A model generated the notes under the pieces. The model worked only from the letters and a program-made list of their open reading frames with translations. It did no database searches and was not told the origin of the DNA. Both the position numbers and the translations under genes were made by a program. A DNA stretch of 64,000 nt from Coriobacteriia bacterium (GTDB lineage Bacteria; Actinomycetota; Coriobacteriia; WRKU01; JAENWW01). The stretch covers positions 1-64,000 of the forward strand of contig JAENWW010000009.1 of the NCBI GenBank assembly GCA_016649875.1, in the 5' to 3' direction. This document shows positions 1 to 64,000 of the stretch, piece after piece (within the stretch, counting starts at the first letter, position 1; each line of letters begins with the position of its first letter).

Positions 1-508
1 CCAATACGGCAGCGTGCTTCCCCAGATAAAAACCGTTCGTCTTGAAGAGAACATTGCCGAAAAAATCGCTCGCCTTAACCGTACCACCACCGCCCGTGAC
101 ATGTATGACCTGGCATGGATTGCGAATACGCCCGCAATTTCGAAATCACTCGACCTTGCTCTGATTCGTCGCCTTGCCGTGCTCAAGATATGGGTGGATA
201 CGAATGGTATGCACGCAGGTTCGATGGCTTGGAGCCCAGGTCACGAAGGATCAACGTTTGACGCAGAACATTGGTTGCGCGTTCGAGACAAGAACGAATT
301 CGACCTTGAAGACATCGGTGCGCTGACGGTTCCGGCGCCATCTACAAGCGAGCTTTGCGATACCGTCCGTTTTGGCTTCGCGTTTCTTGCCGATATGGAT
401 AGCGATGAGCAAACGCTTGCTGAATCCAACGAACGAGACCGCTCGCTGGCAATACGGCTGCTGCAAAATCTTCCCGATGACCGACTGGCGAATATCGGAT
501 TGTACTGA
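1..508 (+). CDS. AbiEii/AbiGii-type nucleotidyltransferase toxin, C-terminal part
   Basis: The frame is open to the left edge, so the gene starts outside the window; the GTG at 14 is probably internal. The visible product has the block typical of the C-terminal half of AbiEii-family nucleotidyltransferases: an 'LEENIAEKIARL' helix followed by 'TARDMYDLAWI', where the RD-YD residues belong to the helical domain after the catalytic site. The catalytic GS motif would lie upstream and cannot be seen. In this family the toxin pairs with an upstream AbiEi antitoxin in abortive-infection or toxin-antitoxin loci. Family membership is recognised from the motif only; activity is unknown. Confidence 0.6.
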   Translation, partial: QYGSVLPQIKTVRLEENIAEKIARLNRTTTARDMYDLAWIANTPAISKSLDLALIRRLAVLKIWVDTNGMHAGSMAWSPGHEGSTFDAEHWLRVRDKNEFDLEDIGALTVPAPSTSELCDTVRFGFAFLADMDSDEQTLAESNERDRSLAIRLLQNLPDDRLANIGLY

Positions 509-622
509 TCTTCTTATGAGTTACTGCGATTATTCTTCTTGTTCCAGATGGCTTGCAGGGACTCCGTGCTACTGGATGCTAAGAGGTGCAAACGGATACT
601 AAAACCATATAGGAGGTGGACG

Positions 623-2188
623 TCACTCCCACTCAATCGTTCCGGGAGGCTTGCTGGTGATGTCGTAGGCCACGCGGTTAACACCGGCGACCTCGTTGAT
701 CAGACGGTTGCTCATCTTGGCGAGCAGCTCGTGGGGCAGCCTCGCCCAGTCCGCCGTCATGGCATCTGCCGATGACACGGCGCGGATGATGATGGGGCGC
801 GCATATGTGCGCTCGTCGCCCATGACTCCGACCGACCGGATGTCGGGCAGCACCGCGAAGTATTGCCACACGCTACGCTCGGTATCCCATGCGCCGATTT
901 CCTCGCGCACGATAGCATCGGCGTTGCGCAAAATCTCAAGTTTTTCTTCGGTGATGTCGCCGATGATACGCACGGCCAATCCCGGTCCGGGGAACGGCTG
1001 GCGGTGCACGATATGGTCGGGCAGACCGAGCTCGCTACCCACGGCGCGGACCTCGTCTTTGAAGAGCGCTTTGAGCGGCTCGATCAAATCGAAATGGACG
1101 CCGTCGGGAAACGGGATCAGGTTATGGTGGCTCTTGATTTTAGCCGCGGTCTTCGAGCCGGACTCGATGACATCGGGATAGAGCGTTCCTTGGGCGAGCC
1201 ACTTCACGCCATCGAGTTTGGTCGCCTCGTCGAAAAAGACTTTCCAGAACTCCTCGCCGATTATGCGGCGCTTGAGCTCGGGCTCGGTCACGCCGGCCAG
1301 CAGCGAAAGATAGCGATCCTTGGCATCGACATGCACGAGATCGACTTTGAACTGCTTCTCGAACACCTCGACGACATCGGCCGCCTCGTTTTTACGCAGC
1401 ATGCCATGATCCACGAACACGCAGGTCAGCTGGTCGCCGATGGCGCGATGGAGCAGCGCCGCAACCACCGAGCTGTCCACGCCGCCGGAAAGACCACAGA
1501 TGACGCGCGCATCGCCCACCTGCTCGCGAACGCGCGCGATGGTTTCGTCGATGACACTAACCATAGTCCACGTCGGCGGAATCTGCGCGATATCGTGGAG
1601 GAAATTCTCGATGATGCGCTGCCCGAACGCGGTATGCGCCACCTCGGGATGGAACTGCGTTGCGAACAGCCCGCGCTGCGCGCACTCCATGACGGCCACG
1701 TGCGTCGTGTCGGTCGAACCGGTGATGGTGAAACCTTGCGGCACGGTACCCACCGAGTCGCGGTGGCTCATCCACACCTGACTTGTGGCAGGCACTCCGG
1801 CCAAAAGCCGGCTACCGCTTGCCGCAGGTGCCAGCTCAAGCTCGGCGAACCCGTACTCACCGATGTCGGTATGCGGAATCGTTCCACCCAGACCGCGCGC
1901 CATCTCTTGAATGCCGTAACAAAAACCGAGCACGGGAATCCCGAGCTCGAAAATCTTCTCATCCATGTGGGGAGCGCCCTCGGCGTATACGCTGGCCGGG
2001 CCGCCCGACAAAATGAGCGCCGCGGGTTTGCGCGCGGCAACCTCGGCGGCGGTTATATCGCTCGCGACGATTTCCGAGTAGACACGCGCCTCACGCACGC
2101 GACGTGCGATAAGCTGGGCGTATTGGGCCCCGAAATCGAGCACGAGTACGGTGGGCTGGTCTCCATGATAATCAATGGTGTTCGTCAA
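623..2188 (-). CDS. guaA: GMP synthase (glutamine-hydrolysing)
   Basis: It converts XMP, glutamine and ATP to GMP in the last step of guanine nucleotide synthesis. The 521 residues match the usual length. The N-terminal class I glutamine amidotransferase has the nucleophile elbow 'GFCYGIQ' near residue 90 and a 'HPEV' His near 180. The ATP-pyrophosphatase P-loop 'GLSGGVDSSVV' lies near residue 233, and the C-terminal dimerisation domain ends in the conserved 'KPPGTIEWE'. The start is a TTG, chosen because the conserved amidotransferase strand begins 12 residues later; an alternative start cannot be excluded. It lies 42 bp downstream of the PASTA gene on the same strand. Confidence 0.97.
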   Translation of the reverse strand: MTNTIDYHGDQPTVLVLDFGAQYAQLIARRVREARVYSEIVASDITAAEVAARKPAALILSGGPASVYAEGAPHMDEKIFELGIPVLGFCYGIQEMARGLGGTIPHTDIGEYGFAELELAPAASGSRLLAGVPATSQVWMSHRDSVGTVPQGFTITGSTDTTHVAVMECAQRGLFATQFHPEVAHTAFGQRIIENFLHDIAQIPPTWTMVSVIDETIARVREQVGDARVICGLSGGVDSSVVAALLHRAIGDQLTCVFVDHGMLRKNEAADVVEVFEKQFKVDLVHVDAKDRYLSLLAGVTEPELKRRIIGEEFWKVFFDEATKLDGVKWLAQGTLYPDVIESGSKTAAKIKSHHNLIPFPDGVHFDLIEPLKALFKDEVRAVGSELGLPDHIVHRQPFPGPGLAVRIIGDITEEKLEILRNADAIVREEIGAWDTERSVWQYFAVLPDIRSVGVMGDERTYARPIIIRAVSSADAMTADWARLPHELLAKMSNRLINEVAGVNRVAYDITSKPPGTIEWE

Positions 2189-2230
2189 GTTGCTTACCGT
2201 TCTTCTCGAAAGCCGATGGAGCCCGTTTAT

Positions 2231-3118
2231 TTAGTCGGCCAGCACTAAGATAACCGAGCATCCGCGTGGAATCGACGTTCCGGCGGCAGGTGCTTGGAAT
2301 ACGACCGTGCCGTAGGCACTCGGCGAATTCTGCTCGTACAGATACTTGATATTGAGCCCCCGACCATTAAGCGTCGAACGTGCGCTTCTCCACTGTTTGC
2401 CGATGAGATTCGGCACGGTTTGAGCGGAACTGTACGAAGCACTGGTTGCGATGTTGGGGAATGCGAATTTTTCGCCCTCCGTGCGTCCGAGATAGGTTTG
2501 ATCGGACAAAACGAGGCCGGACTTCGGCTTGGCCGATGTCCCTTGAAGCGCGGCGGAATCACACACATAGACAGATGAAACCACATAGCCTTTTTTCTTC
2601 AGGCTCGCCTTCGCGATATCCTCATCGATGCCCACGATACCTCCGGAGGAAGACGACGTCGATCCCGATGAATAGGTCGCGAGTCGAGCCGCCACGTCCG
2701 CCTCGGATTCAACAGAAGTGCCCGAGCTTCCGATACTCGCGGAACTTCCCGCTTTCGAGGAAGCCGAATCGGCGAAATTTCCGTTTGAACCCGCGACTTC
2801 GAGATAACCGTTTTCATAGACGCCATCAGTCACTTTGACCACATCGATGCGCTTTGTCGATGAAACGCCCGGGGTCGTCTCCTGCGGCGCAGTGACGTGA
2901 TGAGTCAGGTAATAGATGAACCCCAACAGGCAGAGCAATGCGACTACCGCAAGAGCAGTCACGAGCGCGAAAAGTATCTTGTTTTCTCTGAGTTTCGGTT
3001 GCGCCAGTTCGCGCAATTCTTCTTCCGAAATATCCCCGCCAGAAGCTACTTCGATAGTCTCATTCTCAGTCTCATCCAGTCCCATCTTCATCTTCCCCCA
3101 ATTCGAATCATCCGACAT
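2231..3118 (-). CDS. Membrane-anchored PASTA-domain protein
   Basis: The 295-residue product has an acidic N-terminal cytoplasmic tail of about 48 residues, one transmembrane helix at about 49-72, a Ser/Gly-rich linker, and two PASTA-like repeats at the C-terminus. The last repeat starts 'VPNLIGKQWRSARSTLNGRG' and ends 'GCSVILVLAD'. PASTA repeats usually sense muropeptides or beta-lactams on Ser/Thr kinases or PBPs. No kinase or transpeptidase domain is present, so this is a stand-alone sensor or scaffold with N-in/C-out topology. The next gene is guaA, probably co-transcribed. The exact role is unknown. Confidence 0.7.
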   Translation of the reverse strand: MSDDSNWGKMKMGLDETENETIEVASGGDISEEELRELAQPKLRENKILFALVTALAVVALLCLLGFIYYLTHHVTAPQETTPGVSSTKRIDVVKVTDGVYENGYLEVAGSNGNFADSASSKAGSSASIGSSGTSVESEADVAARLATYSSGSTSSSSGGIVGIDEDIAKASLKKKGYVVSSVYVCDSAALQGTSAKPKSGLVLSDQTYLGRTEGEKFAFPNIATSASYSSAQTVPNLIGKQWRSARSTLNGRGLNIKYLYEQNSPSAYGTVVFQAPAAGTSIPRGCSVILVLAD

Positions 3119-3218
3119 CGTGGCATTAATCCCTTATAACCGTCGCGGTGAAACACCACGCCTCGATTATACCGTGCAAATGGATATGTGTCGTGTCAAT
3201 TGCGCATACTGTCACATA

Positions 3219-4283
3219 TCAGACGTTGAATTTGAAGTGAACGACATCGCCGTCTTGCATGACGTAGTCTTTTCCCTCGAGACGCAACCTACCGACATCG
3301 CGTGCGCCTTTTTCTCCACCGTACTCCACATAGTCTGCGTACGAAATGATTTCGGCCTTGATGAACCCGCGCTCGAAGTCGGTGTGGATGACACCGGCGG
3401 CTTGCGGAGCCTTGGCGCCGACGGGAACCGTCCACGCGCGCACCTCGATTTCACCGGCGGTGAAATAGCTTTGAAGTCCCAGTAGACGGTACGCCTCACG
3501 GCTGAGGGCATGGAGCCCCGGCTCCTTGAGACCGAGTTCGGAGAGATATTCGGCCGCCTCGGCTTCATCGAGCTCGGAAAGGTCGTATTCGACTTTCGCG
3601 CAAATGGGAATCGGCTTGATTCCGTCGACGAGTCCGAGATCGACATTGACCTGATCTTCGTCGACATTGGCCACATAGAGCATCGGCTTACTGGTGAGGA
3701 GGTGGAATTCGCGAATGATTTCTCGCTCATCCTCCGTCAGTTCGAGACTGCAGGCGCGGTGCCCCTCCTCGAGATGAGTGAGCACACGACGGGCGAGCTC
3801 CGCCTTGGGTCCCGATGTCTTATCCTTTTTCGCTTCTTTTTCGAGGCGCGAAACCGTCTTTTCCATGGTGCCGATATCGGCGAGGATCAACTCGATCTTG
3901 ATGGTCTCAACATCGGAAGCGGGGTTGACCTTGCCGTCGACATGGATGACGTTTTCATCGGTGAAATAGCGCACGACTTCCACGATTGCATCGGTCTCGC
4001 GAATATTTGCGAGGAACTGGTTGCCGAGTCCGGCGCCTTCGCTCGCGCCCTTGACGAGCCCTGCGATATCGACGAACTCGACGGCGGCAGGCATGATGCG
4101 CTTGGGGTTTACCATTTCGGCGAGTTTTGCGATACGCGCATCGGGCACGGGAACCACCCCGACGTTGGGCTCGATGGTAGCGAACGGATAGTTCGCGGCC
4201 TCCACCTGATTTTTAGTCAACGCGGTGAACAGCGTGGACTTTCCCACGTTGGGCAATCCGACGATACCGATAGATAATGCCAC
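3219..4283 (-). CDS. ychF: Redox-regulated ATPase YchF (OBG family)
   Basis: This universally conserved ribosome-associated P-loop NTPase hydrolyses ATP rather than GTP and is linked to the oxidative stress response. Its 354 residues are a normal length. The Walker A motif '[11 protein letters not shown]' lies at residues 8-18, the G3 '[12 protein letters not shown]' near 72, and the altered G4 'NVDE' (instead of NKxD, typical of YchF) near 205. A C-terminal TGS domain ends in '[15 protein letters not shown]'. The gene is divergent from the glycosyltransferase gene, with about 117 bp between the two starts. Confidence 0.96.
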
Positions 4284-4400
4284 AGCAAAACTCCTTAAGT
4301 GTTATGTATTGATTACGAAAACAACACGCTTCGCATAAGAAACGTATGCTTAAACAGTATAGTATACACAAAGGATTCATCTACCGACAAAGAGGTTCGA

Positions 4401-5537
4401 ATGCGCATCGGCATGTGCTCCGATATGTACACTCCCCATGTAAGCGGAGTGACAAACCACATACGTCTTTACAAAAAACACTTCGAAGACCTTGGCCATG
4501 AGGTATTCGTGTTCACGTTCGGGGACCGAGACCACGTCGACTCGGAGCCGAACGTCTACCGCACCCCCGCCGTCTCATGGGGAGACACCGGATGGAATTT
4601 CGCTCCCTATTATTCGCTTGAATCCAAAGAACTTCTGAAAACCATGGACGTCATCCATGCACATCATCCGTTCCAGTCGGGACGCCTCGCCGCCTCCATC
4701 GCGAAAAAAGCCGACATTCCCCTCGTGTTCACCAACCATACCCGCTACGACCTGTATTCGGATGCCTATGCTTCGCTGGTACCGCAAGGTCCGCGCTACG
4801 GCACGCTCAAACTGTTCTTGAAAAAATTCCTGGACGATTGCGGATGTGTCGTGGCACCTTCCAAGTCCATCGAAGGGTGGCTGAGAACTTTCATCGGTTG
4901 CGATCACGTCGTGACCGTTCCCAACGGAATCGACATCGCAAAATTCGCCGACCCCGCCACAGTTCTCACGCGAAAGGATCTCGGCTTGAGTGAGGATGAT
5001 TTCGTTTTCATCTATCTCGGCCGTGTCGCACCCGAAAAAAATACCGATTACCTGTTTTCCGAGTTCTTCGAGACGGCGGCGAACAACGACAACGCAAGAA
5101 TGGTAGTGGTCGGCGCCGGGCCGGAGCTTGAAAAAGCGAAAGCGATGGCCGCCCGACACGAGCTCGGCGACCGTTTGATTTTCACCGGCATGCAACCTTA
5201 CGATCTCTTACCGTCTTACGCCCATCTGGCCGATGCTTTCGTCACCGGCTCGGTTTCAGAGGTCCATCCCCTTGTCGTGCTTGAAGCGATGGCGGCCGGC
5301 CTCCCGATAGTCGCGGTCAGCTCGCCGGGTATCTCCGATACCGTGGAACAGGGCCGTTCGGGATTGCTTGCAAAAACACCGACGCCATCGCTTCTCGCAA
5401 TCGAAATGGACACCATCATAAACACCGTGGGGCTCCGCGACCGCCTTGCGGCCGGAGCGAGCGAGCGCATTAAAAACTATTCGTTTGCAAACACAGCAGA
5501 TGTGATCCTCTCCTACTACAAACAGCTCATCGGCTGA
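4401..5537 (+). CDS. GT4-family glycosyltransferase
   Basis: The 378-residue protein is a retaining GT-B glycosyltransferase. The N-terminus 'MRIGMCSDMYTPHVSGV' is typical of the diacylglycerol glucosyltransferase / lipoteichoic-acid anchor branch. The C-terminal donor domain has 'YLGRVAPEKN' and the E-x7-E motif 'EVHPLVVLEAMAAG'. The acceptor is probably a membrane lipid or polyprenyl-linked sugar, but the sequence alone cannot fix it. The start at 4401 is preferred over an in-frame upstream codon at 4299 because AAAGAGG sits a few bases upstream and the protein begins at the conserved first strand. A terminator follows at 5569-5602. Confidence 0.85.
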   Translation: MRIGMCSDMYTPHVSGVTNHIRLYKKHFEDLGHEVFVFTFGDRDHVDSEPNVYRTPAVSWGDTGWNFAPYYSLESKELLKTMDVIHAHHPFQSGRLAASIAKKADIPLVFTNHTRYDLYSDAYASLVPQGPRYGTLKLFLKKFLDDCGCVVAPSKSIEGWLRTFIGCDHVVTVPNGIDIAKFADPATVLTRKDLGLSEDDFVFIYLGRVAPEKNTDYLFSEFFETAANNDNARMVVVGAGPELEKAKAMAARHELGDRLIFTGMQPYDLLPSYAHLADAFVTGSVSEVHPLVVLEAMAAGLPIVAVSSPGISDTVEQGRSGLLAKTPTPSLLAIEMDTIINTVGLRDRLAAGASERIKNYSFANTADVILSYYKQLIG

Positions 5538-5568
5538 AGCCGCACGAATATCACAACGGTAGACAAAG

Positions 5569-5602
5569 AAGAACCCCGAACGCATTGTCCGGGGTTCTTT
5601 TC
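5569..5602. terminator. Bidirectional rho-independent terminator
   Basis: The perfect stem AAGAACCCCG / CGGGGTTCTT encloses an 11-nt loop and is followed by Ts on the plus strand; the A-rich left side gives U-tracts in the other direction. It lies between the convergent glycosyltransferase and groEL genes and can serve both. Confidence 0.85.
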
Positions 5603-5646
5603 GAGACTATACCTGCAAAGCCCGAAAAAGGGCTCGGCGGTTTTCC

Positions 5647-7591
<1,945 letters not shown>

Positions 7592-7685
7592 AGTATCGTT
7601 TCCTCCTTTTTGACTTTTACAAACTCGACATTCTCATCGCACGCTCACCGGATTTTCTCCCCACTTCACGCACGATGAAAACTTT

Positions 7686-7712
7686 TTAGCACTCACACAG
7701 CATGAGTGCTAA
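7686..7712 (-). promoter_or_regulatory. CIRCE operator (HrcA binding site)
   Basis: The sequence TTAGCACTC-N9-GAGTGCTAA matches the CIRCE consensus with no mismatch in either arm. It lies about 95 bp upstream of groES, directly downstream of the predicted -10, so HrcA would block initiation. This implies that an hrcA gene exists elsewhere in the genome. Confidence 0.97.
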
Positions 7713-7717
7713 AAGCA

Positions 7718-7745
7718 ATGATAGTACAGTGCCGGAGCAAAGCAA
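7718..7745 (-). promoter_or_regulatory. Predicted groESL promoter
   Basis: On the minus strand TTGCTT (7740-7745) and TATCAT (7718-7723) are separated by 16 bp, placing the start point next to or inside the CIRCE operator. This is a sigma-70-like match judged by eye. Confidence 0.5.
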
Positions 7746-7797
7746 TATATAATTTGAAATACACCATATTTTTTTCACACATGTGAGTGGAGGACAC

Positions 7798-10230
7798 TTA
7801 GATTTTCGGAAAGTCGAGCGATGCCCGGGCGGAGGCATCGGCCGTAAAGTCCAGAGGCGCGTCGTGAAAAACACGCGCGGCTGCGGCACGGGCGATCATC
7901 GCCGCGTTGTCCGTGCAGTACACGAAGGGAGGAACGCTCACCTTCACGTCGAGACGCTCCATAGCCTGTGCTAATCCCTCGCGCAGCGCCTTATTGGCCG
8001 CCACTCCGCCGGCGAGCAAAAACCACTTCGCGCCGGTTTCTTGGACGGCTCTCACCGATTTCGACACCTGCACGTCGATAACTGCCTGCTGGAACGACGC
8101 GGCGATGTCGTTCGCGGCGAGCTCCTCGCCGGTTTCCTGCGCTTTGTGGATATGGGTTATGACGGCGGTTTTGAGTCCCGAAAGTGAGAAGGCGTAGTCG
8201 CCACTTTTCATCATCGCGCGCGGAAATGCAATCGCACGAGGATTACCGGTTTCGGCGAGGGCGGAAATAATCGGTCCTCCGGGATAGGACAATCCGAGCG
8301 CCTTGGCGACTTTATCGAACGCCTCACCGGTCGCATCGTCGAGTGTTTCTCCGAGTGTGCGATAAAAACCGGGCTCCGAACTGTGAATCAACGAGGTATG
8401 CCCCCCGCTGACGAGGAGCGCCACGAAAGGAGTCTCTATCTCGGGATGAGCGAGTATGTTCGCATAGATATGACCCTCGAGGTGATTGATGCCGTAGAGC
8501 GGTTTCGCGCATCCGAAGCTCAAGCCCTTCATGAACGCCAGCCCCACCACGAGCGCCCCCACGAGACCGGGAGAATCGGTGACGGCAAGCGCGTCGAGCG
8601 CCGAAAGAGGCATGCTGAATGCCGATGCGCTCGTCGCGGCGAGAGCCTCGTCGATGACGCCTGTCACGGCCTCGATATGCTTACGGCTCGCAATTTCGGG
8701 GACCACGCCTCCGAAACGGGCATGAAAATCGATTTGGCTTGCAATGACGTTGGACATGACCGTATTCTCTTCGACGACGGCGGCGGCCGTTTCATCGCAC
8801 GAAGACTCGAGCGCCAAAATTCGCGCACCGCTTTCCGCACGCTCCTGCCTCGATACGGAACTCCACCATGTTTGCGCGATTTCGTCTGTGACCATCTCGC
8901 CCCACATGATAAGGGCATCTTCATGATTATCGGAATAATACGAAGGTCTCACTCCGGCCTGCACGAAACCGAGCGATTCATAGAGTTTTATGGCAGAATC
9001 GTTTGAAACACGAACTTCAAGTGTGATTTTGTTCGTACGCCATTCGAGCGCGCGCTGCATACCGGTGAGAATGAGCTTTCGCGCGACTCCCTTACGGCGG
9101 GCGGTCGGTGCCGTCACGACATCGAGCACGTGGACGTCTCCTGCCAAGTCGGCAAACCCGGCAAATCCCACGAGCTCGCCTTGGAGGAAAGCGCCGACCC
9201 AGATACGATTGATGAGCTCGAATTCGGCTTCGATCAAACCGCGTGTCCATTCGGGATGCTCGAGCGCCTCCTCGATGGCGACCATGGCCTCGATATCTGA
9301 GGGGACCAATGAGCGGAGCGCGACCGGAAACGCGGAATCGAGAGCTCGGTCGCCTGCGGGCGCGTCGAGCGAATCGCCTCCGACAAGTATTCCCACACCG
9401 GAGCGGTCGCTGGCTTTCTCATAGGCCGGAACGCTGTCTCCAGCGGCGATTTTTTTCACACGTTCGATTTCTTCGGCATCGGACATGCGCGTGTAGATGG
9501 GAAACACATCGCCGGGACGACCCGTATCCACGAACGGTTCGGGCGATCTACCGTTTGCCGCGGCGACATAGGCGGCAATCAACCCCGCCCCGTCGACCAT
9601 ACCGAGTGATTCATCCGCCATTTCGTAATCGATCCCGGCCGTCTCAAAAGCGGAGGTGATTGAATCCCGGTGTTTCAAAAGGCCGTTGCCGGCGACAAGC
9701 AACGTACCGCCTGCGCTCGAGCGCCGGTATTCATCAATGGCATCGGGAAGGACAGCCTCCGGCTTTCCCACATAATCTCTACGCACGCGCGACACCGCAC
9801 CCGCCTCGATGTAGGCGAGCGCGGGATAGATTTCTTTACGCATGGCATCGGCGGCGATAAACGCCCAACCTTCATGGCCCGAGGCGGCAATACGCTGCGC
9901 GATGGCATCTGTGGTCGACACTCCGTAAAGAGGAACGCCCAGCCCACGGGCGATGCCTTTCGCCGTAGCGACACCGATTCGCACGCCGGTAAACGAGCCC
10001 GGTCCGCGCCCGACCACAACCGCCGCGATGTCCCCGCGATCGAGATCGAGCTCCGCAAGTGCCTCATCGATTTTCGAAAGGAGCATGATGTTCGCGCGCC
10101 GAGGAGCGGGAAACGATTCCGACGACAAAATATCAAACGGATGCGCGTTCAGCGGTTCACCGGTGTAGCGCGCGATTCCGACGGACAAAAAATCGCCGGC
10201 CGTATCGAATGAAAGGAGAACTTTACCCAC
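7798..10230 (-). CDS. tsaD: Fused TsaB - RimI - TsaD (t6A synthesis and S18 acetylation)
   Basis: The 810-residue protein joins three normally separate enzymes. Residues about 1-270 are TsaB, with 'SFDTAGDFLSVGIA' and 'GRGPGSFTGVRIGVATAKG'. Residues about 300-440 are a GNAT acetyltransferase of the RimI type, with 'ARRKGVARKLILTGMQRAL' and 'NDSAIKLYESLGF'. Residues about 470-810 are TsaD, with 'ILALESSCDETAAAV', metal-binding 'NHLEGHIYANI', 'SGGHTSLI' and 'CTDNAAMIA'. TsaD and TsaB transfer threonylcarbamoyl to A37 of ANN-decoding tRNAs; RimI acetylates the N-terminus of ribosomal protein S18. The GTG start at 10230 was chosen because it overlaps the tsaE stop by 8 bp, has GAGGTG upstream and begins at the conserved TsaB strand. 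It is the last gene of the operon. Confidence 0.95.
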   Translation of the reverse strand: MGKVLLSFDTAGDFLSVGIARYTGEPLNAHPFDILSSESFPAPRRANIMLLSKIDEALAELDLDRGDIAAVVVGRGPGSFTGVRIGVATAKGIARGLGVPLYGVSTTDAIAQRIAASGHEGWAFIAADAMRKEIYPALAYIEAGAVSRVRRDYVGKPEAVLPDAIDEYRRSSAGGTLLVAGNGLLKHRDSITSAFETAGIDYEMADESLGMVDGAGLIAAYVAAANGRSPEPFVDTGRPGDVFPIYTRMSDAEEIERVKKIAAGDSVPAYEKASDRSGVGILVGGDSLDAPAGDRALDSAFPVALRSLVPSDIEAMVAIEEALEHPEWTRGLIEAEFELINRIWVGAFLQGELVGFAGFADLAGDVHVLDVVTAPTARRKGVARKLILTGMQRALEWRTNKITLEVRVSNDSAIKLYESLGFVQAGVRPSYYSDNHEDALIMWGEMVTDEIAQTWWSSVSRQERAESGARILALESSCDETAAAVVEENTVMSNVIASQIDFHARFGGVVPEIASRKHIEAVTGVIDEALAATSASAFSMPLSALDALAVTDSPGLVGALVVGLAFMKGLSFGCAKPLYGINHLEGHIYANILAHPEIETPFVALLVSGGHTSLIHSSEPGFYRTLGETLDDATGEAFDKVAKALGLSYPGGPIISALAETGNPRAIAFPRAMMKSGDYAFSLSGLKTAVITHIHKAQETGEELAANDIAASFQQAVIDVQVSKSVRAVQETGAKWFLLAGGVAANKALREGLAQAMERLDVKVSVPPFVYCTDNAAMIARAAAARVFHDAPLDFTADASARASLDFPKI

Positions 10231-10705
10231 GGGACACCTCGGATTCAAACGCCGCGACGAGGGTGTCACCGCGAGCAGTCAGGGAGCGTATGCTCAGCAT
10301 GCGATCGCTCTCACCGATGACTTCGAGGGCAATGACTGCATCTGCGGCCTCGATGGCCTCCTCGAATTTATCGCCCCACTCCACGAGAGAGACACCGTCG
10401 CTTTCGACCAACTGATAAAAATCGATATCCTCGAGCTGATCGCCCGTTTCGAGACGATACAAGTCGAAATGATAGAAAGGGATTCTCCCCTGTTCGTACT
10501 CGAGGACGAGATTGAACGTCGGGCTCGATACCGCACCGGTGATTCCGAGTTCGCGTGCGAATCCTTGTGCGAAATGAGTTTTGCCGGCGCCGAGGTCTCC
10601 CGTCAAAACGATGCAATCACCCGGCTCGCAGACACGAGCGAGCGCACCGCCTACGAGGGCGGTGTTTTCTTGCGAGGTGGTTCGTATGCTAAACGAGGCG
10701 GTCAT
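10223..10705 (-). CDS. tsaE: tRNA threonylcarbamoyladenosine ATPase TsaE
   Basis: The 160-residue P-loop ATPase is required to recycle the TsaB-TsaD complex in t6A37 synthesis. The Walker A 'GDLGAGKTHFAQGFA' lies near residue 37, 'SSPTFNLVLEY' follows, and 'FYHFDLYRL' is the family signature containing the Walker B-like segment. The second ATG (10705) is preferred to that at 10711 because AAGGA is then correctly spaced. It overlaps the tsaB-rimI-tsaD start, so all t6A transferase subunits are translated together. Confidence 0.95.
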   Translation of the reverse strand: MTASFSIRTTSQENTALVGGALARVCEPGDCIVLTGDLGAGKTHFAQGFARELGITGAVSSPTFNLVLEYEQGRIPFYHFDLYRLETGDQLEDIDFYQLVESDGVSLVEWGDKFEEAIEAADAVIALEVIGESDRMLSIRSLTARGDTLVAAFESEVSRG

Positions 10706-10736
10706 GTCCATCCTTTTTTAACGAGCTTGCCGGTGT

Positions 10737-11282
10737 TCACTCTTGCAACGGGTCTTTCATGAGTTCTTTCAGCGTCAGTGCGCTTTGCATGAACACGCCC
10801 TTCAAACTTCGATTGTAAATCGTCGCCGCCGGATGGTACACCGGTAACACCACACAGGCGACACCGGCATTCGAGCGTTTGTATATCTGTTCTTGCATGG
10901 CGGTGATGGGCGCGTCGATGCCCACCATCTGTCGTGAGGCAAACGTGCCGAGCGCAACGATGATGTCGGGGCGAATCGATGCGATCTGTTCCATCAAATT
11001 ATCGTGGCACGCATCGATTTCCTCCGGCAGAGGATTACGATTTTTCGGAGGCCTGCACTTGACGACGTTCGTGATGTAGATTTCATCACGCACAAGGCCG
11101 GCCGCCTCGAGGAACTCGTCGAGCACATGCCCGGCCGCACCGATGAAAGGGGCACCGCCGAGGTCTTCGTTTTTGCCGGGTGCCTCGCCGATCAACATCA
11201 CACGGGCGTGTGCATCGCCTTTACCGACCACCACTTGCGTGCGCGTGGCGCACAGATCGCAGCGTGTGCACGCTAAATCCAT
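10737..11282 (-). CDS. Family 4 uracil-DNA glycosylase (4Fe-4S)
   Basis: The 181-residue base-excision repair enzyme removes uracil from DNA. The four expected cluster cysteines are visible: a CxxC pair at residues 5 and 8 ('CTRC'), then 'KCRPP' and a Cys 16 residues later ('IDAC'). The active-site motif is 'GEAPGKNEDLGGAPFIG' and the C-terminal His motif is 'LPVYHPAA'. The ATG at 11282 overlaps the upstream nitroreductase stop by 10 bp; an in-frame extension to 11486 is out-of-family and was discarded. No strong Shine-Dalgarno was seen, consistent with translational coupling. Confidence 0.93.
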   Translation of the reverse strand: MDLACTRCDLCATRTQVVVGKGDAHARVMLIGEAPGKNEDLGGAPFIGAAGHVLDEFLEAAGLVRDEIYITNVVKCRPPKNRNPLPEEIDACHDNLMEQIASIRPDIIVALGTFASRQMVGIDAPITAMQEQIYKRSNAGVACVVLPVYHPAATIYNRSLKGVFMQSALTLKELMKDPLQE

Positions 11283-11785
11283 GAGGAAACATCTTCGAGA
11301 GGTCGCCTCGCCTGCTTGCCTGAGCCCTGCGCGCTGTATCCGATCGGTATGATGGTCACCGGGGTGATGGGTTTCTTGAGTCCGATGGCGGTGGCAACCG
11401 CGCTCTCGTCGAAAGCGCCGATCCAGCACCCGGCAAGGCCGAGGTTGATGGCGGTCAACAACATATTTTCCGCGGCGGCAGCGCAATCCTGGACCGCATA
11501 GAGCGCCAAGCCGCGATCGCCGTAACGTGCGGCACTCGGACGCGGATCGAGCGAAACCACGATAACAACGGGCGCGGCGGCCGCCCAGCGCTGTCCGAGC
11601 GAATCGATGAGGCGCTCACGGGCAACTTTCGACTTCACTACCGTGAAGCGCCAAGGTTGGATGTTACCGGCGCTCGGTGCAGAAATTCCGGCGCGCAATA
11701 TCTTTTTTATCTCGCTGTCTTCCACGGGACGAGCGCTGAAGTTGCGAACGCTTTTACGAGCATCGAGCACATCTTCGAACTGCAT
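11273..11785 (-). CDS. Nitroreductase-family FMN oxidoreductase
   Basis: The 170-residue protein has the nitroreductase fold signature: 'LDARKSVRNFSARPV' for FMN phosphate binding, 'RAGISAPSAGNIQPWRFTVV' near residue 32, and the later 'GLAGCWIGAF' segment. These dimeric flavoenzymes reduce nitroaromatics, quinones or flavins with NAD(P)H; the physiological substrate cannot be read from the sequence. It lies within the glmS-tsaD operon between alr and the uracil-DNA glycosylase. Confidence 0.85.
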   Translation of the reverse strand: MQFEDVLDARKSVRNFSARPVEDSEIKKILRAGISAPSAGNIQPWRFTVVKSKVARERLIDSLGQRWAAAAPVVIVVSLDPRPSAARYGDRGLALYAVQDCAAAAENMLLTAINLGLAGCWIGAFDESAVATAIGLKKPITPVTIIPIGYSAQGSGKQARRPLEDVSSWI

Positions 11786-11840
11786 GCAAACTCCTCAAAC
11801 GAACTTTTCGACAAGAGCTTTTCTCTACTTTTTCACTATT

Positions 11841-12962
11841 TTAAACGTATATGCGTTCAAGTCGCATATTACCGAGCGCACAGGCGATTTCATAATTGAT
11901 GGTATCTGATTTTTGCGCGACCTCATCCATCAAAATGCGCTCGTCGCCCTGTCGACCGATGAAAACGAACTCCTCGCCGGCTGCTATGTGCTCGTCGGGA
12001 TCGACTTCACACATGAACTGATCCATGCACACACGCCCCACCTGAGGTACCCGCTTACCGCGCACGAGGCATTCGAGACTGTTCGAGGCGATGCGGGGAA
12101 CACCGTCTGCGTAGCCGAGTGGCAATGTGGCGATGTCGGCACGTTCGAACGCATGCCACGTCAAACCATAGCTCACGCCTTCGCCCAGCGCAATCGACTT
12201 GACGAGAGAAGCACGTGCCTTAACGGTCATGACGGGCTCGAGATCGATTTTGCCTTTGGTCGCCTCGCAAGGATGCAATCCGTAGAGGCCGATGCCGATA
12301 CGCACCATATCGAAGTGCGTCTCGGGAAGAAGAATCGTTGCCGGCGTATTCGCGCAGTGCACAATACCGGGGTCGATGTCGTTGCTGCGGATCGAATCGA
12401 TGGCACGGGTAAATGCCGTGAGTTGTTTTTGGACATCCCAGTCGCCCTCGACATCGGCGGTCGCAAAGTGGGTGAATACACCTTCGAGCTTGATGTGAGG
12501 CAACACGTGAGCGGTGTTCGCCACGCGCGCCACGTCGTCGGGGCGAAAACCGATGCGGTTCATTCCCGTGTCCACCACGAGGTGATAGAGCACTTCGCCT
12601 CCGCGCAGTGTCGCCGCGCTTGAAAGCTCGCCGAGGAACACCTCGCTTGTGACGGCGGGGATGATGTTGTAATGCAGCAAATCGGAGATTGCGGTCGCAG
12701 GAGGTTCGGAGAGAAGTTGTATGGGAGCCTCGATGCCTCCTTCGCGAAGGGCGATCGCCTCATCGACGGTTGCCACACCGAAACGATCGACACCTGCGAC
12801 GAACGCCGCGAAAGCGCACTCGACCGCGCCGTGTCCGTAGGCATCGGCTTTGACGACCGCCATCATCCTCGTTCTCGGCGAAAGCAGCTTCTTGAACTCA
12901 CGCACGTTGTAGTCGAGCGCCCCGAGATCGATTTCTGCCCATGCCCCTCTTCTGTCAGTCAT
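11841..12962 (-). CDS. alr: Alanine racemase
   Basis: This PLP enzyme makes D-alanine for peptidoglycan. The 373 residues have the PLP lysine at position 38 in 'VVKADAYGHG', the fold-type III barrel with 'DTGMNRIGF' and 'THFATAD', and the catalytic Tyr region 'VSYGLTWHAF'. 'LPLGYADGVPR' and 'GRVCMDQFM' follow. Its start overlaps the end of the nnr gene by 8 bp; this nnr-alr pairing is common. It belongs to the operon that also makes GlcN-6-P (glmS), another wall precursor. Confidence 0.97.
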   Translation of the reverse strand: MTDRRGAWAEIDLGALDYNVREFKKLLSPRTRMMAVVKADAYGHGAVECAFAAFVAGVDRFGVATVDEAIALREGGIEAPIQLLSEPPATAISDLLHYNIIPAVTSEVFLGELSSAATLRGGEVLYHLVVDTGMNRIGFRPDDVARVANTAHVLPHIKLEGVFTHFATADVEGDWDVQKQLTAFTRAIDSIRSNDIDPGIVHCANTPATILLPETHFDMVRIGIGLYGLHPCEATKGKIDLEPVMTVKARASLVKSIALGEGVSYGLTWHAFERADIATLPLGYADGVPRIASNSLECLVRGKRVPQVGRVCMDQFMCEVDPDEHIAAGEEFVFIGRQGDERILMDEVAQKSDTINYEIACALGNMRLERIYV

Positions 12963-14547
12963 TTTGCTGCCTTTCCTGTGATGATAACAAGCTCTTCACT
13001 GCAAGCGGTATGAAGTCGATGATGTCGTAAGCAGCGACGCACATCGGCGTGAGTTCTTCCATGGCGATCACTCCGGAGCGCCCGTGAATGCGAACCGCGA
13101 GGCATGCGGCCGAATAGGGGTCGACTCTCTGAGCGATGAGCGCGGCGATCAAGCCGGCCAGCACGTCGCCGGTGCCTGCCGTTGCCAAAACCGGTGGTGC
13201 GAACATGTCTATCGAGGTGCGACGCGCACACGAAATAGTCGTGTTCGGTCCTTTGAGAACGACCGTGCGCCGCTCTCCGACAAGCCGTTTCACATAGTCG
13301 AGGGGATTGGCGGTGATGTCATCGGCATCCTCTTCGAGCAGTCGCGCAAGCTCACCGGCATGCGGCGTGAGCACCAAAGAACCCTCGCTCGAAGTAATGA
13401 GTTCGGTATGACCGACGAATGCGCCCAGACCGTCGGCATCGATGACGACGGCGCACGGTGCCGTGTCCACCAGAGCACGTATGACCTCATCGGTTTTCTC
13501 ATGCCTTCCCAGACCGGGGCCGACAAGCATCGCGTCCGCCTTCTGCATCAGGTCGTACAAAAGCGAAACGGCTCGACCGGCCACCGTACCTTCGCGCGTT
13601 TCGGGAAGACCGACGATGGGCACGGTGATGAGATGCGTCTGAAGTATCGCAACGATCGATTCGGGAACGGCGAGCGTGACGTAGCCTGCACCCGCACGTG
13701 TGGCGGTCGTCGCCGCCAACACCGCGGCACCGACATATCGCCTACTCCCGGCGACGATCAGCAGGCGGCCCCGCGTAAACTTGTTTGCGTCAACCGAGGG
13801 AAACGGTATGAAAGCCGCGATCTCCTCGTCGGGAATCAATTCCGGCGCACCGATGAAATCGAGTCCGGCGCTCATGTCGAGACCGAGCGAGGCGACCGAT
13901 ACGTCTCCTGTGTGAAGATATCCCGGAAAGGCCGCAAGGCCGCGTTTGGCACTCAGAAACGTGATGGTTTTCGCAGCGAAAACGGCATGTTCATCCGCCT
14001 CGCCGGTATCGGCGTCGACGCCGGTCGGTACATCGGCCGAAATAACGGGAATCGGAGCCGCGTTAAGCGCCGAGGTGATAATCGCCATGTCTTCGCGCAG
14101 CGGCAATTTCGCACCGATTCCGAGAAGACAATCGACTAAATAAATACATCCCTTAACCGAGTAAAGGATATTTTCCACAACCGGATTTTCCGGAATGAGC
14201 TCCCAGTGGACGCCGTTGGACGTTGCTTCGAATGCGACTTCTCCGGCGACACCGTGCAACTCGTTGGGATCGACGGTGGAAAGGACGAGAACTCCGAGCC
14301 CGGCCTGCATGAGGAAACGGGCCGCAACCCAACCGTCGCCCCCGTTGTTGCCCGGCCCGACGAATACCGCGACCATGGGGCGCGCACCGTCCCAACCCTC
14401 TTCGATGCGCGATGCGATTTCCGCCTGGCACAGGTTCGCCAATGCCGATCCGGCGGCTTTCATAAGCCGTTTCTCGGTAAACCCCTGCTCTTCCACCGCT
14501 CGGCGTTCAAGCTCTCTTACTTGCGGTATTGTCAGTAACCGATACAT
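12955..14547 (-). CDS. nnr: Bifunctional NAD(P)H-hydrate repair enzyme (epimerase + dehydratase)
   Basis: The 530-residue protein repairs hydrated NADH and NADPH. The N-terminal YjeF_N epimerase domain (about 1-215) contains 'FVGPGNNGGDGWVAARFL' and 'VPTGVDADTGE'. The C-terminal ribokinase-like ADP-dependent dehydratase (about 235-520) contains 'GPGLGRHEKTDEV', 'LTPHAGELARLL', 'VLKGPNTTIS' and 'ATAGTGDVLAGLIAAL', where the Asp is catalytic. It sits 17 bp after acpS, a frequent arrangement. Confidence 0.96.
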   Translation of the reverse strand: MYRLLTIPQVRELERRAVEEQGFTEKRLMKAAGSALANLCQAEIASRIEEGWDGARPMVAVFVGPGNNGGDGWVAARFLMQAGLGVLVLSTVDPNELHGVAGEVAFEATSNGVHWELIPENPVVENILYSVKGCIYLVDCLLGIGAKLPLREDMAIITSALNAAPIPVISADVPTGVDADTGEADEHAVFAAKTITFLSAKRGLAAFPGYLHTGDVSVASLGLDMSAGLDFIGAPELIPDEEIAAFIPFPSVDANKFTRGRLLIVAGSRRYVGAAVLAATTATRAGAGYVTLAVPESIVAILQTHLITVPIVGLPETREGTVAGRAVSLLYDLMQKADAMLVGPGLGRHEKTDEVIRALVDTAPCAVVIDADGLGAFVGHTELITSSEGSLVLTPHAGELARLLEEDADDITANPLDYVKRLVGERRTVVLKGPNTTISCARRTSIDMFAPPVLATAGTGDVLAGLIAALIAQRVDPYSAACLAVRIHGRSGVIAMEELTPMCVAAYDIIDFIPLAVKSLLSSQERQQND

Positions 14548-14564
14548 GTGCGGTACCTCTTAAC

Positions 14565-15083
14565 TTATAGTTCCTCTTGGCAGGACTCGGAATCAGAAGC
14601 CTGCTCGTTGAGTTCATCGTCGAGCATCGAACGAAGCTCCTTGAAGCTCCGGGCGATTTCTCGCCGAGGATCGAACTTTTCTTCCTTCTTGGGACGCGAC
14701 GCCTCCGTGAGAGCCACCGCGCTGGCAATTGCAGTCGAATGGGTGAATGACAGCGAAAGATGCATCTCTATGACACCGACTGCGCAGGCGAGCTCTCGCG
14801 CACGCCCCGTAAGCACCGGTATCGGTCGCCCTTTTTCATCGCGGGCGATTTCGACGTCGCAAAATTTCATGCCACTGAAACCCGTACCAAGCGCCTTCCA
14901 AACCGCTTCTTTGGCCGCAAACCTGAGAGCATAATGAATCTCGGGTTTCGCCTTATGCTCACAGTACCATCGCTCATCTTCGGTGAATACACGCATCTTG
15001 ATGCGCGGTGTCCGTTTAAGCGCAGCCGCCATGCGATCAATCTCTACTATATCGACGCCCAACCCGGCGATGAATTCCGGCAC
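14565..15083 (-). CDS. acpS: Holo-[acyl-carrier-protein] synthase with C-terminal extension
   Basis: It transfers 4'-phosphopantetheine from CoA to acyl carrier protein. The Mg-binding motif 'GLGVDIVEIDRM' lies at residues 7-18 and the second motif 'RFAAKEAVWKALGTG' near 54; both are intact. The 'HLSLSFTHSTAIASAVAL' strand marks the end of the normal domain at about residue 127. The remaining 45 residues are charged, rich in Lys, Glu and Ser, and are not part of the usual enzyme. It follows glmS by only 3 bp. Confidence 0.94.
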   Translation of the reverse strand: MPEFIAGLGVDIVEIDRMAAALKRTPRIKMRVFTEDERWYCEHKAKPEIHYALRFAAKEAVWKALGTGFSGMKFCDVEIARDEKGRPIPVLTGRARELACAVGVIEMHLSLSFTHSTAIASAVALTEASRPKKEEKFDPRREIARSFKELRSMLDDELNEQASDSESCQEEL

Positions 15084-15086
15084 CGT

Positions 15087-16910
15087 CTATTCCACCGTCA
15101 CTGATTTTGCGAGGTTGCGCGGCTGATCGACGTTGCATCCGCGCATCTTTGCAATGTAATAGGCGAGCAACTGTAGTGGAATGGTCGAGGCGATTGCAGA
15201 CATGAACTCGCTGGTCTCCGGCACATAGAGAACATGGTCCGCATGTCGTTGCGCCTCGGTATTTCCCTGCGTCGCAACAAGGATGACGCGTGCATCGCGC
15301 GCACGGACTTCTTCGATGTTGCTGATGACTTTTTCATAGGTCGGACTATCGACGGCGACCGCCACGACGGGAACTTCGTTCGTTATCAAAGCTATGGGAC
15401 CGTGCTTCATCTCACCGGAAGCGTATGCTTCGGCATGGATATAGCTGATTTCTTTTAATTTGAGCGCGCCCTCCATGGCGATTGCGACACCGACTCCGCG
15501 GCCCAAGAAAAGGGAACTCGACACGCCGACGAACTCCGAAGCGCATTCTTGAATGTCACTTTGCCCGTCGAGAATTTCTTGAACGACATCGGGCATGGTG
15601 TTGAGTTCGGCGATCACCCCTGCGATTTCTGCGGAGGAGAGCGTCTCTTTCGTCTGGGCGAGCTTGAGACCGAGAACGGTGAGCGCGACGATTTGCGCGG
15701 TGAACGTCTTTGTCGCCGCTACGCCGATTTCAGGTCCGGCATGCGTATAGATGACGCCGTCAGATTCGCGCGTGACACGGGAACCGACCACATTGGTGAT
15801 CGAAATGCCCTTTGCTCCCTTGGAGCGTGCCTCACGCAGGCCGGCAAGCGTATCGGCGGTTTCGCCGGATTGCGTGATGGCAACCACCAACGTGCGTTCA
15901 TCGACAATCGCCTCACCGTAGCGAAACTCGCTTGAAAACTCGATTTGGACGGGAATGTGCGTCCACCGCTCGATGAGCGTCTTGGCGACGAGCCCGGCAT
16001 TATAACTCGTGCCGCACGCGATGATGAAGACACGCTCGATTGCCTTTATTTCTTCAGCGGACATATCGAGTTCGGACAGTTGGATCTGACCGTTCATGTA
16101 ACGCCCGCGAAGCGTCTCGCGAATCGCATGGGGTTGCTCGTTGATTTCCTTGAGCATGAAGTCGGCGAATCCGCCTTTTTCCGCAGCCGCCAAATCCCAC
16201 TCCACATGTATCATTTCGGCTTCGAGCACGTTGAGGTCGAGGTCGTAGACGGTTATATCCTCAGCCGTCACCAGCGCCAACTCGTAGTCATGCAAGACGA
16301 CCACTTCACGGGTGTATTCGAGCACGGCCGGAATGTCGGAGGCGACGATGTTCTCATCCACACCCGCTCCGATGATCAGAGGCGAGTCCTTACGGGCGGC
16401 GACGATACGGTCGGGCTCGTTGTTGTCGACGACGGTTATTGCGAAAGCACCTTCGAGGCGCTTCAGTGTTTTGGCGACGGCCGAAACGAGGTCGCCCTCG
16501 TAGTATTCTTCGATGAGGTGCGCGATGGTCTCGGTATCGGTCTCAGAGAGGAACTCGTGCCCCCTCGACTTCAGCTCATCGCGGAGCTCTTGATAGTTTT
16601 CAACGATGCCGTTGTGCACGACGGCGATGTCCCCCGTACAATCACAATGCGGGTGCGCGTTTTTAACACAGGGGCGTCCGTGCGTCGCCCAGCGCGTGTG
16701 TCCGATACCGACCGTTCCGATGAGAGGAACCGCCTCGATATCCTCGATGAGATTGATGAGTTTTCCGTCGCGGCGCCTCACGTCGAGTACACCGTTGTCG
16801 ATGATTGCAAGACCCGCCGAATCATAACCGCGGTATTCAAGCCTGGCAAGGCCGGCCAACAATACATCACTTGCCTGTCGATAACCGACATAACCAACGA
16901 TTCCGCACAT
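15087..16910 (-). CDS. glmS: Glutamine-fructose-6-phosphate aminotransferase (isomerising)
   Basis: It makes glucosamine-6-phosphate from fructose-6-P and glutamine, the entry to UDP-GlcNAc. The 607 residues start 'MCGIVGYVGY', so Cys2 becomes the N-terminal nucleophile after Met removal; this fixes the start at 16910 rather than 16958, with GGGAG upstream. 'HTRWATHGRP' belongs to the glutaminase, 'ACGTSYNAG' and 'SQSGETADT' to the first SIS domain, and the C-terminus is 'DQPRNLAKSVTVE'. It is the first gene of an eight-gene operon ending with tsaD. No glmS ribozyme was recognised in its short leader. Confidence 0.98.
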   Translation of the reverse strand: MCGIVGYVGYRQASDVLLAGLARLEYRGYDSAGLAIIDNGVLDVRRRDGKLINLIEDIEAVPLIGTVGIGHTRWATHGRPCVKNAHPHCDCTGDIAVVHNGIVENYQELRDELKSRGHEFLSETDTETIAHLIEEYYEGDLVSAVAKTLKRLEGAFAITVVDNNEPDRIVAARKDSPLIIGAGVDENIVASDIPAVLEYTREVVVLHDYELALVTAEDITVYDLDLNVLEAEMIHVEWDLAAAEKGGFADFMLKEINEQPHAIRETLRGRYMNGQIQLSELDMSAEEIKAIERVFIIACGTSYNAGLVAKTLIERWTHIPVQIEFSSEFRYGEAIVDERTLVVAITQSGETADTLAGLREARSKGAKGISITNVVGSRVTRESDGVIYTHAGPEIGVAATKTFTAQIVALTVLGLKLAQTKETLSSAEIAGVIAELNTMPDVVQEILDGQSDIQECASEFVGVSSSLFLGRGVGVAIAMEGALKLKEISYIHAEAYASGEMKHGPIALITNEVPVVAVAVDSPTYEKVISNIEEVRARDARVILVATQGNTEAQRHADHVLYVPETSEFMSAIASTIPLQLLAYYIAKMRGCNVDQPRNLAKSVTVE

Positions 16911-16978
16911 AGATTTCTCCCAAACAAACAAAAATAAGCACTTTTCCAAGCGCATCAATAAGCTACGTAATGCCCACC

Positions 16979-17006
16979 ATTATAGCAGACGGACAAAATC
17001 TCAGAA
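16979..17006 (-). promoter_or_regulatory. Predicted glmS operon promoter (extended -10)
   Basis: On the minus strand a perfect TATAAT (16979-16984) is preceded by TGC, giving an extended -10, and by TTCTGA (17001-17006) at a 16-bp spacing. It would give a leader of about 60 nt before the glmS ATG. Confidence 0.6.
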
Positions 17007-17126
17007 CATCAATCACCGTTTCGGCAAACACCGATCCTAAGCACTGATCGCGGTACGTGACCACCTCGAGACAGCCGAGATAAGCGCCTTACTCAGCTCA
17101 TGCGACAGCGACGGGTCAGGCTCGTT

Positions 17127-18359
17127 TTAAGAGGCCGGCGCAATCGACTCGCCGTCGACGTACAACGTATGGTCGAGATGAACGGTGCCCGTCCCGAAAT
17201 ACTCCGTCTGTTTCACCGTAAAAGCGCGCTTGTCCGAGTACCCGAAAGAACACCCGGAATCGAACTCCCAGATTTCGCCCGAGAGCAGGTACTTTCCGGC
17301 GAGCAGTTTCGGATCGTTCAAAACGAAACGAACGGTATGAACACCTATGGAATTGTCGATATGGTAGCGCCGTTTATCGAGTATGAGAATCGGTGCGGCT
17401 TCGCTATCCCGCACGGTGAAGCAGGCCGTCAATCCGCCGACATCTTTATTCTTCACTTCATAGGTGAATTCCCAGGCGATATCTTGACCGTACACGAACT
17501 CGGGACCTTTCTCCTCATCGGTATGCAAAAAAACAAACCCTTCCGTCGAGACGAGATCACGCTTGGATGCCCCCCTTTGTTTGGGCGTTCCGTTCTCACC
17601 GGTTTTTTGGGCTTCGTTCCGAATGTGAGACCGTTCCGATTTTAAGAAATCCTCATAAGCGACTACGACATCGCCGAGAACTCCTTTGATTTGAACTTTT
17701 CCTTTGTTGATCCACGCGCCGCGCGTACAAAACGCCTTCACCGTGTGGAGTGAATGGCTCACGAAAAGAATCGTCTTTCCTTCTCGGCGGAATTCGCTCA
17801 TCTTATCGACGCACTTCATTTTAAAAACATCGTCGCCCACCGCGAGCACTTCGTCCACGATGAGGATATCGGGATCCACGTTGACCGCGACTGCGAACCC
17901 GATTCGGGCTTTCATTCCACTCGAATAGGTTCGAAACGGCTGGTTGATGTGGTCTCCGATGTCGGCGAAGTCGATTATCTCTTGCATACGACTTTCGATT
18001 TCTTGTGTGCCGATGCCCATCGTGAGCGCCTTCATGTAGACGTTTTCGATACCGGTGAGATCTCCGTTGAAGCCCGACGTCAATTCGAGCATCGCCGAGA
18101 TTCGGCCGTCCACCATGACCGTGCCCGAAGTCGGCGCGACGACTCCGGTGATGATTTTAAGCAACGTCGACTTGCCCGAACCGTTTTTGCCCAAAATCGC
18201 GTGGCACTCCCCCACCTCGAAATCGAGGCTCACGTCATCGAGTGCAACGAATTCCTTGTGTTTTATCGGAATGCCGACAGCGTCGATGGCGCGCGAATAC
18301 GAGCTCGGGAATATCTTATACACCTTCGTCACATTTTTTACTTCAATGGCGTTTTTCAT
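17127..18359 (-). CDS. Polysaccharide ABC exporter ATPase with C-terminal sugar-binding domain (Wzt-like)
   Basis: The 410-residue protein powers export of an undecaprenyl-linked glycan or teichoic acid. The ATPase domain (about 1-245) has Walker A 'GKNGSGKSTLLK', the signature 'YSSGMKARIGFAVAV' and Walker B 'DILIVDEVLAVGD'. From about residue 270 a beta-sandwich Wzt_C-like domain, with 'GQDIAWEFTYEV' and 'TACFTVRDSEAAP', would read the glycan terminus. It follows the permease gene by 8 bp. No glycan biosynthesis genes are nearby, so the cargo is unknown. Confidence 0.92.
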   Translation of the reverse strand: MKNAIEVKNVTKVYKIFPSSYSRAIDAVGIPIKHKEFVALDDVSLDFEVGECHAILGKNGSGKSTLLKIITGVVAPTSGTVMVDGRISAMLELTSGFNGDLTGIENVYMKALTMGIGTQEIESRMQEIIDFADIGDHINQPFRTYSSGMKARIGFAVAVNVDPDILIVDEVLAVGDDVFKMKCVDKMSEFRREGKTILFVSHSLHTVKAFCTRGAWINKGKVQIKGVLGDVVVAYEDFLKSERSHIRNEAQKTGENGTPKQRGASKRDLVSTEGFVFLHTDEEKGPEFVYGQDIAWEFTYEVKNKDVGGLTACFTVRDSEAAPILILDKRRYHIDNSIGVHTVRFVLNDPKLLAGKYLLSGEIWEFDSGCSFGYSDKRAFTVKQTEYFGTGTVHLDHTLYVDGESIAPAS

Positions 18360-18367
18360 ACTATCCC

Positions 18368-19237
18368 TTACAAAACATCGGCGAAATCATCTTTGAGCCG
18401 CGTCCAGATATGCGCGGTGAAGAGGGCGAGAATGAGGAGGAATCCCCAAAAATAAAGCATATACTGCCACTCGGAAAAGAACCAAATCTTATAGACGAAA
18501 GCATTTCGGTAACCCTCGGTGAGGTAGGTTATCGGGTTGAGCATGATGATGCTATGCACGATTCCCGTGACGTTGGAAAGCGGCCACAAAATAGGGCTCA
18601 ACCAAAAAAGTCCCTGATTGACCGAGCGCATGAGATAGGTGACGTCGCGCGAGATTGCCGAGAGGGCCGAGATGAGCGTTGCAACGACACACCCGAAAAC
18701 GAATGCACAAAACATGTAATACGGCAACTGAATCAAATAGATTGAAAGACCGGTGCTCGAAAAAACAAACAGCACTAGGGTGATTATGACGAGCGCGAAA
18801 TGGACGATAAACTCCGAAAGCACCTCGAATACCGGAATGGTCTCCTTCGGGAAAACCATTTTCGTCACGAGGTGACGATTGGTGATTAACGACTTCCCGC
18901 AGCCCAACAATGTTTCAGAAAGAAAAAACCATACGAAGTTTCCCGGCGCCATCCACAAGATTCTCGGCACACCGGCCACTTGGCCCGTGCCTCTCAACCC
19001 GACTTGAATCGCAAACCAAAAAACTCCTATATAGGTAATCGGCTTGACGATTGCCCACACGGCGCCGAGAAGTGAGCCGCTGTATTCGCTCTTCAACTTC
19101 ATTTCAGCAAGCGAAAACGTTATCTTTCGCTCACGGATATTTATCGAAATCATGTCATAGAGCTCATAGAATGCAGACAGTATCCCGCTCACCATCGCGA
19201 GAATCATGTCGTAAATCCTATTAAACAGAGCTACCAT
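18368..19237 (-). CDS. Polysaccharide ABC exporter permease (Wzm/TagG-like)
   Basis: The 289-residue ABC-2 type permease has six predicted transmembrane segments; the first follows the amphipathic stretch 'REREITFSLAEMKLKSEYSGS' (split here as REKITFSLAE). Conserved features include 'LGAVWAIVKPITYIGVFW', 'PGNFVWFFLSETLLG', 'LVTKMVFPKETIPVFEVL' and 'WLSPILWPLSNV'. It pairs with the Wzt-like ATPase directly downstream. It starts 70 bp after glmM, so glmM read-through may include the exporter. Confidence 0.92.
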   Translation of the reverse strand: MVALFNRIYDMILAMVSGILSAFYELYDMISINIRERKITFSLAEMKLKSEYSGSLLGAVWAIVKPITYIGVFWFAIQVGLRGTGQVAGVPRILWMAPGNFVWFFLSETLLGCGKSLITNRHLVTKMVFPKETIPVFEVLSEFIVHFALVIITLVLFVFSSTGLSIYLIQLPYYMFCAFVFGCVVATLISALSAISRDVTYLMRSVNQGLFWLSPILWPLSNVTGIVHSIIMLNPITYLTEGYRNAFVYKIWFFSEWQYMLYFWGFLLILALFTAHIWTRLKDDFADVL

Positions 19238-19307
19238 TCTTCAGTTCTCCTCATACGGTGATTTCGGCAGGCTACGATGTCGAAAAAATAACCCGTCAAT
19301 TATATCT

Positions 19308-20648
19308 CTACCCGAGCTCTCGCGCGACCAGCGCACCGAGCTCATCGGCGACGCGTCGGGCAACCTGTATGTCTTTGGCCTCGACCATGACGCGCACCAA
19401 AGGCTCTGTTCCGGAAGCACGAACGAGCACTCGGCCCGTGTCCCCCAGTTCGACCTCGGCAGTCTTGACGGCCTCGGTTATGCGTGCGCTCGCCGTCAAA
19501 TGTGTCTTATCGGCAACCGGCACGTTGAGAAGAACTTGGGGATATTCGGTCATCACGCCCGCCAGTTCGGAAAGCGGTTTGCCGGAGCGTACGATCACCT
19601 CGGCGAGACTGAGCGCGGTGACCAGCCCGTCGCCGGTCGAGTTATGTTCGAGGAAAATTATATGCCCGGACTGTTCGCCACCGAGAGTCGCGTCCATCGC
19701 CTGCATCTGCTCAAGCACATAGCGATCGCCCACCTGAGCTCTGACGACTTGTATGCCTTGTTCTTTCATGGCGACCTCGAATCCGAGATTGCACATCACA
19801 GTCGACACGACCGTATCGTTTTTGAGTCTACCTTGGCTCTTAAGATACACGGCGCAAATCGCCATGATTTGATCGCCGTCGATTTCATTTCCGAGTTCAT
19901 CGACCGCCAGCATGCGATCGGCATCGCCGTCGTGTGCGATTCCGAGGTCGTAGTTGCCCGACTTCATCAGATTCGAAAGCTTTTTCATATTCGTCGAACC
20001 GCAGCCGACATTGATGTCGTTGCCGTTGAAGTTCGTGTTCATCGCCGTCACCGACGCACCGAGTCGCTCGAAGGCGTGGGGGGTCGATTGGCCCGCGGCA
20101 CCGTGTCCGGCGTCAACAGCAACCCTCAAGTTCGAGAACAGACCGGGCTCGATAAAAGACACACCTGCATCGATATAGCGCCGCAAGGCATCGGGCAGGG
20201 AACTGACCGTGCCGATGTCTCGACCCATCGGAGCCGGAGCCGGTTCCTCGGAATGCAAGAATTCTTCAATATCCTCTTCAAGATCATCGGGGAGTTTGAA
20301 CCCCTCGCGAGAAAATACCTTGAGACCGTTGAACTCGGGGGGATTGTGGCTCGCAGAAATCACGATGCCTCCGTCCATCTCGAGTTCCCGGACGAGCAGC
20401 GCCACCGCCGGAGTCGGAATCACGCCGCATACGTACGCCGAGGCGCCCGCACTCGTAATCCCTGCCACGAGGGCGGACTCGAGCATGGTACCGCTTATGC
20501 GCGTGTCCCTCCCCACGAGAAAACGCGCGCGTTTCTTGCCGGCGAGAAACTTCACGACGGCTTGACCCAGACGATATGCCACTTCGGGAGTAAGCTCTTT
20601 GTTTGCCACGCCCCTGATGCCATCGGTGCCGAACAACTTTACCGCCAT
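19308..20648 (-). CDS. glmM: Phosphoglucosamine mutase
   Basis: It interconverts GlcN-6-P and GlcN-1-P, directly after the GlmS step. The 446 residues start 'MAVKLFGTDGIRGVAN'; an upstream in-frame codon at 20687 was rejected because AGAGAGGAAT precedes 20648. The phosphoserine loop 'VISASHNPPEFNG' lies near residue 100, the Mg loop 'DGDADRMLAVD' near 240, the sugar-binding 'GGEQSGHI' near 325, and the phosphate-binding 'RASGTEPLVRVMVE' close to the end. Confidence 0.98.
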   Translation of the reverse strand: MAVKLFGTDGIRGVANKELTPEVAYRLGQAVVKFLAGKKRARFLVGRDTRISGTMLESALVAGITSAGASAYVCGVIPTPAVALLVRELEMDGGIVISASHNPPEFNGLKVFSREGFKLPDDLEEDIEEFLHSEEPAPAPMGRDIGTVSSLPDALRRYIDAGVSFIEPGLFSNLRVAVDAGHGAAGQSTPHAFERLGASVTAMNTNFNGNDINVGCGSTNMKKLSNLMKSGNYDLGIAHDGDADRMLAVDELGNEIDGDQIMAICAVYLKSQGRLKNDTVVSTVMCNLGFEVAMKEQGIQVVRAQVGDRYVLEQMQAMDATLGGEQSGHIIFLEHNSTGDGLVTALSLAEVIVRSGKPLSELAGVMTEYPQVLLNVPVADKTHLTASARITEAVKTAEVELGDTGRVLVRASGTEPLVRVMVEAKDIQVARRVADELGALVARELG

Positions 20649-20701
20649 CGCGTATTCCTCTCTTACCTCTGTGCCGTATCGGCTCATTCAGTTTAACGAT
20701 A

Positions 20702-20736
20702 AGGGGAGCCTGCGCAAACGGCAGGCTCCCCTCTCA
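20702..20736. terminator. Terminator hairpin after rpsI
   Basis: AGGGGAGCCTGC and GCAGGCTCCCCT form a 12-bp stem around a short loop. It lies just past the rpsI stop on the minus strand and ahead of glmM, separating the ribosomal-protein operon from glmM. The T-run on the minus side is weak (TTATCGTT). Confidence 0.7.
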
Positions 20737-20769
20737 ATGATAAACTGTGCAAAATCCGTAAAAGTTCGA

Positions 20770-21177
20770 TTAGCGCTTCGAGAACTGAGGACGCTTACGA
20801 GCCTTCTTCAGACCGTACTTCTTACGCTCGACCATACGGGGGTCACGGCGGAGGAGACCGGCGCGCTTGAGATCGGCACGGTAATCCTCGCTGGCTTGAA
20901 GAAGCGCACGGGCGATTCCGAGACGAACGGCTCCGGCTTGACCTGAAATGCCGCCGCCGTTAGCCAACACGATGATGTCGAAACTGTCGACGTTATCGGT
21001 GACTTTCAGCGGAACGAGTGCATAGTTGATGAGAGCCTCGCGGCCGAAGTGCGCCATAGCCTCTTTTTTATTGACGGTGAACTTACCGGTACCCGGAACA
21101 AGGCGTACGCGAGCAATCGCATTTTTACGACGACCGGTGCCAAGATAAACTACCGCTTCACTTTTCTTAGTGGCCAT
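20770..21177 (-). CDS. rpsI: 30S ribosomal protein S9
   Basis: The 135-residue S9 has '[26 protein letters not shown]' at the N-terminus and the basic tail '[18 protein letters not shown]' that reaches the P-site tRNA. It follows rplM by 3 bp in the classical L13-S9 operon. Confidence 0.99.
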
Positions 21178-21180
21178 CGT

Positions 21181-21615
21181 TTAACCCTCCAACTCAATTT
21201 TACGTGGGTTCTGTGCAGCGTGTCGGTGCTCTGGACCCGCATAGACTTTAAGCTTTCTGCCCATTGCACGACCGAGTGTGTTCTTGGGAAGCATACCGTA
21301 AACGGCCTTCTCGATGATACGCTCGGGATGCTTCTCCAACATAGCCTTAAAAGGAATCTCTTTCAAACCGCCCTGGTAACCACTGTGTGAGTAGTAGTTC
21401 TTCTGGTCGGCTTTGTTGCCGGTGAGACGAATCTTCTCGGCATTGATGACGATGACGAAATCTCCCACATCGATGTGCGGTGTGTAGGTCGGTTTGGTCT
21501 TGCCCTTCAAGATTTGACCCACTTGAGTGGCGAGACGACCAAGAACCATATTTTCAGCGTCTACGAGCAGCCATTCGCGCTCGACATCGCCTGCTTTGGC
21601 ATAATAAGTCTTCAC
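21181..21615 (-). CDS. rplM: 50S ribosomal protein L13
   Basis: The 144-residue L13 starts '[20 protein letters not shown]' with a GTG at 21615. The in-frame TTG at 21627 lies inside the GGAGG ribosome-binding site and is not the start. '[15 protein letters not shown]', '[13 protein letters not shown]' and '[16 protein letters not shown]' are family landmarks. A 70-bp gap after truA may hold its own promoter. Confidence 0.98.
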
Positions 21616-21685
21616 AAAATCCTCCAAATATAAAAAAATACGTACTTGTTCTCCTCACGGGGCAGTGAAAGTGAACTTGCCTATT

Positions 21686-22498
21686 CTACCCGCGGGCGCG
21701 TTCAGAGTCAAGAAAATGCGGAGGATACTCGACTTTGCAAAACGTAAGCCCCTGCGCCGGCGCCGTGGGTCCGGCCACCGCACGGTTTCTCGCGCTCAGA
21801 ACTTCTTTCACCCACGCGGGATCATGATGCCCGATGCCGACTTCGACAAGCGTTCCTACGAGTGTACGGACCATCGAATGGAGGAACGCGTTGCCGACGA
21901 CTTCAACAGTCAAGCAGTGCTCGCCGAAATGCTCCTCGAAAAACAGTGAAAGGGCAAGGACCTCGCGCGCGGTCGACAAGCCTTTCTTCTCGAGTTCATC
22001 GGCGGTGTTCTTCACGCAAAACGACCGGAAGTCATGCTCGCCGATGAAATAACCCGCAGCTTTTTCCATGGACGCGAAGTCGAGTTCTCCGGGAATATGC
22101 CATACGTAGGGAGCGCAGAAAATGGGAGCTGCACTTCCTTGGAAGATACGGTAACGATAGGTTCGGCGAACCGCATCGAAACGTGAGGAAAACCCCGGAT
22201 GGACAAGTCGTGCCTCGTAAACGCTGATTCCGTCTCCGGAAAGAACATCCGCCGATCGGCGCAGGGCGAATAAATCGGGCTCCTCGCCTTCCTCAAGGTC
22301 GAAACTCATGACCTGTCCGAGCGCGTGTACCCCCGAATCGGTACGGCCGGCCCCCACGGTTCGCACCTCGCGGCGCAACACGGTCGAAAGTGCCGATTCT
22401 ATTTGGCCCTGCACCGTCTTTCGGTCCGGCTGACGCGCAAACCCGGCGAAAGGAGCGCCGTTATAGGCGATGAACAACGCGACGGTATTATGTGTCAC
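21686..22498 (-). CDS. truA: tRNA pseudouridine(38-40) synthase
   Basis: The 270-residue enzyme isomerises U38-U40 in the anticodon stem of many tRNAs. The catalytic Asp is in 'AGRTDSGVHALGQV' near residue 53; 'YNGAPFAGFARQPDRKTVQG' and 'FLHSMVRTLVGTLVEVG' are conserved. Its ATG overlaps the ecfT stop by 4 bp. The order ecfA-ecfT-truA-rplM-rpsI is conserved in Gram-positive bacteria. Confidence 0.97.
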   Translation of the reverse strand: MTHNTVALFIAYNGAPFAGFARQPDRKTVQGQIESALSTVLRREVRTVGAGRTDSGVHALGQVMSFDLEEGEEPDLFALRRSADVLSGDGISVYEARLVHPGFSSRFDAVRRTYRYRIFQGSAAPIFCAPYVWHIPGELDFASMEKAAGYFIGEHDFRSFCVKNTADELEKKGLSTAREVLALSLFFEEHFGEHCLTVEVVGNAFLHSMVRTLVGTLVEVGIGHHDPAWVKEVLSARNRAVAGPTAPAQGLTFCKVEYPPHFLDSERARG

Positions 22499-23262
22499 CT
22501 GATGCCTCCCACGATAAGCGCCGTAAGCGCTGCAAACGTAACGATAATTGCAGAGATATCACTGAATTTCAATGAAAGTTCGCGCAGGTGAGTGCGCCCT
22601 TGGCCGGTATAACCGCGCACTTCCATGGCGAGCGCGAGCGAATCAGCACGCCGGAAAAGACCGACGAACAACGGAATGAGCACCGGCACCCACGCCTTGA
22701 TGCGTTTGTAAAGACCGCCCTCGTCAAACACCGCTCCGCGCGCCGTTTGCGCCATCACGATGCGATCGACTTCGTCGGCGATGGTCGGAATGAAGCGCAA
22801 TCCGATTGAGACCATCATGGCGATGTCTTCGACGGGAACTTTGATGCGCGCCAACGGCCGCATCAAAAGCGCGATACCGTCGGTCAAGTCAATCGGAGAA
22901 GTGGTGAGCGTGACCAACGACGTACCGACCATGACCGTCACGAAACGCATCACGAAAAAAAGGCCGTGCATGAAACCGTGCGCAGAAAACACAAGCCCCC
23001 CCGACCACGTCAAGCTGTTGACCGCCATGGTAAACAATGCGATCCATGCAACGGGCGTCAGTATCGACAGGATGTAGCGCAGAGGAATACGCGCGATTCC
23101 GAGGAACACGAATGTCGCTGCCATCAAAATCACAAGCGGCGCCCACGAGCTTACGGCGAAAAGAGCAATCGCCATTGCAAAGGCGATGAGTATTTTCGTG
23201 CGCGGGTCGGCTCGGTGCAACACCGAATCGCCGGGAATGTATGTCCCTATCGCAACTCTCAC
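22495..23262 (-). CDS. ecfT: ECF transporter transmembrane subunit EcfT
   Basis: The 255-residue scaffold of the energy-coupling-factor module links S-components (vitamin or metal binders) to the ATPases. Features are 'HRADPRTKILIAFAMAIALF' at the N-terminus, several transmembrane helices, and the coupling motif region 'MAQTARGAVFDEGGLYKRI' containing the Ala-Arg-Gly signature. The GTG at 23262 shares bases with the ecfA stop (GTGA) and has GGAGG eight bases upstream, indicating coupled translation. Confidence 0.93.
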   Translation of the reverse strand: MRVAIGTYIPGDSVLHRADPRTKILIAFAMAIALFAVSSWAPLVILMAATFVFLGIARIPLRYILSILTPVAWIALFTMAVNSLTWSGGLVFSAHGFMHGLFFVMRFVTVMVGTSLVTLTTSPIDLTDGIALLMRPLARIKVPVEDIAMMVSIGLRFIPTIADEVDRIVMAQTARGAVFDEGGLYKRIKAWVPVLIPLFVGLFRRADSLALAMEVRGYTGQGRTHLRELSLKFSDISAIIVTFAALTALIVGGIR

Positions 23263-24686
23263 GCCGTCGCCTCCACTTCGCGAAGACATCCGTTTTCAAT
23301 TCTGAAAATACGGTCGGCGAGAGAGGAGAACTCCGGCAGGTTGTGCGTCACCACGATAATGGTCGCGTGCGCAGACTCGCGAGCGAACAGTTCGCGTATC
23401 TGCAGTCTTCCGGGTGCGTCGAGTTCGGCAGTCGGCTCATCGGCCAAAATGACTTGAGGGCCAAAGGACAACACGCCGGCCAACGCGACTTTGCGCGCCT
23501 CGCCTCCCGACAGCGTAAAGGGGGAACGTTGCGCGAACACGTCGGGATCGAGCCCGACTTCGGTCAAGGTGTCTCGCGCCTTGATGAGCGCCTGAGCCTG
23601 AGTCGCTCCGAAATTCTCGGGTCCGAAAGCGATGTCGCGCTCGACCGTTTCTCCGAATAACGACATTTCGGGATTTTGGAACACGAGTCCGATGCGCCCG
23701 CGAGCCTGTTTCGCCGTCAAGAGCTTACCGGAAAATAGAATCTCACCGGTATCCACGCCCAACAGTCCGGCGAGCACCATGAGCAGCGTCGATTTTCCGG
23801 CACCGGTCGCACCCTCGATTACGATGAATTCTCCCTTTTTCACCGTCGCACTCACTTCGGTCAGTGCGGCGACCGTATTATTCGAGTCCGCTTCGAACGT
23901 GACACTCACACCATCGAGTTTGAACACTTCCCGCGTCTCATCGACTGCGGGAATACGCTGCACCGAAGGCATATCGAGTTCGATCCCCCACGTGGAAAAC
24001 TCGGCACCATACGCAAGAAGACCCTCATAGTCACCGCAATACACAACCGACCCCGCGTGAAGCACAACGATTTCATCGGCATGAACCGCTTCGGACATGT
24101 CGTGGGTGATGTGCAAGACACCGATGTCTGATTTCGTCGCCTCCTCGATGAGACCGAGCATATGATCGCGAGCAGTGGCATCGAGCATCGAACACGGTTC
24201 GTCGAGAAGCAGATAGTGCGGATTAAGCGCGAGTGCACCGGCCATGACGAGGCGTTGCTTCTGCCCACCCGAAAGCGTATGCGGTTCGCGTCGAACACAA
24301 TCTTGAAGTCCGACCGAAGCAAGCGCGGCATCGACGCGCACGCGGATCTCCTCACGGGGAAGTCCGAGATTCTCGAGTCCGAACGCGACCTCGTCTTCGA
24401 CCGAAGTCGCAACGATGCCGTCATCGGGATGTTGACCCACGAAGCCGATGAGTCGTCGCGCGTCCCGCGTCTGATCGGGCTCGAACGGGTTGAGTGCGTC
24501 GATTGTCACAGTCCCCGAAACGGGATTGAGAAAACCGAGCGCGCACAACATGAGTGAAGACTTGCCGGAACCGTTCGCTCCGAGCAAAACCGTGCGCTTC
24601 CCCCGGTTCACGCGCAGCGAAACGCCTGCGAGCACAGGGCATGATTGGGCATGAAATTGTATGGTTATATTCTCTAGATTGAGCAT
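23259..24686 (-). CDS. ecfA: Fused ECF transporter ATPase (EcfA-EcfA)
   Basis: A single 475-residue chain holds two ABC ATPase domains that are normally separate EcfA1 and EcfA2. Domain 1 has Walker A 'GANGSGKSSLML' near residue 33, the signature 'LSGGQKQRLVMAGAL' and 'LLDEPCSMLDA'. Domain 2 has Walker A 'GATGAGKSTLLM' near residue 285, the signature 'LSGGEARKVALAGVL' and 'ILADEPTAELDA'. The start at 24686 matches the first strand 'MLNLENITIQF'. No S-component is encoded here, so this serves as the shared group II module for S-components elsewhere. Confidence 0.92.
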   Translation of the reverse strand: MLNLENITIQFHAQSCPVLAGVSLRVNRGKRTVLLGANGSGKSSLMLCALGFLNPVSGTVTIDALNPFEPDQTRDARRLIGFVGQHPDDGIVATSVEDEVAFGLENLGLPREEIRVRVDAALASVGLQDCVRREPHTLSGGQKQRLVMAGALALNPHYLLLDEPCSMLDATARDHMLGLIEEATKSDIGVLHITHDMSEAVHADEIVVLHAGSVVYCGDYEGLLAYGAEFSTWGIELDMPSVQRIPAVDETREVFKLDGVSVTFEADSNNTVAALTEVSATVKKGEFIVIEGATGAGKSTLLMVLAGLLGVDTGEILFSGKLLTAKQARGRIGLVFQNPEMSLFGETVERDIAFGPENFGATQAQALIKARDTLTEVGLDPDVFAQRSPFTLSGGEARKVALAGVLSFGPQVILADEPTAELDAPGRLQIRELFARESAHATIIVVTHNLPEFSSLADRIFRIENGCLREVEATA

Positions 24687-24708
24687 GAATACCATTGTGC
24701 CATAAATA

Positions 24709-24739
24709 AGGGAGACCCCGAAGAACTCGGAGCCTCCCT
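24709..24739. terminator. Hairpin downstream of livF
   Basis: GGGAG/CTCCC and CCGA/TCGG pair around a small internal loop and an AGAAC loop. It is positioned after the end of the liv operon on the minus strand and before ecfA. The T-tract in that direction is short, so this is a moderate prediction. Confidence 0.5.
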
Positions 24740-24764
24740 GAACCAAACGACAGATGGCGAAAAA

Positions 24765-25478
24765 CTAATCTTCGCCGAGATACGCCTTACGGACTTGCTC
24801 GTTGACCAAAAGTTCAGAACCAGTACCGGTCAACTTGATCTCACCGGTTTCGAGAACATAGCCGCGATCGGCGATTGAAAGCGCGATGTTGGCGTTCTGC
24901 TCAACCAGCAAAATAGTTATACCTTGCTCGTTGAGAGATTCGATAGTCTCGAAAATCGTCTCGACGATGACGGGGGCAAGTCCCATCGACGGCTCGTCGA
25001 GCATGAGCAGCTTCGGCTTGGACATCATGGCGCGTCCCATTGCGAGCATTTGCTGCTCACCGCCTGAAAGCGTACCGCCCTTTTGAGTGAGGCGCTCTTT
25101 CAACCGAGGGAAAAGGTCGAGAACTTTGGTGAGGTCCTCTTCGATTTCGACTTTGTCATTGCGCAAATACGCGCCCATTTCCAGGTTCTCCTTGACGCTC
25201 ATCTGAGCGAAAATTCGACGCCCTTCGGGGACATGGATGATATGCTTCGCAGTCACCTTGTGGGACGGCATACCGGCGATATCCTCACCCTCGAAGTCGA
25301 TGGAGCCCGAAGTCGGTGAAAGCATACCGGAGATGGTTTTCAGGGTCGTCGACTTGCCGGCACCGTTTGCACCGATGAGCGTGACGATTTCTCCGGTATG
25401 AACTTCGAAAGAAATACCCCGAACTGCGTGTATTTTGCCGTAGCTTGTGTTGAGATCGGATACTTTAAGCATTCTCAT
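24765..25478 (-). CDS. livF: Branched-chain amino-acid ABC transporter ATPase LivF
   Basis: The 237-residue ATPase has Walker A 'GANGAGKSTTLK', the signature 'LSGGEQQMLAMGRAM' and Walker B 'LLMLDEPSMGLAP', the SMGLAP run being typical of LivF. It is the last gene of the liv operon and its start overlaps livG by 14 bp (Met1 at 25478, or Met3 at 25472). Confidence 0.96.
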   Translation of the reverse strand: MRMLKVSDLNTSYGKIHAVRGISFEVHTGEIVTLIGANGAGKSTTLKTISGMLSPTSGSIDFEGEDIAGMPSHKVTAKHIIHVPEGRRIFAQMSVKENLEMGAYLRNDKVEIEEDLTKVLDLFPRLKERLTQKGGTLSGGEQQMLAMGRAMMSKPKLLMLDEPSMGLAPVIVETIFETIESLNEQGITILLVEQNANIALSIADRGYVLETGEIKLTGTGSELLVNEQVRKAYLGED

Positions 25479-26307
25479 GACCCGCTTTCGCAGCTTTTGC
25501 GTCCATATTTTTCTTCATCATCGCTTCCGCGCCTTTTCCGAGATACGCCTCGATGACCGCCGGGTTTGCTTGAATATCCGCAGGGCTTCCCTGCGCGATG
25601 AGCTTTCCGAAGTCGAGTACGTATATACGGTCGGCCAGATTCATGACGACTTTCATGTCATGCTCGATGAGCAGCACGGTGACATTCGCATCGCGCACCT
25701 TGAAGATGAGCATGTTGAGTTTTGCCGACTCCTGAGGGTTCATGCCCGCCGCAGGTTCATCGAGACAGATGAGTTTGGGTTCGGTGGCGAGAGCACGTGC
25801 GATCTCGAGGCGTCGCTGCACACCGTAAGGAAGACTCGAAGCCACCTCGTTGGCGTATTGCGAAAGATTGCAGAACTCAAGCCAGTACTCCGCGGAAGCT
25901 TGAATTTCGGCTTCCTCTTTCTTGAAAGCCGGCGTACGGAACGTAGCACCGAACGCGCCGGATTTCGTACGGACGTGACGCCCGATCATAACATTTTCAA
26001 GTGCCGTCATCGATGAAAAAAGACGGATGTTTTGAAACGTACGAGAAATCCCCCGCTCAGCGATAATGTGCGGCTTGACGCCGGATACACTCTTTCCGTC
26101 GAACAAGATCTCTCCATCGGTCGGAGAATAAATTCCCGAGAGCAGGTTGAAGAATGTCGTTTTACCGGCACCGTTCGGTCCGATGAGCGCCACTATCTCG
26201 CCCTTTTCGATAACCATATTGACGCCATCGACAGCTCGAAGTCCGCCGAATTGGATGGTTGCATCGTTTGCTTCTACCAAGTGTTGTGTCATTGTGTCAG
26301 CTCCCAT
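25465..26307 (-). CDS. livG: Branched-chain amino-acid ABC transporter ATPase LivG
   Basis: The 280-residue ATPase has Walker A 'GPNGAGKTTFFNLLSGIY', the insertion 'ERGISRTFQNIRLFSSMTALENVMIGRH' region (LivG-specific RTFQN), a signature helix 'LPYGVQRRLEIARAL' and Walker B 'LICLDEPAAGMNP'. The signature begins LPYG rather than LSGG, which is normal for LivG. The C-terminal tail of about 25 residues is charged. It pairs with LivF to drive the LivH-LivM channel. Confidence 0.96.
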   Translation of the reverse strand: MGADTMTQHLVEANDATIQFGGLRAVDGVNMVIEKGEIVALIGPNGAGKTTFFNLLSGIYSPTDGEILFDGKSVSGVKPHIIAERGISRTFQNIRLFSSMTALENVMIGRHVRTKSGAFGATFRTPAFKKEEAEIQASAEYWLEFCNLSQYANEVASSLPYGVQRRLEIARALATEPKLICLDEPAAGMNPQESAKLNMLIFKVRDANVTVLLIEHDMKVVMNLADRIYVLDFGKLIAQGSPADIQANPAVIEAYLGKGAEAMMKKNMDAKAAKAGHENA

Positions 26308-26310
26308 CTA

Positions 26311-27570
26311 CTAATTCTCGAGCGTTTCATCGACGGCGTTTTCGGTCGGACTTTCAACTACCGGCACCGCCTCGATATGATGCAGCTCGCGTGCAAGACG
26401 CTTCGAAGGAAATATTCCTTCGGGACGCACCGCCATCATGAAGACCATGAGAGCACCAAGTATCAGCATACGGTAACTGGAAATATCGGAAATCTTTTCC
26501 GCGCTCAGATGAATGCCGATGCTATCCAAGAGTCCCGAAGAAGCGATTCCTCGGATGAACTCCGGAATTCCTTGGATGACGAATGCTCCGACCAATACTC
26601 CGGGAATCGAGCCCATTCCGCCAATGATGACGATGGCGAGAACCAAAGAGGACTCGAGAAAGGTAAACGATTCCGGACTGACGAATGCCTGGAAATAGCT
26701 GAATGTCACGCCGGCGATACCGCCCCAGAACGCACCGAGTGCGAATGCGTAAAGTTTTGCCTTGGTCAAATCGACGCCCATCGCACTCGCCGCGACGTCA
26801 TCTTCTCTCAGCGCAGCCCAGCTGCGACCGAGACGAGAGTCGTCTTGACGACGGACGACGACGATTGCCACGAGAATCAGCACGGCGATGATGATGTACC
26901 AGTACACGTTCGATGTGAACGTGAACACAAAATTGTCACCGATGGTGAAGTACGTATGCAGTTTGAGCCATGCCAACCCGAAAGGATCGGGAAGCGCCTG
27001 GCCAGCCGCCGGAAGACCGGAAGCTCCGTTGGTGATGCCGAAGATATTGTTCGTCAGACAGATGCGAACGATTTCGCCGAACGCCAATGTGACGATGGCC
27101 AAGTAGTCACCGCGAAGTCGCAGAACAGGCAAGCCCAGCAAGAGACCGACGCATGCGGCCACCAACCCGCCGGCGGGAAGCGCTATGAAATACGAGAGCC
27201 CTCCGAAGGTGCTTCCCAAGAGTTTGGCGACCGGTGTGCCGACGATCATGGCAACATACGCGCCGACTGCGTAAAACGCTATGTGCCCGAAATCGAGCAA
27301 TCCCGCATAGCCGACGACAATGTTAAGCCCGAGAGCCAAGATGATATAGAGGCCGACGACGGCCAGAACGCGAACCATGAAAATCTGTCCGAACCCCTGG
27401 AAGACGAACGGAGCGATGAACACCAACGCGATAAGCACAAGCGTCAAGAGACTTTTCGTTCTCGACTTTTTGTCGCTTTTTTGGAACATCGGTTTTTGCG
27501 GTTTTGCGAAATTTTCCATTACCGAACCGCCTGCTTTTTCTGTATTTTGATTCTGGTTTTTAGAAAACAT
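26311..27570 (-). CDS. livM: Branched-chain amino-acid ABC transporter permease LivM
   Basis: The 419-residue integral membrane protein has a Lys/Gln-rich cytoplasmic N-terminal tail of about 45 residues, then 'LALGLNIVVGYAGLLDFGHIAFYAVGAY', the LivM family signature. The loop 'SWAALREDDVAASAMGVDLTKAKLYAFALGAFWGGIAG' follows (EAA-like coupling loop). 'RPEGIFPSKRLARELH' closes the conserved part. It lies 3 bp after livH. Confidence 0.95.
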   Translation of the reverse strand: MFSKNQNQNTEKAGGSVMENFAKPQKPMFQKSDKKSRTKSLLTLVLIALVFIAPFVFQGFGQIFMVRVLAVVGLYIILALGLNIVVGYAGLLDFGHIAFYAVGAYVAMIVGTPVAKLLGSTFGGLSYFIALPAGGLVAACVGLLLGLPVLRLRGDYLAIVTLAFGEIVRICLTNNIFGITNGASGLPAAGQALPDPFGLAWLKLHTYFTIGDNFVFTFTSNVYWYIIIAVLILVAIVVVRRQDDSRLGRSWAALREDDVAASAMGVDLTKAKLYAFALGAFWGGIAGVTFSYFQAFVSPESFTFLESSLVLAIVIIGGMGSIPGVLVGAFVIQGIPEFIRGIASSGLLDSIGIHLSAEKISDISSYRMLILGALMVFMMAVRPEGIFPSKRLARELHHIEAVPVVESPTENAVDETLEN

Positions 27571-27573
27571 ATG

Positions 27574-28542
27574 CTACACCTTCTCCACTACTGACTCGCC
27601 GAGCAAGCCACCGGGCCTGAATACGAGAACGATAATGAGAATGGCGAAAGCGATGACGTCTTTGTATCCGTTCGAGATGAATCCCGCACCGAGTGATTCG
27701 ACGATTCCGAGAACGAAACCGCCGAGCATGGCGCCTCGCAAGTTTCCGATACCTCCGAGAACCGCAGCGGTGAACGCCTTGATGCCCGGAAAGAATCCCA
27801 TGCTGAATATGATCTGGCCATAATACATACCGCTGAACACACCGGCGATACCACCGAGCGCAGGTCCGATGAAGAATGCCAGCGAAATAATGAAGTTGCT
27901 GTCGACTCCCATGAGCCCGGCTGCTTCCTGGTCTTGAGAAGTCGCCCGCATCGCTTTACCGATACGAGTCTTTGAAACGAATGTATCGAGAATTGCAAGG
28001 AGCACAATCGAAGTTACAACTATGAAGATTTTAAGCGAGTTAATCCCGTAACCGAAGTTCTTAATCGGGAAGAGGGACGGAAATGCGATCGGCTTCGAAT
28101 CGATCCAAAGCAGAACCGCGTTTTGCAAAAAAATCGAGACGCCGATTGCAGAAATCAGAGGAGCAAGGCGTGAGGCATTTCTGAGCGGTCGGTAGGCAAT
28201 GCGCTCGGTAAGCATACCGAGCAGTCCCGTTAATATAAACGCGACCGCGAACACGATCACAAATAAGAGTATGAGTCCGAGCGTGGACCCGGTGAAAAAT
28301 GTGCTCGCCGGTTTCAACCACGACATCCAAGGCGCGGCTGAGGTCACTTTCCCGATAATTGTTCCATCCGTAAAAAACAATAGCGTGAAAAGTCCGAAAT
28401 ATGCGCCCGCCATGAACATCTCCGAGTGCGCGAAGTTGATCATGAGCAAGATACCATAGACGAGCGTGTAACCAAGAGCAATCAAGGCGTACATTCCGCC
28501 GAGCGTCACTCCGTTCACAAGCTGTTGAATAAGGATATTCAT
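27574..28542 (-). CDS. livH: Branched-chain amino-acid ABC transporter permease LivH
   Basis: The 322-residue permease starts 'MNILIQQLVNGVTLGGMYALIALGYTLVYG', the LivH signature; the in-frame extension to 28614 was rejected because it lies beyond the conserved N-terminus and in the hairpin region. The coupling loop 'RATSQDQEAAGLMGVDSNFI' and the C-terminal 'VLVFRPGGLLGE' are conserved. It forms the channel with LivM. Confidence 0.95.
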   Translation of the reverse strand: MNILIQQLVNGVTLGGMYALIALGYTLVYGILLMINFAHSEMFMAGAYFGLFTLLFFTDGTIIGKVTSAAPWMSWLKPASTFFTGSTLGLILLFVIVFAVAFILTGLLGMLTERIAYRPLRNASRLAPLISAIGVSIFLQNAVLLWIDSKPIAFPSLFPIKNFGYGINSLKIFIVVTSIVLLAILDTFVSKTRIGKAMRATSQDQEAAGLMGVDSNFIISLAFFIGPALGGIAGVFSGMYYGQIIFSMGFFPGIKAFTAAVLGGIGNLRGAMLGGFVLGIVESLGAGFISNGYKDVIAFAILIIVLVFRPGGLLGESVVEKV

Positions 28543-28581
28543 ATTTTGCTTTTTCCTAACTGTGGTAAGAAGAACCGAACA

Positions 28582-28639
28582 AACCGTTAATGGTGGATGC
28601 CTGCAATGAGACATCCACCATACCTATTCATTAACGGTT
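28582..28639. repeat. Nested inverted repeat between livJ and livH
   Basis: Two consecutive 9-bp stems are nested: AACCGTTAA (28582-28590) with TTAACGGTT (28631-28639), and TGGTGGATG (28591-28599) with CATCCACCA (28612-28620); a 10-nt bulge lies on one side. In a liv transcript this strong hairpin would lie between the binding-protein gene and the permease genes, where such structures stabilise the upstream message or cause partial termination. Confidence 0.7.
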
Positions 28640-28666
28640 TAGATCAAGAGATCCCCTGAGCATGTG

Positions 28667-29866
28667 TTACTTTTTCTCCTGAGGAGCCCACTTGCCACCG
28701 ACGACTTTGTAAAGAGTAACGACTTTGTTCTTGGTGTCGCCCTTTGCGTCGAATGCGATAGGACCGGTTACGCCCTCGAACTGTACGGCTGCAACGCCCT
28801 TGATAAGCTTTTCACGTCCGGCAGGCGTAGTAATCGTCGAAGCTCCGTCTGTCTTGGCGACATTGATTGCAGCGGTCATGATTGCGGTCGCAGCGTCGTA
28901 TGCATAAGCATCGAATGCGCCGATTGTCTGACCTGGGAACATCGCGATATAATCCTTCTTGAATACATCTGCAGAAGGAAGCATGGCTGCAGGAAGACCT
29001 ACGCATGTGGTGTAGTCACCCTCGGTACCCTTGCCACCGAGATTGATGTACTCGGGGTCGTAGAGTCCGTCGCCGCCGAGAACGGGAACGTTGAGGCCGG
29101 CATCTTTCATCTGCTTGGTGAGGAGTGCGCCGGCGTTGTAAAGACCCGCATAGTAGACCAAGTCGGGATTGAGCGCCTTCGCCTTGGTGACCAATGCGTT
29201 GAAGTCGGTGTCCTTATCCTGAGTCTTCGCTGTCAAGAGAATGGTTCCGCCGATCTTCTTCCACTCCGCTGCGAATGCCGCTGAGAGGCCTTCACCGTAG
29301 GTGGTCGAGTCGTCGACTACGACAACCTTGCGCTTACCGAGTGCATAGAGACGATCGGCACCGGCAGGACCTTGGAGGGCGTCGGTTGCGCAGGTACGGA
29401 ATACAACGTCATAACCTTGTGCGGTTACCGTCGGGCTGGTTGCGCCCGGTGAAACCATTACGATACGATTGTCGTTGTAAACTTTTGAAGACGGAATGGT
29501 AACGCCTGAGTTGTAGTGACCCACAACACCGATGATGCTACGATCCGAAGCGAATGTGTTGGCCGCGGTGACACCGGTCTTCGGGTCACCTTGGTCGTCG
29601 CCCTCGGCAGCTTTGAATGTGATATCGAGAGATTTTGCATCCGCGCTTGCATTCATTTTTGAAACGGCAAGCTTAACACCGCGAACAATACCTTCTCCGA
29701 TTGCAACGGATCCTTGAGTGAGCGGCGCGCCTACGCCGATAGTCAAAGTCGTCGACTTACTAGAACCACTTGTTGTTGCTCCCTTGCTGCCACAGCCCAC
29801 TGCGAGTAGCGAAATCGCCACTAGAGCTACCACTGCAAGGAAGAAACGCAATTTGCGTGCCTTCAT
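28667..29866 (-). CDS. livJ: Branched-chain amino-acid binding lipoprotein
   Basis: The 399-residue periplasmic-binding-protein family 6 member has a lipoprotein signal peptide with lipobox 'LAVGC' and lipid-modified Cys25, then a Ser/Thr/Lys-rich linker. The mature domain shows 'IGVGAPLTQGSVAIGEGIVRG', 'VVGHYNSGVTIPSSKVYNDN', 'MVSPGATSP' and 'VVDDSTTYGEGLSAAF', the Leu/Ile/Val-binding pattern. It is the first gene of the liv operon and is separated from livH by 124 bp containing a hairpin, consistent with higher expression of the binding protein. Confidence 0.95.
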   Translation of the reverse strand: MKARKLRFFLAVVALVAISLLAVGCGSKGATTSGSSKSTTLTIGVGAPLTQGSVAIGEGIVRGVKLAVSKMNASADAKSLDITFKAAEGDDQGDPKTGVTAANTFASDRSIIGVVGHYNSGVTIPSSKVYNDNRIVMVSPGATSPTVTAQGYDVVFRTCATDALQGPAGADRLYALGKRKVVVVDDSTTYGEGLSAAFAAEWKKIGGTILLTAKTQDKDTDFNALVTKAKALNPDLVYYAGLYNAGALLTKQMKDAGLNVPVLGGDGLYDPEYINLGGKGTEGDYTTCVGLPAAMLPSADVFKKDYIAMFPGQTIGAFDAYAYDAATAIMTAAINVAKTDGASTITTPAGREKLIKGVAAVQFEGVTGPIAFDAKGDTKNKVVTLYKVVGGKWAPQEKK

Positions 29867-29943
29867 ACTTCCTCCTATGATCCCGTTTCTTCTCGACGAA
29901 TGTCGAAAGTTCTTTCAAGCCCGGCTTCCCAACCGAACTCCTC

Positions 29944-29971
29944 ATAAGATTAACACAGCGAAAAGTATCAA
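29944..29971 (-). promoter_or_regulatory. Possible livJ promoter
   Basis: On the minus strand TTGATA (29966-29971) and TCTTAT (29944-29949) are 16 bp apart, about 80 bp upstream of the livJ start. It is a fair sigma-70-like match in the 278-bp gap between livJ and the NlpC/P60 gene. Nothing else was recognised in that gap. Confidence 0.4.
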
Positions 29972-30144
29972 ACAATTAAGAGATTGTTACATAAAGCCAC
30001 GCGCTGTTCAAAGGAGGATTATTCAGCCCGAACGGTGTAGCGTTTTGCTCGCGATTGCCACCGAGAACCCGGCCGCCATCACTATATCGCTGATAGCTTC
30101 CCGTTCTTCATGCGTTTTCCTTGTAGTATTCCATCGGTTCGGCT

Positions 30145-31263
30145 CTATCTGATCGAGCCCGTACGTGTTTGCCAATTATACCTGCGCGCACCGACATAAT
30201 CCGACATGATACTCAGTTTCGAAATCTTGACCACGTCGCCGGTGTGCGGCGCATGGACGAAATATCCCCCGCCGATATAGATACCGACGTGATGCACCGG
30301 TGAGCCGAAAAACACCGCATCGCCGGGTTCGAGCGCACCGGTGACCGCCGTGCCCATTTTCAACTGGGAGCCCGAATAATGCGGAAGGGTCACTCCATGC
30401 TGGCGAAATACGTACACGAGCAGCCCCGAACAATCGAGCCCGCTCTTGGTCGAACCGCCCCACACATATTTGATGCCGCGATAGGCAAGCGCCGTCTCCA
30501 CCGGCGAGCCCGGCGTCACGGTGATGTTTTGATATTGGCCGTACTCGATCTTCGTTGCAATCTGCTGTTCAGCGGCCGCCTCGTTTGCCTGAGTCGCCTC
30601 GAGCAATGTGAGAAGACGCGGATTTTTACTCTTGAGTATATCCTCACGATCAGTGTTTCTTTGAGCCACCTCGATTTTGCGCGCTTTGAGTTCGAACTGG
30701 AGACTTTGCGCTTCTTTTTCATCGTCTGCCAGCTGCGCGATGGTGTCTTCGAGCGTAGCTTTCTGGTCGCTAATCTGGGCGAGGAGTTTCGCATCGTTCG
30801 TGCTCAACTCGCTGAGATATTGAATACTCGTGACAAGATCGCGAAACGATTTCGCCTCGAAAACGATTTGCCACACCGAGTCGTCGCCCTGACGATAAAG
30901 ACTGACCGCGCGATCGTTGAGGCGTGCGGACTGGAGCTTGTACGCCTCAGCCACTATCGCGTACTGCTCCTCGGCTTTTTTTATGTCACTTTGAATCCGG
31001 CTGAGCCGCACGAGGGACTCGTTGTAATTTTCAGAGGCGATTTCGGTTTCTTGATCGATGGCGTCAAGCTGTTTGACAAGCGACTCGAGAGCCGTCTTGT
31101 CGGCCGGGGATGCATTTTTGAGCGCGTTTTGCGCGGCATCGCTGGCAGCAGGCGACGTGCTTGTGCCGCCGTTGTCGATGATCTCGGGTGTTGTGGACGG
31201 CGAAGCATACGCCGGCACCGGCAAGCTGAATATGAGCACACAAAGTATGAGCAAACGTTTCAT
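30145..31263 (-). CDS. Secreted NlpC/P60 peptidoglycan endopeptidase with coiled coil
   Basis: The 372-residue protein has a signal peptide (cleavage probably after 'PVPAYA'), then a long coiled coil at about 45-230, as in RipA- and CwlO-like hydrolases. The C-terminal NlpC/P60 domain has the catalytic Cys278 in 'SGLDCSGLLVYVF', His325 in 'HHVGIYIG' and a third polar residue His337 in 'YFVHAPH'. It would cleave D-Glu-(meso-DAP or Lys) bonds during wall remodelling or daughter-cell separation. The coiled coil suggests control by FtsEX or a similar partner, which is inference. Confidence 0.92.
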   Translation of the reverse strand: MKRLLILCVLIFSLPVPAYASPSTTPEIIDNGGTSTSPAASDAAQNALKNASPADKTALESLVKQLDAIDQETEIASENYNESLVRLSRIQSDIKKAEEQYAIVAEAYKLQSARLNDRAVSLYRQGDDSVWQIVFEAKSFRDLVTSIQYLSELSTNDAKLLAQISDQKATLEDTIAQLADDEKEAQSLQFELKARKIEVAQRNTDREDILKSKNPRLLTLLEATQANEAAAEQQIATKIEYGQYQNITVTPGSPVETALAYRGIKYVWGGSTKSGLDCSGLLVYVFRQHGVTLPHYSGSQLKMGTAVTGALEPGDAVFFGSPVHHVGIYIGGGYFVHAPHTGDVVKISKLSIMSDYVGARRYNWQTRTGSIR

Positions 31264-31334
31264 GAGTTTGAGTATACCAAATCGACCTTGCGCGGGGAGC
31301 CCGTCCTTGCTATACTAACAATTCGCTCACACAG

Positions 31335-31467
<133 letters not shown>

Positions 31468-31490
31468 TTTGTAAGCAATTTGTAAGCGAA
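31468..31490. repeat. Tandem TTTGTAAGC repeat, left (possible integrase arm sites)
   Basis: TTTGTAAGCA followed by ATTTGTAAGC gives two GTAAGC cores 11 bp apart, immediately inside attL. The same arrangement with one mismatch occurs at 36632-36654 near the right end, in the same orientation. Paired short repeats inside the att core are typical of arm-type binding sites of tyrosine integrases. Confidence 0.55.
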
Positions 31491-31558
31491 GCACTTTTGT
31501 ATTCTTTCCCACCTATACAATTTTCCCCTTACTGCCAGCAAATGCCGTCCACCTCACC

Positions 31559-31587
31559 TATAATAATTAATTATTCAATTAATTATT
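31559..31587 (+). promoter_or_regulatory. -10 box and AT-rich inverted repeat before the PIN gene
   Basis: A TATAAT (31559-31564) overlaps the inverted repeat AATAATTAA-N8-TTAATTATT (31562-31587), which ends at the ribosome-binding site of the PIN gene. No good -35 was seen. The repeat could be an operator or a leader hairpin. Confidence 0.4.
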
Positions 31588-31600
31588 GGAGAGACAAAAA

Positions 31601-32779
31601 ATGAAGGATGCTTTGCCAGAATTCTATGATTATCCGCAGCAGCTCATTGATGATCTTTGGGATAATGCCCTTGTTGTCTTTGACACTAATGTTCTTCTAG
31701 ACCTCTATGTTACAGCCACAGATATGACAAAAATGTGGTACAAGCTATTTGAGGCATTAAAAAAAGATGACAGGCTATGGATGCCCTACCAGGTGGCTCT
31801 TGAATACCAAAAAAATCGCGGCAGAATTATTAATAATCGCGAAGCCTCTCTCTCGAATATCGAAAATACTATCAAAAAGGCATATAAATCTATCAGAATG
31901 GCCGCCGACAAAGCGCCCTTTCTCGACATGAATCTAGACAGTTGCTCTGCTGAATATACGAGTTTATTAGATGGTATAAAGGAGAAAGAAAGATACTGGA
32001 AGAAACCAGGTAAAAAAATTACGTACGAAAATGATAGGATCCGCGATGCGCTTGACGCCATATTCTCCGCAGAACTTATTGGGGAAAAATATTCTAAGGC
32101 CCAGCTATCTGAGATATATGATGAGGGCGCCGACAGGTACCCTCGTTTCATCCCACCAGGCTTTGAAGACTCTTCTAAAAAAATTAGCCCGAATAACTGC
32201 GACTTTGACAGCCCCAGTCTTTACGGAGATTTCGTTATCTGGAAAGAACTATTGCGATACGGACGTGAGAATAACAGGTCAATTATATTTGTGAGTAATG
32301 ACCGAAAGGACGACTGGGTATGGGCAGAATCAGGGAAAAAAGAAAGCTTACAGAGTACCCATCCATACCTTAGAATGGAATTTCACACAGAGACTAAGCA
32401 ACATTTATTCGCCTGCTCTTCAACGGAATGTCTACGCAATTTCGAAAATCGATACGCCATCAAGCCAACCGAAGAGTATTTTGAAAAGACTGAGACACTA
32501 CTTGAGCGCACTTCCGAAGAAAAACGTCTTCTTAATCTCGCACTGTTAGATAAATTTACGATAAGCCAAAAGCAACTTATGGATGAATTTTCCAAGCCGA
32601 GTCTTGACACTCTCATGTCAGAAATGAGAACTGACCAACAATGTTTAAGCAGTTTTATGGCCCAAACCAGACCCGCACAAAACCTCCAAGATTTCCTTAA
32701 CAAATTTAATGGCACTGCTATATCTTCTCAAAAAGTAAAAGATACAACTTTCTCTAATGGTAAAAATTTGGGACACTAG
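31601..32779 (+). CDS. PIN-like domain protein (PIN_8 type), element cargo
   Basis: The 392-residue protein begins with a PIN-like nuclease domain. The first acidic motif 'VVFDTNVLLDLY' lies at about residues 25-36, a Glu in 'PYQVALEYQKNR' near 65, and the C-terminal part 'IIFVSNDRKDDWVW' near 232, the PIN_8 signature. These supply the acidic metal-binding residues of a RNase-like site. The final 120 residues are helical and charged. Start at 31601 because GGAGAG precedes it; an upstream TTG lies before that site. GC content is much lower than in the neighbours. Such proteins are often mobile-element cargo with proposed defence or toxin roles; the function here is unproven. Confidence 0.72.
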   Translation: MKDALPEFYDYPQQLIDDLWDNALVVFDTNVLLDLYVTATDMTKMWYKLFEALKKDDRLWMPYQVALEYQKNRGRIINNREASLSNIENTIKKAYKSIRMAADKAPFLDMNLDSCSAEYTSLLDGIKEKERYWKKPGKKITYENDRIRDALDAIFSAELIGEKYSKAQLSEIYDEGADRYPRFIPPGFEDSSKKISPNNCDFDSPSLYGDFVIWKELLRYGRENNRSIIFVSNDRKDDWVWAESGKKESLQSTHPYLRMEFHTETKQHLFACSSTECLRNFENRYAIKPTEEYFEKTETLLERTSEEKRLLNLALLDKFTISQKQLMDEFSKPSLDTLMSEMRTDQQCLSSFMAQTRPAQNLQDFLNKFNGTAISSQKVKDTTFSNGKNLGH

Positions 32780-33839
32780 GAAAAACAGTCGCGTCCAACC
32801 TTTGCCCAACATCCACGTGCGCATCCGGCATTAAGTGCCCATAGCGATCTACAGTAGTTGTAATCGAAGCGTGCCCCAACTGATTCTGAACATACTTCAA
32901 ATTCTCGCCTTGATTGATCAACAGTGAAGCAAACGTGTGCCTGAGGTCGTGGATTCTTATTTTGCGAAGTCCAGCAGCTTTTAAGGCAGGCTCAAAAATT
33001 CGGTGGCGAAGATTTGCGCCGTCTATTATCTTTCCTGCCTCTGTACAAAAAACTAGCCCAGCTTCACTTTTTGGTACAACAGCCAAATGTTCCCTTAATA
33101 CTTCAGTAAGCATTGGAGACATTCCTATTACTCTTATCGCATTCCTTGTTTTCGGCTCCTGAAAAGTTCCATTCCAAACGCTGCGCTTCACTCGTATTGT
33201 GCCGCTTTTCCAGTCTATATCGCTCCATTGCAAAGCCAGCAGCTCTCCCAAACGCATACCGGTAAATATCGCAGTAAAAAACAGCGACCTCCACTCCGGG
33301 CTAAATGCATCAAGAAATATTGGGATTTCCACCGGTGTTAAGGCCTGCATCTCAATAAACTGTCTTCGAGGAGCCTTGACTGCCAGTGCTGGATTGACTT
33401 TGAGATAGTTCCATTCCCCCGCTTGTTTCAGCATACCTTTCAGCAATACCAGTGCCTTTTGGACAGTTGCCGGACTTCGACCCGATGCAAGCCTTTCTGC
33501 CACATACCGCTGAATGTCAGCTGTTGTGATGAAGCTTAACGGCACATCGCCAAAATATGGCACCAGTGAATGAAATATCATGTTTTTGTAATTCAAGAGT
33601 GTCGATGGCTTAACCTGTACCGTCGCATAATCTCGCACCCACTGTTCAGAAAACTTTGGAAATGTAATGGTCTGTATATCTCTATACGTTCCATCCCAAA
33701 CTTCTGACTGTTTGGTGGTCACATAAGCCTCTGCATCTTTTTTTCGTGTTCCGATTGCCTTCGCCCTCTGCTTACCCGACGGATCGCGCCAGTAGGCATA
33801 CCAAATATCACCACGTTTCTTTACAAAACCCCTCGACAT
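32754..33839 (-). CDS. int: Tyrosine recombinase / integrase of the element
   Basis: The 361-residue integrase has an N-terminal arm-binding domain ('RGDIWYAYWRDPSGKQRAKAIGTRKKDAEAYV'-type, abbreviated motif GDIWYAYW...), a SAM-like core-binding domain at about 60-160, and the catalytic domain. The conserved residues are Arg in 'TGMRLGELLALQWSDID', His-x-x-Arg in 'IHDLRHTFASLL', the second His in 'LGHASITTTVDRY', and Tyr in 'DRYGHLM'. Its 3' end overlaps the convergent PIN gene by 26 bp. It would catalyse integration at, and excision from, the tRNA-fMet site. Confidence 0.95.
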   Translation of the reverse strand: MSRGFVKKRGDIWYAYWRDPSGKQRAKAIGTRKKDAEAYVTTKQSEVWDGTYRDIQTITFPKFSEQWVRDYATVQVKPSTLLNYKNMIFHSLVPYFGDVPLSFITTADIQRYVAERLASGRSPATVQKALVLLKGMLKQAGEWNYLKVNPALAVKAPRRQFIEMQALTPVEIPIFLDAFSPEWRSLFFTAIFTGMRLGELLALQWSDIDWKSGTIRVKRSVWNGTFQEPKTRNAIRVIGMSPMLTEVLREHLAVVPKSEAGLVFCTEAGKIIDGANLRHRIFEPALKAAGLRKIRIHDLRHTFASLLINQGENLKYVQNQLGHASITTTVDRYGHLMPDAHVDVGQRLDATVFPSVPNFYH

Positions 33840-33841
33840 GT

Positions 33842-34321
33842 TTACACCTCCTCATATCTTTTTGTTTTTAATAGTCGGTTGACAATCTCTTGTACCAACT
33901 TGCGATCGCCTTTAGTAAGCTTGCCCCACCCATTTGGGCCTGTCTCGATATTGACATGGGCCGCAGCTCCAATAATGCTGTCTATCATTACTTCATGCTT
34001 TGCTTGTGCGTTCAAAAGTTCGAGCATCTGCTCCGGGGCCAAGTTTTCCCCGATGATCTTCATTTGTGGTGACACCGCATCAAACATTTCGGCAAGCCCG
34101 GGTTCGGCCGCTCGTATCTCTGACATAGGGAGTATTTCTTCGAGGGCAAGCTGAAGCACGAATACAAGCTTTAAGAACACATCATCACTGGGCATTTTTC
34201 CCCGTTCGATACGCCCGATATACCCCCTGCTCACCCCAATGAGATCGGCAACTTGTTTCTGCGTCATGTGTAATTTCTCACGCTTTACCGCAAACACTTC
34301 GCCTAATTCTTGTGGATTCAT
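33842..34321 (-). CDS. Xre-family transcriptional repressor
   Basis: The 159-residue protein has an N-terminal helix-turn-helix 'MTQKQVADLIGVSRGYIGRIERGKMPSDD' region at about 19-50 and a C-terminal part rich in Glu and Leu that may be a ligand- or inducer-binding dimerisation domain. Start 34321 is fixed by TAGGAGGAG just upstream; the longer in-frame extension runs through the intergenic operator region. It precedes int by 2 bp, so repressor and integrase are co-transcribed, divergently from xis-rep. This is the layout of satellite master repressors. Confidence 0.85.
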   Translation of the reverse strand: MNPQELGEVFAVKREKLHMTQKQVADLIGVSRGYIGRIERGKMPSDDVFLKLVFVLQLALEEILPMSEIRAAEPGLAEMFDAVSPQMKIIGENLAPEQMLELLNAQAKHEVMIDSIIGAAAHVNIETGPNGWGKLTKGDRKLVQEIVNRLLKTKRYEEV

Positions 34322-34432
34322 TGCTCCTCCTAAAAAGTGGTTACCAACTATTTTTTGGTAACACAACTTGAACCGATGTATTGTGTTACTAGAAAGTAGC
34401 ACAAGTATAGTACCGTAAGGAGGTGAAAAGCA
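34322..34432. promoter_or_regulatory. Divergent control region with two inverted repeats
   Basis: The 111-bp gap between repressor and xis holds GTTACCAA-N7-TTGGTAAC (34340-34362, perfect) and GTGTTACT-N4-AGTAGCAC (34383-34402, one mismatch). The second repeat lies between a TTGTGT (34381-34386) and a TATAGT (34406-34411) that could be the xis promoter, although the 19-bp spacing is long. Both share a GTTAC core and are candidate operators for the Xre protein. Confidence 0.6.
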
Positions 34433-34621
34433 ATGTATGAAGCAATAGAAACAGCAGGAGGTCTGCTGAACGTAACCGAGTTGGCTGCATATCTTAATGT
34501 AAAGCCTAGTTGGATCTACGCGCAACACGCTATGGGGTTTATCCCCTGCGTGCGCGTGGGCCGCTACCTTCGCTTTGATTTAGCAGTCATACTCGAATGG
34601 CTCAAGAAAAATGGTAGGTAA
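34433..34621 (+). CDS. xis: Excisionase-like HTH protein
   Basis: The 62-residue protein has a MerR-like winged helix: 'LLNVTELAAYLNVKPSWIYAQ' followed by 'IPCVRVGRYLRFDLAVILEWL', typical of HTH_17/excisionase proteins. A strong AAGGAGGTG ribosome-binding site precedes the ATG. It overlaps the rep gene by 11 bp, suggesting a coupled xis-rep operon that drives excision and then replication. Confidence 0.88.
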   Translation: MYEAIETAGGLLNVTELAAYLNVKPSWIYAQHAMGFIPCVRVGRYLRFDLAVILEWLKKNGR

Positions 34622-35588
34622 AACCACCGCAGCCGCCGGAGCCTCGCGACGGCTCAAGGCGGCTGCGGTCGCAAGCGCGCAGCGCGAGCGTATTAACCTT
34701 GTAAATACAACATTTTTCACGAGTTCTTCCACAAGAGTCAATCCTATTACTGGTGAAATCTTGCCCTTGCCTACTATTCCACCTGTCTCCATTGGATTTA
34801 TCGAATATCCTGATGGCGGATGTGAGCTTTTCGGGGTACGCAGAATAACAAACAAATCAACTTCTGCCTATCTCGATACTGAAGAGCTCCGCCATGAAGC
34901 AGAAGAAAAGAGCTATGGAAACAAAGAGGCGGAACGACGGGCAGAGGAGCGAACCGAAGTAAACAAGGCACGCTCTACGCAGATGGCCTGTCGGCGCGCT
35001 AAAACCAAAGTACGGCGGATATGTCGCTACTATGGACTTAGCGTCATGGTAACGCTCACGTTTCCCGGTAAAGGTGTGCATGATTACGATGAAGCACTGC
35101 ATTATGTGCAGAAGTTTATTAACGATCACGGGAGTGCGCTTTATCTAGACGGTGTCTATGTGGCCGTCCCTGAGCTCCACCCGAAAGGTCACGGCTGGCA
35201 CTGGCATGTACTGGTACATAGACGTTTTACCTTAGAAGAAAAAGAATGGCTTGACTGGCAATGGACGCTGTTCCTAGAGAGAAAAGGCATGAAGGTCAGC
35301 GGTGGCGCGAAATTTGTACGCATCAACCTTAAAGACTTCAAGAACGCCCGTTCAGGAGCCGCCTACGCCAGCAAGTACATCGGTAAGACCTTTGATAGCG
35401 ATGAACGCCTCAAGAACCGTAAACGCTATCTGTGCTCGCGCAAGATACATGTAGAGGTGAAACACGGCAATGCGTTCAGCCTTGATGAAGTAAGAAATCT
35501 CATATGGCAAATTGACGATGCCTATACGTTTGATTCGAATGAAAACGATGAATGGTTGGGCCCGGAAGTCTTATGGGCTAGTTGGTAA
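34611..35588 (+). CDS. rep: HUH-type rolling-circle replication initiator
   Basis: The 325-residue protein has a HUH-endonuclease core. The strand 'GLSVMVTLTFPGK' near residue 145 is followed by the metal-binding 'HGWHWHVLVHR' near 200 (HxH and flanking His), and a Tyr-containing helix 'SGAAYASKYIGKTF' near 255, which should carry the nicking tyrosine. The N-terminal 130 residues are basic or charged and not recognised. It resembles initiators of small rolling-circle plasmids, filamentous phages and integrative elements. The nick site was not identified. Confidence 0.85.
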   Translation: MVGKTTAAAGASRRLKAAAVASAQRERINLVNTTFFTSSSTRVNPITGEILPLPTIPPVSIGFIEYPDGGCELFGVRRITNKSTSAYLDTEELRHEAEEKSYGNKEAERRAEERTEVNKARSTQMACRRAKTKVRRICRYYGLSVMVTLTFPGKGVHDYDEALHYVQKFINDHGSALYLDGVYVAVPELHPKGHGWHWHVLVHRRFTLEEKEWLDWQWTLFLERKGMKVSGGAKFVRINLKDFKNARSGAAYASKYIGKTFDSDERLKNRKRYLCSRKIHVEVKHGNAFSLDEVRNLIWQIDDAYTFDSNENDEWLGPEVLWASW

Positions 35589-35599
35589 ACAACAAAGAT

Positions 35600-35872
35600 T
35601 TATTCATTCCCAAATTCTTGGAAACCTGAAATTTGAACTTCGAATGGCTCCGGTTCATGAATCTTTATAGTAATTGGCATAATTTTTTCTACTTTTGAAA
35701 AGTTTTCCACCGAAATTCCTACTGGATTTTTTGTTTCGAGGTCATAATAAACTGTCAATCCAACATTAACTTCAACTGCATCTGTACAACTTGATTCTCC
35801 AAGGCCGATATATAAGACATCGGCACCTTTATCATATGCCGTGTGGCTCTTATCTGCTTTTAAGATTTTCAT
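35600..35872 (-). CDS. DUF2283-family protein
   Basis: The 90-residue protein has the DUF2283 pattern: 'SHTAYDKGADVLYIGLG' near residue 10, followed by 'VGLTVYYDLETKNPVGISVENFSK'. Members are small beta-rich proteins often encoded beside putative toxins of the DUF4258 type. The start is 35872; it overlaps the stop of the upstream gene's frame closely (5 bp), indicating an operon. It is convergent with rep (11 bp apart). Confidence 0.75.
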   Translation of the reverse strand: MKILKADKSHTAYDKGADVLYIGLGESSCTDAVEVNVGLTVYYDLETKNPVGISVENFSKVEKIMPITIKIHEPEPFEVQISGFQEFGNE

Positions 35873-35876
35873 TTGC

Positions 35877-36242
35877 TCATGCTCCAGCCTCGCGGTACTC
35901 AATGCTATCATATTTCGATAACTTCGACCCACGCATCCATGAAACAACTATTCCCGGATTCTGTGTATGATCAACAACAACTCGTCTTATTGGAGGCCTT
36001 CCGAGCATAGGTTTATCAATTTTGTAATAAATCTTTCTATTTGGATATTCTTCAACTTTCGCAGTTACATGAATTTGGCTCGGATGCGTTATGCACTCCT
36101 CAGTCTCCGCTATGCTCAACCCGGAAGCGTCCATATGGGCAAAACGCTTCGCTTCTACGGTAGAATTCAACAATATTGCATCTCGTCCAAGTGGGTCTGT
36201 GGCACTAAATATTATTTCGTCTTTATCAGTGTTTCCTTCCAT
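35877..36242 (-). CDS. Small protein of unknown function (possible toxin-like fold)
   Basis: The 121-residue protein is not confidently recognised. It shows 'DEIIFSATDPLGRDAILLNS' and a later 'YPNRKIYYKID' plus 'RRVVVDHTQNPGIVVSWMRG', an arrangement of strands like that in phage-type barrel or DUF4258-like proteins normally paired with DUF2283. It is only 4 bp after the DUF3467-like gene and 4 bp before the DUF2283 gene. A toxin-antitoxin role is inference from this pairing. Confidence 0.6.
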   Translation of the reverse strand: MEGNTDKDEIIFSATDPLGRDAILLNSTVEAKRFAHMDASGLSIAETEECITHPSQIHVTAKVEEYPNRKIYYKIDKPMLGRPPIRRVVVDHTQNPGIVVSWMRGSKLSKYDSIEYREAGA

Positions 36243-36246
36243 AAGG

Positions 36247-36537
36247 CTACTCCTGCTTTTCAGCATCTGAAAGTTTATGATTTAAAATTGCCTCTTTGAG
36301 TTTTGGAAAAAAACTATTCGCCACAATTACTCGCGATGTCAACCTTCCGATTGGCTCGTTCCCCATAGCTTGGCTCATAATATCCAGTGACACAAAATCA
36401 ATTGTCGTCTCATAAGGGCCGCTCGCTATCATAGTATAGTTTGCGTATTCACCCTTTTGGACTGACCCCTCGGCAATAATGGTAAGCTGTTTCTGTTCTA
36501 TTGACTGTTCATTTTTCCCAACACTTTGCTCTGACAT
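36247..36537 (-). CDS. DUF3467-like protein
   Basis: The 96-residue protein has 'GEYANYTMIASGPYETTIDFVSLD' then 'RLTSRVIVANSFFPKLKEAILNH', matching the DUF3467 layout (ANF-type strand, DF strand, then an R-V-V strand before an amphipathic helix). The role is unknown. It is the first gene of a three-gene minus-strand operon inside the element, whose promoter would lie in 36538-36772. Confidence 0.6.
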   Translation of the reverse strand: MSEQSVGKNEQSIEQKQLTIIAEGSVQKGEYANYTMIASGPYETTIDFVSLDIMSQAMGNEPIGRLTSRVIVANSFFPKLKEAILNHKLSDAEKQE

Positions 36538-36772
36538 AATGCCCTCCCTAAATAAACGATATTACGCGTATTATAACCCAAATTTTACAGAAAATGTAAT
36601 CCAAGCTTCTGTTCAAATGCCACTTTAAATTTTTGTAAGCATTTTGTAAGCGAAATTAGCCAAAACTACCTATAACGGGCGATACCAAGAAGGACTAAAG
36701 TATCATTAAAACCCCAGCTCAAAGGCAACAATATGGACTGAAATGGAACTAGCAAGAAACTACTCGAACCAA
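36538..36772. other. Right-end non-coding region of the element
   Basis: This 235-bp AT-rich gap holds the right tandem TTTGTAAGC repeat (36632-36654) and the probable promoter of the three-gene operon on the minus strand. No open reading frame of useful length was seen. It is a reasonable place for attP arm sites or a replication origin, but no origin hairpin was recognised. Confidence 0.5.
36632..36654. repeat. Tandem TTTGTAAGC repeat, right (possible integrase arm sites)
   Basis: TTTGTAAGCATTTTGTAAGCGAA differs at one base from the left copy at 31468-31490 and is in the same orientation, 118 bp before attR. An ACCTATA motif also follows each copy at similar distance. Confidence 0.55.
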
Positions 36773-36873
36773 CTCATAACCCGAAGGTCATAGGTTCAAA
36801 TCCTGTCCCCGCGACCAACAAAAGTGCAGGTGGGAAGCTTAATCGCTTCCCACCTTTTTTGTTTGATTATTCA
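36773..36873. repeat. Right attachment site (101-bp direct repeat, attR)
   Basis: This is the exact copy of 31367-31467: the 3' half of tRNA-fMet from the anticodon loop, CCA, the tRNA terminator and a short tail. It has no 5' tRNA half, so it is not a functional tRNA. It marks the right boundary of the integrated element, about 5.4 kb from attL. Confidence 0.95.
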
Positions 36874-36935
36874 CGCGATCTATAAAGCGGACCAGCGTAT
36901 TGAGTTTTCTAGACACAGAACCCGTTTTCAAACAT

Positions 36936-37328
36936 TTAAAACCGAATTACTTTCGGCTCAACGCCACGAGATGAGAATGTCGCCACAGCATTCTCGAGAT
37001 AGAGAGCCTGCGTATTGTCATCATCGACCGAGTAGCGACTTTGCAAGGAGGGATATTCGTCCAACATATGCTGCTTAACTTCTCGCCTGTCATCTGTCAC
37101 GGCGACAGCCTGCACGCGAATCCATGACTCCCCGTCGAACGCACAGATTTCAATCTTGGGATTTTCGGCGATTTGTTTGGAAACCTGCTTCACCTTGCCG
37201 GTTTGGATGTAGAGTTTGCCCTCGAACAAACCCACCGCTCCAAACGGACGCACCCGCGGCTGGTCACCCTCGACCGTGGCGAGATAATACGTTTGGCACT
37301 TCTTGAGAAAATCGAGTACTTCCTCCAT
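36936..37328 (-). CDS. Pyridoxamine 5'-phosphate oxidase-family flavin-binding protein
   Basis: The 130-residue split-barrel protein has 'FLKKCQTYYLATVEGDQPRVRPFG' at the N-terminus and 'LYIQTGKVKQVSKQIAENPKIEICAF' next, typical of small FMN- or F420-binding PPOX proteins. The start at 37328 is supported by AAAGGAAGT upstream. The substrate is unknown; it lacks residues needed to call it PdxH. Confidence 0.82.
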   Translation of the reverse strand: MEEVLDFLKKCQTYYLATVEGDQPRVRPFGAVGLFEGKLYIQTGKVKQVSKQIAENPKIEICAFDGESWIRVQAVAVTDDRREVKQHMLDEYPSLQSRYSVDDDNTQALYLENAVATFSSRGVEPKVIRF

Positions 37329-37545
37329 GCGAGCACTTCCTTTGTCTTGAAATATGCTCATTCCGCTTATGCGTTAACTATACATAGTTATAACAATTAT
37401 TTACTAAAGGTTATTAAAAGATATATCTATGCTTTGCGCCGTCACCGCCGCTTTTTACGGAGGTCTGCTAATCTTTTGTGCCCTCACGCAAAAAGTGGGC
37501 GGCGTTTCCGGTCGGGGCGGTCATGCATCTTGACCATCAGCTACA

Positions 37546-39429
37546 CTATGCCTGGTTCCGTTTCTCGAGAACCATCACCGCTTCCTCAAGCCCAAGCTCT
37601 TCAAGTTTCTCGCTGGTCGGTATACCCTCACGTGTCCAATTCCGCGCATCATAATAATCATTGAGCATAAAATCAAGCTCGTCTTTAGTGATTATCTGAC
37701 CTTTGGATTCGCCTTCCTTAATCGCTTCGGTCATGATTCTTTCTGGGAAGGTATCCTCGGCTCGTGTGAATCCAGCTGTGATATTAAAAACTCTTGCAAG
37801 GTTATTCACTCTTTCACCAACTCTGCCGACATCTTCCTTTGTGAGACCAATGCCGGTGGCTCCATTCACCATGTCAGCGGTATTCTGCTCAGCTATGGGC
37901 GCAAGCGCCATGTCCATAAGGAAGCCACACATCGTCGGACAATCAGTGGTTGCGCATCTGATATCCTGGTTCCATTTCGTCAGCCAGCCCTTTCCCTCCG
38001 GAGTAAACCGGTCATATGGACTTGGTACAGGGATCCCAAAAATTTCCTGAAATGCATATCCCCGATTGTGGTCTGCTCCTGTATAGCTTGTTGCAAAGTT
38101 GAGACCGTGGGCCTTTGCGCCTCTTGGGTCGTAGGCCGGAAGCTCAAGCCCTTTCACATGCATGGCGTATTTCCCTGTATCAGCGCCAAGTCTTTCAGCC
38201 ATGGCTTTTGACCCGTCACAAAGCATTTCCCCAAGACCGTCCCTTCTAAAGGCAATCTCAGTGATTAAATATGACACTGCTTCATGGTTTCCGAATCTCA
38301 AATCGAGGCCCTGTGTATCCTCCAATGTCAAAATACCTTTTTCAAAAAGTTCCATGGCAAAAGCTATGGTAACCCCCGTTGACATAGTGTCCAATCCAAA
38401 CTTGTCACACAGGTGGTCGTTATATATGATGCTGTCGATATCATCGACTCCCACTACACTGCCAAGGCTATAATAGGTCTCATATTCAGGATGAGACATC
38501 CCGCCTTCATATTTACCGCCTCTTGCAAGCTTGAGCTGGGTGCATCCTACAGGGCATCCGTAGCAGTGCTCACTTCCTTTATGTCTGCTTAAACTTACAG
38601 CCACTCCGATAATTTTTGAATAATCCTTCTCTCCGGTTTTTTGATAATTTTCTGAAGGAAATATCCCCAAAGCCGATGTAGCCTCCACTACCATCGGCGT
38701 GCCAAGCTTTGAAAATTCAGGGTAAAGTACCGGGCTACTTTTCATGGCGTCGAGCATAAATTGTCTGGCCTTTTTAAACTCCGCCTCATTTGCAATGGGA
38801 ACCTTTTTTGTTCCTCTGACAGCAATGGCTTTTAGGTTTTTGGAACCCATAACGGCTCCGACACCTTTTCTTCCAAATGCCCTTCGCTCATTAATTATAG
38901 CTGCCATCTTTGAAAGGTTTTCTCCTGCCTGGCCGATGCATGCTATCCTGATATTCTGGTCGTTAAGCTCTTGCTTGATGATGGTCTGGGTGTCCATTGT
39001 ATCCATTCCCCAAACCTTTTCTGCCTTCTTGATAGAGACCTTATCATCGTTTATCCAAAGGTAAACGGGTGTTTCCGATTTCCCTTCGATGATGAGAACA
39101 TCATAGCCGGCAAACTTAAGTTCCACCGGTAAATAGCCGCCTGAAAGCGCCATACCTACAGCGCCGGTCAACGGTGATTTTGTTGTCAGCGCCATTCTAC
39201 TTGCGCAGGGTGCTGAAGTACCGCTGAGCGGTCCAGGTGCAAAAATCAACTTATTGTCAGGGCCAAGTGGATCTGTATCTCCGGGTACCTCATCAAAAAG
39301 ATACTTTATTCCAAATCCCGCTCCTCCGATATAGTCTTTTGCAATTTTCTCCGGTAATTCCTCGACTGTTATTTCCTCGGTTGTCAGATTCACCCTGAGA
39401 ACCTTGCCCATGTAACCGCCTTTATACAT
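37546..39429 (-). CDS. aor: Aldehyde:ferredoxin oxidoreductase (tungsten/molybdenum)
   Basis: The 627-residue enzyme oxidises aldehydes to carboxylic acids with ferredoxin. The N-terminal 'GGAGFGIKYLFDEV' and 'FAPGPLSGTSAPCASRM' contact the bis-pterin; the 4Fe-4S ligands lie in 'HCYGCPVGCTQ' (CxxCxxxC) and a distal Cys in 'TDCPTMCGFL'; 'HVKGLELPAYDPRGAKAHGL' is conserved. It is preceded by GGAAAGGAG. Codon use looks more AT-rich than in the neighbouring core genes, and a decayed VWA gene lies directly upstream, so the locus was probably acquired. No dedicated ferredoxin gene is adjacent. Confidence 0.95.
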   Translation of the reverse strand: MYKGGYMGKVLRVNLTTEEITVEELPEKIAKDYIGGAGFGIKYLFDEVPGDTDPLGPDNKLIFAPGPLSGTSAPCASRMALTTKSPLTGAVGMALSGGYLPVELKFAGYDVLIIEGKSETPVYLWINDDKVSIKKAEKVWGMDTMDTQTIIKQELNDQNIRIACIGQAGENLSKMAAIINERRAFGRKGVGAVMGSKNLKAIAVRGTKKVPIANEAEFKKARQFMLDAMKSSPVLYPEFSKLGTPMVVEATSALGIFPSENYQKTGEKDYSKIIGVAVSLSRHKGSEHCYGCPVGCTQLKLARGGKYEGGMSHPEYETYYSLGSVVGVDDIDSIIYNDHLCDKFGLDTMSTGVTIAFAMELFEKGILTLEDTQGLDLRFGNHEAVSYLITEIAFRRDGLGEMLCDGSKAMAERLGADTGKYAMHVKGLELPAYDPRGAKAHGLNFATSYTGADHNRGYAFQEIFGIPVPSPYDRFTPEGKGWLTKWNQDIRCATTDCPTMCGFLMDMALAPIAEQNTADMVNGATGIGLTKEDVGRVGERVNNLARVFNITAGFTRAEDTFPERIMTEAIKEGESKGQIITKDELDFMLNDYYDARNWTREGIPTSEKLEELGLEEAVMVLEKRNQA

Positions 39430-39433
39430 AACA

Positions 39434-39664
39434 CTATCTCCTTTCCAACAGGATTATTAATCTTGGATTATCAAGGTTATCTTCAATCTTTTCTTTGATT
39501 TTTTCATGGGTGTATTCACGACTGGCGTTTCCCCTGCCATCGGTGGTGATCACAAACAACACCTGATCCGCCCGTTGATCTTCACTGGTGTGGCGCTGTA
39601 CGTTTCCAATCGTTTTAAACTGCCCGAAGACACTTAGCTCAATGCTGGTCAGTATCTGCTGTTT
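39434..39664 (-). pseudogene. Remnant of a VWA-domain protein gene
   Basis: An open minus-strand frame of about 76 codons without a start reads 'GNVQRHTSEDQRADQVLFV' then 'ITTDGRGNASREYTHEKIKE'. That is the end of a von Willebrand A-like domain in which 'VIITDGxENASREYTYEKV' is the usual motif; here GLEN has become GRGN. The frame ends in the ribosome-binding site of aor. The upstream two thirds of such a domain are missing, so this is a decayed fragment. Confidence 0.65.
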
Positions 39665-39713
39665 CTATGGTAGTTCGACCGATATTTCGAGTAGTATTCA
39701 GAGAGGAGGCATC

Positions 39714-40697
39714 ATGAGACAAACGACATCAAGCACAACCGGGAAAACGAAAGAAATCTACTTTGCCGGTGGATGTTTTTGGGGCACGGAGAAATTCTTC
39801 AAGGCGATCCCGGGAGTCGGCGAAGTCGTGAGCGGCTACGCGCAAGGCGGCGTGAGCGAGGCGCCCTCCTACGAATCGGTTTGCACGGGTCAAACTGGAT
39901 GCACAGAGACCGTCAAGGTCGTTTACGACCCGAGCGTCATAAGCCTCGACGCGCTAGTACTCGCGTTCTTCCACATCATCGACCCCACCGTCAAAAACCG
40001 TCAAGGCGCCGACATCGGTTCGCAATATCAGACCGGCATCTATTACACCGACGAGCAAGATTTCGCGGCAATCGACAAGATCATGCACATCGAGGACGCC
40101 ATCCACGGCGGCATCAGAGTCGAAGCCGAAAAACTCACGCACTTCTATCCTGCTGAGGAATACCATCAAGACTATCTCGCAAAAAATCAGGGCGGCTACT
40201 GCCACGTGCCCCTCTCGGCATTCCGCACGATCGACGAAATCGTCCATGAGGCGAACCGCCTTGGCCTCCCCACCGATCAAGCCATTATCGAGGCGTTTGC
40301 TCCCGAGGAGTATCGCGTCACGCAACTCGGCGCGACCGAGGAGCCGTTCGCCCATAAATACGCCGGTTCGATGGAGCGCGGCCTCTACGTCGACATCACC
40401 ACAGGCGAGCCGCTCTTCACAAGCGACGACAAATATCTCAGTTCATGCGGCTGGCCGGCGTTCACCAGAACCGTCGATGAGAACGCCGCGGTCGAAAAAG
40501 TGGATACCTCCCACAACAGGGTGCGCACCGAGGTCCGCAGCTCACAGGGCGACGCGCATCTCGGCCATGTCTTTACCGGCGACGCCGAATCCCCCAACGG
40601 CACGCGCTACTGCATCAACGGCGCGGCGCTGCGGTTTATCCCCTACGATGACCTCGAAAAAGAGGGCTACGGAGAGTACCGCGACTACATTGTTTAG
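39714..40697 (+). CDS. msrAB: Fused peptide methionine sulfoxide reductase MsrA-MsrB
   Basis: The 327-residue protein repairs both S- and R-methionine sulfoxide. The MsrA domain (about 15-170) starts 'EIYFAGGCFWGTEKFF', with the catalytic Cys in GCFWG. The MsrB domain (about 195-325) has 'SSCGWPAFTR', 'SQGDAHLGHVF' and the catalytic Cys in 'RYCINGAALRF'. The zinc-binding CxxC pairs of one MsrB class are absent. The start at 39714 follows GAGAGGAGGC. The codon use is like the core genome, in contrast to aor. Confidence 0.95.
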   Translation: MRQTTSSTTGKTKEIYFAGGCFWGTEKFFKAIPGVGEVVSGYAQGGVSEAPSYESVCTGQTGCTETVKVVYDPSVISLDALVLAFFHIIDPTVKNRQGADIGSQYQTGIYYTDEQDFAAIDKIMHIEDAIHGGIRVEAEKLTHFYPAEEYHQDYLAKNQGGYCHVPLSAFRTIDEIVHEANRLGLPTDQAIIEAFAPEEYRVTQLGATEEPFAHKYAGSMERGLYVDITTGEPLFTSDDKYLSSCGWPAFTRTVDENAAVEKVDTSHNRVRTEVRSSQGDAHLGHVFTGDAESPNGTRYCINGAALRFIPYDDLEKEGYGEYRDYIV

Positions 40698-41098
40698 CAC
40701 GGCTATCAAACGCAACACAATGCAGGTGTTCCTTAACAGAATGGGCTATGACCTTGTCCAAAAATGAACTACAATCCTGCTCGGCGGTGTCGTCTGGCCC
40801 GCATAAAACGTGTTCTACAACACATTTTCGGGCAAGACAACGACTTATGCCTTAACGAAGGAGCTAGAACCAGACGCAATTTCACGTGCTGAACGGTTGG
40901 CGCGCTCATGATTTTGATTTGCGTCTGTTGCTTCTTGGTTGATTCAACCGAGACGACAATGTCGCAAATCAAAGGACAGCTAATAGACATAGCCAAAAAT
41001 CAGGGCACCTTACTTCCAAGCATAATTGTATCCGCATCTCCTGCGAAAACACTTGTTATCGAAAAGTTTGAGATATTATTTAAAGTAAATCTCGCTTG
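40698..41098. other. 401-bp intergenic region without a recognised gene
   Basis: This stretch between msrAB and the convergent orphan gene has short open frames on both strands with no family resemblance and no good ribosome-binding sites. No clear terminator hairpin was found after msrAB. The first 100 bp resemble the core genome in composition and the remainder is AT-richer, suggesting decayed sequence next to an acquired gene. Confidence 0.4.
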
Positions 41099-42619
41099 CT
41101 ATTTCATAAAATATCCCATGGTCAATGAAGCAAACGAAAGTAACACCGATATTAATGCAACAATGATGGCAATTTTTTGAGTTCTTCTATTTGAAATTAC
41201 ATTAGAAAAATTAGTTGACGCTATAAACATGTTCTCAATGTGATTTGAGACCATCTCTACTTCTCGGGAGCGTAAGCGTTGATATGAAAAGATTTCTTGG
41301 TTAAAGCTTCTAGGATAGTGGGGGTTATCCTGAAATAAATGGATTTCTTTCTTTTCATCTTCCATATATGAATCTGGCAATGCATCAACATCTTTGCACA
41401 CGGACAACATGCCAAAGATTTGAGCCAATAATGTTCGTTCAGCCTCTTTCATCGCTTTGTTGGCGCCTTTATTGTTATTTGCTGCAATTGCATCCCTAAC
41501 GGAAGACAATTCGCAATAATAATCATCCAAAAGACAAGATAAGCCCCATTTTGCCATGAGGACTACGAGTTTGCGATTGCAAACAGCACCTATGCTTTGT
41601 CGAGTAGAACTACGTTTTAATCCTAAAAATTCGATAATCGCGCCATATCGACAGCCAATTATCATTCTGTGCTGGTTATTTCCTATCGGAGCCACAACTC
41701 TTGCCGCCGCACATCCTCGAAACCTCCATATCGAAGAACTATCCCCAAATCCTAAAAGCTTAAAAGCTCCAATCTTACTTAACAATGGCGAATATGGATC
41801 ATCATTTTCCGTAACGCATAACAATGCCGTTGGCGGCAATCTAGTCTCGCCAAATTTATGCTCTCCGGGAAGATATTTCGCAATCCAATCAGTGCACGTA
41901 TGTTCCATATCCTCAAGAACTTTATTTCCCGCTAAATTGAATCCAAGGGTTGGGCCACCAATTTGAAGGCATGCATTCTGATATTTTTTTATACCGAACA
42001 GATATTTGACCATTTTCGCAGGCGTATCTAAGCCCATAATTACTGTCTCTTTATAGTCTGCGGAAAGCGGCGCTTGCAACTTCCCAGCTAAGGAAGGATT
42101 GATTTCAAATCCAAATACCACTGCAGTAAGACTTGACGTTAGCGAGACAAGCGTGGCCTCAATTCTATCTACGCCATTTGGAATTTCAAGTCTCTTATTC
42201 TCGTGTCTTTTCCTGTCAATGCTAAAGAGGCAAAGTTCATCTATAACAGCGTGATGCCGATAGTTCGCAACCGTATCTGCCAATGAAGAGCCGAAACCTG
42301 CACTGGAAATCCCAAGCAATTGAATTTTCTCTACAAACTGAATTATTGTTGACGATGAATAATACTCAATAGCCCAGACATATGGAATGTCAAGACGTTC
42401 GCCCTGAGGCAGACGATTCTTATCATTGTCCTTTTTTGCATTTTCATCAGAAATCCATCGATGCTCACGATGACTGCTCAGGTTGTATTCAATTTCAAAC
42501 TTTGTATCAATACAGTCTTTTATGAAAAATATTCTCTTCCACACCTCATAACGATTCAACTTGCGAAATCTTTTATTGTCTAAAAAGCTCCAAAATTTGT
42601 GTTGCAACACATCTACCAC
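41099..42619 (-). CDS. Orphan 506-residue protein with C-terminal membrane anchor
   Basis: I do not recognise this protein. It is soluble for about 480 residues, with acidic and aromatic stretches and no P-loop, HTH or nuclease motif that I can identify, and ends in one transmembrane helix (about 480-503, 'KIAIIVALISVLLSFASLTMGYF') preceded by basic 'NRRTQ', the layout of a tail anchor. Isolated, AT-rich and flanked by 401-bp and 604-bp gaps, it looks horizontally acquired. A defence or membrane-surveillance role is possible but only inference. Confidence 0.6.
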   Translation of the reverse strand: MVDVLQHKFWSFLDNKRFRKLNRYEVWKRIFFIKDCIDTKFEIEYNLSSHREHRWISDENAKKDNDKNRLPQGERLDIPYVWAIEYYSSSTIIQFVEKIQLLGISSAGFGSSLADTVANYRHHAVIDELCLFSIDRKRHENKRLEIPNGVDRIEATLVSLTSSLTAVVFGFEINPSLAGKLQAPLSADYKETVIMGLDTPAKMVKYLFGIKKYQNACLQIGGPTLGFNLAGNKVLEDMEHTCTDWIAKYLPGEHKFGETRLPPTALLCVTENDDPYSPLLSKIGAFKLLGFGDSSSIWRFRGCAAARVVAPIGNNQHRMIIGCRYGAIIEFLGLKRSSTRQSIGAVCNRKLVVLMAKWGLSCLLDDYYCELSSVRDAIAANNNKGANKAMKEAERTLLAQIFGMLSVCKDVDALPDSYMEDEKKEIHLFQDNPHYPRSFNQEIFSYQRLRSREVEMVSNHIENMFIASTNFSNVISNRRTQKIAIIVALISVLLSFASLTMGYFMK

Positions 42620-43223
42620 CCCTCCACGTTTCGAGGCGAATAATTCACACGCAGTTAACGATGTCTCCCAAGAACGATAAAATCTCTAGGTACACATTTC
42701 TATCTTTTTGCTATCCAATGTGCACCTCTAAATTAATCAAAAATCGATATAGGAACAACGCTGGAGCTAACACTCCACAATAAATACCCCATCAAATCTT
42801 ATGCAGCATATTCATAATAAGTTAGTAAAAGCCTATTTACGAAATTATGGGCGTTAACGCAGCGCCATTCCACTAATATACTAGCAATCCTGCGTTAATT
42901 GGTGCAACATGCCGCTGTGCCTCACAGATTGTCCATTTGTTCATTACAATATAAGCGCTGAGTAAGTAGCTTGAACATTAAAACAGCCATAAGTTAATCG
43001 AGGCAAGCCGCACTCATCTCCAAATCGCTCGTGAAGTTTCTCATCGAAACATTTTCAAAAACACTATTTGCATAACATATCGCTTCAAAATTTAACAGGC
43101 TGAATAATACCCGCAGCCTGTTAGAGGATAGTTTGACCCGATGTGCCATGCTAAAATAAGCACCATCTACCATCGATATCTCATAGCCGCTTGTTTTTGG
43201 CTATCAGGACAAGGACACCATCC
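42620..43223. other. AT-rich 604-bp gap before mnmA
   Basis: No open reading frame with a plausible ribosome-binding site was found. The only structure seen is the perfect inverted repeat TAACAGGCTG-N11-CAGCCTGTTA at 43093-43123; without a T-tract it is not a clear terminator. The mnmA promoter probably lies after it. The region may be the decayed flank of the acquired orphan gene. Confidence 0.45.
43093..43123. repeat. Perfect 10-bp inverted repeat
   Basis: TAACAGGCTG and CAGCCTGTTA are exact complements separated by 11 nt, about 100 bp upstream of mnmA. It could be an operator or a hairpin ending an upstream transcript; nothing decides between these. Confidence 0.5.
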
Positions 43224-44306
43224 ATGAACAATCGCGCCATAATCGCCATGAGCGGCGGTGTGGATAGCTCGGTCGCCGCGTATCTGACCATCTCGCAAGG
43301 ATACGAGTGCGTCGGCGCGACCATGAAGCTTTTCAACAACGAAGACATCGGTCTCTGCCGCGAGGACTCCTGCTGTTCGTTCGAAGACGCCAAAGACGCC
43401 AAGTGCGTGGCCGCCAAGCTGGGCATGCCGCACTACGTGTTCAACTTCTCCGACAAGTTCGAGAGCGAAGTCATCCAGCGATTCATCGATGCCTATCGCC
43501 ACGGGCGCACCCCCAACCCCTGCATCGATTGCAACCGCTACCTCAAGTTCGAGCATCTCCTCAAACGTGCCGAGGAGCTCGACTACGACACGGTCGTCAC
43601 GGGGCACTATGCGCGCATCGAATGGGACGAATCGCGCGGCAGGTTCCTCCTCAAGAAAGCCGTCGATGAGACGAAGGACCAAAGCTACGTCCTATACACC
43701 ATGACGCAAGACCAGCTCGCGCACACCAGACTCCCCCTCGGGGGCTTGCGCAAAACACAGGTGAGGAAAATCGCCAAAGAGCAGGGGTTCATCAACGCGG
43801 ATAAAAGTGAGAGTCAAGACATCTGCTTCGTGCAAGACGGCGATTACGGCGCATTCATCGAGCAGCATTCCGACTTGGACAATGCCCCCGGAGACTTCAT
43901 CGATGTGCACGGGGACAAGCTCGGAACGCACCGCGGAATCATCCACTACACGGTCGGGCAGCGGAAAGGCCTGGGCGTGGCAGCCGCGCAACCGTTCTAT
44001 GTCAAAGAGATCCGCGCGCTGGAGAACACGGTCGTATTGTGCGAACAAGAAGGCCTGTATTCGAAGAGTTTGTCGGCCGATCGTGTCAACATGATCGCCG
44101 TGGAAAAGCTCGACGGTCCCACGCGCTTGCAGGTCCGCACCCGCTATCGCCAAGAGGAACAATGGGCAACCGTCATACAGACCGGCCCCGACTCACTTGA
44201 AGTGACGTTCGATAAGCCGCAGTGCGCAATCGCTCCCGGTCAAGCCGTCGTGCTCTATGACGGCGATATCGTGGTCGGCGGCGGAACGATAGTCGTTAGC
44301 GAGTGA
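43224..44306 (+). CDS. mnmA: tRNA 2-thiouridine(34) synthase MnmA
   Basis: The 360-residue enzyme thiolates U34 of Glu, Gln and Lys tRNAs. The PP-loop 'IIAMSGGVDSSVAAYL' lies at residues 6-21. The catalytic cysteines are in 'NPCIDCNRYLKFEHLL' near 99 and 'ESQDICFVQDGDYG' near 203. The C-terminal 'PGDFIDVHGDKLGTHRGIIHYTVGQRKGLG' region contacts tRNA (only part quoted: GTHRGIIHYTVGQRKGLG). The start at 43224 follows an AAGGAC; a longer reading to 43191 adds non-conserved residues. Confidence 0.96.
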   Translation: MNNRAIIAMSGGVDSSVAAYLTISQGYECVGATMKLFNNEDIGLCREDSCCSFEDAKDAKCVAAKLGMPHYVFNFSDKFESEVIQRFIDAYRHGRTPNPCIDCNRYLKFEHLLKRAEELDYDTVVTGHYARIEWDESRGRFLLKKAVDETKDQSYVLYTMTQDQLAHTRLPLGGLRKTQVRKIAKEQGFINADKSESQDICFVQDGDYGAFIEQHSDLDNAPGDFIDVHGDKLGTHRGIIHYTVGQRKGLGVAAAQPFYVKEIRALENTVVLCEQEGLYSKSLSADRVNMIAVEKLDGPTRLQVRTRYRQEEQWATVIQTGPDSLEVTFDKPQCAIAPGQAVVLYDGDIVVGGGTIVVSE

Positions 44307-44385
44307 CAGACAAGTATGCAATGCCCGTCAGTTTCAGGTACGCTTATCTAAAGTGTCTGCTCGCTTCTGAAAGACGGTTACACTA

Positions 44386-45269
44386 ATGGGCAAACCAAAT
44401 GAACTTGTCATATTCAGTACGATGGATGAGCAAATCTCTCTACCGGTAAAAATTGATGATGATACGGTCTGGCTGACGAAAGACCAGATGGCAGATTTAT
44501 TCAACCGAGATAGAACAGTCATCTCTCGTCACATTACCAATATCTACAAAGAAAACGAGCTTGACCAAGAAACAACTTGTGCAAAATATGCACAAGTTCA
44601 AACTGAAGGTGAACGCAAGGTCTCTCGTTCTGTTGATGTGTATAGCCTCGACGTAATCATTTCAGTCGGATACCGCGTAAAATCACAACGTGGTGTTGAG
44701 TTCCGTCGCTGGGCCAATAAAATCTTAAAGGAATATATTACTCGAGGCTATGCGCTCAATGCCACTCGACTCGAGCAGCTTGGCACAATTGTCAAGCTCA
44801 TGAAACGCACCGCCAATAGCCTCGACGCGCAACAAGTTCTCGGTGTTGTAGAGCAATACTCACGCGCCCTAAATATATTAGATGACTATGACCACCAAAG
44901 AATCACGAGGCCGGATGGCACCCCTGCAATATATGTACTTTCATATGAAGAGTGCGTTACGCTTATAAATAAAATGAAGAATCACGAAACAAGCGATTTG
45001 TTCGGACACGAAAAAGATGAATCGCTCAAAGGGAGCATCGGGGCCGTCTATCAGAGTTTTAAGGGAGCCGACCTCTATTCGTCCGTTGAAGAAAAGGCTG
45101 CAATGCCGCGCTCTTTCTCTATTTCTTGGATAAGAACGAGATATTGTTCATCAATGACAAAAAACTAATCGATGACTACACTCTCGTCGCTATCACGATA
45201 ATGATTGCTGAGTCTCGGCCGAAAGAGAAAGAAATAATGATTAGCTTGGTTATGAATTCTTTAATGTAA
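44386..45269 (+). pseudogene. RhuM-Fic gene with the Fic active site deleted
   Basis: The first 240 residues are an intact RhuM-type N-terminal domain, with 'QMADLFNRDRTVISRHITNIY', 'VDVYSLDVIISVGYRVKSQRG' and 'FRRWANKILKEYITRGYALN'. At about 45105 'SSVEEKAA' breaks into an unrelated 20-residue tail ending at 45168. Two bases over, the frame resumes 'NAALFLYFLDKNEILFIND' and ends at 45269, the normal C-terminus of the Fic domain. The segment that should carry the catalytic HPFxDGNKR loop is missing between the two, so a deletion of several tens of bases shifted the frame. The product cannot AMPylate. Confidence 0.85.
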
Positions 45270-45323
45270 CGAGCCAAAAGTTCTGCCGAATACTGGGACA
45301 AAACGTTATTGGCCATATTCGGC

Positions 45324-45506
45324 TTAGCTCCACCCGTACTTGAGAACATAGAGGATTACATAAACCCACCCGAAGATTCCGTGAAAAATCGTCCAAAAAA
45401 TCGAATTAGATGCCGCGTAGGAAATAACCATTGCAAGTGCCGTTCCAAAAGAGATTCCAGCTTTTACCGTCGATCGCACCGCGGTGCCTCCATAATTCGT
45501 CGTCAT
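45324..45506 (-). CDS. Small membrane protein
   Basis: The 60-residue protein starts after a strong GGGAGG site at 45506 and has two hydrophobic stretches with 'SFGTALAMVISYAASNSIFWTIFHG' and 'GWVYVILYVLKYGW'. This is the pattern of short two-helix proteins widespread in Firmicutes and Actinomycetota. The function is unknown. Met1 of the longer frame (45563) lacks a ribosome-binding site. Confidence 0.6.
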   Translation of the reverse strand: MTTNYGGTAVRSTVKAGISFGTALAMVISYAASNSIFWTIFHGIFGWVYVILYVLKYGWS

Positions 45507-45634
45507 ATATGCCGCCTCCCGATCATATCGTCCACCTTGCGCAAGCAACATCACTCCGCCCACAAGTCTTGCCTATATTCTAACGCATAGTGCTCTTTTG
45601 CTCCTGAATTCAACTACAATATCATTAATCAGGT

Positions 45635-45850
45635 TTGAAAAAGTGCCGAGCGGAAGAAGCCGTCAACCCATTCTACGGTCGCAAAGGCATGGGCGTTATC
45701 CGTAACCCCAAAAAAGCACTCTACAATTTCGGGTACAAGCGCACAACATTCGGAGGAATCAGCGGTTCGCGAAAATCGCTCGGCTGCTGCCTATATCTGC
45801 TGGTCATCGCACTTTCCGCAGTTGTGCTCGCCATCGCCTTCATCAGCTGA
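45635..45850 (+). CDS. Small membrane protein with NPKKALYN motif
   Basis: The 71-residue frame has 'NPFYGRKGMGVIRNPKKALYNFGY', which resembles short conserved proteins of unknown role carrying 'RNPKKAxYNKxYNKTTFG', followed by a C-terminal transmembrane helix 'CCLYLLVIALSAVVLAIAFI'. The true start may be the TTG at 45635 or the ATG at 45689, which has AAAGG upstream. It is divergent from the neighbouring small membrane protein. Confidence 0.5.
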   Translation: MKKCRAEEAVNPFYGRKGMGVIRNPKKALYNFGYKRTTFGGISGSRKSLGCCLYLLVIALSAVVLAIAFIS

Positions 45851-45862
45851 TCTGCAGTCGGC

Positions 45863-47824
45863 TTATTCCGTTTGTGCTGCGAGGAACTCGACCAACGCAT
45901 GCGAACTCATGGGGCGTGCATAGTAAAATCCCTGAATTTTGTCGACTCCGCACTCCTTGACCAACTCGTCCTGCCCTGCGTTTTCGACGCCTTCGGCCAC
46001 CACTTCCATACCGATAAGCTGAAAGCTGCTCGTGAGGGATTTCAAAAGATGGCCCATGCCTTCGCTTTCTTTAGCTGCCCATATTAGGCTGCGATCGATT
46101 TTAATCGTCTCGAAGGGCATACGCATAACGCGGGTGAGATTGGAGTAATCCGTCCCGAAATCATCGAGATGGAATCCGAAACCGAGCATATGCAAATCAT
46201 TCATATGCTCATAAACTCGAGCCGGTTCACTTGCAAACGTTCGTTCGGTAATTTCAAATTTAATACGGCTCGGTTCAATTGAGTACTCGTCCACGAGTGC
46301 TTTGGCACGGCGCGTCATATTGTCTTCGATGAGTTGATGCATCGAAAGGTTGACGGAAAGAGACTCAAGCACAGAATTCGGATTTTCCGCAAAAAAGCGG
46401 CATGCCCTCTCTATCGTGTACCATCCGATTTGCACAATAAGATCACTCTGCTCGGCGACAGGGATGAACTCCTCAGGAGATACCGGCGTACCGTCGGTAT
46501 CGTTAAGGCGAATTAAGAGCTCGGCGACAACGTAGCGATTCACACTGCAAGAATACAGCGGTTGAAAAACAACGGTGAAACAATCCTCGGCAAGCGCATT
46601 CTGCATCAGTTCGATCAGGTGATCCCGTCGCGCGGAAGCAGCACGGATATCGGAAAAGTGCGCAAGCTCGGGCGTCACGATCGCGTCGACGGGTTCTCCT
46701 GTTTTTTCATCTCTGACCATGAGAGGCTTATATTCCAGTGCCGCCAAAATATCGTTCCCGTTACCGTCCGAACAAGGACAATCGATATCGGCGAGGCTCA
46801 CCATGACGGTGCATTGGACCCCCGAAATCGTCCAAGGCTCTTTGAAGCGCTCCAGTATACTCACAAGATATTCGTTATAAGAATCTTTCATGGTACCGTC
46901 ATCAAAAATGATGACGGAAAAGTCTGATCCCACGGTCCGAAACGCGGTCATATTCAAATCCCGACCGAGTAGTCTGATTATCCGTGCAATTTCTTTCAGT
47001 AATTCATCACCGAAATACTGTCCGTACCGACGATTTATTCGACGAAATTTTCGCAACCCTATCATAACCACATGAAAAGAATCGGCATGCGCACTGTGAT
47101 GTACGAGCGCATCGAGGAATGCATCTCTGTCACCCAGCCCCGTGAGCGAATCGACATAAACTTGATGATTTTGAAATGTGATGAAAAGAATGAGAAGCAC
47201 AAGTGCCATGACCGTTCCCGAAAGAAGAATTTCAGGGAAAATAATCTGGACGCCGATTCCGACGACGCCGATAGGGAAAATCAAGGCGAGCGCCAGTAAC
47301 ACCGGCCGTTTTATTCTTTTCCGTTCGAGAAACACATACGCGAAAAATATTCCGGAGTAGAGCGCCACAAGCATCCCGGGAGATTGGTAGTACCGACCGC
47401 GAATATATTCTCCCTTTCCGTTGAAACTAAACACCAGATGGGTGGCCGAAGTCGAAAACAACAGGCCGAGGTAGAGAACATACAGTGCCCCCATGGCCAT
47501 GAGCATTCTCCGCTGTGATTGTTGAATGACGCTCGATGCGTGTATGAGCAGAGAAAGATAGAGCAGTATCGACGCTCCGACCAAAGGAATTGCCATATAT
47601 CCCGCATAGTTGAGCAAGGCGTTCATCCACTGCGGGGCAAGCGTCGGGTTCGTTATGGTGAATGTCGTGGCAATGTCGAGAACTGTTGCGACGAGTCCGA
47701 GAACGATACTCATGCGAAACACAAACATACGCCCGGAGGGGAACGTCCCGCTGGGTCGCGAATAGAACAACAATATCATCAACAAAACACAAGCGATATA
47801 TTCAGGTGCGGAATTCCACTGCAT
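45863..47824 (-). CDS. Membrane-bound degenerate GGDEF - EAL protein
   Basis: The 653-residue protein has about seven N-terminal transmembrane helices (roughly 1-215), a GGDEF-like domain (about 220-370) and an EAL domain (about 400-650). In the GGDEF domain the active-site loop reads 'VGSDFSVI', so it lacks GG(D/E)EF and should not make c-di-GMP. The EAL domain keeps 'LDDFGTDYSNL', 'KIDRSLI', 'VAEGVEN' and 'QGFYYARP', but the first motif is 'AELLIRL' (E-L-L for E-A-L); Glu is retained, so phosphodiesterase activity is possible. The start at 47824 is preferred because GAGG precedes it. Confidence 0.85.
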   Translation of the reverse strand: MQWNSAPEYIACVLLMILLFYSRPSGTFPSGRMFVFRMSIVLGLVATVLDIATTFTITNPTLAPQWMNALLNYAGYMAIPLVGASILLYLSLLIHASSVIQQSQRRMLMAMGALYVLYLGLLFSTSATHLVFSFNGKGEYIRGRYYQSPGMLVALYSGIFFAYVFLERKRIKRPVLLALALIFPIGVVGIGVQIIFPEILLSGTVMALVLLILFITFQNHQVYVDSLTGLGDRDAFLDALVHHSAHADSFHVVMIGLRKFRRINRRYGQYFGDELLKEIARIIRLLGRDLNMTAFRTVGSDFSVIIFDDGTMKDSYNEYLVSILERFKEPWTISGVQCTVMVSLADIDCPCSDGNGNDILAALEYKPLMVRDEKTGEPVDAIVTPELAHFSDIRAASARRDHLIELMQNALAEDCFTVVFQPLYSCSVNRYVVAELLIRLNDTDGTPVSPEEFIPVAEQSDLIVQIGWYTIERACRFFAENPNSVLESLSVNLSMHQLIEDNMTRRAKALVDEYSIEPSRIKFEITERTFASEPARVYEHMNDLHMLGFGFHLDDFGTDYSNLTRVMRMPFETIKIDRSLIWAAKESEGMGHLLKSLTSSFQLIGMEVVAEGVENAGQDELVKECGVDKIQGFYYARPMSSHALVEFLAAQTE

Positions 47825-47837
47825 GCATAACCTCATA

Positions 47838-47855
47838 GTGCCTGCGCGCAGGCAC
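47838..47855. promoter_or_regulatory. Perfect 18-bp palindrome upstream of the EAL gene
   Basis: GTGCCTGCG/CGCAGGCAC is a perfect palindrome 14 bp upstream of the chosen start. It could be an operator for a dimeric regulator; its position would let a bound protein block translation initiation or transcription. Its regulator is unknown. Confidence 0.5.
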
Positions 47856-47888
47856 ACGGACTTGATATATTAATATGGGCGGCCTTCC

Positions 47889-47926
47889 AAACAACGAGCC
47901 TCACAATTAGCTGAGGCTTGTTGTTT
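47889..47926. terminator. Terminator hairpin between EAL and GHKL genes
   Basis: AAACAACGAGCCTCA and TGAGGCTTGTTGTTT form a 15-bp stem with one G.T wobble and an 8-nt loop, with Ts in both orientations. It lies 54 bp past the stop of the GHKL ATPase gene on the minus strand. Confidence 0.75.
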
Positions 47927-47979
47927 GCACGGTTTATAATTATACAATAATCACGCTCGCCATTCGTGGATAAACGAGA

Positions 47980-49503
47980 CTAATCTTCGACCGGTGTTTC
48001 ATCCCACGTTTCGGCGATATGGCGCAACTCCGAAGAAATAGTATCACGGGCGACGCCCATCATCTTTTTCGCCGTGGAGCCATCGACCAAATCCGACTCG
48101 AATTTGCCCAATTCCCACAGCATTATCTCAATCGCCTCGGCAGCAGACACCCGTCCATCATCCGCCAATTTATAGAACGGATGTTCGGTATTGCACCTCA
48201 GCTCGGTCTTCCCTTTATCTTTCGATGCGTTCCACAACGAACCGTCTCCGACGGGCTTTGCCGGCGAAACCCAGATATCCGCGCGCGATGCTTTCTTCGG
48301 TTCGGCTTTCTCTTTCCGCACCTTCTCGGGGCTTTCGGAAACGGGAGCGCTCTTGCTGAAAAAGTTTTGCTCCTTCTTTTTATTCAGCTCAATCTCAGAG
48401 CGTCTCTGTGCGGAGGCAAAGCCCAGCGCGACGGTTTTAGCAAACCTGTCGGTGAAACCTTCCCGCGCCGTAACCGAATCCTTCTTGTAGTCGATTTTCA
48501 ACACTTCGTCGAGCTGATAATCCATGTCGAGCGCGGCACGCAGGTAGTTCCCCGAAGGATGCTTCTCCCGCAAGCCCATCCACCCTTGGTGGGATATTAT
48601 TCGATTATTGCGATAGATGTAAACACCCTGATTACCCATGGTGATATTCGCGCGCTTGAAAGACTCGCTACTTGAAAAATCATCTTTCTCGGACAACAAA
48701 ACAAGTGTGAACTTATAGCCCCCGATTGTTTCGTCGCGCTCATCCAATACATTGTATGAAGTGGAACTGAGAATCTCAGTCGCCCTTTCGAACTCACAGA
48801 GAGGATTACTCGCTTTGAGCGGTTCGTCGTTTATGTAAATGTCGATGTTTCGGGCGCGCTCATCATGCTTGTCGAGAAAACGATGAAACGTCATCGAGGC
48901 GTGTTGCGAGAACTTTTTGGCATAGGCGTTGATTTTACGCTTACGCGACGATTCCTCGCGTGCGGCATCTTTGTCGAAGAGGTGGTCGATTTCATCCCAC
49001 CAGATGAGTGTTCCCGTCTCTCTATCGACGAAATTATCGAGAAAGGCACGCTCTTTCGCATTTTCCAACTCGGTCACACGACAGCGCCATATGCTGTTGT
49101 TCTTGATGTCGTCGAGGTCGAGTACGCCGCGCCAACACGTATGGAGTTCATCACGCGTAAGTATGAGAATCCTACGGCAAAACGCCGTGGAAGCCGTCTT
49201 GAGCCCGATACCGAATTTTCCGAGGCGTTCTTCACTCGCCGAATCGATTGACCCGTACGTCAGAGCTTGAGCGATTTCGACACGACTCATGCCGCAACCG
49301 TTATCGGCAATGTAGATGGATGGCTCCAAATACGAGTCGAGGCCGATATTGACATATATCTCAGTTGCTCCGGCATCGATGGAGTTATCGACCAAGTCTG
49401 CCATCGCATCGACGAATTCATAGCCGGCCGCGCGCAACGTTTCGCTTAAGCCACCTGCTACAGGCGGAATCTCGATATAACCTTCTTTATCAAACTGAGC
49501 CAT
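47980..49503 (-). CDS. GHKL ATPase-domain protein (MORC/MutL-like HATPase_c_3)
   Basis: The 507-residue protein has a Bergerat ATP-binding fold. Motif I is 'ADLVDNSIDAGATEI' near residue 35, motif II 'YIADNGCGMSRVEIAQALTYGS' near 68, and motif III 'RLGKFGIGLKTASTAFC' near 93. After a transducer-like domain (to about 380) there is a Lys/Glu-rich linker, then a helical C-terminus with 'VSAAEAIEIMLWELGKFESDLV'. It is neither HtpG nor a histidine kinase. MORC-like GHKL proteins handle DNA or nucleoprotein, and some occur in defence loci. No partner gene is adjacent. Confidence 0.75.
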   Translation of the reverse strand: MAQFDKEGYIEIPPVAGGLSETLRAAGYEFVDAMADLVDNSIDAGATEIYVNIGLDSYLEPSIYIADNGCGMSRVEIAQALTYGSIDSASEERLGKFGIGLKTASTAFCRRILILTRDELHTCWRGVLDLDDIKNNSIWRCRVTELENAKERAFLDNFVDRETGTLIWWDEIDHLFDKDAAREESSRKRKINAYAKKFSQHASMTFHRFLDKHDERARNIDIYINDEPLKASNPLCEFERATEILSSTSYNVLDERDETIGGYKFTLVLLSEKDDFSSSESFKRANITMGNQGVYIYRNNRIISHQGWMGLREKHPSGNYLRAALDMDYQLDEVLKIDYKKDSVTAREGFTDRFAKTVALGFASAQRRSEIELNKKKEQNFFSKSAPVSESPEKVRKEKAEPKKASRADIWVSPAKPVGDGSLWNASKDKGKTELRCNTEHPFYKLADDGRVSAAEAIEIMLWELGKFESDLVDGSTAKKMMGVARDTISSELRHIAETWDETPVED

Positions 49504-49708
49504 GACTCCTCCAAGACATCGATAGACGCACGGTACAATTATACTTCACGCGTTCCACCGCATGATTGATAGACACCACAACTAAATCTCACTACTCCCA
49601 AAGATGTACATCGCAACAGGACAATCGTCTCATGGGATGACGCAACATCCCTGGGTTTTCTCCATACTTTATGGTCTAAACTATTATAAAGAAAATTGGA
49701 GAGAACCC

Positions 49709-50476
49709 GTGAAATCAAAAACATCGGCAAAAGTGTTTCTTGATGGAATTATGCTCGTCTTGCTTACGTTGTTGTATTCTTATCGAGTCATTTCACCGAC
49801 ATTCCATGAAGTCGGAGGACTTGCGCTCGGCGGAATGTTCATCATCCACTGCATGGTGAACGTAGCTTGGATCTCAGGAATCAGTAAAAGAATAACCTCG
49901 GGTCGTCTTCCGAAAAAGACGGTCCTCAAATGGGTTGTGGACGTATTACTCGCCGTCTTCATGATTTTCATCATCGTGAGTGGCGTCTTCATCTCAATAA
50001 CGGTACTCACAAACATCACCAGCTCATCGACGATCTGGAGATCTCTGCACGTTCCGATCTCGATAATCGGGCTGATTCTCGCAGGTATCCATCTCGGCCT
50101 GGGCTGGACCACCGTTCAAAAGACGATTCGCATTAAATTGTCGACGGCCGTATCTTCTGTTCTTTGTTTGTTACTCGTCGCCGGAGGAGCCTTCGGTGCG
50201 TACACTCTCGACATTCCCCAAAAGATATTTTCGGGCACAATGGCCGGCATGTATGCATCGGATAAAAGTAGCGGAATCATCGACATCCTCTGGTACGGTT
50301 TGTTCATGAGTCTTTTCACCGTGGTGACCTACTACATCGATAAGTTGGTCCACCACAAAAGCAATCAAACGCTTACCGACAGGAGCTCTCGTCGACCGTC
50401 GACACGGGCAAGCCGACGCGCTGCGGCTCAATCGAATCGACCGGTCGCGGTCCCGCGACCGCGACCGCGATATTAA
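49709..50476 (+). CDS. DUF4405-like four-helix membrane protein
   Basis: The 255-residue protein has about six transmembrane helices, with paired histidines in 'FIIHCMVNVAWI' and 'SLHVPISIIGLILAGIHLGLGW' like cytochrome b561/DUF4405 haem-binding helices. The tail is Arg/Pro/Ser-rich ('RPSTRASRRAAAQSNRPVA') and its DNA overlaps a terminator hairpin. The GTG at 49709 is chosen because GGAGAG precedes it at the right distance and upstream residues lack conservation. It may be a membrane electron-transfer partner for the oxidoreductase gene that follows (inference). Confidence 0.75.
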   Translation: MKSKTSAKVFLDGIMLVLLTLLYSYRVISPTFHEVGGLALGGMFIIHCMVNVAWISGISKRITSGRLPKKTVLKWVVDVLLAVFMIFIIVSGVFISITVLTNITSSSTIWRSLHVPISIIGLILAGIHLGLGWTTVQKTIRIKLSTAVSSVLCLLLVAGGAFGAYTLDIPQKIFSGTMAGMYASDKSSGIIDILWYGLFMSLFTVVTYYIDKLVHHKSNQTLTDRSSRRPSTRASRRAAAQSNRPVAVPRPRPRY

Positions 50477-50482
50477 ATTTTT
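50443..50482 (+). terminator. Terminator overlapping the end of the DUF4405 gene
   Basis: GGTCGCGGTC-CCGC-GACCGCGACC is a perfect 10-bp GC stem with a 4-nt loop, followed shortly by TTAAATTTTT. It lies inside the last codons of the gene, so the Arg/Pro repeats at the C-terminus (RPRPRY) are encoded by the stem itself. Confidence 0.65.
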
Positions 50483-50510
50483 CGTGTGCTGCAAAGTGTA
50501 TTTTTACCAC

Positions 50511-50588
50511 TTGCATTTTCTATTCATGTGCCATATTATTAATCTGAATGTTTAGAAAAACCTTAATATTAGAAAAGTATTAAGGTTT
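50511..50588 (+). promoter_or_regulatory. Promoter and leader hairpin of the FAD/Fe-S oxidoreductase
   Basis: TTGCAT (50511-50516) and TATTAT (50534-50539) are separated by 17 bp, giving a start near 50546. In the leader, AAACCTTAATA-N9-TATTAAGGTTT (50558-50588) is a perfect 11-bp inverted repeat. It may be an operator or an RNA hairpin. The AAAGGAT ribosome-binding site follows it. Confidence 0.6.
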
Positions 50589-50616
50589 AAAATATCGGCT
50601 GCGTGAAAGGATAATC

Positions 50617-53600
50617 ATGAGCGAAATCGGCGTTGCGACTACATCGAAACTGGTTGCACTTCTCGGCGAAAACTTCGTACGAACCGACCGGCGAGAACGA
50701 AAAATGTATTCCACCGACATCGGTACGATGCCCGGTCTGGTAGCTCCATTCATCCCCAACGGCATAGCCGGCGCCGTCGTACGCCCGCAAAATGAGCAAC
50801 AGGTCATCGATCTCATTAAACTTGCAAAGAAAGAACGACTTTCTCTCGTTCCACGCGGCATGTCGACAAGCGGTTACGGAGGAGCCCTCCCCACGAAGGG
50901 GAGCGTCGTCGTCGACATGAGCTCGATGAACAAGATCCTATCTCTCGACGCGGCGAATTTGCGTATTCGCGTACAGCCGGGCGCAATCTGGGAGCAAGTG
51001 GATCGCGACATCAAAAAGATGGGGATCACACTTCGTACCTATCCTTCTTCCTACCGGAGTTCCACAGTTGCGGGTTGGCTCGCTCAAGGAGGATGCGGAT
51101 TCGGCAGTTATGAGTATGGTGAGTTCAAAGAAAATGTCATCTCCGCGCGCGTCGTACTCCCGACCGGTGAGGTCAAGGAGTTCTCCGGCGATAGCCTTTC
51201 CGCCCACATCGCCGACGCCGAAGGCATCACCGGCATCATCACCGAGGTAGAACTCAAAGTCCGCGAGCTCGAAGAAGAAACGCACCGCCTCTTTTCCTTC
51301 AAGACCATCGGCGACCTCGCAAAAACGATGCAAGATATTCGAAATCAAAAAATCGCCCTTTGGTCCTTCTCTTTCTTGAACCCCGATTCGATTCGCCTCA
51401 AAAAGCAACTTCCTCATCGCCATGGGCATGCCTACCAAGATGAGCATCACTTTGAGCCGAACATCCCGGTGAGCTATGTCGCCGTCGTAGCCTATCCCAC
51501 ATCACGCACGGAAAGCGTGGCCGCACCGCTTGAGAAAATCGTGCAAGCTCACGGCGGCACCGATCTCGGTAACGAAGCCGCCGATCATGAATGGGAACAA
51601 AGATTTTCCCCCATGCGCCTGAAGCGTCTCGGACCTTCAATCGTCCCCACCGAAGTAATCGTTCCGCTCGATCAGCTCGAAGCGGTCATAAACGAAATCG
51701 ATAAAAAACTTAAACAACCTCTCATCATCGAGGGCATGGATCTCGAAGGCGACCGCGTCATTTTGCTCGGATTCATTCCTCATGACGAGCGTAGTTTCAA
51801 GTTCAACTTGGCCTTCGCCCTTGCGCTCACCGTCATCAAAATCGCCAAACAGCACGGCGGCTCGGCATTTTCCACAGGTCTCTATTTTCGCGGAGAGGCG
51901 GAAAGCGTCCTCGGAAAAGAGCATGTCCGCGAACTCGCCCGCTATAAAGAGAAGGTCGATCCGCAGCATTTGATGAATCCGGAAAAAGTTCTCGATAAGG
52001 GCTTCGTCAATGTCATGATGGGCGCGGCCCAAGCCTTGGAAGGGGTGATACGCCCCTTCGCCAACGCCGCGAAGCCTCCTCGGAAAATGACCGACATCAC
52101 ACGCGAAGTCAACGGGATTCCCGGAGATGTCGCGCTTATGGCGTACTCATGCGCAAGCTGCGGCTACTGTGTTCCGACCTGTGAGCAATACTCGGGTCGC
52201 GGTTGGGAGTCACAATCGCCGCGAGGCAAGTATCACTATATTCGCGAGGTCATGGCCGGCAAAGAGAAATGGGATCGCAAGGCGATCGACACCATGCTTT
52301 TGTGCACCACCTGCGAGGTGTGCAATGAACGTTGCCAGCTTCAAATCCCCATCGAGCACAACTGGACGACCATGCGGGGCAAACTCATCCACGAAGATAA
52401 GAACGGCACCTTCCCTCCCTTCGAGATGATGGCCGCCTCGCTGCGCGATGAAAAAGATATCTGGGCTGCGAAAAACGAGCATCGAGCCGATTGGGTACCT
52501 GAAGATGTCGCGCCGAAACTCAAAGAATCAGCCGACGTTCTCTACTTCGCCGGATGCACGGCAAGCCATGTCGAAACCGACATCGCCGAGGCGACTTTGA
52601 GACTTCTCACCGACGCCGGTCACGATGTCTGCTATATGGGCACCGATGAAATGTGCTGCGGCGTCCCCATGAAGATGGCCGGAAAATGGGATCTCTTCGA
52701 AGAAATCTATGTCCACAACACCACGGAAGCGCGCAAACGAGGCGCAAAGACAATCGTGACCTCTTGCCCGGCGTGCGGATTGGTATGGAAGGAAATGTAT
52801 GCCGAACTCGCCCGAAAGCGCGGTGAGGAATACGACTTCGAAGTAAAGCATTATTCCGAGCTCATCGCACCCGCCATCGCAGACGGTACCATCGAGCTCA
52901 AGCGCCCCATCGAAGGTCGCGTCACGTTCCACGACTCATGCCACCAAGGTCGCGCACAAGGAATCTACGAGCCTCCTCGTGATATGCTCAAGGCGATTCC
53001 CGGCATCGACTATGTGGAAATGGAGCACAACCGCGAAGAAGGCATGTGCTGCGGTTCCGTCATAACGTTGATCGGAGAAATCTCGGTTGCACCGATTCTC
53101 GGCGGACAACGCCTCCAAGAAGCCGTCGACCAAAAGGCCGACAAAGTCATTGCGCTCTGCCCTTGTTGCCAGGTGCAACTTCGCGACAGCAACGACAAAA
53201 ACCATATGGGATTGGTAATCGACGACCTCGCTCGCGTGGTCGCAGAAGCTGCCGGCTACGATATTCCCACCTCTGATGCCTACTCAAAGTATATGTGGAG
53301 CTATTTCGAAAAGTTCATCATCTTGATGAAACCTGAGAATATGGCGAAGTTGATGGAAGACGTCTACCCGCAAATGCTTAACAGCATGCCGGCCGGCATG
53401 AAGCCGATGATGATGGGAATGCGCCATGTGCCCGGAGGCCTCGACCTCATGGAGAAAATGATGCCGGCCCTGTTCCCCCTGTTGGCACCGTCGATTTTAG
53501 GTAAAGTAATGCCCGATTTGATTGTGGCCGTCAAAGACTACATCGGCATAATGCCTGACGACATGGATGAGCTCATACCTGAACTTCTGCCGAAAACCAT

Positions 53601-53697
53601 GGATCAGCTCATGCCGACGTATCTGCCGGAGTTGATTCCCTTCTTGGTCCCAAGTTTTATCGACTATGTGCGAAAAGGAGCCCTGGGAGCGAACTAG
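50617..53697 (+). CDS. FAD-binding and Fe-S oxidoreductase (GlcD-GlpC fusion type)
   Basis: The 1026-residue protein joins a FAD-linked oxidase to a heterodisulfide-reductase-like iron-sulfur part. The PCMH FAD domain (about 40-220) contains 'RPQNEQQVIDLIKLAK' and 'VPRGMSTSGYGGALPTKG', and the FAD-oxidase C domain follows to about 470. Two 4Fe-4S motifs occur: 'CASCGYCVPTCEQY' and 'CTTCEVCNERC'. Two CCG domains have 'YFAGCTASH' ... 'EMCCGVPMK' and 'HDSCHQGR' ... 'GMCCGSV'. A C-terminal region of about 130 residues is rich in Met, Pro and Leu ('MPDDMDELIPELLPKTMDQL') and may bind the membrane. Lactate, glycolate or glycerol-3-phosphate-like substrates are possible. Confidence 0.88.
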   Translation: MSEIGVATTSKLVALLGENFVRTDRRERKMYSTDIGTMPGLVAPFIPNGIAGAVVRPQNEQQVIDLIKLAKKERLSLVPRGMSTSGYGGALPTKGSVVVDMSSMNKILSLDAANLRIRVQPGAIWEQVDRDIKKMGITLRTYPSSYRSSTVAGWLAQGGCGFGSYEYGEFKENVISARVVLPTGEVKEFSGDSLSAHIADAEGITGIITEVELKVRELEEETHRLFSFKTIGDLAKTMQDIRNQKIALWSFSFLNPDSIRLKKQLPHRHGHAYQDEHHFEPNIPVSYVAVVAYPTSRTESVAAPLEKIVQAHGGTDLGNEAADHEWEQRFSPMRLKRLGPSIVPTEVIVPLDQLEAVINEIDKKLKQPLIIEGMDLEGDRVILLGFIPHDERSFKFNLAFALALTVIKIAKQHGGSAFSTGLYFRGEAESVLGKEHVRELARYKEKVDPQHLMNPEKVLDKGFVNVMMGAAQALEGVIRPFANAAKPPRKMTDITREVNGIPGDVALMAYSCASCGYCVPTCEQYSGRGWESQSPRGKYHYIREVMAGKEKWDRKAIDTMLLCTTCEVCNERCQLQIPIEHNWTTMRGKLIHEDKNGTFPPFEMMAASLRDEKDIWAAKNEHRADWVPEDVAPKLKESADVLYFAGCTASHVETDIAEATLRLLTDAGHDVCYMGTDEMCCGVPMKMAGKWDLFEEIYVHNTTEARKRGAKTIVTSCPACGLVWKEMYAELARKRGEEYDFEVKHYSELIAPAIADGTIELKRPIEGRVTFHDSCHQGRAQGIYEPPRDMLKAIPGIDYVEMEHNREEGMCCGSVITLIGEISVAPILGGQRLQEAVDQKADKVIALCPCCQVQLRDSNDKNHMGLVIDDLARVVAEAAGYDIPTSDAYSKYMWSYFEKFIILMKPENMAKLMEDVYPQMLNSMPAGMKPMMMGMRHVPGGLDLMEKMMPALFPLLAPSILGKVMPDLIVAVKDYIGIMPDDMDELIPELLPKTMDQLMPTYLPELIPFLVPSFIDYVRKGALGAN

Positions 53698-53744
53698 CAG
53701 CTTCGGCCGATAAGCTCCGGAGAACAGGACTATCAAACTGAAAT

Positions 53745-53780
53745 GAAGCACCGCGCCGAAATTATTTGGTGCGGTGCTTC
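53745..53780. terminator. Bidirectional terminator between oxidoreductase and kdpD
   Basis: GAAGCACCGC and GCGGTGCTTC form a perfect 10-bp stem enclosing about 16 nt. It follows the oxidoreductase stop on the plus strand and overlaps the kdpD stop on the minus strand, so it can end both transcripts. Confidence 0.75.
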
Positions 53781-55363
53781 TTGTTGGTACTTCCTGCCTC
53801 CGAAAGGCGTTGGCGCTCGATGGCAAGAGCGATGACACCGGCAGCAAGTTTGACGAACAGCCTCTCGTCATGATCTGCCATCGCATCGGCCAGACCCACC
53901 ACTCCGAATATCTCACCGTGCGAGAGAAGCGGCGTGTAAAACATGTGCGCGCCGCCCAATGTATCGGTCCCTGCACCGGCTCGCTTTTGATTAATATACG
54001 TCCAGCGTGCGGTTGCCCGTTCGGCTTGACTCCTATACATGTCTTCAGTGCCCTCGGCGGCGAGTTTCAGGTGACCCAATGCGGGATTACCGGGCTCACC
54101 GGCATAAATAATGGAAGAACGATTGAAGATGTTGACGAGATAGTCGTTAGACAAATCGATGATATTGCCCATTCCCCGTGTCGTCAGAAGCATCTTGGTG
54201 ATTTCATACAGCAGTTCGGCGCGTCGCGTTCGAGCCGCCATGAACATATTTTTGCGCTTCAACAGATTACGTTTTTTTCGCGGCAATCGTTCCTTGTGTG
54301 AGCCCTCGGGGATAATGTGTATGACGACATCATCAAGATATTCCATTAATCGACATTCGATTCCCCGATGGTACGGACCGTGCAACGAAGAGTCGGCCCG
54401 GTGTCCGACCACCACATCGGTGAAGACAGAGATGCGCACATATTCGGCGGCAGTCTCGGCGATGTCTTCTCCCGGTATCGTCGCAACCTCTGCACCGAGT
54501 CGCTCGGCCAAGGAGAGGTTGTCACGTATTACTTTTTCTTGTTCCGGAGGAAAATCCGCAGAATCGGGAGTCTCGACATAGAGCACCACCCAATTACAAC
54601 GTAACGCATCCGCAATACGAGAGCTCGCACGAATGACCTTCGCCGCCTGTTTCTCGGGGCCGGCCAATACAAGCAGTTTCAATCGAACGGCATCGCAGCT
54701 TTTTTGTGCGGGCGCCTGCTCGTTGACTTGGTCGGAAGCTTTTCGCAAAGCAATTTCGCGCAGCTTTGCCAGATTCTCCAAAGTGAAAAACTGGGTGCTT
54801 GCAAGTTTTGCCTTTTCAGGAGCATATATCCGGCCCTCTTTAAAGCGCATCAGCAATTCTTGCGGGTCGACATCGACGACATCGATTTCCTCAGCCTTAT
54901 CGACGACGCTATCAGGAACCGTCTCCGAAACGACGACTCCCACGATTTGCCCCACGATATCGTTGAGGGACTCGATATGTTGCACATTCATGGTCGTATA
55001 GACGTTTATTCCCGCCGCAAGCAGTTCTTGAATATCTTGATACCGCTTGATGTTTCGTGATCCGGGCGCATTGGTATGAGCCAGCTCATCGACCAGAATA
55101 TAGCTCGGGTGAAGCTTGAGCGCCGCATCTATATCGAACTCTATGAGATTGAGATTGCGATATCGAATCTTTTTCGTAGGGATACTCGGTAGATCTTTTA
55201 CAAGCGCCACGGTGTCGGGGCGTGCATGCGGTTCGACATATCCGATTACCACATCCACACCGCGTTTATACTGCTCATGGGCAGCATCGAGCATGGCGTA
55301 TGTCTTACCGACACCCGCCGCATATCCTAAGAAAATCTTAAGCTTGCCCTGCGTTTTTTCCAT
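53762..55363 (-). CDS. kdpD: KdpD-like protein without histidine kinase (KdpD-Usp-GAF)
   Basis: The 533-residue protein has the KdpD N-terminal domain (about 1-215) with Walker A 'GYAAGVGKTYAMLDAA' and 'LVDELAHTNAPGSRNIKRYQDI'. A Usp-like domain (about 220-365) contains 'RLKLLVLAGPEKQAAKVIRASSRIADAL', and a GAF-like domain (about 385-515) ends the protein. The four transmembrane helices and the H-box/ATPase kinase core of classical KdpD are absent. The start overlaps dedA by 26 bp, so it belongs to the kdp operon. It probably senses turgor, K+ or c-di-AMP without a kinase, as in cyanobacterial and actinobacterial short KdpD; this is inference. Confidence 0.88.
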   Translation of the reverse strand: MEKTQGKLKIFLGYAAGVGKTYAMLDAAHEQYKRGVDVVIGYVEPHARPDTVALVKDLPSIPTKKIRYRNLNLIEFDIDAALKLHPSYILVDELAHTNAPGSRNIKRYQDIQELLAAGINVYTTMNVQHIESLNDIVGQIVGVVVSETVPDSVVDKAEEIDVVDVDPQELLMRFKEGRIYAPEKAKLASTQFFTLENLAKLREIALRKASDQVNEQAPAQKSCDAVRLKLLVLAGPEKQAAKVIRASSRIADALRCNWVVLYVETPDSADFPPEQEKVIRDNLSLAERLGAEVATIPGEDIAETAAEYVRISVFTDVVVGHRADSSLHGPYHRGIECRLMEYLDDVVIHIIPEGSHKERLPRKKRNLLKRKNMFMAARTRRAELLYEITKMLLTTRGMGNIIDLSNDYLVNIFNRSSIIYAGEPGNPALGHLKLAAEGTEDMYRSQAERATARWTYINQKRAGAGTDTLGGAHMFYTPLLSHGEIFGVVGLADAMADHDERLFVKLAAGVIALAIERQRLSEAGSTNKKHRTK

Positions 55364-55982
55364 AACGCTTCCTTACCGTCATAACAAAAATCGGTACAAG
55401 CGAAATTAGTATCATAGCAAGTATCGTCAGAGAGAAATTTTTCTTTATGAAAGAAATATTCCCGAAATAATACCCGACAATCAAAAACAACCACGTCCAC
55501 GAAAAACCGCCTATGATATTAAAACTGGCGAACCTTTTATAGGACATGTGTCCTACGCCGGCGATGAAAGGTGCAAACGTTCGAACGAAAGGCATGAAGC
55601 GCGCTATGATAATCGTCTTACCGCCATGCTTCACAAAGAACTTCTGTGTATCGTCGATATGCTTCTTCTTAATGAACCGATTATTATCGCGTTCAATGAG
55701 TTTTGAACCGAAGTACTTCCCGATCATGTAGTTACTCGCATCACCGATGATAGCCGCGAGAGGCATGATAAGGAGCAGCAGCCAAAAATCCATATGCCCC
55801 ATGGCCGCTAAAGAACCCGCTGCAAAAAGCATGGAGTCTCCCGGCAAAAAGGGAGTAACGACCAAGCCGGTCTCCAAGACCACCAAAAGGAAGATTATGG
55901 CGTAAATCCAAACGCCGTATTCAGCCATCATCGTACCTAAATGAACATCTATATGAAGAATGAAGTCGACTATTTGAAGCAC
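55338..55982 (-). CDS. DedA-family membrane protein
   Basis: The 214-residue protein has 'LETGLVVTPFLPGDSMLFAAGSLAA' at residues about 38-62, 'ASNYMIGKYFGSKLIE', 'FFVKHGGKTIIIARFMPFVRTFAPFIAGVGHM', and ends with a transmembrane helix; all are DedA/SNARE-associated features. DedA proteins are undecaprenyl-phosphate or lipid translocases with roles in pH and membrane potential. It is embedded between kdpC and kdpD in the same direction, 14 bp after kdpC, which is not a usual kdp arrangement. Confidence 0.93.
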   Translation of the reverse strand: MLQIVDFILHIDVHLGTMMAEYGVWIYAIIFLLVVLETGLVVTPFLPGDSMLFAAGSLAAMGHMDFWLLLLIMPLAAIIGDASNYMIGKYFGSKLIERDNNRFIKKKHIDDTQKFFVKHGGKTIIIARFMPFVRTFAPFIAGVGHMSYKRFASFNIIGGFSWTWLFLIVGYYFGNISFIKKNFSLTILAMILISLVPIFVMTVRKRYGKNAGQA

Positions 55983-55996
55983 AGCATCGCCTTTCG

Positions 55997-56545
55997 TTAC
56001 AGTTTGTCGAGGCTTATGTTCACCTCTAACACATTTACAATCTTGGGGCCGATAAGAGGCGTTGTGGTCGCCTCATCGATGAATTTCTTGACCATTGCAT
56101 ATGATATATTGCGATGTCTTGCAATTCTACTCGCCTGATAATAAGCGGCCTCGACGGATATATCCGGGTCCACTCCGCTGCCGCTAACCGTTACCAGGTC
56201 TTGCGGAACGGCTTTCTTGTTCTGCGGGTCAATACTCTTGAAATAAGCGACACGCTGCGCCACCGATTCCTTTTGTTCGCCGCCGAACACCGAAAGGTTC
56301 GAGGCGGAACCTCCGACCGAAGGTCTACTGATCAAATACTTCGGGTCGGTCGTGCTTTGTCCTATGAGACGACTCCCGACGACCTTGCCCTGTTTATTAT
56401 ATAGTACCTGACCTTGAGCCTTCTGCTTGAAAAAAACACGGCCCACGCAGGTCAAGGCGAGAGGATAGACAAGTCCGCAGACCAACGTCACCACTACCAA
56501 GAGCACCGCTGCCGGACGCCAAGCTTTAGAAAATACACGAAACAT
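55997..56545 (-). CDS. kdpC: Potassium-transporting ATPase C subunit
   Basis: The 182-residue subunit has one N-terminal transmembrane helix ('RPAAVLLVVVTLVCGLVYPLALTCVG') and an extracellular domain with 'GSRLIGQSTTDPKYLISRPSV' and 'LVTVSGSGVDPDISVEAAYYQASRIA', the KdpC signature. It stabilises the KdpA-KdpB complex and raises ATP affinity. It starts 12 bp after the kdpB stop. Confidence 0.97.
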   Translation of the reverse strand: MFRVFSKAWRPAAVLLVVVTLVCGLVYPLALTCVGRVFFKQKAQGQVLYNKQGKVVGSRLIGQSTTDPKYLISRPSVGGSASNLSVFGGEQKESVAQRVAYFKSIDPQNKKAVPQDLVTVSGSGVDPDISVEAAYYQASRIARHRNISYAMVKKFIDEATTTPLIGPKIVNVLEVNISLDKL

Positions 56546-56557
56546 GAATACGCTCCC

Positions 56558-58663
56558 TTATGCGACACCGAGCAAAACAAGCACGACGTCGATAGCTTTG
56601 ATGGCGATGAACGGTGCAACGACCCCGCCTAATCCGTAAATCAGCGCGTTACGTCGCAGTAATTTACCTGCGGGCAGTTCTTTGTACGCAACTCCCTTGA
56701 GCGCAAGCGGAATGAGAATCAAAATGATCACCGCATTATAGATGATTGCGGATAAGATTGCGGAGGTGGGTGTGGCCAGGTGCATGATATTGAGCACTCC
56801 GAGTTTGGGATAAATGGAAAGAAAGAGTATCGGAATGATGGCGAAATATTTCGCGATATCATTGGCGACGCTGAAAGTGGTCAGTGCTCCGCGCGTCATC
56901 AGAAGTTGCTTGCCAATGCGCACGATTTCAATGAGTTTCGTCGGGCTTGAATCGAGATCGACCATATTGCCCGCTTCTTTGGCAGCTTGTGTTCCCGTAT
57001 TCATCGCAACGGCGACGTCTGCTTGCGCAAGCGCGGGAGCGTCGTTGGTACCGTCTCCAGTCATCGCCACCAAGTGGCCTTCCTTCTGATAGCGAGCTAT
57101 CAGATCCAACTTCATTTGCGGCTGGGCTTCTGCGAGAAAATCGTCGACACCCGCCTCGGCGGCAATCGCAGCGGCGGTCAAAGGGTTGTCCCCAGTAATC
57201 ATAATCGTCTTGATACCCATCTTGCGAAGGTCGGCGAACTTTGCTTTCACTCCATCCTTGAGAATATCTTTGAGATAGATGGCCCCGAGCACCTTCGCTC
57301 CCTTGACCACCGTCAGAGGAGTGCCTCCCGCCTTTGCAATCTCATCGATTATCGATTGCGTTTCCGACGGGTAGACGGCGCCCATATTTTCGACATAACG
57401 CTTGACGGCATCTCCGGCGCCTTTGCGAACGGCGATACGTTCTTCCTTGCCGTCATCGCCGATTTCCGTATAATCGACGCCGCTCATACGGGTCGCGGCG
57501 GAAAATTCGATGAACTCCGGGCTCAGCGCGCTTAAGTCGCGACCGCGGATGTTGTGTTTCTCTTTCGCGAGTACGACAATCGAGCGCCCCTCGGGTGTTT
57601 CGTCCGCCAACGAGGATAGCTGCGCCGCATCTGCGAGTTCTTCGTGCGTCACTCCCGGCAAGGGAAAGAACTCCGCCGCCTGACGATTTCCGAGTGTGAT
57701 GGTGCCCGTCTTATCGAGCAACAATACGTCGACATCGCCCGCAGCTTCGATTGCACGTCCGCTCATGGCGAGTACATTCGCCTGATTGAGCCGGCTCATT
57801 CCCGCAATTCCGATGGAACTGAGCAGCGCTCCGATAGTTGTGGGAGCGAGACAAACGAGAAGCGCGATAAGCGTCGTGAGCGACAAGACCTGCCCGTGGT
57901 TGTTGAGCATCGCCGAAAAGCGTGTGAGGGGATAGAGCGTCACGGTCACCATGAGGAAAATGGCGGTGAGCGCGATAAGCAATATCTCCAGAGCGATTTC
58001 ATTCGGCGTCTTTTTACGAGATGCGCCTTCGACCATGGCGATCATTTTGTCCAAAAATGACTCTCCGGCAGTGGCGGTGATGCGTATCACAAGCCGGTCG
58101 GATATCAGGGATGTCCCTCCGGTAACCGCACTTCTATCTCCGCCCGACTCACGAATCACCGGTGCCGACTCCCCGGTTATCGCACTTTCATCGACCGATG
58201 CCGCACCGACTATGACTTCTCCGTCCATAGGTATTTGTTCGAGCGCATGGACGATGACGATATCTCCGCGGATCAACTCGTTGCTGAGCACATCTTGTAT
58301 CTCAAGTTCTTCGGGCACAATTTCTTTAAGTCCGCTCACATCGGTGAGAATTTTGTGTGCGACCACATCCTTACGCGCACTTTTCAGACTATCGGCCTGG
58401 GCACGACCGCGCCCCTCCGCGATTGCTTCGGCGAAGTTTGCGAACAGAGACGTAAACCATAAAATAATTGCAATGGCGAGCGTATAACCCCTGCTCGTAT
58501 CGTAAAAACCGAAAAAGCTCACGATATAGAGCACCAAGGTGGCGATGGCCCCGAGATATACGACGAACATAACCGGATTTTTGAGTTGCGAACGAAAGCC
58601 GAGCTTTACAAAAGACTGCTTGAGCGCATCACGCGCAATATCTGAATCGATTATCTTAGCCAT
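56558..58663 (-). CDS. kdpB: Potassium-transporting P-type ATPase B subunit
   Basis: The 701-residue P1-type ATPase drives high-affinity K+ uptake. '[13 protein letters not shown]' holds the phosphorylated Asp, '[21 protein letters not shown]' is the TGES-containing actuator, '[20 protein letters not shown]' and '[21 protein letters not shown]' are the hydrolysis motifs. The ATG at 58663 is preferred over the in-frame GTG at 58669; GGTAGG is just upstream. It follows the kdpA stop by 5 bp. Confidence 0.98.
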
Positions 58664-58668
58664 TATCA

Positions 58669-60393
58669 CTACCTACCGATCACATGAGCTGTGTTGAAAA
58701 AGTCAGCGAGAGGTCCCAGCGACAAAGCAGGCAAGAAACTGAGTACGCCGATGAGGACGACTACGATGAGCAGCAGGATGACAAACGTGGTATTCGTGGT
58801 TGAAAGCGTTCCCGCAGAACTCGCAACAAGCGATTTTCGCGCCAACGAACCCGAGAAATAGATGACGGCGATAAGCGGAACGAACCGCGCAAGAAGCATC
58901 GAGAGCGACCCGGCAAGCGTGACGAACGTCGAATCGACTTTCATGCCCGCAAACGAGCTCCCGTTATTCGCGCCCATCGAGGTGAACGTATAAAGCAGTT
59001 CACTGAACCCGTGCGCTCCGGGATTTCCCAACCAACCCTGGGCGCTCGGGAGCAAGGTCGCCACGGCTGTGGTCCCCAAAATGAGGAACGAAGGAACCAA
59101 GATGACCAGGCAGACCATCTTCATCTCGAAGGGCTCGATCTTCTTACCGAGAAATTCCGGCGTTCGCCCTACCATAAGTCCTGCGATGAAGACCGCTAAA
59201 ATACAAAACGCCAGCAGCCCGTAAAGACCGGAACCGACACCGCCGAATACAACTTCGCCGGTTTGCATGAGAGCTAACAACACGAATCCGCTCACCGGAG
59301 TGAAGCTGTCGAGCGTTGAATTGACCGAGCCATTGCTTGCCGCCGTGGTCGCTCCCGCCCAAAGCGCGGATGTAGTGACGCCGTTGCGTAGCTCCTTGCC
59401 CTCCAGGTTGCCGGAAACCGTCGAGCTCATGCTCACACCTTTGTAATGGGGATTGAGTTTATACTCCGAATAAGCAATCCCGAAAGTCGCAACGGAGAAG
59501 AGAATAAGCATGACGACATAGAGCGTCCACCCTTGTTTTTTGTTGCCGACCCCTCTTCCGAAAGCAAAACAGAGCGCAGCCGGGATCAGAAGGAGGGCGA
59601 ACAGTTCGAGAATATTTGAAAAGAATGTCGAGTTTTCGAGAGGATATGCCGAGTTTGCAGCATAAAAACCTCCGCCGTTCGTACCCAGCTGTTTGATCGC
59701 TTCTTGACTCGCGACCGGCCCCAGAGAAATGACGGAACGAATGCCGGAAGCCAGCTCCGTATAATGAAGCGACGGCGTGAGTGTCTGAACAACGCCCGCG
59801 GCGATGAGAGCGACTCCCAAAACGATGCTCAATGGCAAAAGTATATAGAGAATCGATCGCGTCACGTCGACGAAAAAGTTACCGACGGTGTTGGATTTCG
59901 TACGCGAAAATCCACGGGTGATTACGCAGAAAACGGCGATTCCGACCGCGGCGCTCAAGAAGTTTTGCACCGTCAATCCGAGCATTGACACGAAGAAAGA
60001 AAGGTTATGGGTCACTGCCATCGTTTGCCAGTTCGTGTTCGTCACAAAACTTACAGCGGTGTTGATGGCAATGCGCCAATCCGGAGCGGCGAGATGAGTC
60101 GGATTGAGCCCGATATATTTTTGCAGCATCTGCATGGCGAAAAGAAGCACCAGCGAAAGAACGGAAACGGCCAAAACCGACATGGTGTATCTTCGGGGAG
60201 TCTGTTCAGACGTGGCACCTTCCCCGAGGAGTCGGTAAAACCCCTTCTCGATGCGTGCCAACCAACGGACTTTGATTTCGCCCCCGAATAAGATATGCGC
60301 ACAATACCTGCCCACATAGACCGCCGATATCGTCAATACAATCAAGAAAACCGCATCGAAGAACAAGGCCGAAACCAAAGTATCAAGTTGCAT
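58669..60393 (-). CDS. kdpA: Potassium-transporting ATPase A subunit
   Basis: The 574-residue K+ channel-like subunit has four selectivity-filter-like segments, including 'TNTNWQTM' near residue 118, '[19 protein letters not shown]' near 232, '[16 protein letters not shown]' near 350 and '[13 protein letters not shown]' near 470. It carries ten predicted transmembrane helices. It is the first gene of kdpABC-dedA-kdpD. No KdpE response regulator is present in the window, and no riboswitch was recognised in the 234-bp upstream gap. Confidence 0.97.
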
Positions 60394-60627
60394 TTCCTTT
60401 TTGCCTCACTCTGAAAGATTGCCCTCTGAGAACCCTTGACTATTCACAACAACTATCTCACGGAACAACTATCGTACTCCTGGACTTGTTCACGCGCAAA
60501 TATTACGCGGCGTGACTCATAGAAGAGGACGCCCTCCTTTAAAAGAGAGCGTCCTCTTGTTTCAGTTTCATTTCGATATCGAATGGATTCGGTATCGAAA
60601 GCCACAACGACCCGGCTGGTCGATACG
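60394..60627. other. Gap between rpoC and kdpA
   Basis: The 234-bp region contains the rpoC terminator hairpin (60523-60558) and the AAAAAGGAA ribosome-binding site of kdpA. The kdpA promoter is probably between 60400 and 60515; no obvious sigma-70 boxes or riboswitch structure were found. Confidence 0.4.
60523..60558 (-). terminator. Terminator after rpoC
   Basis: AAGAGGACGC and GCGTCCTCTT are perfect 10-bp complements around a 16-nt loop. It follows the rpoC stop by about 70 bp on the minus strand; the U-rich tail is short, so efficiency is uncertain. Confidence 0.6.
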
Positions 60628-63600
60628 CTAAAGCTTCAAGCCGATGCCCTTTTCGGCAAGTCCGGCTTGGACTTCTGCAACAGCCTTCGCTCCGATGCCG
60701 GATAGCGCAAGAAGTTCGGACTCGCTCTTGTTCAAGACATCTCCGATGGTCGTCACACCCGCCTCGGCGAATTTGTCAATCCAACGCTTTGCGATACCGA
60801 GGTCGCCGATACTCGAAATCTCGAGCTCCTCGCTTGCACGATCGTTTGACGCAAGCTCTTCGACGGAAACGGCTTGTCTGGTTCCTCCGAGCAAAAAGTC
60901 CGTCTCGCCCAAAACACCTTCGGCTCTTTCGAGAAGACTCTTCAGTTCATCGAAGTCACCTTCGTCGACGATGAAATCACCGGCTGCCTGTGCAGGCTTG
61001 ACGACAGACCCGTCACCGCCAATTAAAGCATTGGGGTCGAATGTCTGGGATATATACTTCTCAACGTCTTCGGCTTCCAAGCCCTCGCTGCTCTGGGTCC
61101 ACTCATCGAGGAACTGCGGCTCCCACTCTCCGCTCGAGGGAATCTGCGACTGAATGCTTTTCAACTCGCCGCGGATGGTATCGGGGGCGACATCCGTACT
61201 GGTATCGGCTTCCGACACGGTCGTTCCCTTATAGGAAATATCCACATTGCGATAACGCTTCATACCGGTTCCGGCAGGAATGAGTTTACCGATAATGACG
61301 TTTTCTTTCAGACCGACCAAGTTGTCCTCGCGTGCCTCGATGGCAGCTTGGGCGAGAACGGTGGTGGTCCACATGAACGAAGCCAGTGAAAGGAACGATT
61401 CCGTACCGAGTGAACGCGACGATGCGCGAACGATCTGGAGAGGACCGATCAAGGTCTCATTCGCATCGGCCGGTTTCTCGCCTTTGGCGATGGTTTTTTC
61501 GTTGACGCCCAAATAGAACAGACGGTCGACATATGAATCCACCAAAAAGTCGGTATCTCCAGCATCGGCGATCTTAACCTTAGAAAGCATGCGACTTGCG
61601 ATGATTTCGAAGTGCTTATCGTTGAGTTCGACACCCTGTCCGCGATATACTCCCTGCAACTCATGGATGATCCAACGAAGCATTTTTTCTCGTCCGATTA
61701 TTTCGAGGAGTTCCGGACCGTACTGACGTCCGCGTGTGAGAGCTGCGCCGGCCTTGACCTTGTCGCCTTCGTTGACGACGGTGTGCACTTCTGCGCCGAT
61801 CGGGTCGGAATGCCATTCATGCTTTTTCTTGTTGGTCACGACGATGACGCGCTTCTCGCTTTCGGTTCTAAACGAAACCGTACCCTCCTGCGGTGTGAGA
61901 ATCGCAAACTCACGGTTCGCACGCGGCGATTCGAGGATTTCGTTGACCAGCGGAAGACCGTCGGTGATGTCTGATCCGGCGACGCCGCCCGTGTGGAACG
62001 TACGCATCGTGAGCTGAGTACCCGGCTCACCGATCGACTGTGCGGCGATGACGCCGACGGCCGTACCGATATCGACGGGTCTGCTTGTCGATAAATCCCA
62101 TCCGTAGCACTTCTGACAGATGCTGCGACCGCCTTTGCAGGTCAGCGCCGTGCGGAGTTCGACTTCTTTGAATCCGGCCGCCTCGAGCTCGGAGAGTTTC
62201 TCGAAGTCGTTGATGTACACGCCGGCACCGAGAATCAAGTTGCCTTTTTTATCGGTTATGTCTTTTGCGACGGTTCGGCCGATGAGGTTGTTATCCAACT
62301 TGTTCTCGAAGTCGCGAATCGAAGTCGGAATGCCTTCGGTTGTCCCGCAATCTTCGTTTGTCACGATCTCATCGTGAACGAAGTCGAGGAAACGACGCGT
62401 CGTGTATCCACCGGTCTCAGTTCCCAACGCCGTATCGGCGAGACCCTTACGGGCGCCGTGGGTCGAGATGAAGTACTCGAGAACGGTAAGACCTTCGCGG
62501 AAGTTCGTTTTAATCGGGCGGTCGATGGTATCTCCCTTAGGAGACTGCATCAAACCACGCATACCGGCAAGCTGACGAATCTGCTTGAGGTTACCGCGGG
62601 CGCCGGATTCGGCCATTTGGAAAATGGGGTTACTGTTATCGAACTCTTTGACCATTTCCTCACCGACCTCATCGGTGGCGCGGTTCCAAACGTCGATCGT
62701 CTTCTCGTGACGCTCCTGTTCGGTCATCAGGCCCATGGTGTACTGGCCCTTGATGGCATCGGCTTCTTTTTCATACTTCTCGATAATCGCACCCTTGTTT
62801 TTGGGAACCTTCGCATCGTAGAGCGAAACGGTGACACCTGCGAGGGTCGCATAGTGGAAACCGAGGTTCTTGAGGTTATCGAGATAAATGCCCATATCGG
62901 TCGTCGAATAAATATTCGCAAGTTCTTCGACGATTGCCGCGATGGTGTTCTTAGTCAAACGATAGTTGATGAAGGCGAAATCTTCCGGGAGTGCCTTGTT
63001 GAACAAAATACGCCCGGGTGTCGTCGGAAAGCGCGTTCCCTTCTCAACGGATACGCGGTCATTTTCGTTCGGCGAATTACGAACGATCATATCCTTTTCG
63101 CTCCGCACCTCGATGGGAGCCCTGAGATTGAGGTCTGCCTTGTTATCGTAGGCGAGCACCGCTTCAGTCGGGCTGAAGAATACGCGGCGAGGTTGATCTC
63201 CCTCGAGTTCGCCGGTGAGGTAGTACAGACCCAATACCATGTCCTGGGAAGGCACCGCGAGCGGACGACCATTCGAAGGAGACTTGATGTTGTTCGTCGA
63301 AAGCATCAAAATGCGAGCTTCCGCCTGCGCCTCGGTTGAGAGAGGCACGTGAACGGCCATCTGGTCACCGTCGAAGTCGGCGTTAAACGCAGCGCAAACC
63401 AGAGGATGCAGGCGAATCGCTTTTCCTTCGACGAGAATCGGCTCGAACGCTTGAATACCGAGACGGTGCAAGGTCGGTGCGCGGTTGAGCAACACCGGAT
63501 GCTCGGCGGTTACCTTTTCGAGAACGTCCCAAACGATTGCGCGCTGACGATCGACTATCTTCTTGGCAGCTTTGATGTTTGCCGCGCCGTCGCGACCGTC

Positions 63601-64000
63601 GGTGTCGTTGTAACGATCGACGAGAGCTTTCATGACAAACGGCTTGAACAACTCGAGAGCCATGTACTTAGGCAGACCGCACTGGTGGAGCTTAAGCTCA
63701 GGCCCACCGACGATAACCGAACGACCCGAGTAGTCGACACGCTTACCGAGCAAGTTCTGACGGAAACGTCCTTGCTTGCCGTTGAGCGTGTGCGAAAGTG
63801 ACTTGAGCGGTCGGCCTGAAGGACCTTTGACGGTGCGACGATCATCGCGACGGTTGTCGAACAACTTATCGACGGCCTCTTGAAGCATGCGCTTCTCGTT
63901 GTTGATGATAATCTCAGGCGCTCCGAGTTCGAAGAGCTTCTTGAGTCGGTTGTTACGGTTGATAACGCGGCGATACAAGTCGTTGAGATCGCTTGTCGCA
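60628..64000 (-). CDS. rpoC: DNA-directed RNA polymerase beta' subunit, partial, with C-terminal alpha-CTD-like domain
   Basis: The frame runs off the right edge, so about the first 300 residues are missing. Present are '[22 protein letters not shown]', the catalytic Mg motif '[16 protein letters not shown]', the bridge-helix and trigger-loop region, and the zinc site '[14 protein letters not shown]'. After the normal C-terminus the chain extends by an acidic linker and a last block (about 60-65 residues) reading '[20 protein letters not shown]' then '[20 protein letters not shown]'. This closely resembles the helix-hairpin-helix of the alpha-subunit C-terminal domain. Confidence 0.97.

Follow-up and report, generated by a model that had tools for sequence, protein, structure and literature searches.

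The open reading frame at 41099..42619, on the minus strand of the window (the whole 64,000-nucleotide stretch of a Coriobacteriia bacterium contig that was analysed), encodes a protein that sequence comparison places in a new, rare and unnamed bacterial family. Most members carry a CorA-like stalk that runs into one membrane helix, and we propose by analogy with known effectors, at a probability of roughly 0.45, that the protein is a mobile, stand-alone, single-helix sensor-effector that would act at the membrane against viruses. We infer that an antiviral role is probably the likeliest single reading of its function.

The frame holds 506 codons counted from its first GTG. Reading the sequence by eye, we found a GGAGG 10 nt ahead of the GTG at 42610, which is codon 4 and the probable true start; the 506 residues of the original prediction thus stand as codons on the minus strand, but the protein likely has 503. 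In the region 40698-43190, the open frame extends over 528 codons, compared with a maximum of 197 when the region was shuffled 500 times (first-order shuffles), and its first codon positions are G-rich. Because the frame far exceeds the shuffle maximum and has G-rich first positions, we conclude that the ORF is coding. Its GC content was 39.4%, against 52.2% for the window and below all 313 same-size sliding windows across the 64 kb, which bears out the AT-rich composition reported earlier. The flanking genes are housekeeping genes, msrAB being convergent (39714-40697) and trmU/mnmA divergent, with an ATG at 43224 read by eye as the trmU start. The gaps between them, previously called large, measure 401 nt downstream (40698..41098; 44.1% GC) and about 0.6 kb upstream (42620..43223; AT rich, 39.8% GC), and a promoter scan of the upstream region performed no better than shuffles. 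Three other genes of the same neighbourhood were noted: a RhuM-family gene just after trmU (44386-45168; PADLOC candidate PDC-S23, E 4e-96), a gene for a GGDEF-EAL protein (45863-47857), and one for a GHKL/HATPase protein that resembles the N-terminal part of MzaB of MZA defence at E 8e-40, far under the cut-off (47980-49503).

Four regions were delimited in the protein, all encoded on the minus strand and the first two with approximate boundaries. Alignments indicated an N-terminal soluble region of residues about 4-360 (41540..42610) that carries the family motifs W..E, SLTAV and W....LPG, and alignment together with a structure model indicated a helical region of residues about 361-435 (41315..41539). 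A predicted stalk helix follows at residues about 436-482 (41174..41314), inside the family stretch that matches the CorA stalk, and the single C-terminal membrane helix, the tail anchor of the original prediction, was recovered at residues 483-501 (41117..41173), the position of the first CorA transmembrane helix (TM1), with a hydropathy of 2.56 and 5 residues left after it. The basic flank of a membrane helix faces the cytosol under the positive-inside rule, and the 15 residues preceding the helix include three K/R and no D/E; therefore, the large part of the protein is predicted to be cytosolic. Searches with the window protein gave no family match in Pfam or PADLOC, a best E of 1.3 in PHROGs and a best E of 0.084, under the cut-off, in NCBIfam, in agreement with the earlier statement that it has no recognised domain, and a match to a common metabolic family was looked for and none was found.

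Scans for close relatives of the window protein gave no match in the genome or viral collections, nor did tblastn searches of plasmids and phages with a threshold of E 0.01. At E 10, tblastn again gave no match in phages and gave a single match in plasmids (E 2), located on a Paracoccus plasmid, which opened the family: the Paracoccus relative is colinear with the window protein, equal in length and equipped with the same C-terminal helix. Relatives from Agrobacterium and Novosphingobium were found next, followed by those from Rhodococcus and Arthrobacter, a prophage contig, and Comamonas. An eighth distant relative, from a genome of the same phylum as the window (G206), was found with a profile that contained the window protein, and the family is counted here as nine sequences, window protein included. 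It is named by none of Pfam, NCBIfam and PHROG; no publication describing it was found, as judged from titles and abstract beginnings, and no literature was found on accession WP_174019557.

Because the first match was picked for its likeness to the query, the family was retested without the Paracoccus relative, and a leave-one-out test was also run. Hold-out HMMs of three, six and seven other members, G206 entering only the third, recovered the window protein with E values of 1.7e-9, 6.7e-24 and 3.3e-23, respectively (Z=1e5), with scores of 39-87 compared with at most 7.1 bits in 2000 shuffled copies. Moreover, the hold-out match was retained at E 7.4e-21 (Z=1e5) when the last 100 residues of the window protein were removed. 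We conclude that the orphan status assigned by the original prediction falls, as the remote-homology search has found a family. Among the candidates rejected, a low-scoring match with a 523-codon frame (L005) was antisense to a long aconitase-like frame, as judged by eye, a further candidate (L027) was antisense to a membrane-protein frame, and an Embleya match was dropped since no family-like frame was present there. Additional viral collection scans gave the same prophage contig again or no match. A Xanthomonadaceae MAG (L026:8279-10441) contains only the 3′ end of a family gene, 154 residues in length, near a frame that resembles a phage-type integrase, and this fragment was left out of the nine-member count.

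A single C-terminal membrane helix was predicted in 8 of the 9 members, the window protein among them, and none was predicted in the Rhodococcus copy. Structure prediction, which had been proposed for the window protein, was run with mixed results. The single-sequence fold of the protein itself reached a mean pLDDT of 34 and was set aside; the Comamonas relative, modelled from a four-row alignment, reached a mean pLDDT of 51 and a pTM of 0.52. The Comamonas model has an alpha/beta N-terminal part, to which no named fold was assigned, followed by helices at 341-382, 388-403 and 407-416 and by a 77-residue helix at 442-518. Foldseek against the PDB placed CorA, CmaX or ZntB at all of ranks 1-18 and the superfamily including Mrs2 in 23 of the top 25; for this pLDDT-51 model, the best E was 1.9e-3 and the TM-scores of the top-listed rows did not exceed about 0.3. 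A second look with VIA gave CorA a maximum Z of 9.0, level with syntaxin Habc and further helical bundles (Z about 9), such values being common for long helices by VIA's own note. In its listing no single family stood out, and the N-terminal region may have another fold.

An independent and stronger test of the CorA link than the structure search is the comparison of sequence profiles. An eight-sequence family profile, which left out the Rhodococcus copy, matched a CorA profile over 66 columns (score 54, 86.9%, E 4.2e-6 for one comparison), and the alignment covered the stalk and TM1 and ended at the YG of YGMN, where the GMN motif would begin. The CorA set consisted of 28 loci in which GMN was required in the last 60 residues, and the 24 loci of at least 290 residues were used in a shuffle test. 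When the stalk and transmembrane parts were compared, the score was 45.3, whereas two decoy sets peaked at 26.2 and 28.5, each made of 200 block-preserving shuffles of the CorA stalk and TM rather than of natural coiled-coil and TM families. Two disjoint halves of the family scored 41.6 and 41.5 against the same CorA part. The signal belongs to the family as a whole: the window protein alone gave no match to the CorA stalk profile, a subset of the window protein (P0001) and the Novosphingobium and Arthrobacter members scored only 28.1, and none of the 9 members exceeded the cut-off of the curated Pfam model PF01544, the best CorA E being 0.16. In a PADLOC scan of the family, a CorA-like model, which we take to stand for the CRISPR CorA effector, was the only match, found in 2 of the 9 members at E of 1 or less (best E 0.0044) and not in the window protein, and in a viral library search a phage Mg2+ transporter ranked first. 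The CorA N-terminal domain alone scored 13.3 against the family, which is no sequence match, and the low-confidence model aligns with it in part. Neither GMN nor a second C-terminal membrane helix was found in any of the nine members, and therefore a CorA-type pore cannot be assumed.

One alternative is that the CorA likeness arose by convergence and reflects nothing more specific than a long helix that leads into a membrane helix, a reading that overlaps the others discussed below and is silent on defence. Consistent with convergence, the VIA scores tie with syntaxin and gp41-type bundles and the single-sequence scores are weak; the agreement of the two disjoint family halves and the distance of the observed score from all 400 block-preserving shuffles of the CorA stalk and TM argue against it. 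We regard convergence as a serious contender that nonetheless falls short of an even chance. We conclude that, at the family level, the profile match shows a stalk and helix that appear either to descend from the stalk and TM1 of CorA or to be a close imitation of them, and that the family is a variant of CorA-like membrane effectors and not a member of the CorA channel family.

To describe the distribution of the family, related genomes were searched. No member was detected in any of 98 other relatives of the window genome, 13 of which share its order, whether by single sequence or by profile, and conservation at the same locus was accordingly found in 0 of 98. With up to three candidates scored per genome, profile searches found one other genome of 396 in a sample of the phylum (G206) and no others among 398 genomes sampled from the phylum to which the Comamonas genome (G754) belongs. 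Among the genomes of the order, trmU was present in 13 of 14 and msrAB in 4 of 14, and synteny was uninformative. The family is sporadic and horizontally moving, and its sporadic presence together with the atypical composition of the gene therefore points to lateral acquisition of the window gene, as the original prediction had supposed and as the location of some family members on mobile elements also supports. Five of the nine members came from the plasmid collection, and one came from the viral collection; plasmid location is therefore no evidence in itself, and the apparent mobility is partly a selection effect. The window also contains an element integrated at tRNA-Met (31367-36873) that is bounded by perfect 101-nt repeats at 31367 and 36773 and carries a PIN_8 protein, a tyrosine integrase, an HTH regulator and a REP_ORF2-G2P replication protein. 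The element ends at 36873 and excludes the ORF under study, which rules out the window gene as cargo of that island.

The neighbourhoods of the family members were surveyed. In Novosphingobium, the gene is divergent from an adjoining complete Gabija pair (GajA, E 3.8e-228; GajB, E 2.8e-185). In Agrobacterium, it is flanked on one side by a SIR2 protein with an LmuB-like SMC ATPase (Lamassu-like) and on the other by an HsdR-N protein; a DUF2290 protein is encoded farther out. The Arthrobacter gene adjoins an AlbA_2/Schlafen-domain protein (E 1.4e-5), and the Paracoccus gene resides on an 8.5-kb mobilizable plasmid with RelE/RelB. In Comamonas, the order is tRNA-Phe, integrase, Toprim-domain protein and family gene, which describes an integrase/primase element whose possible boundaries are two direct repeats of 26 nt, located at 1313 and 12920 and sharing 96% identity. 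On the prophage contig, the gene lies past Rz-, amidase- and tail-like frames assigned by eye. The Rhodococcus plasmid copy (L018:7992-9296) is a truncated one that stops short of the membrane helix, and none of the genes annotated around it is a defence gene; the G206 gene sits on a 3.5-kb contig beside two small regulator-like frames. At L025, four neighbour frames scanned first gave no match, and the other strand was scanned next. As raw counts, 2 of the 9 members adjoin recognised defence systems, with 1 more suggestive; cargo of a prophage or integrative element accounts for 2 of the 9. What had been an unassignable orphan becomes a testable nine-sequence family, and the two members that adjoin known defence systems do so on named plasmids. 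We conclude that the defence-type layout of the original prediction gains support by analogy, from a CorA-like stalk as in CRISPR CorA and from relatives beside Gabija or Lamassu-like genes.

The most likely mode of action would be that of an oligomer at the inner membrane, with the large N-terminal cytosolic region sensing a phage product or signal. Rearrangement of the stalk would then cause the membrane to open or lose its integrity, a mechanism put forward for CRISPR CorA upon activation by SAM-AMP, and the resulting damage or gating would halt the infected cell. A bolder and more doubtful extension is that the family represents a new class of immune effector, independent of both CRISPR and metal transport, in which a CorA stalk with no membrane helix but TM1 is joined to a new sensor domain. 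Such effectors would spread through at least two phyla by way of plasmids, prophages and satellite-like elements, and a one-helix oligomer, in place of a GMN pore, would disrupt the membrane.

Other functions would fit parts of the evidence. The protein could mediate superinfection exclusion without cell death, as an anchored protein that blocks DNA entry or the assembly of competing phages; the single membrane anchor, the relative that follows lysis-like prophage genes and the one in an integrase/primase element are consistent with this idea, but the conserved soluble region of ~350 residues and the long stalk seem more than an entry blocker needs and relatives are found in defence neighbourhoods too, such that we consider it unlikely. 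Less probable still is an accessory protein that derives from CorA and works in ion homeostasis or membrane stress, for example as a regulator or partner of a metal channel, and that is mobile for non-defence reasons. Such a role would suit the CorA-like stalk and TM1 and the lack of any PF01544 match in the window genome or in the 13 other genomes of that order; the sporadic presence, the missing GMN and TM2 and the two relatives beside known defence systems speak against it. The least likely of the functional alternatives is a membrane-tethered enzyme, such as a nuclease or nucleotide hydrolase, with a fold missed since the family is thin: no fold was assigned to the alpha/beta region, but the residues invariant in all 9 aligned members are P, F, W, G and R, with no invariant D, E, H, K or C. 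Finally, a spurious frame in AT-rich DNA, which the atypical composition and the absence of close relatives from the genome, viral, plasmid and phage searches with the window protein might suggest, runs counter to the frame length and G-rich codon positions described above and is already excluded by sequence homology, the remote homologues being colinear across residues 51-501.

The preferred reading, an antiviral membrane effector, was compared with known systems. CorA/ZntB/Mrs2 channels (PF01544; CmaX, PDB 7nh9) share with the family a stalk helix running into TM1; unlike them, the family lacks GMN and TM2, has an unrelated N-terminal sequence and is about 500 rather than about 320 residues long. 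The anti-phage transmembrane effectors of satellites and prophages (PMC9122126) resemble the family in being single genes with a membrane helix, and some relatives likewise occur in a prophage, an integrative element or a defence neighbourhood. Unlike known anti-phage effectors, the family has the weak CorA-like match as its sole match in PADLOC.

The closest functional parallel, by analogy, is the CorA effector of type III CRISPR systems. No Cas10 match (PF22335, one model) was obtained in the window genome (G000, 98.2% complete), and no cas genes were recognised among the scanned neighbours of the relatives. The same model gave weak matches in G754 and a strong match in G206 on another contig, the Cas10-like protein there being encoded on a separate 3.4-kb contig (L085:818-3295). 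Passages of PMC10600005 describe the CRISPR CorA effector as combining a unique N-terminal domain with a CorA-related C-terminal part, and passages of that paper and of PMC11229360 state that the effector requires its membrane part for immunity and presumably opens or disrupts the membrane once SAM-AMP binds. Judged from those passages, the effector and the family have in common a large N-terminal soluble domain, a CorA-like C-terminal membrane part and a patchy distribution; they differ in that the family has a single membrane helix and that the similarity is limited to about the last 90 residues. If the antiviral reading is true, CorA-like membrane effectors would also exist outside type III CRISPR, and an immune effector would need no more than one membrane helix of CorA design, a point of relevance to the mode of action of CRISPR CorA itself.
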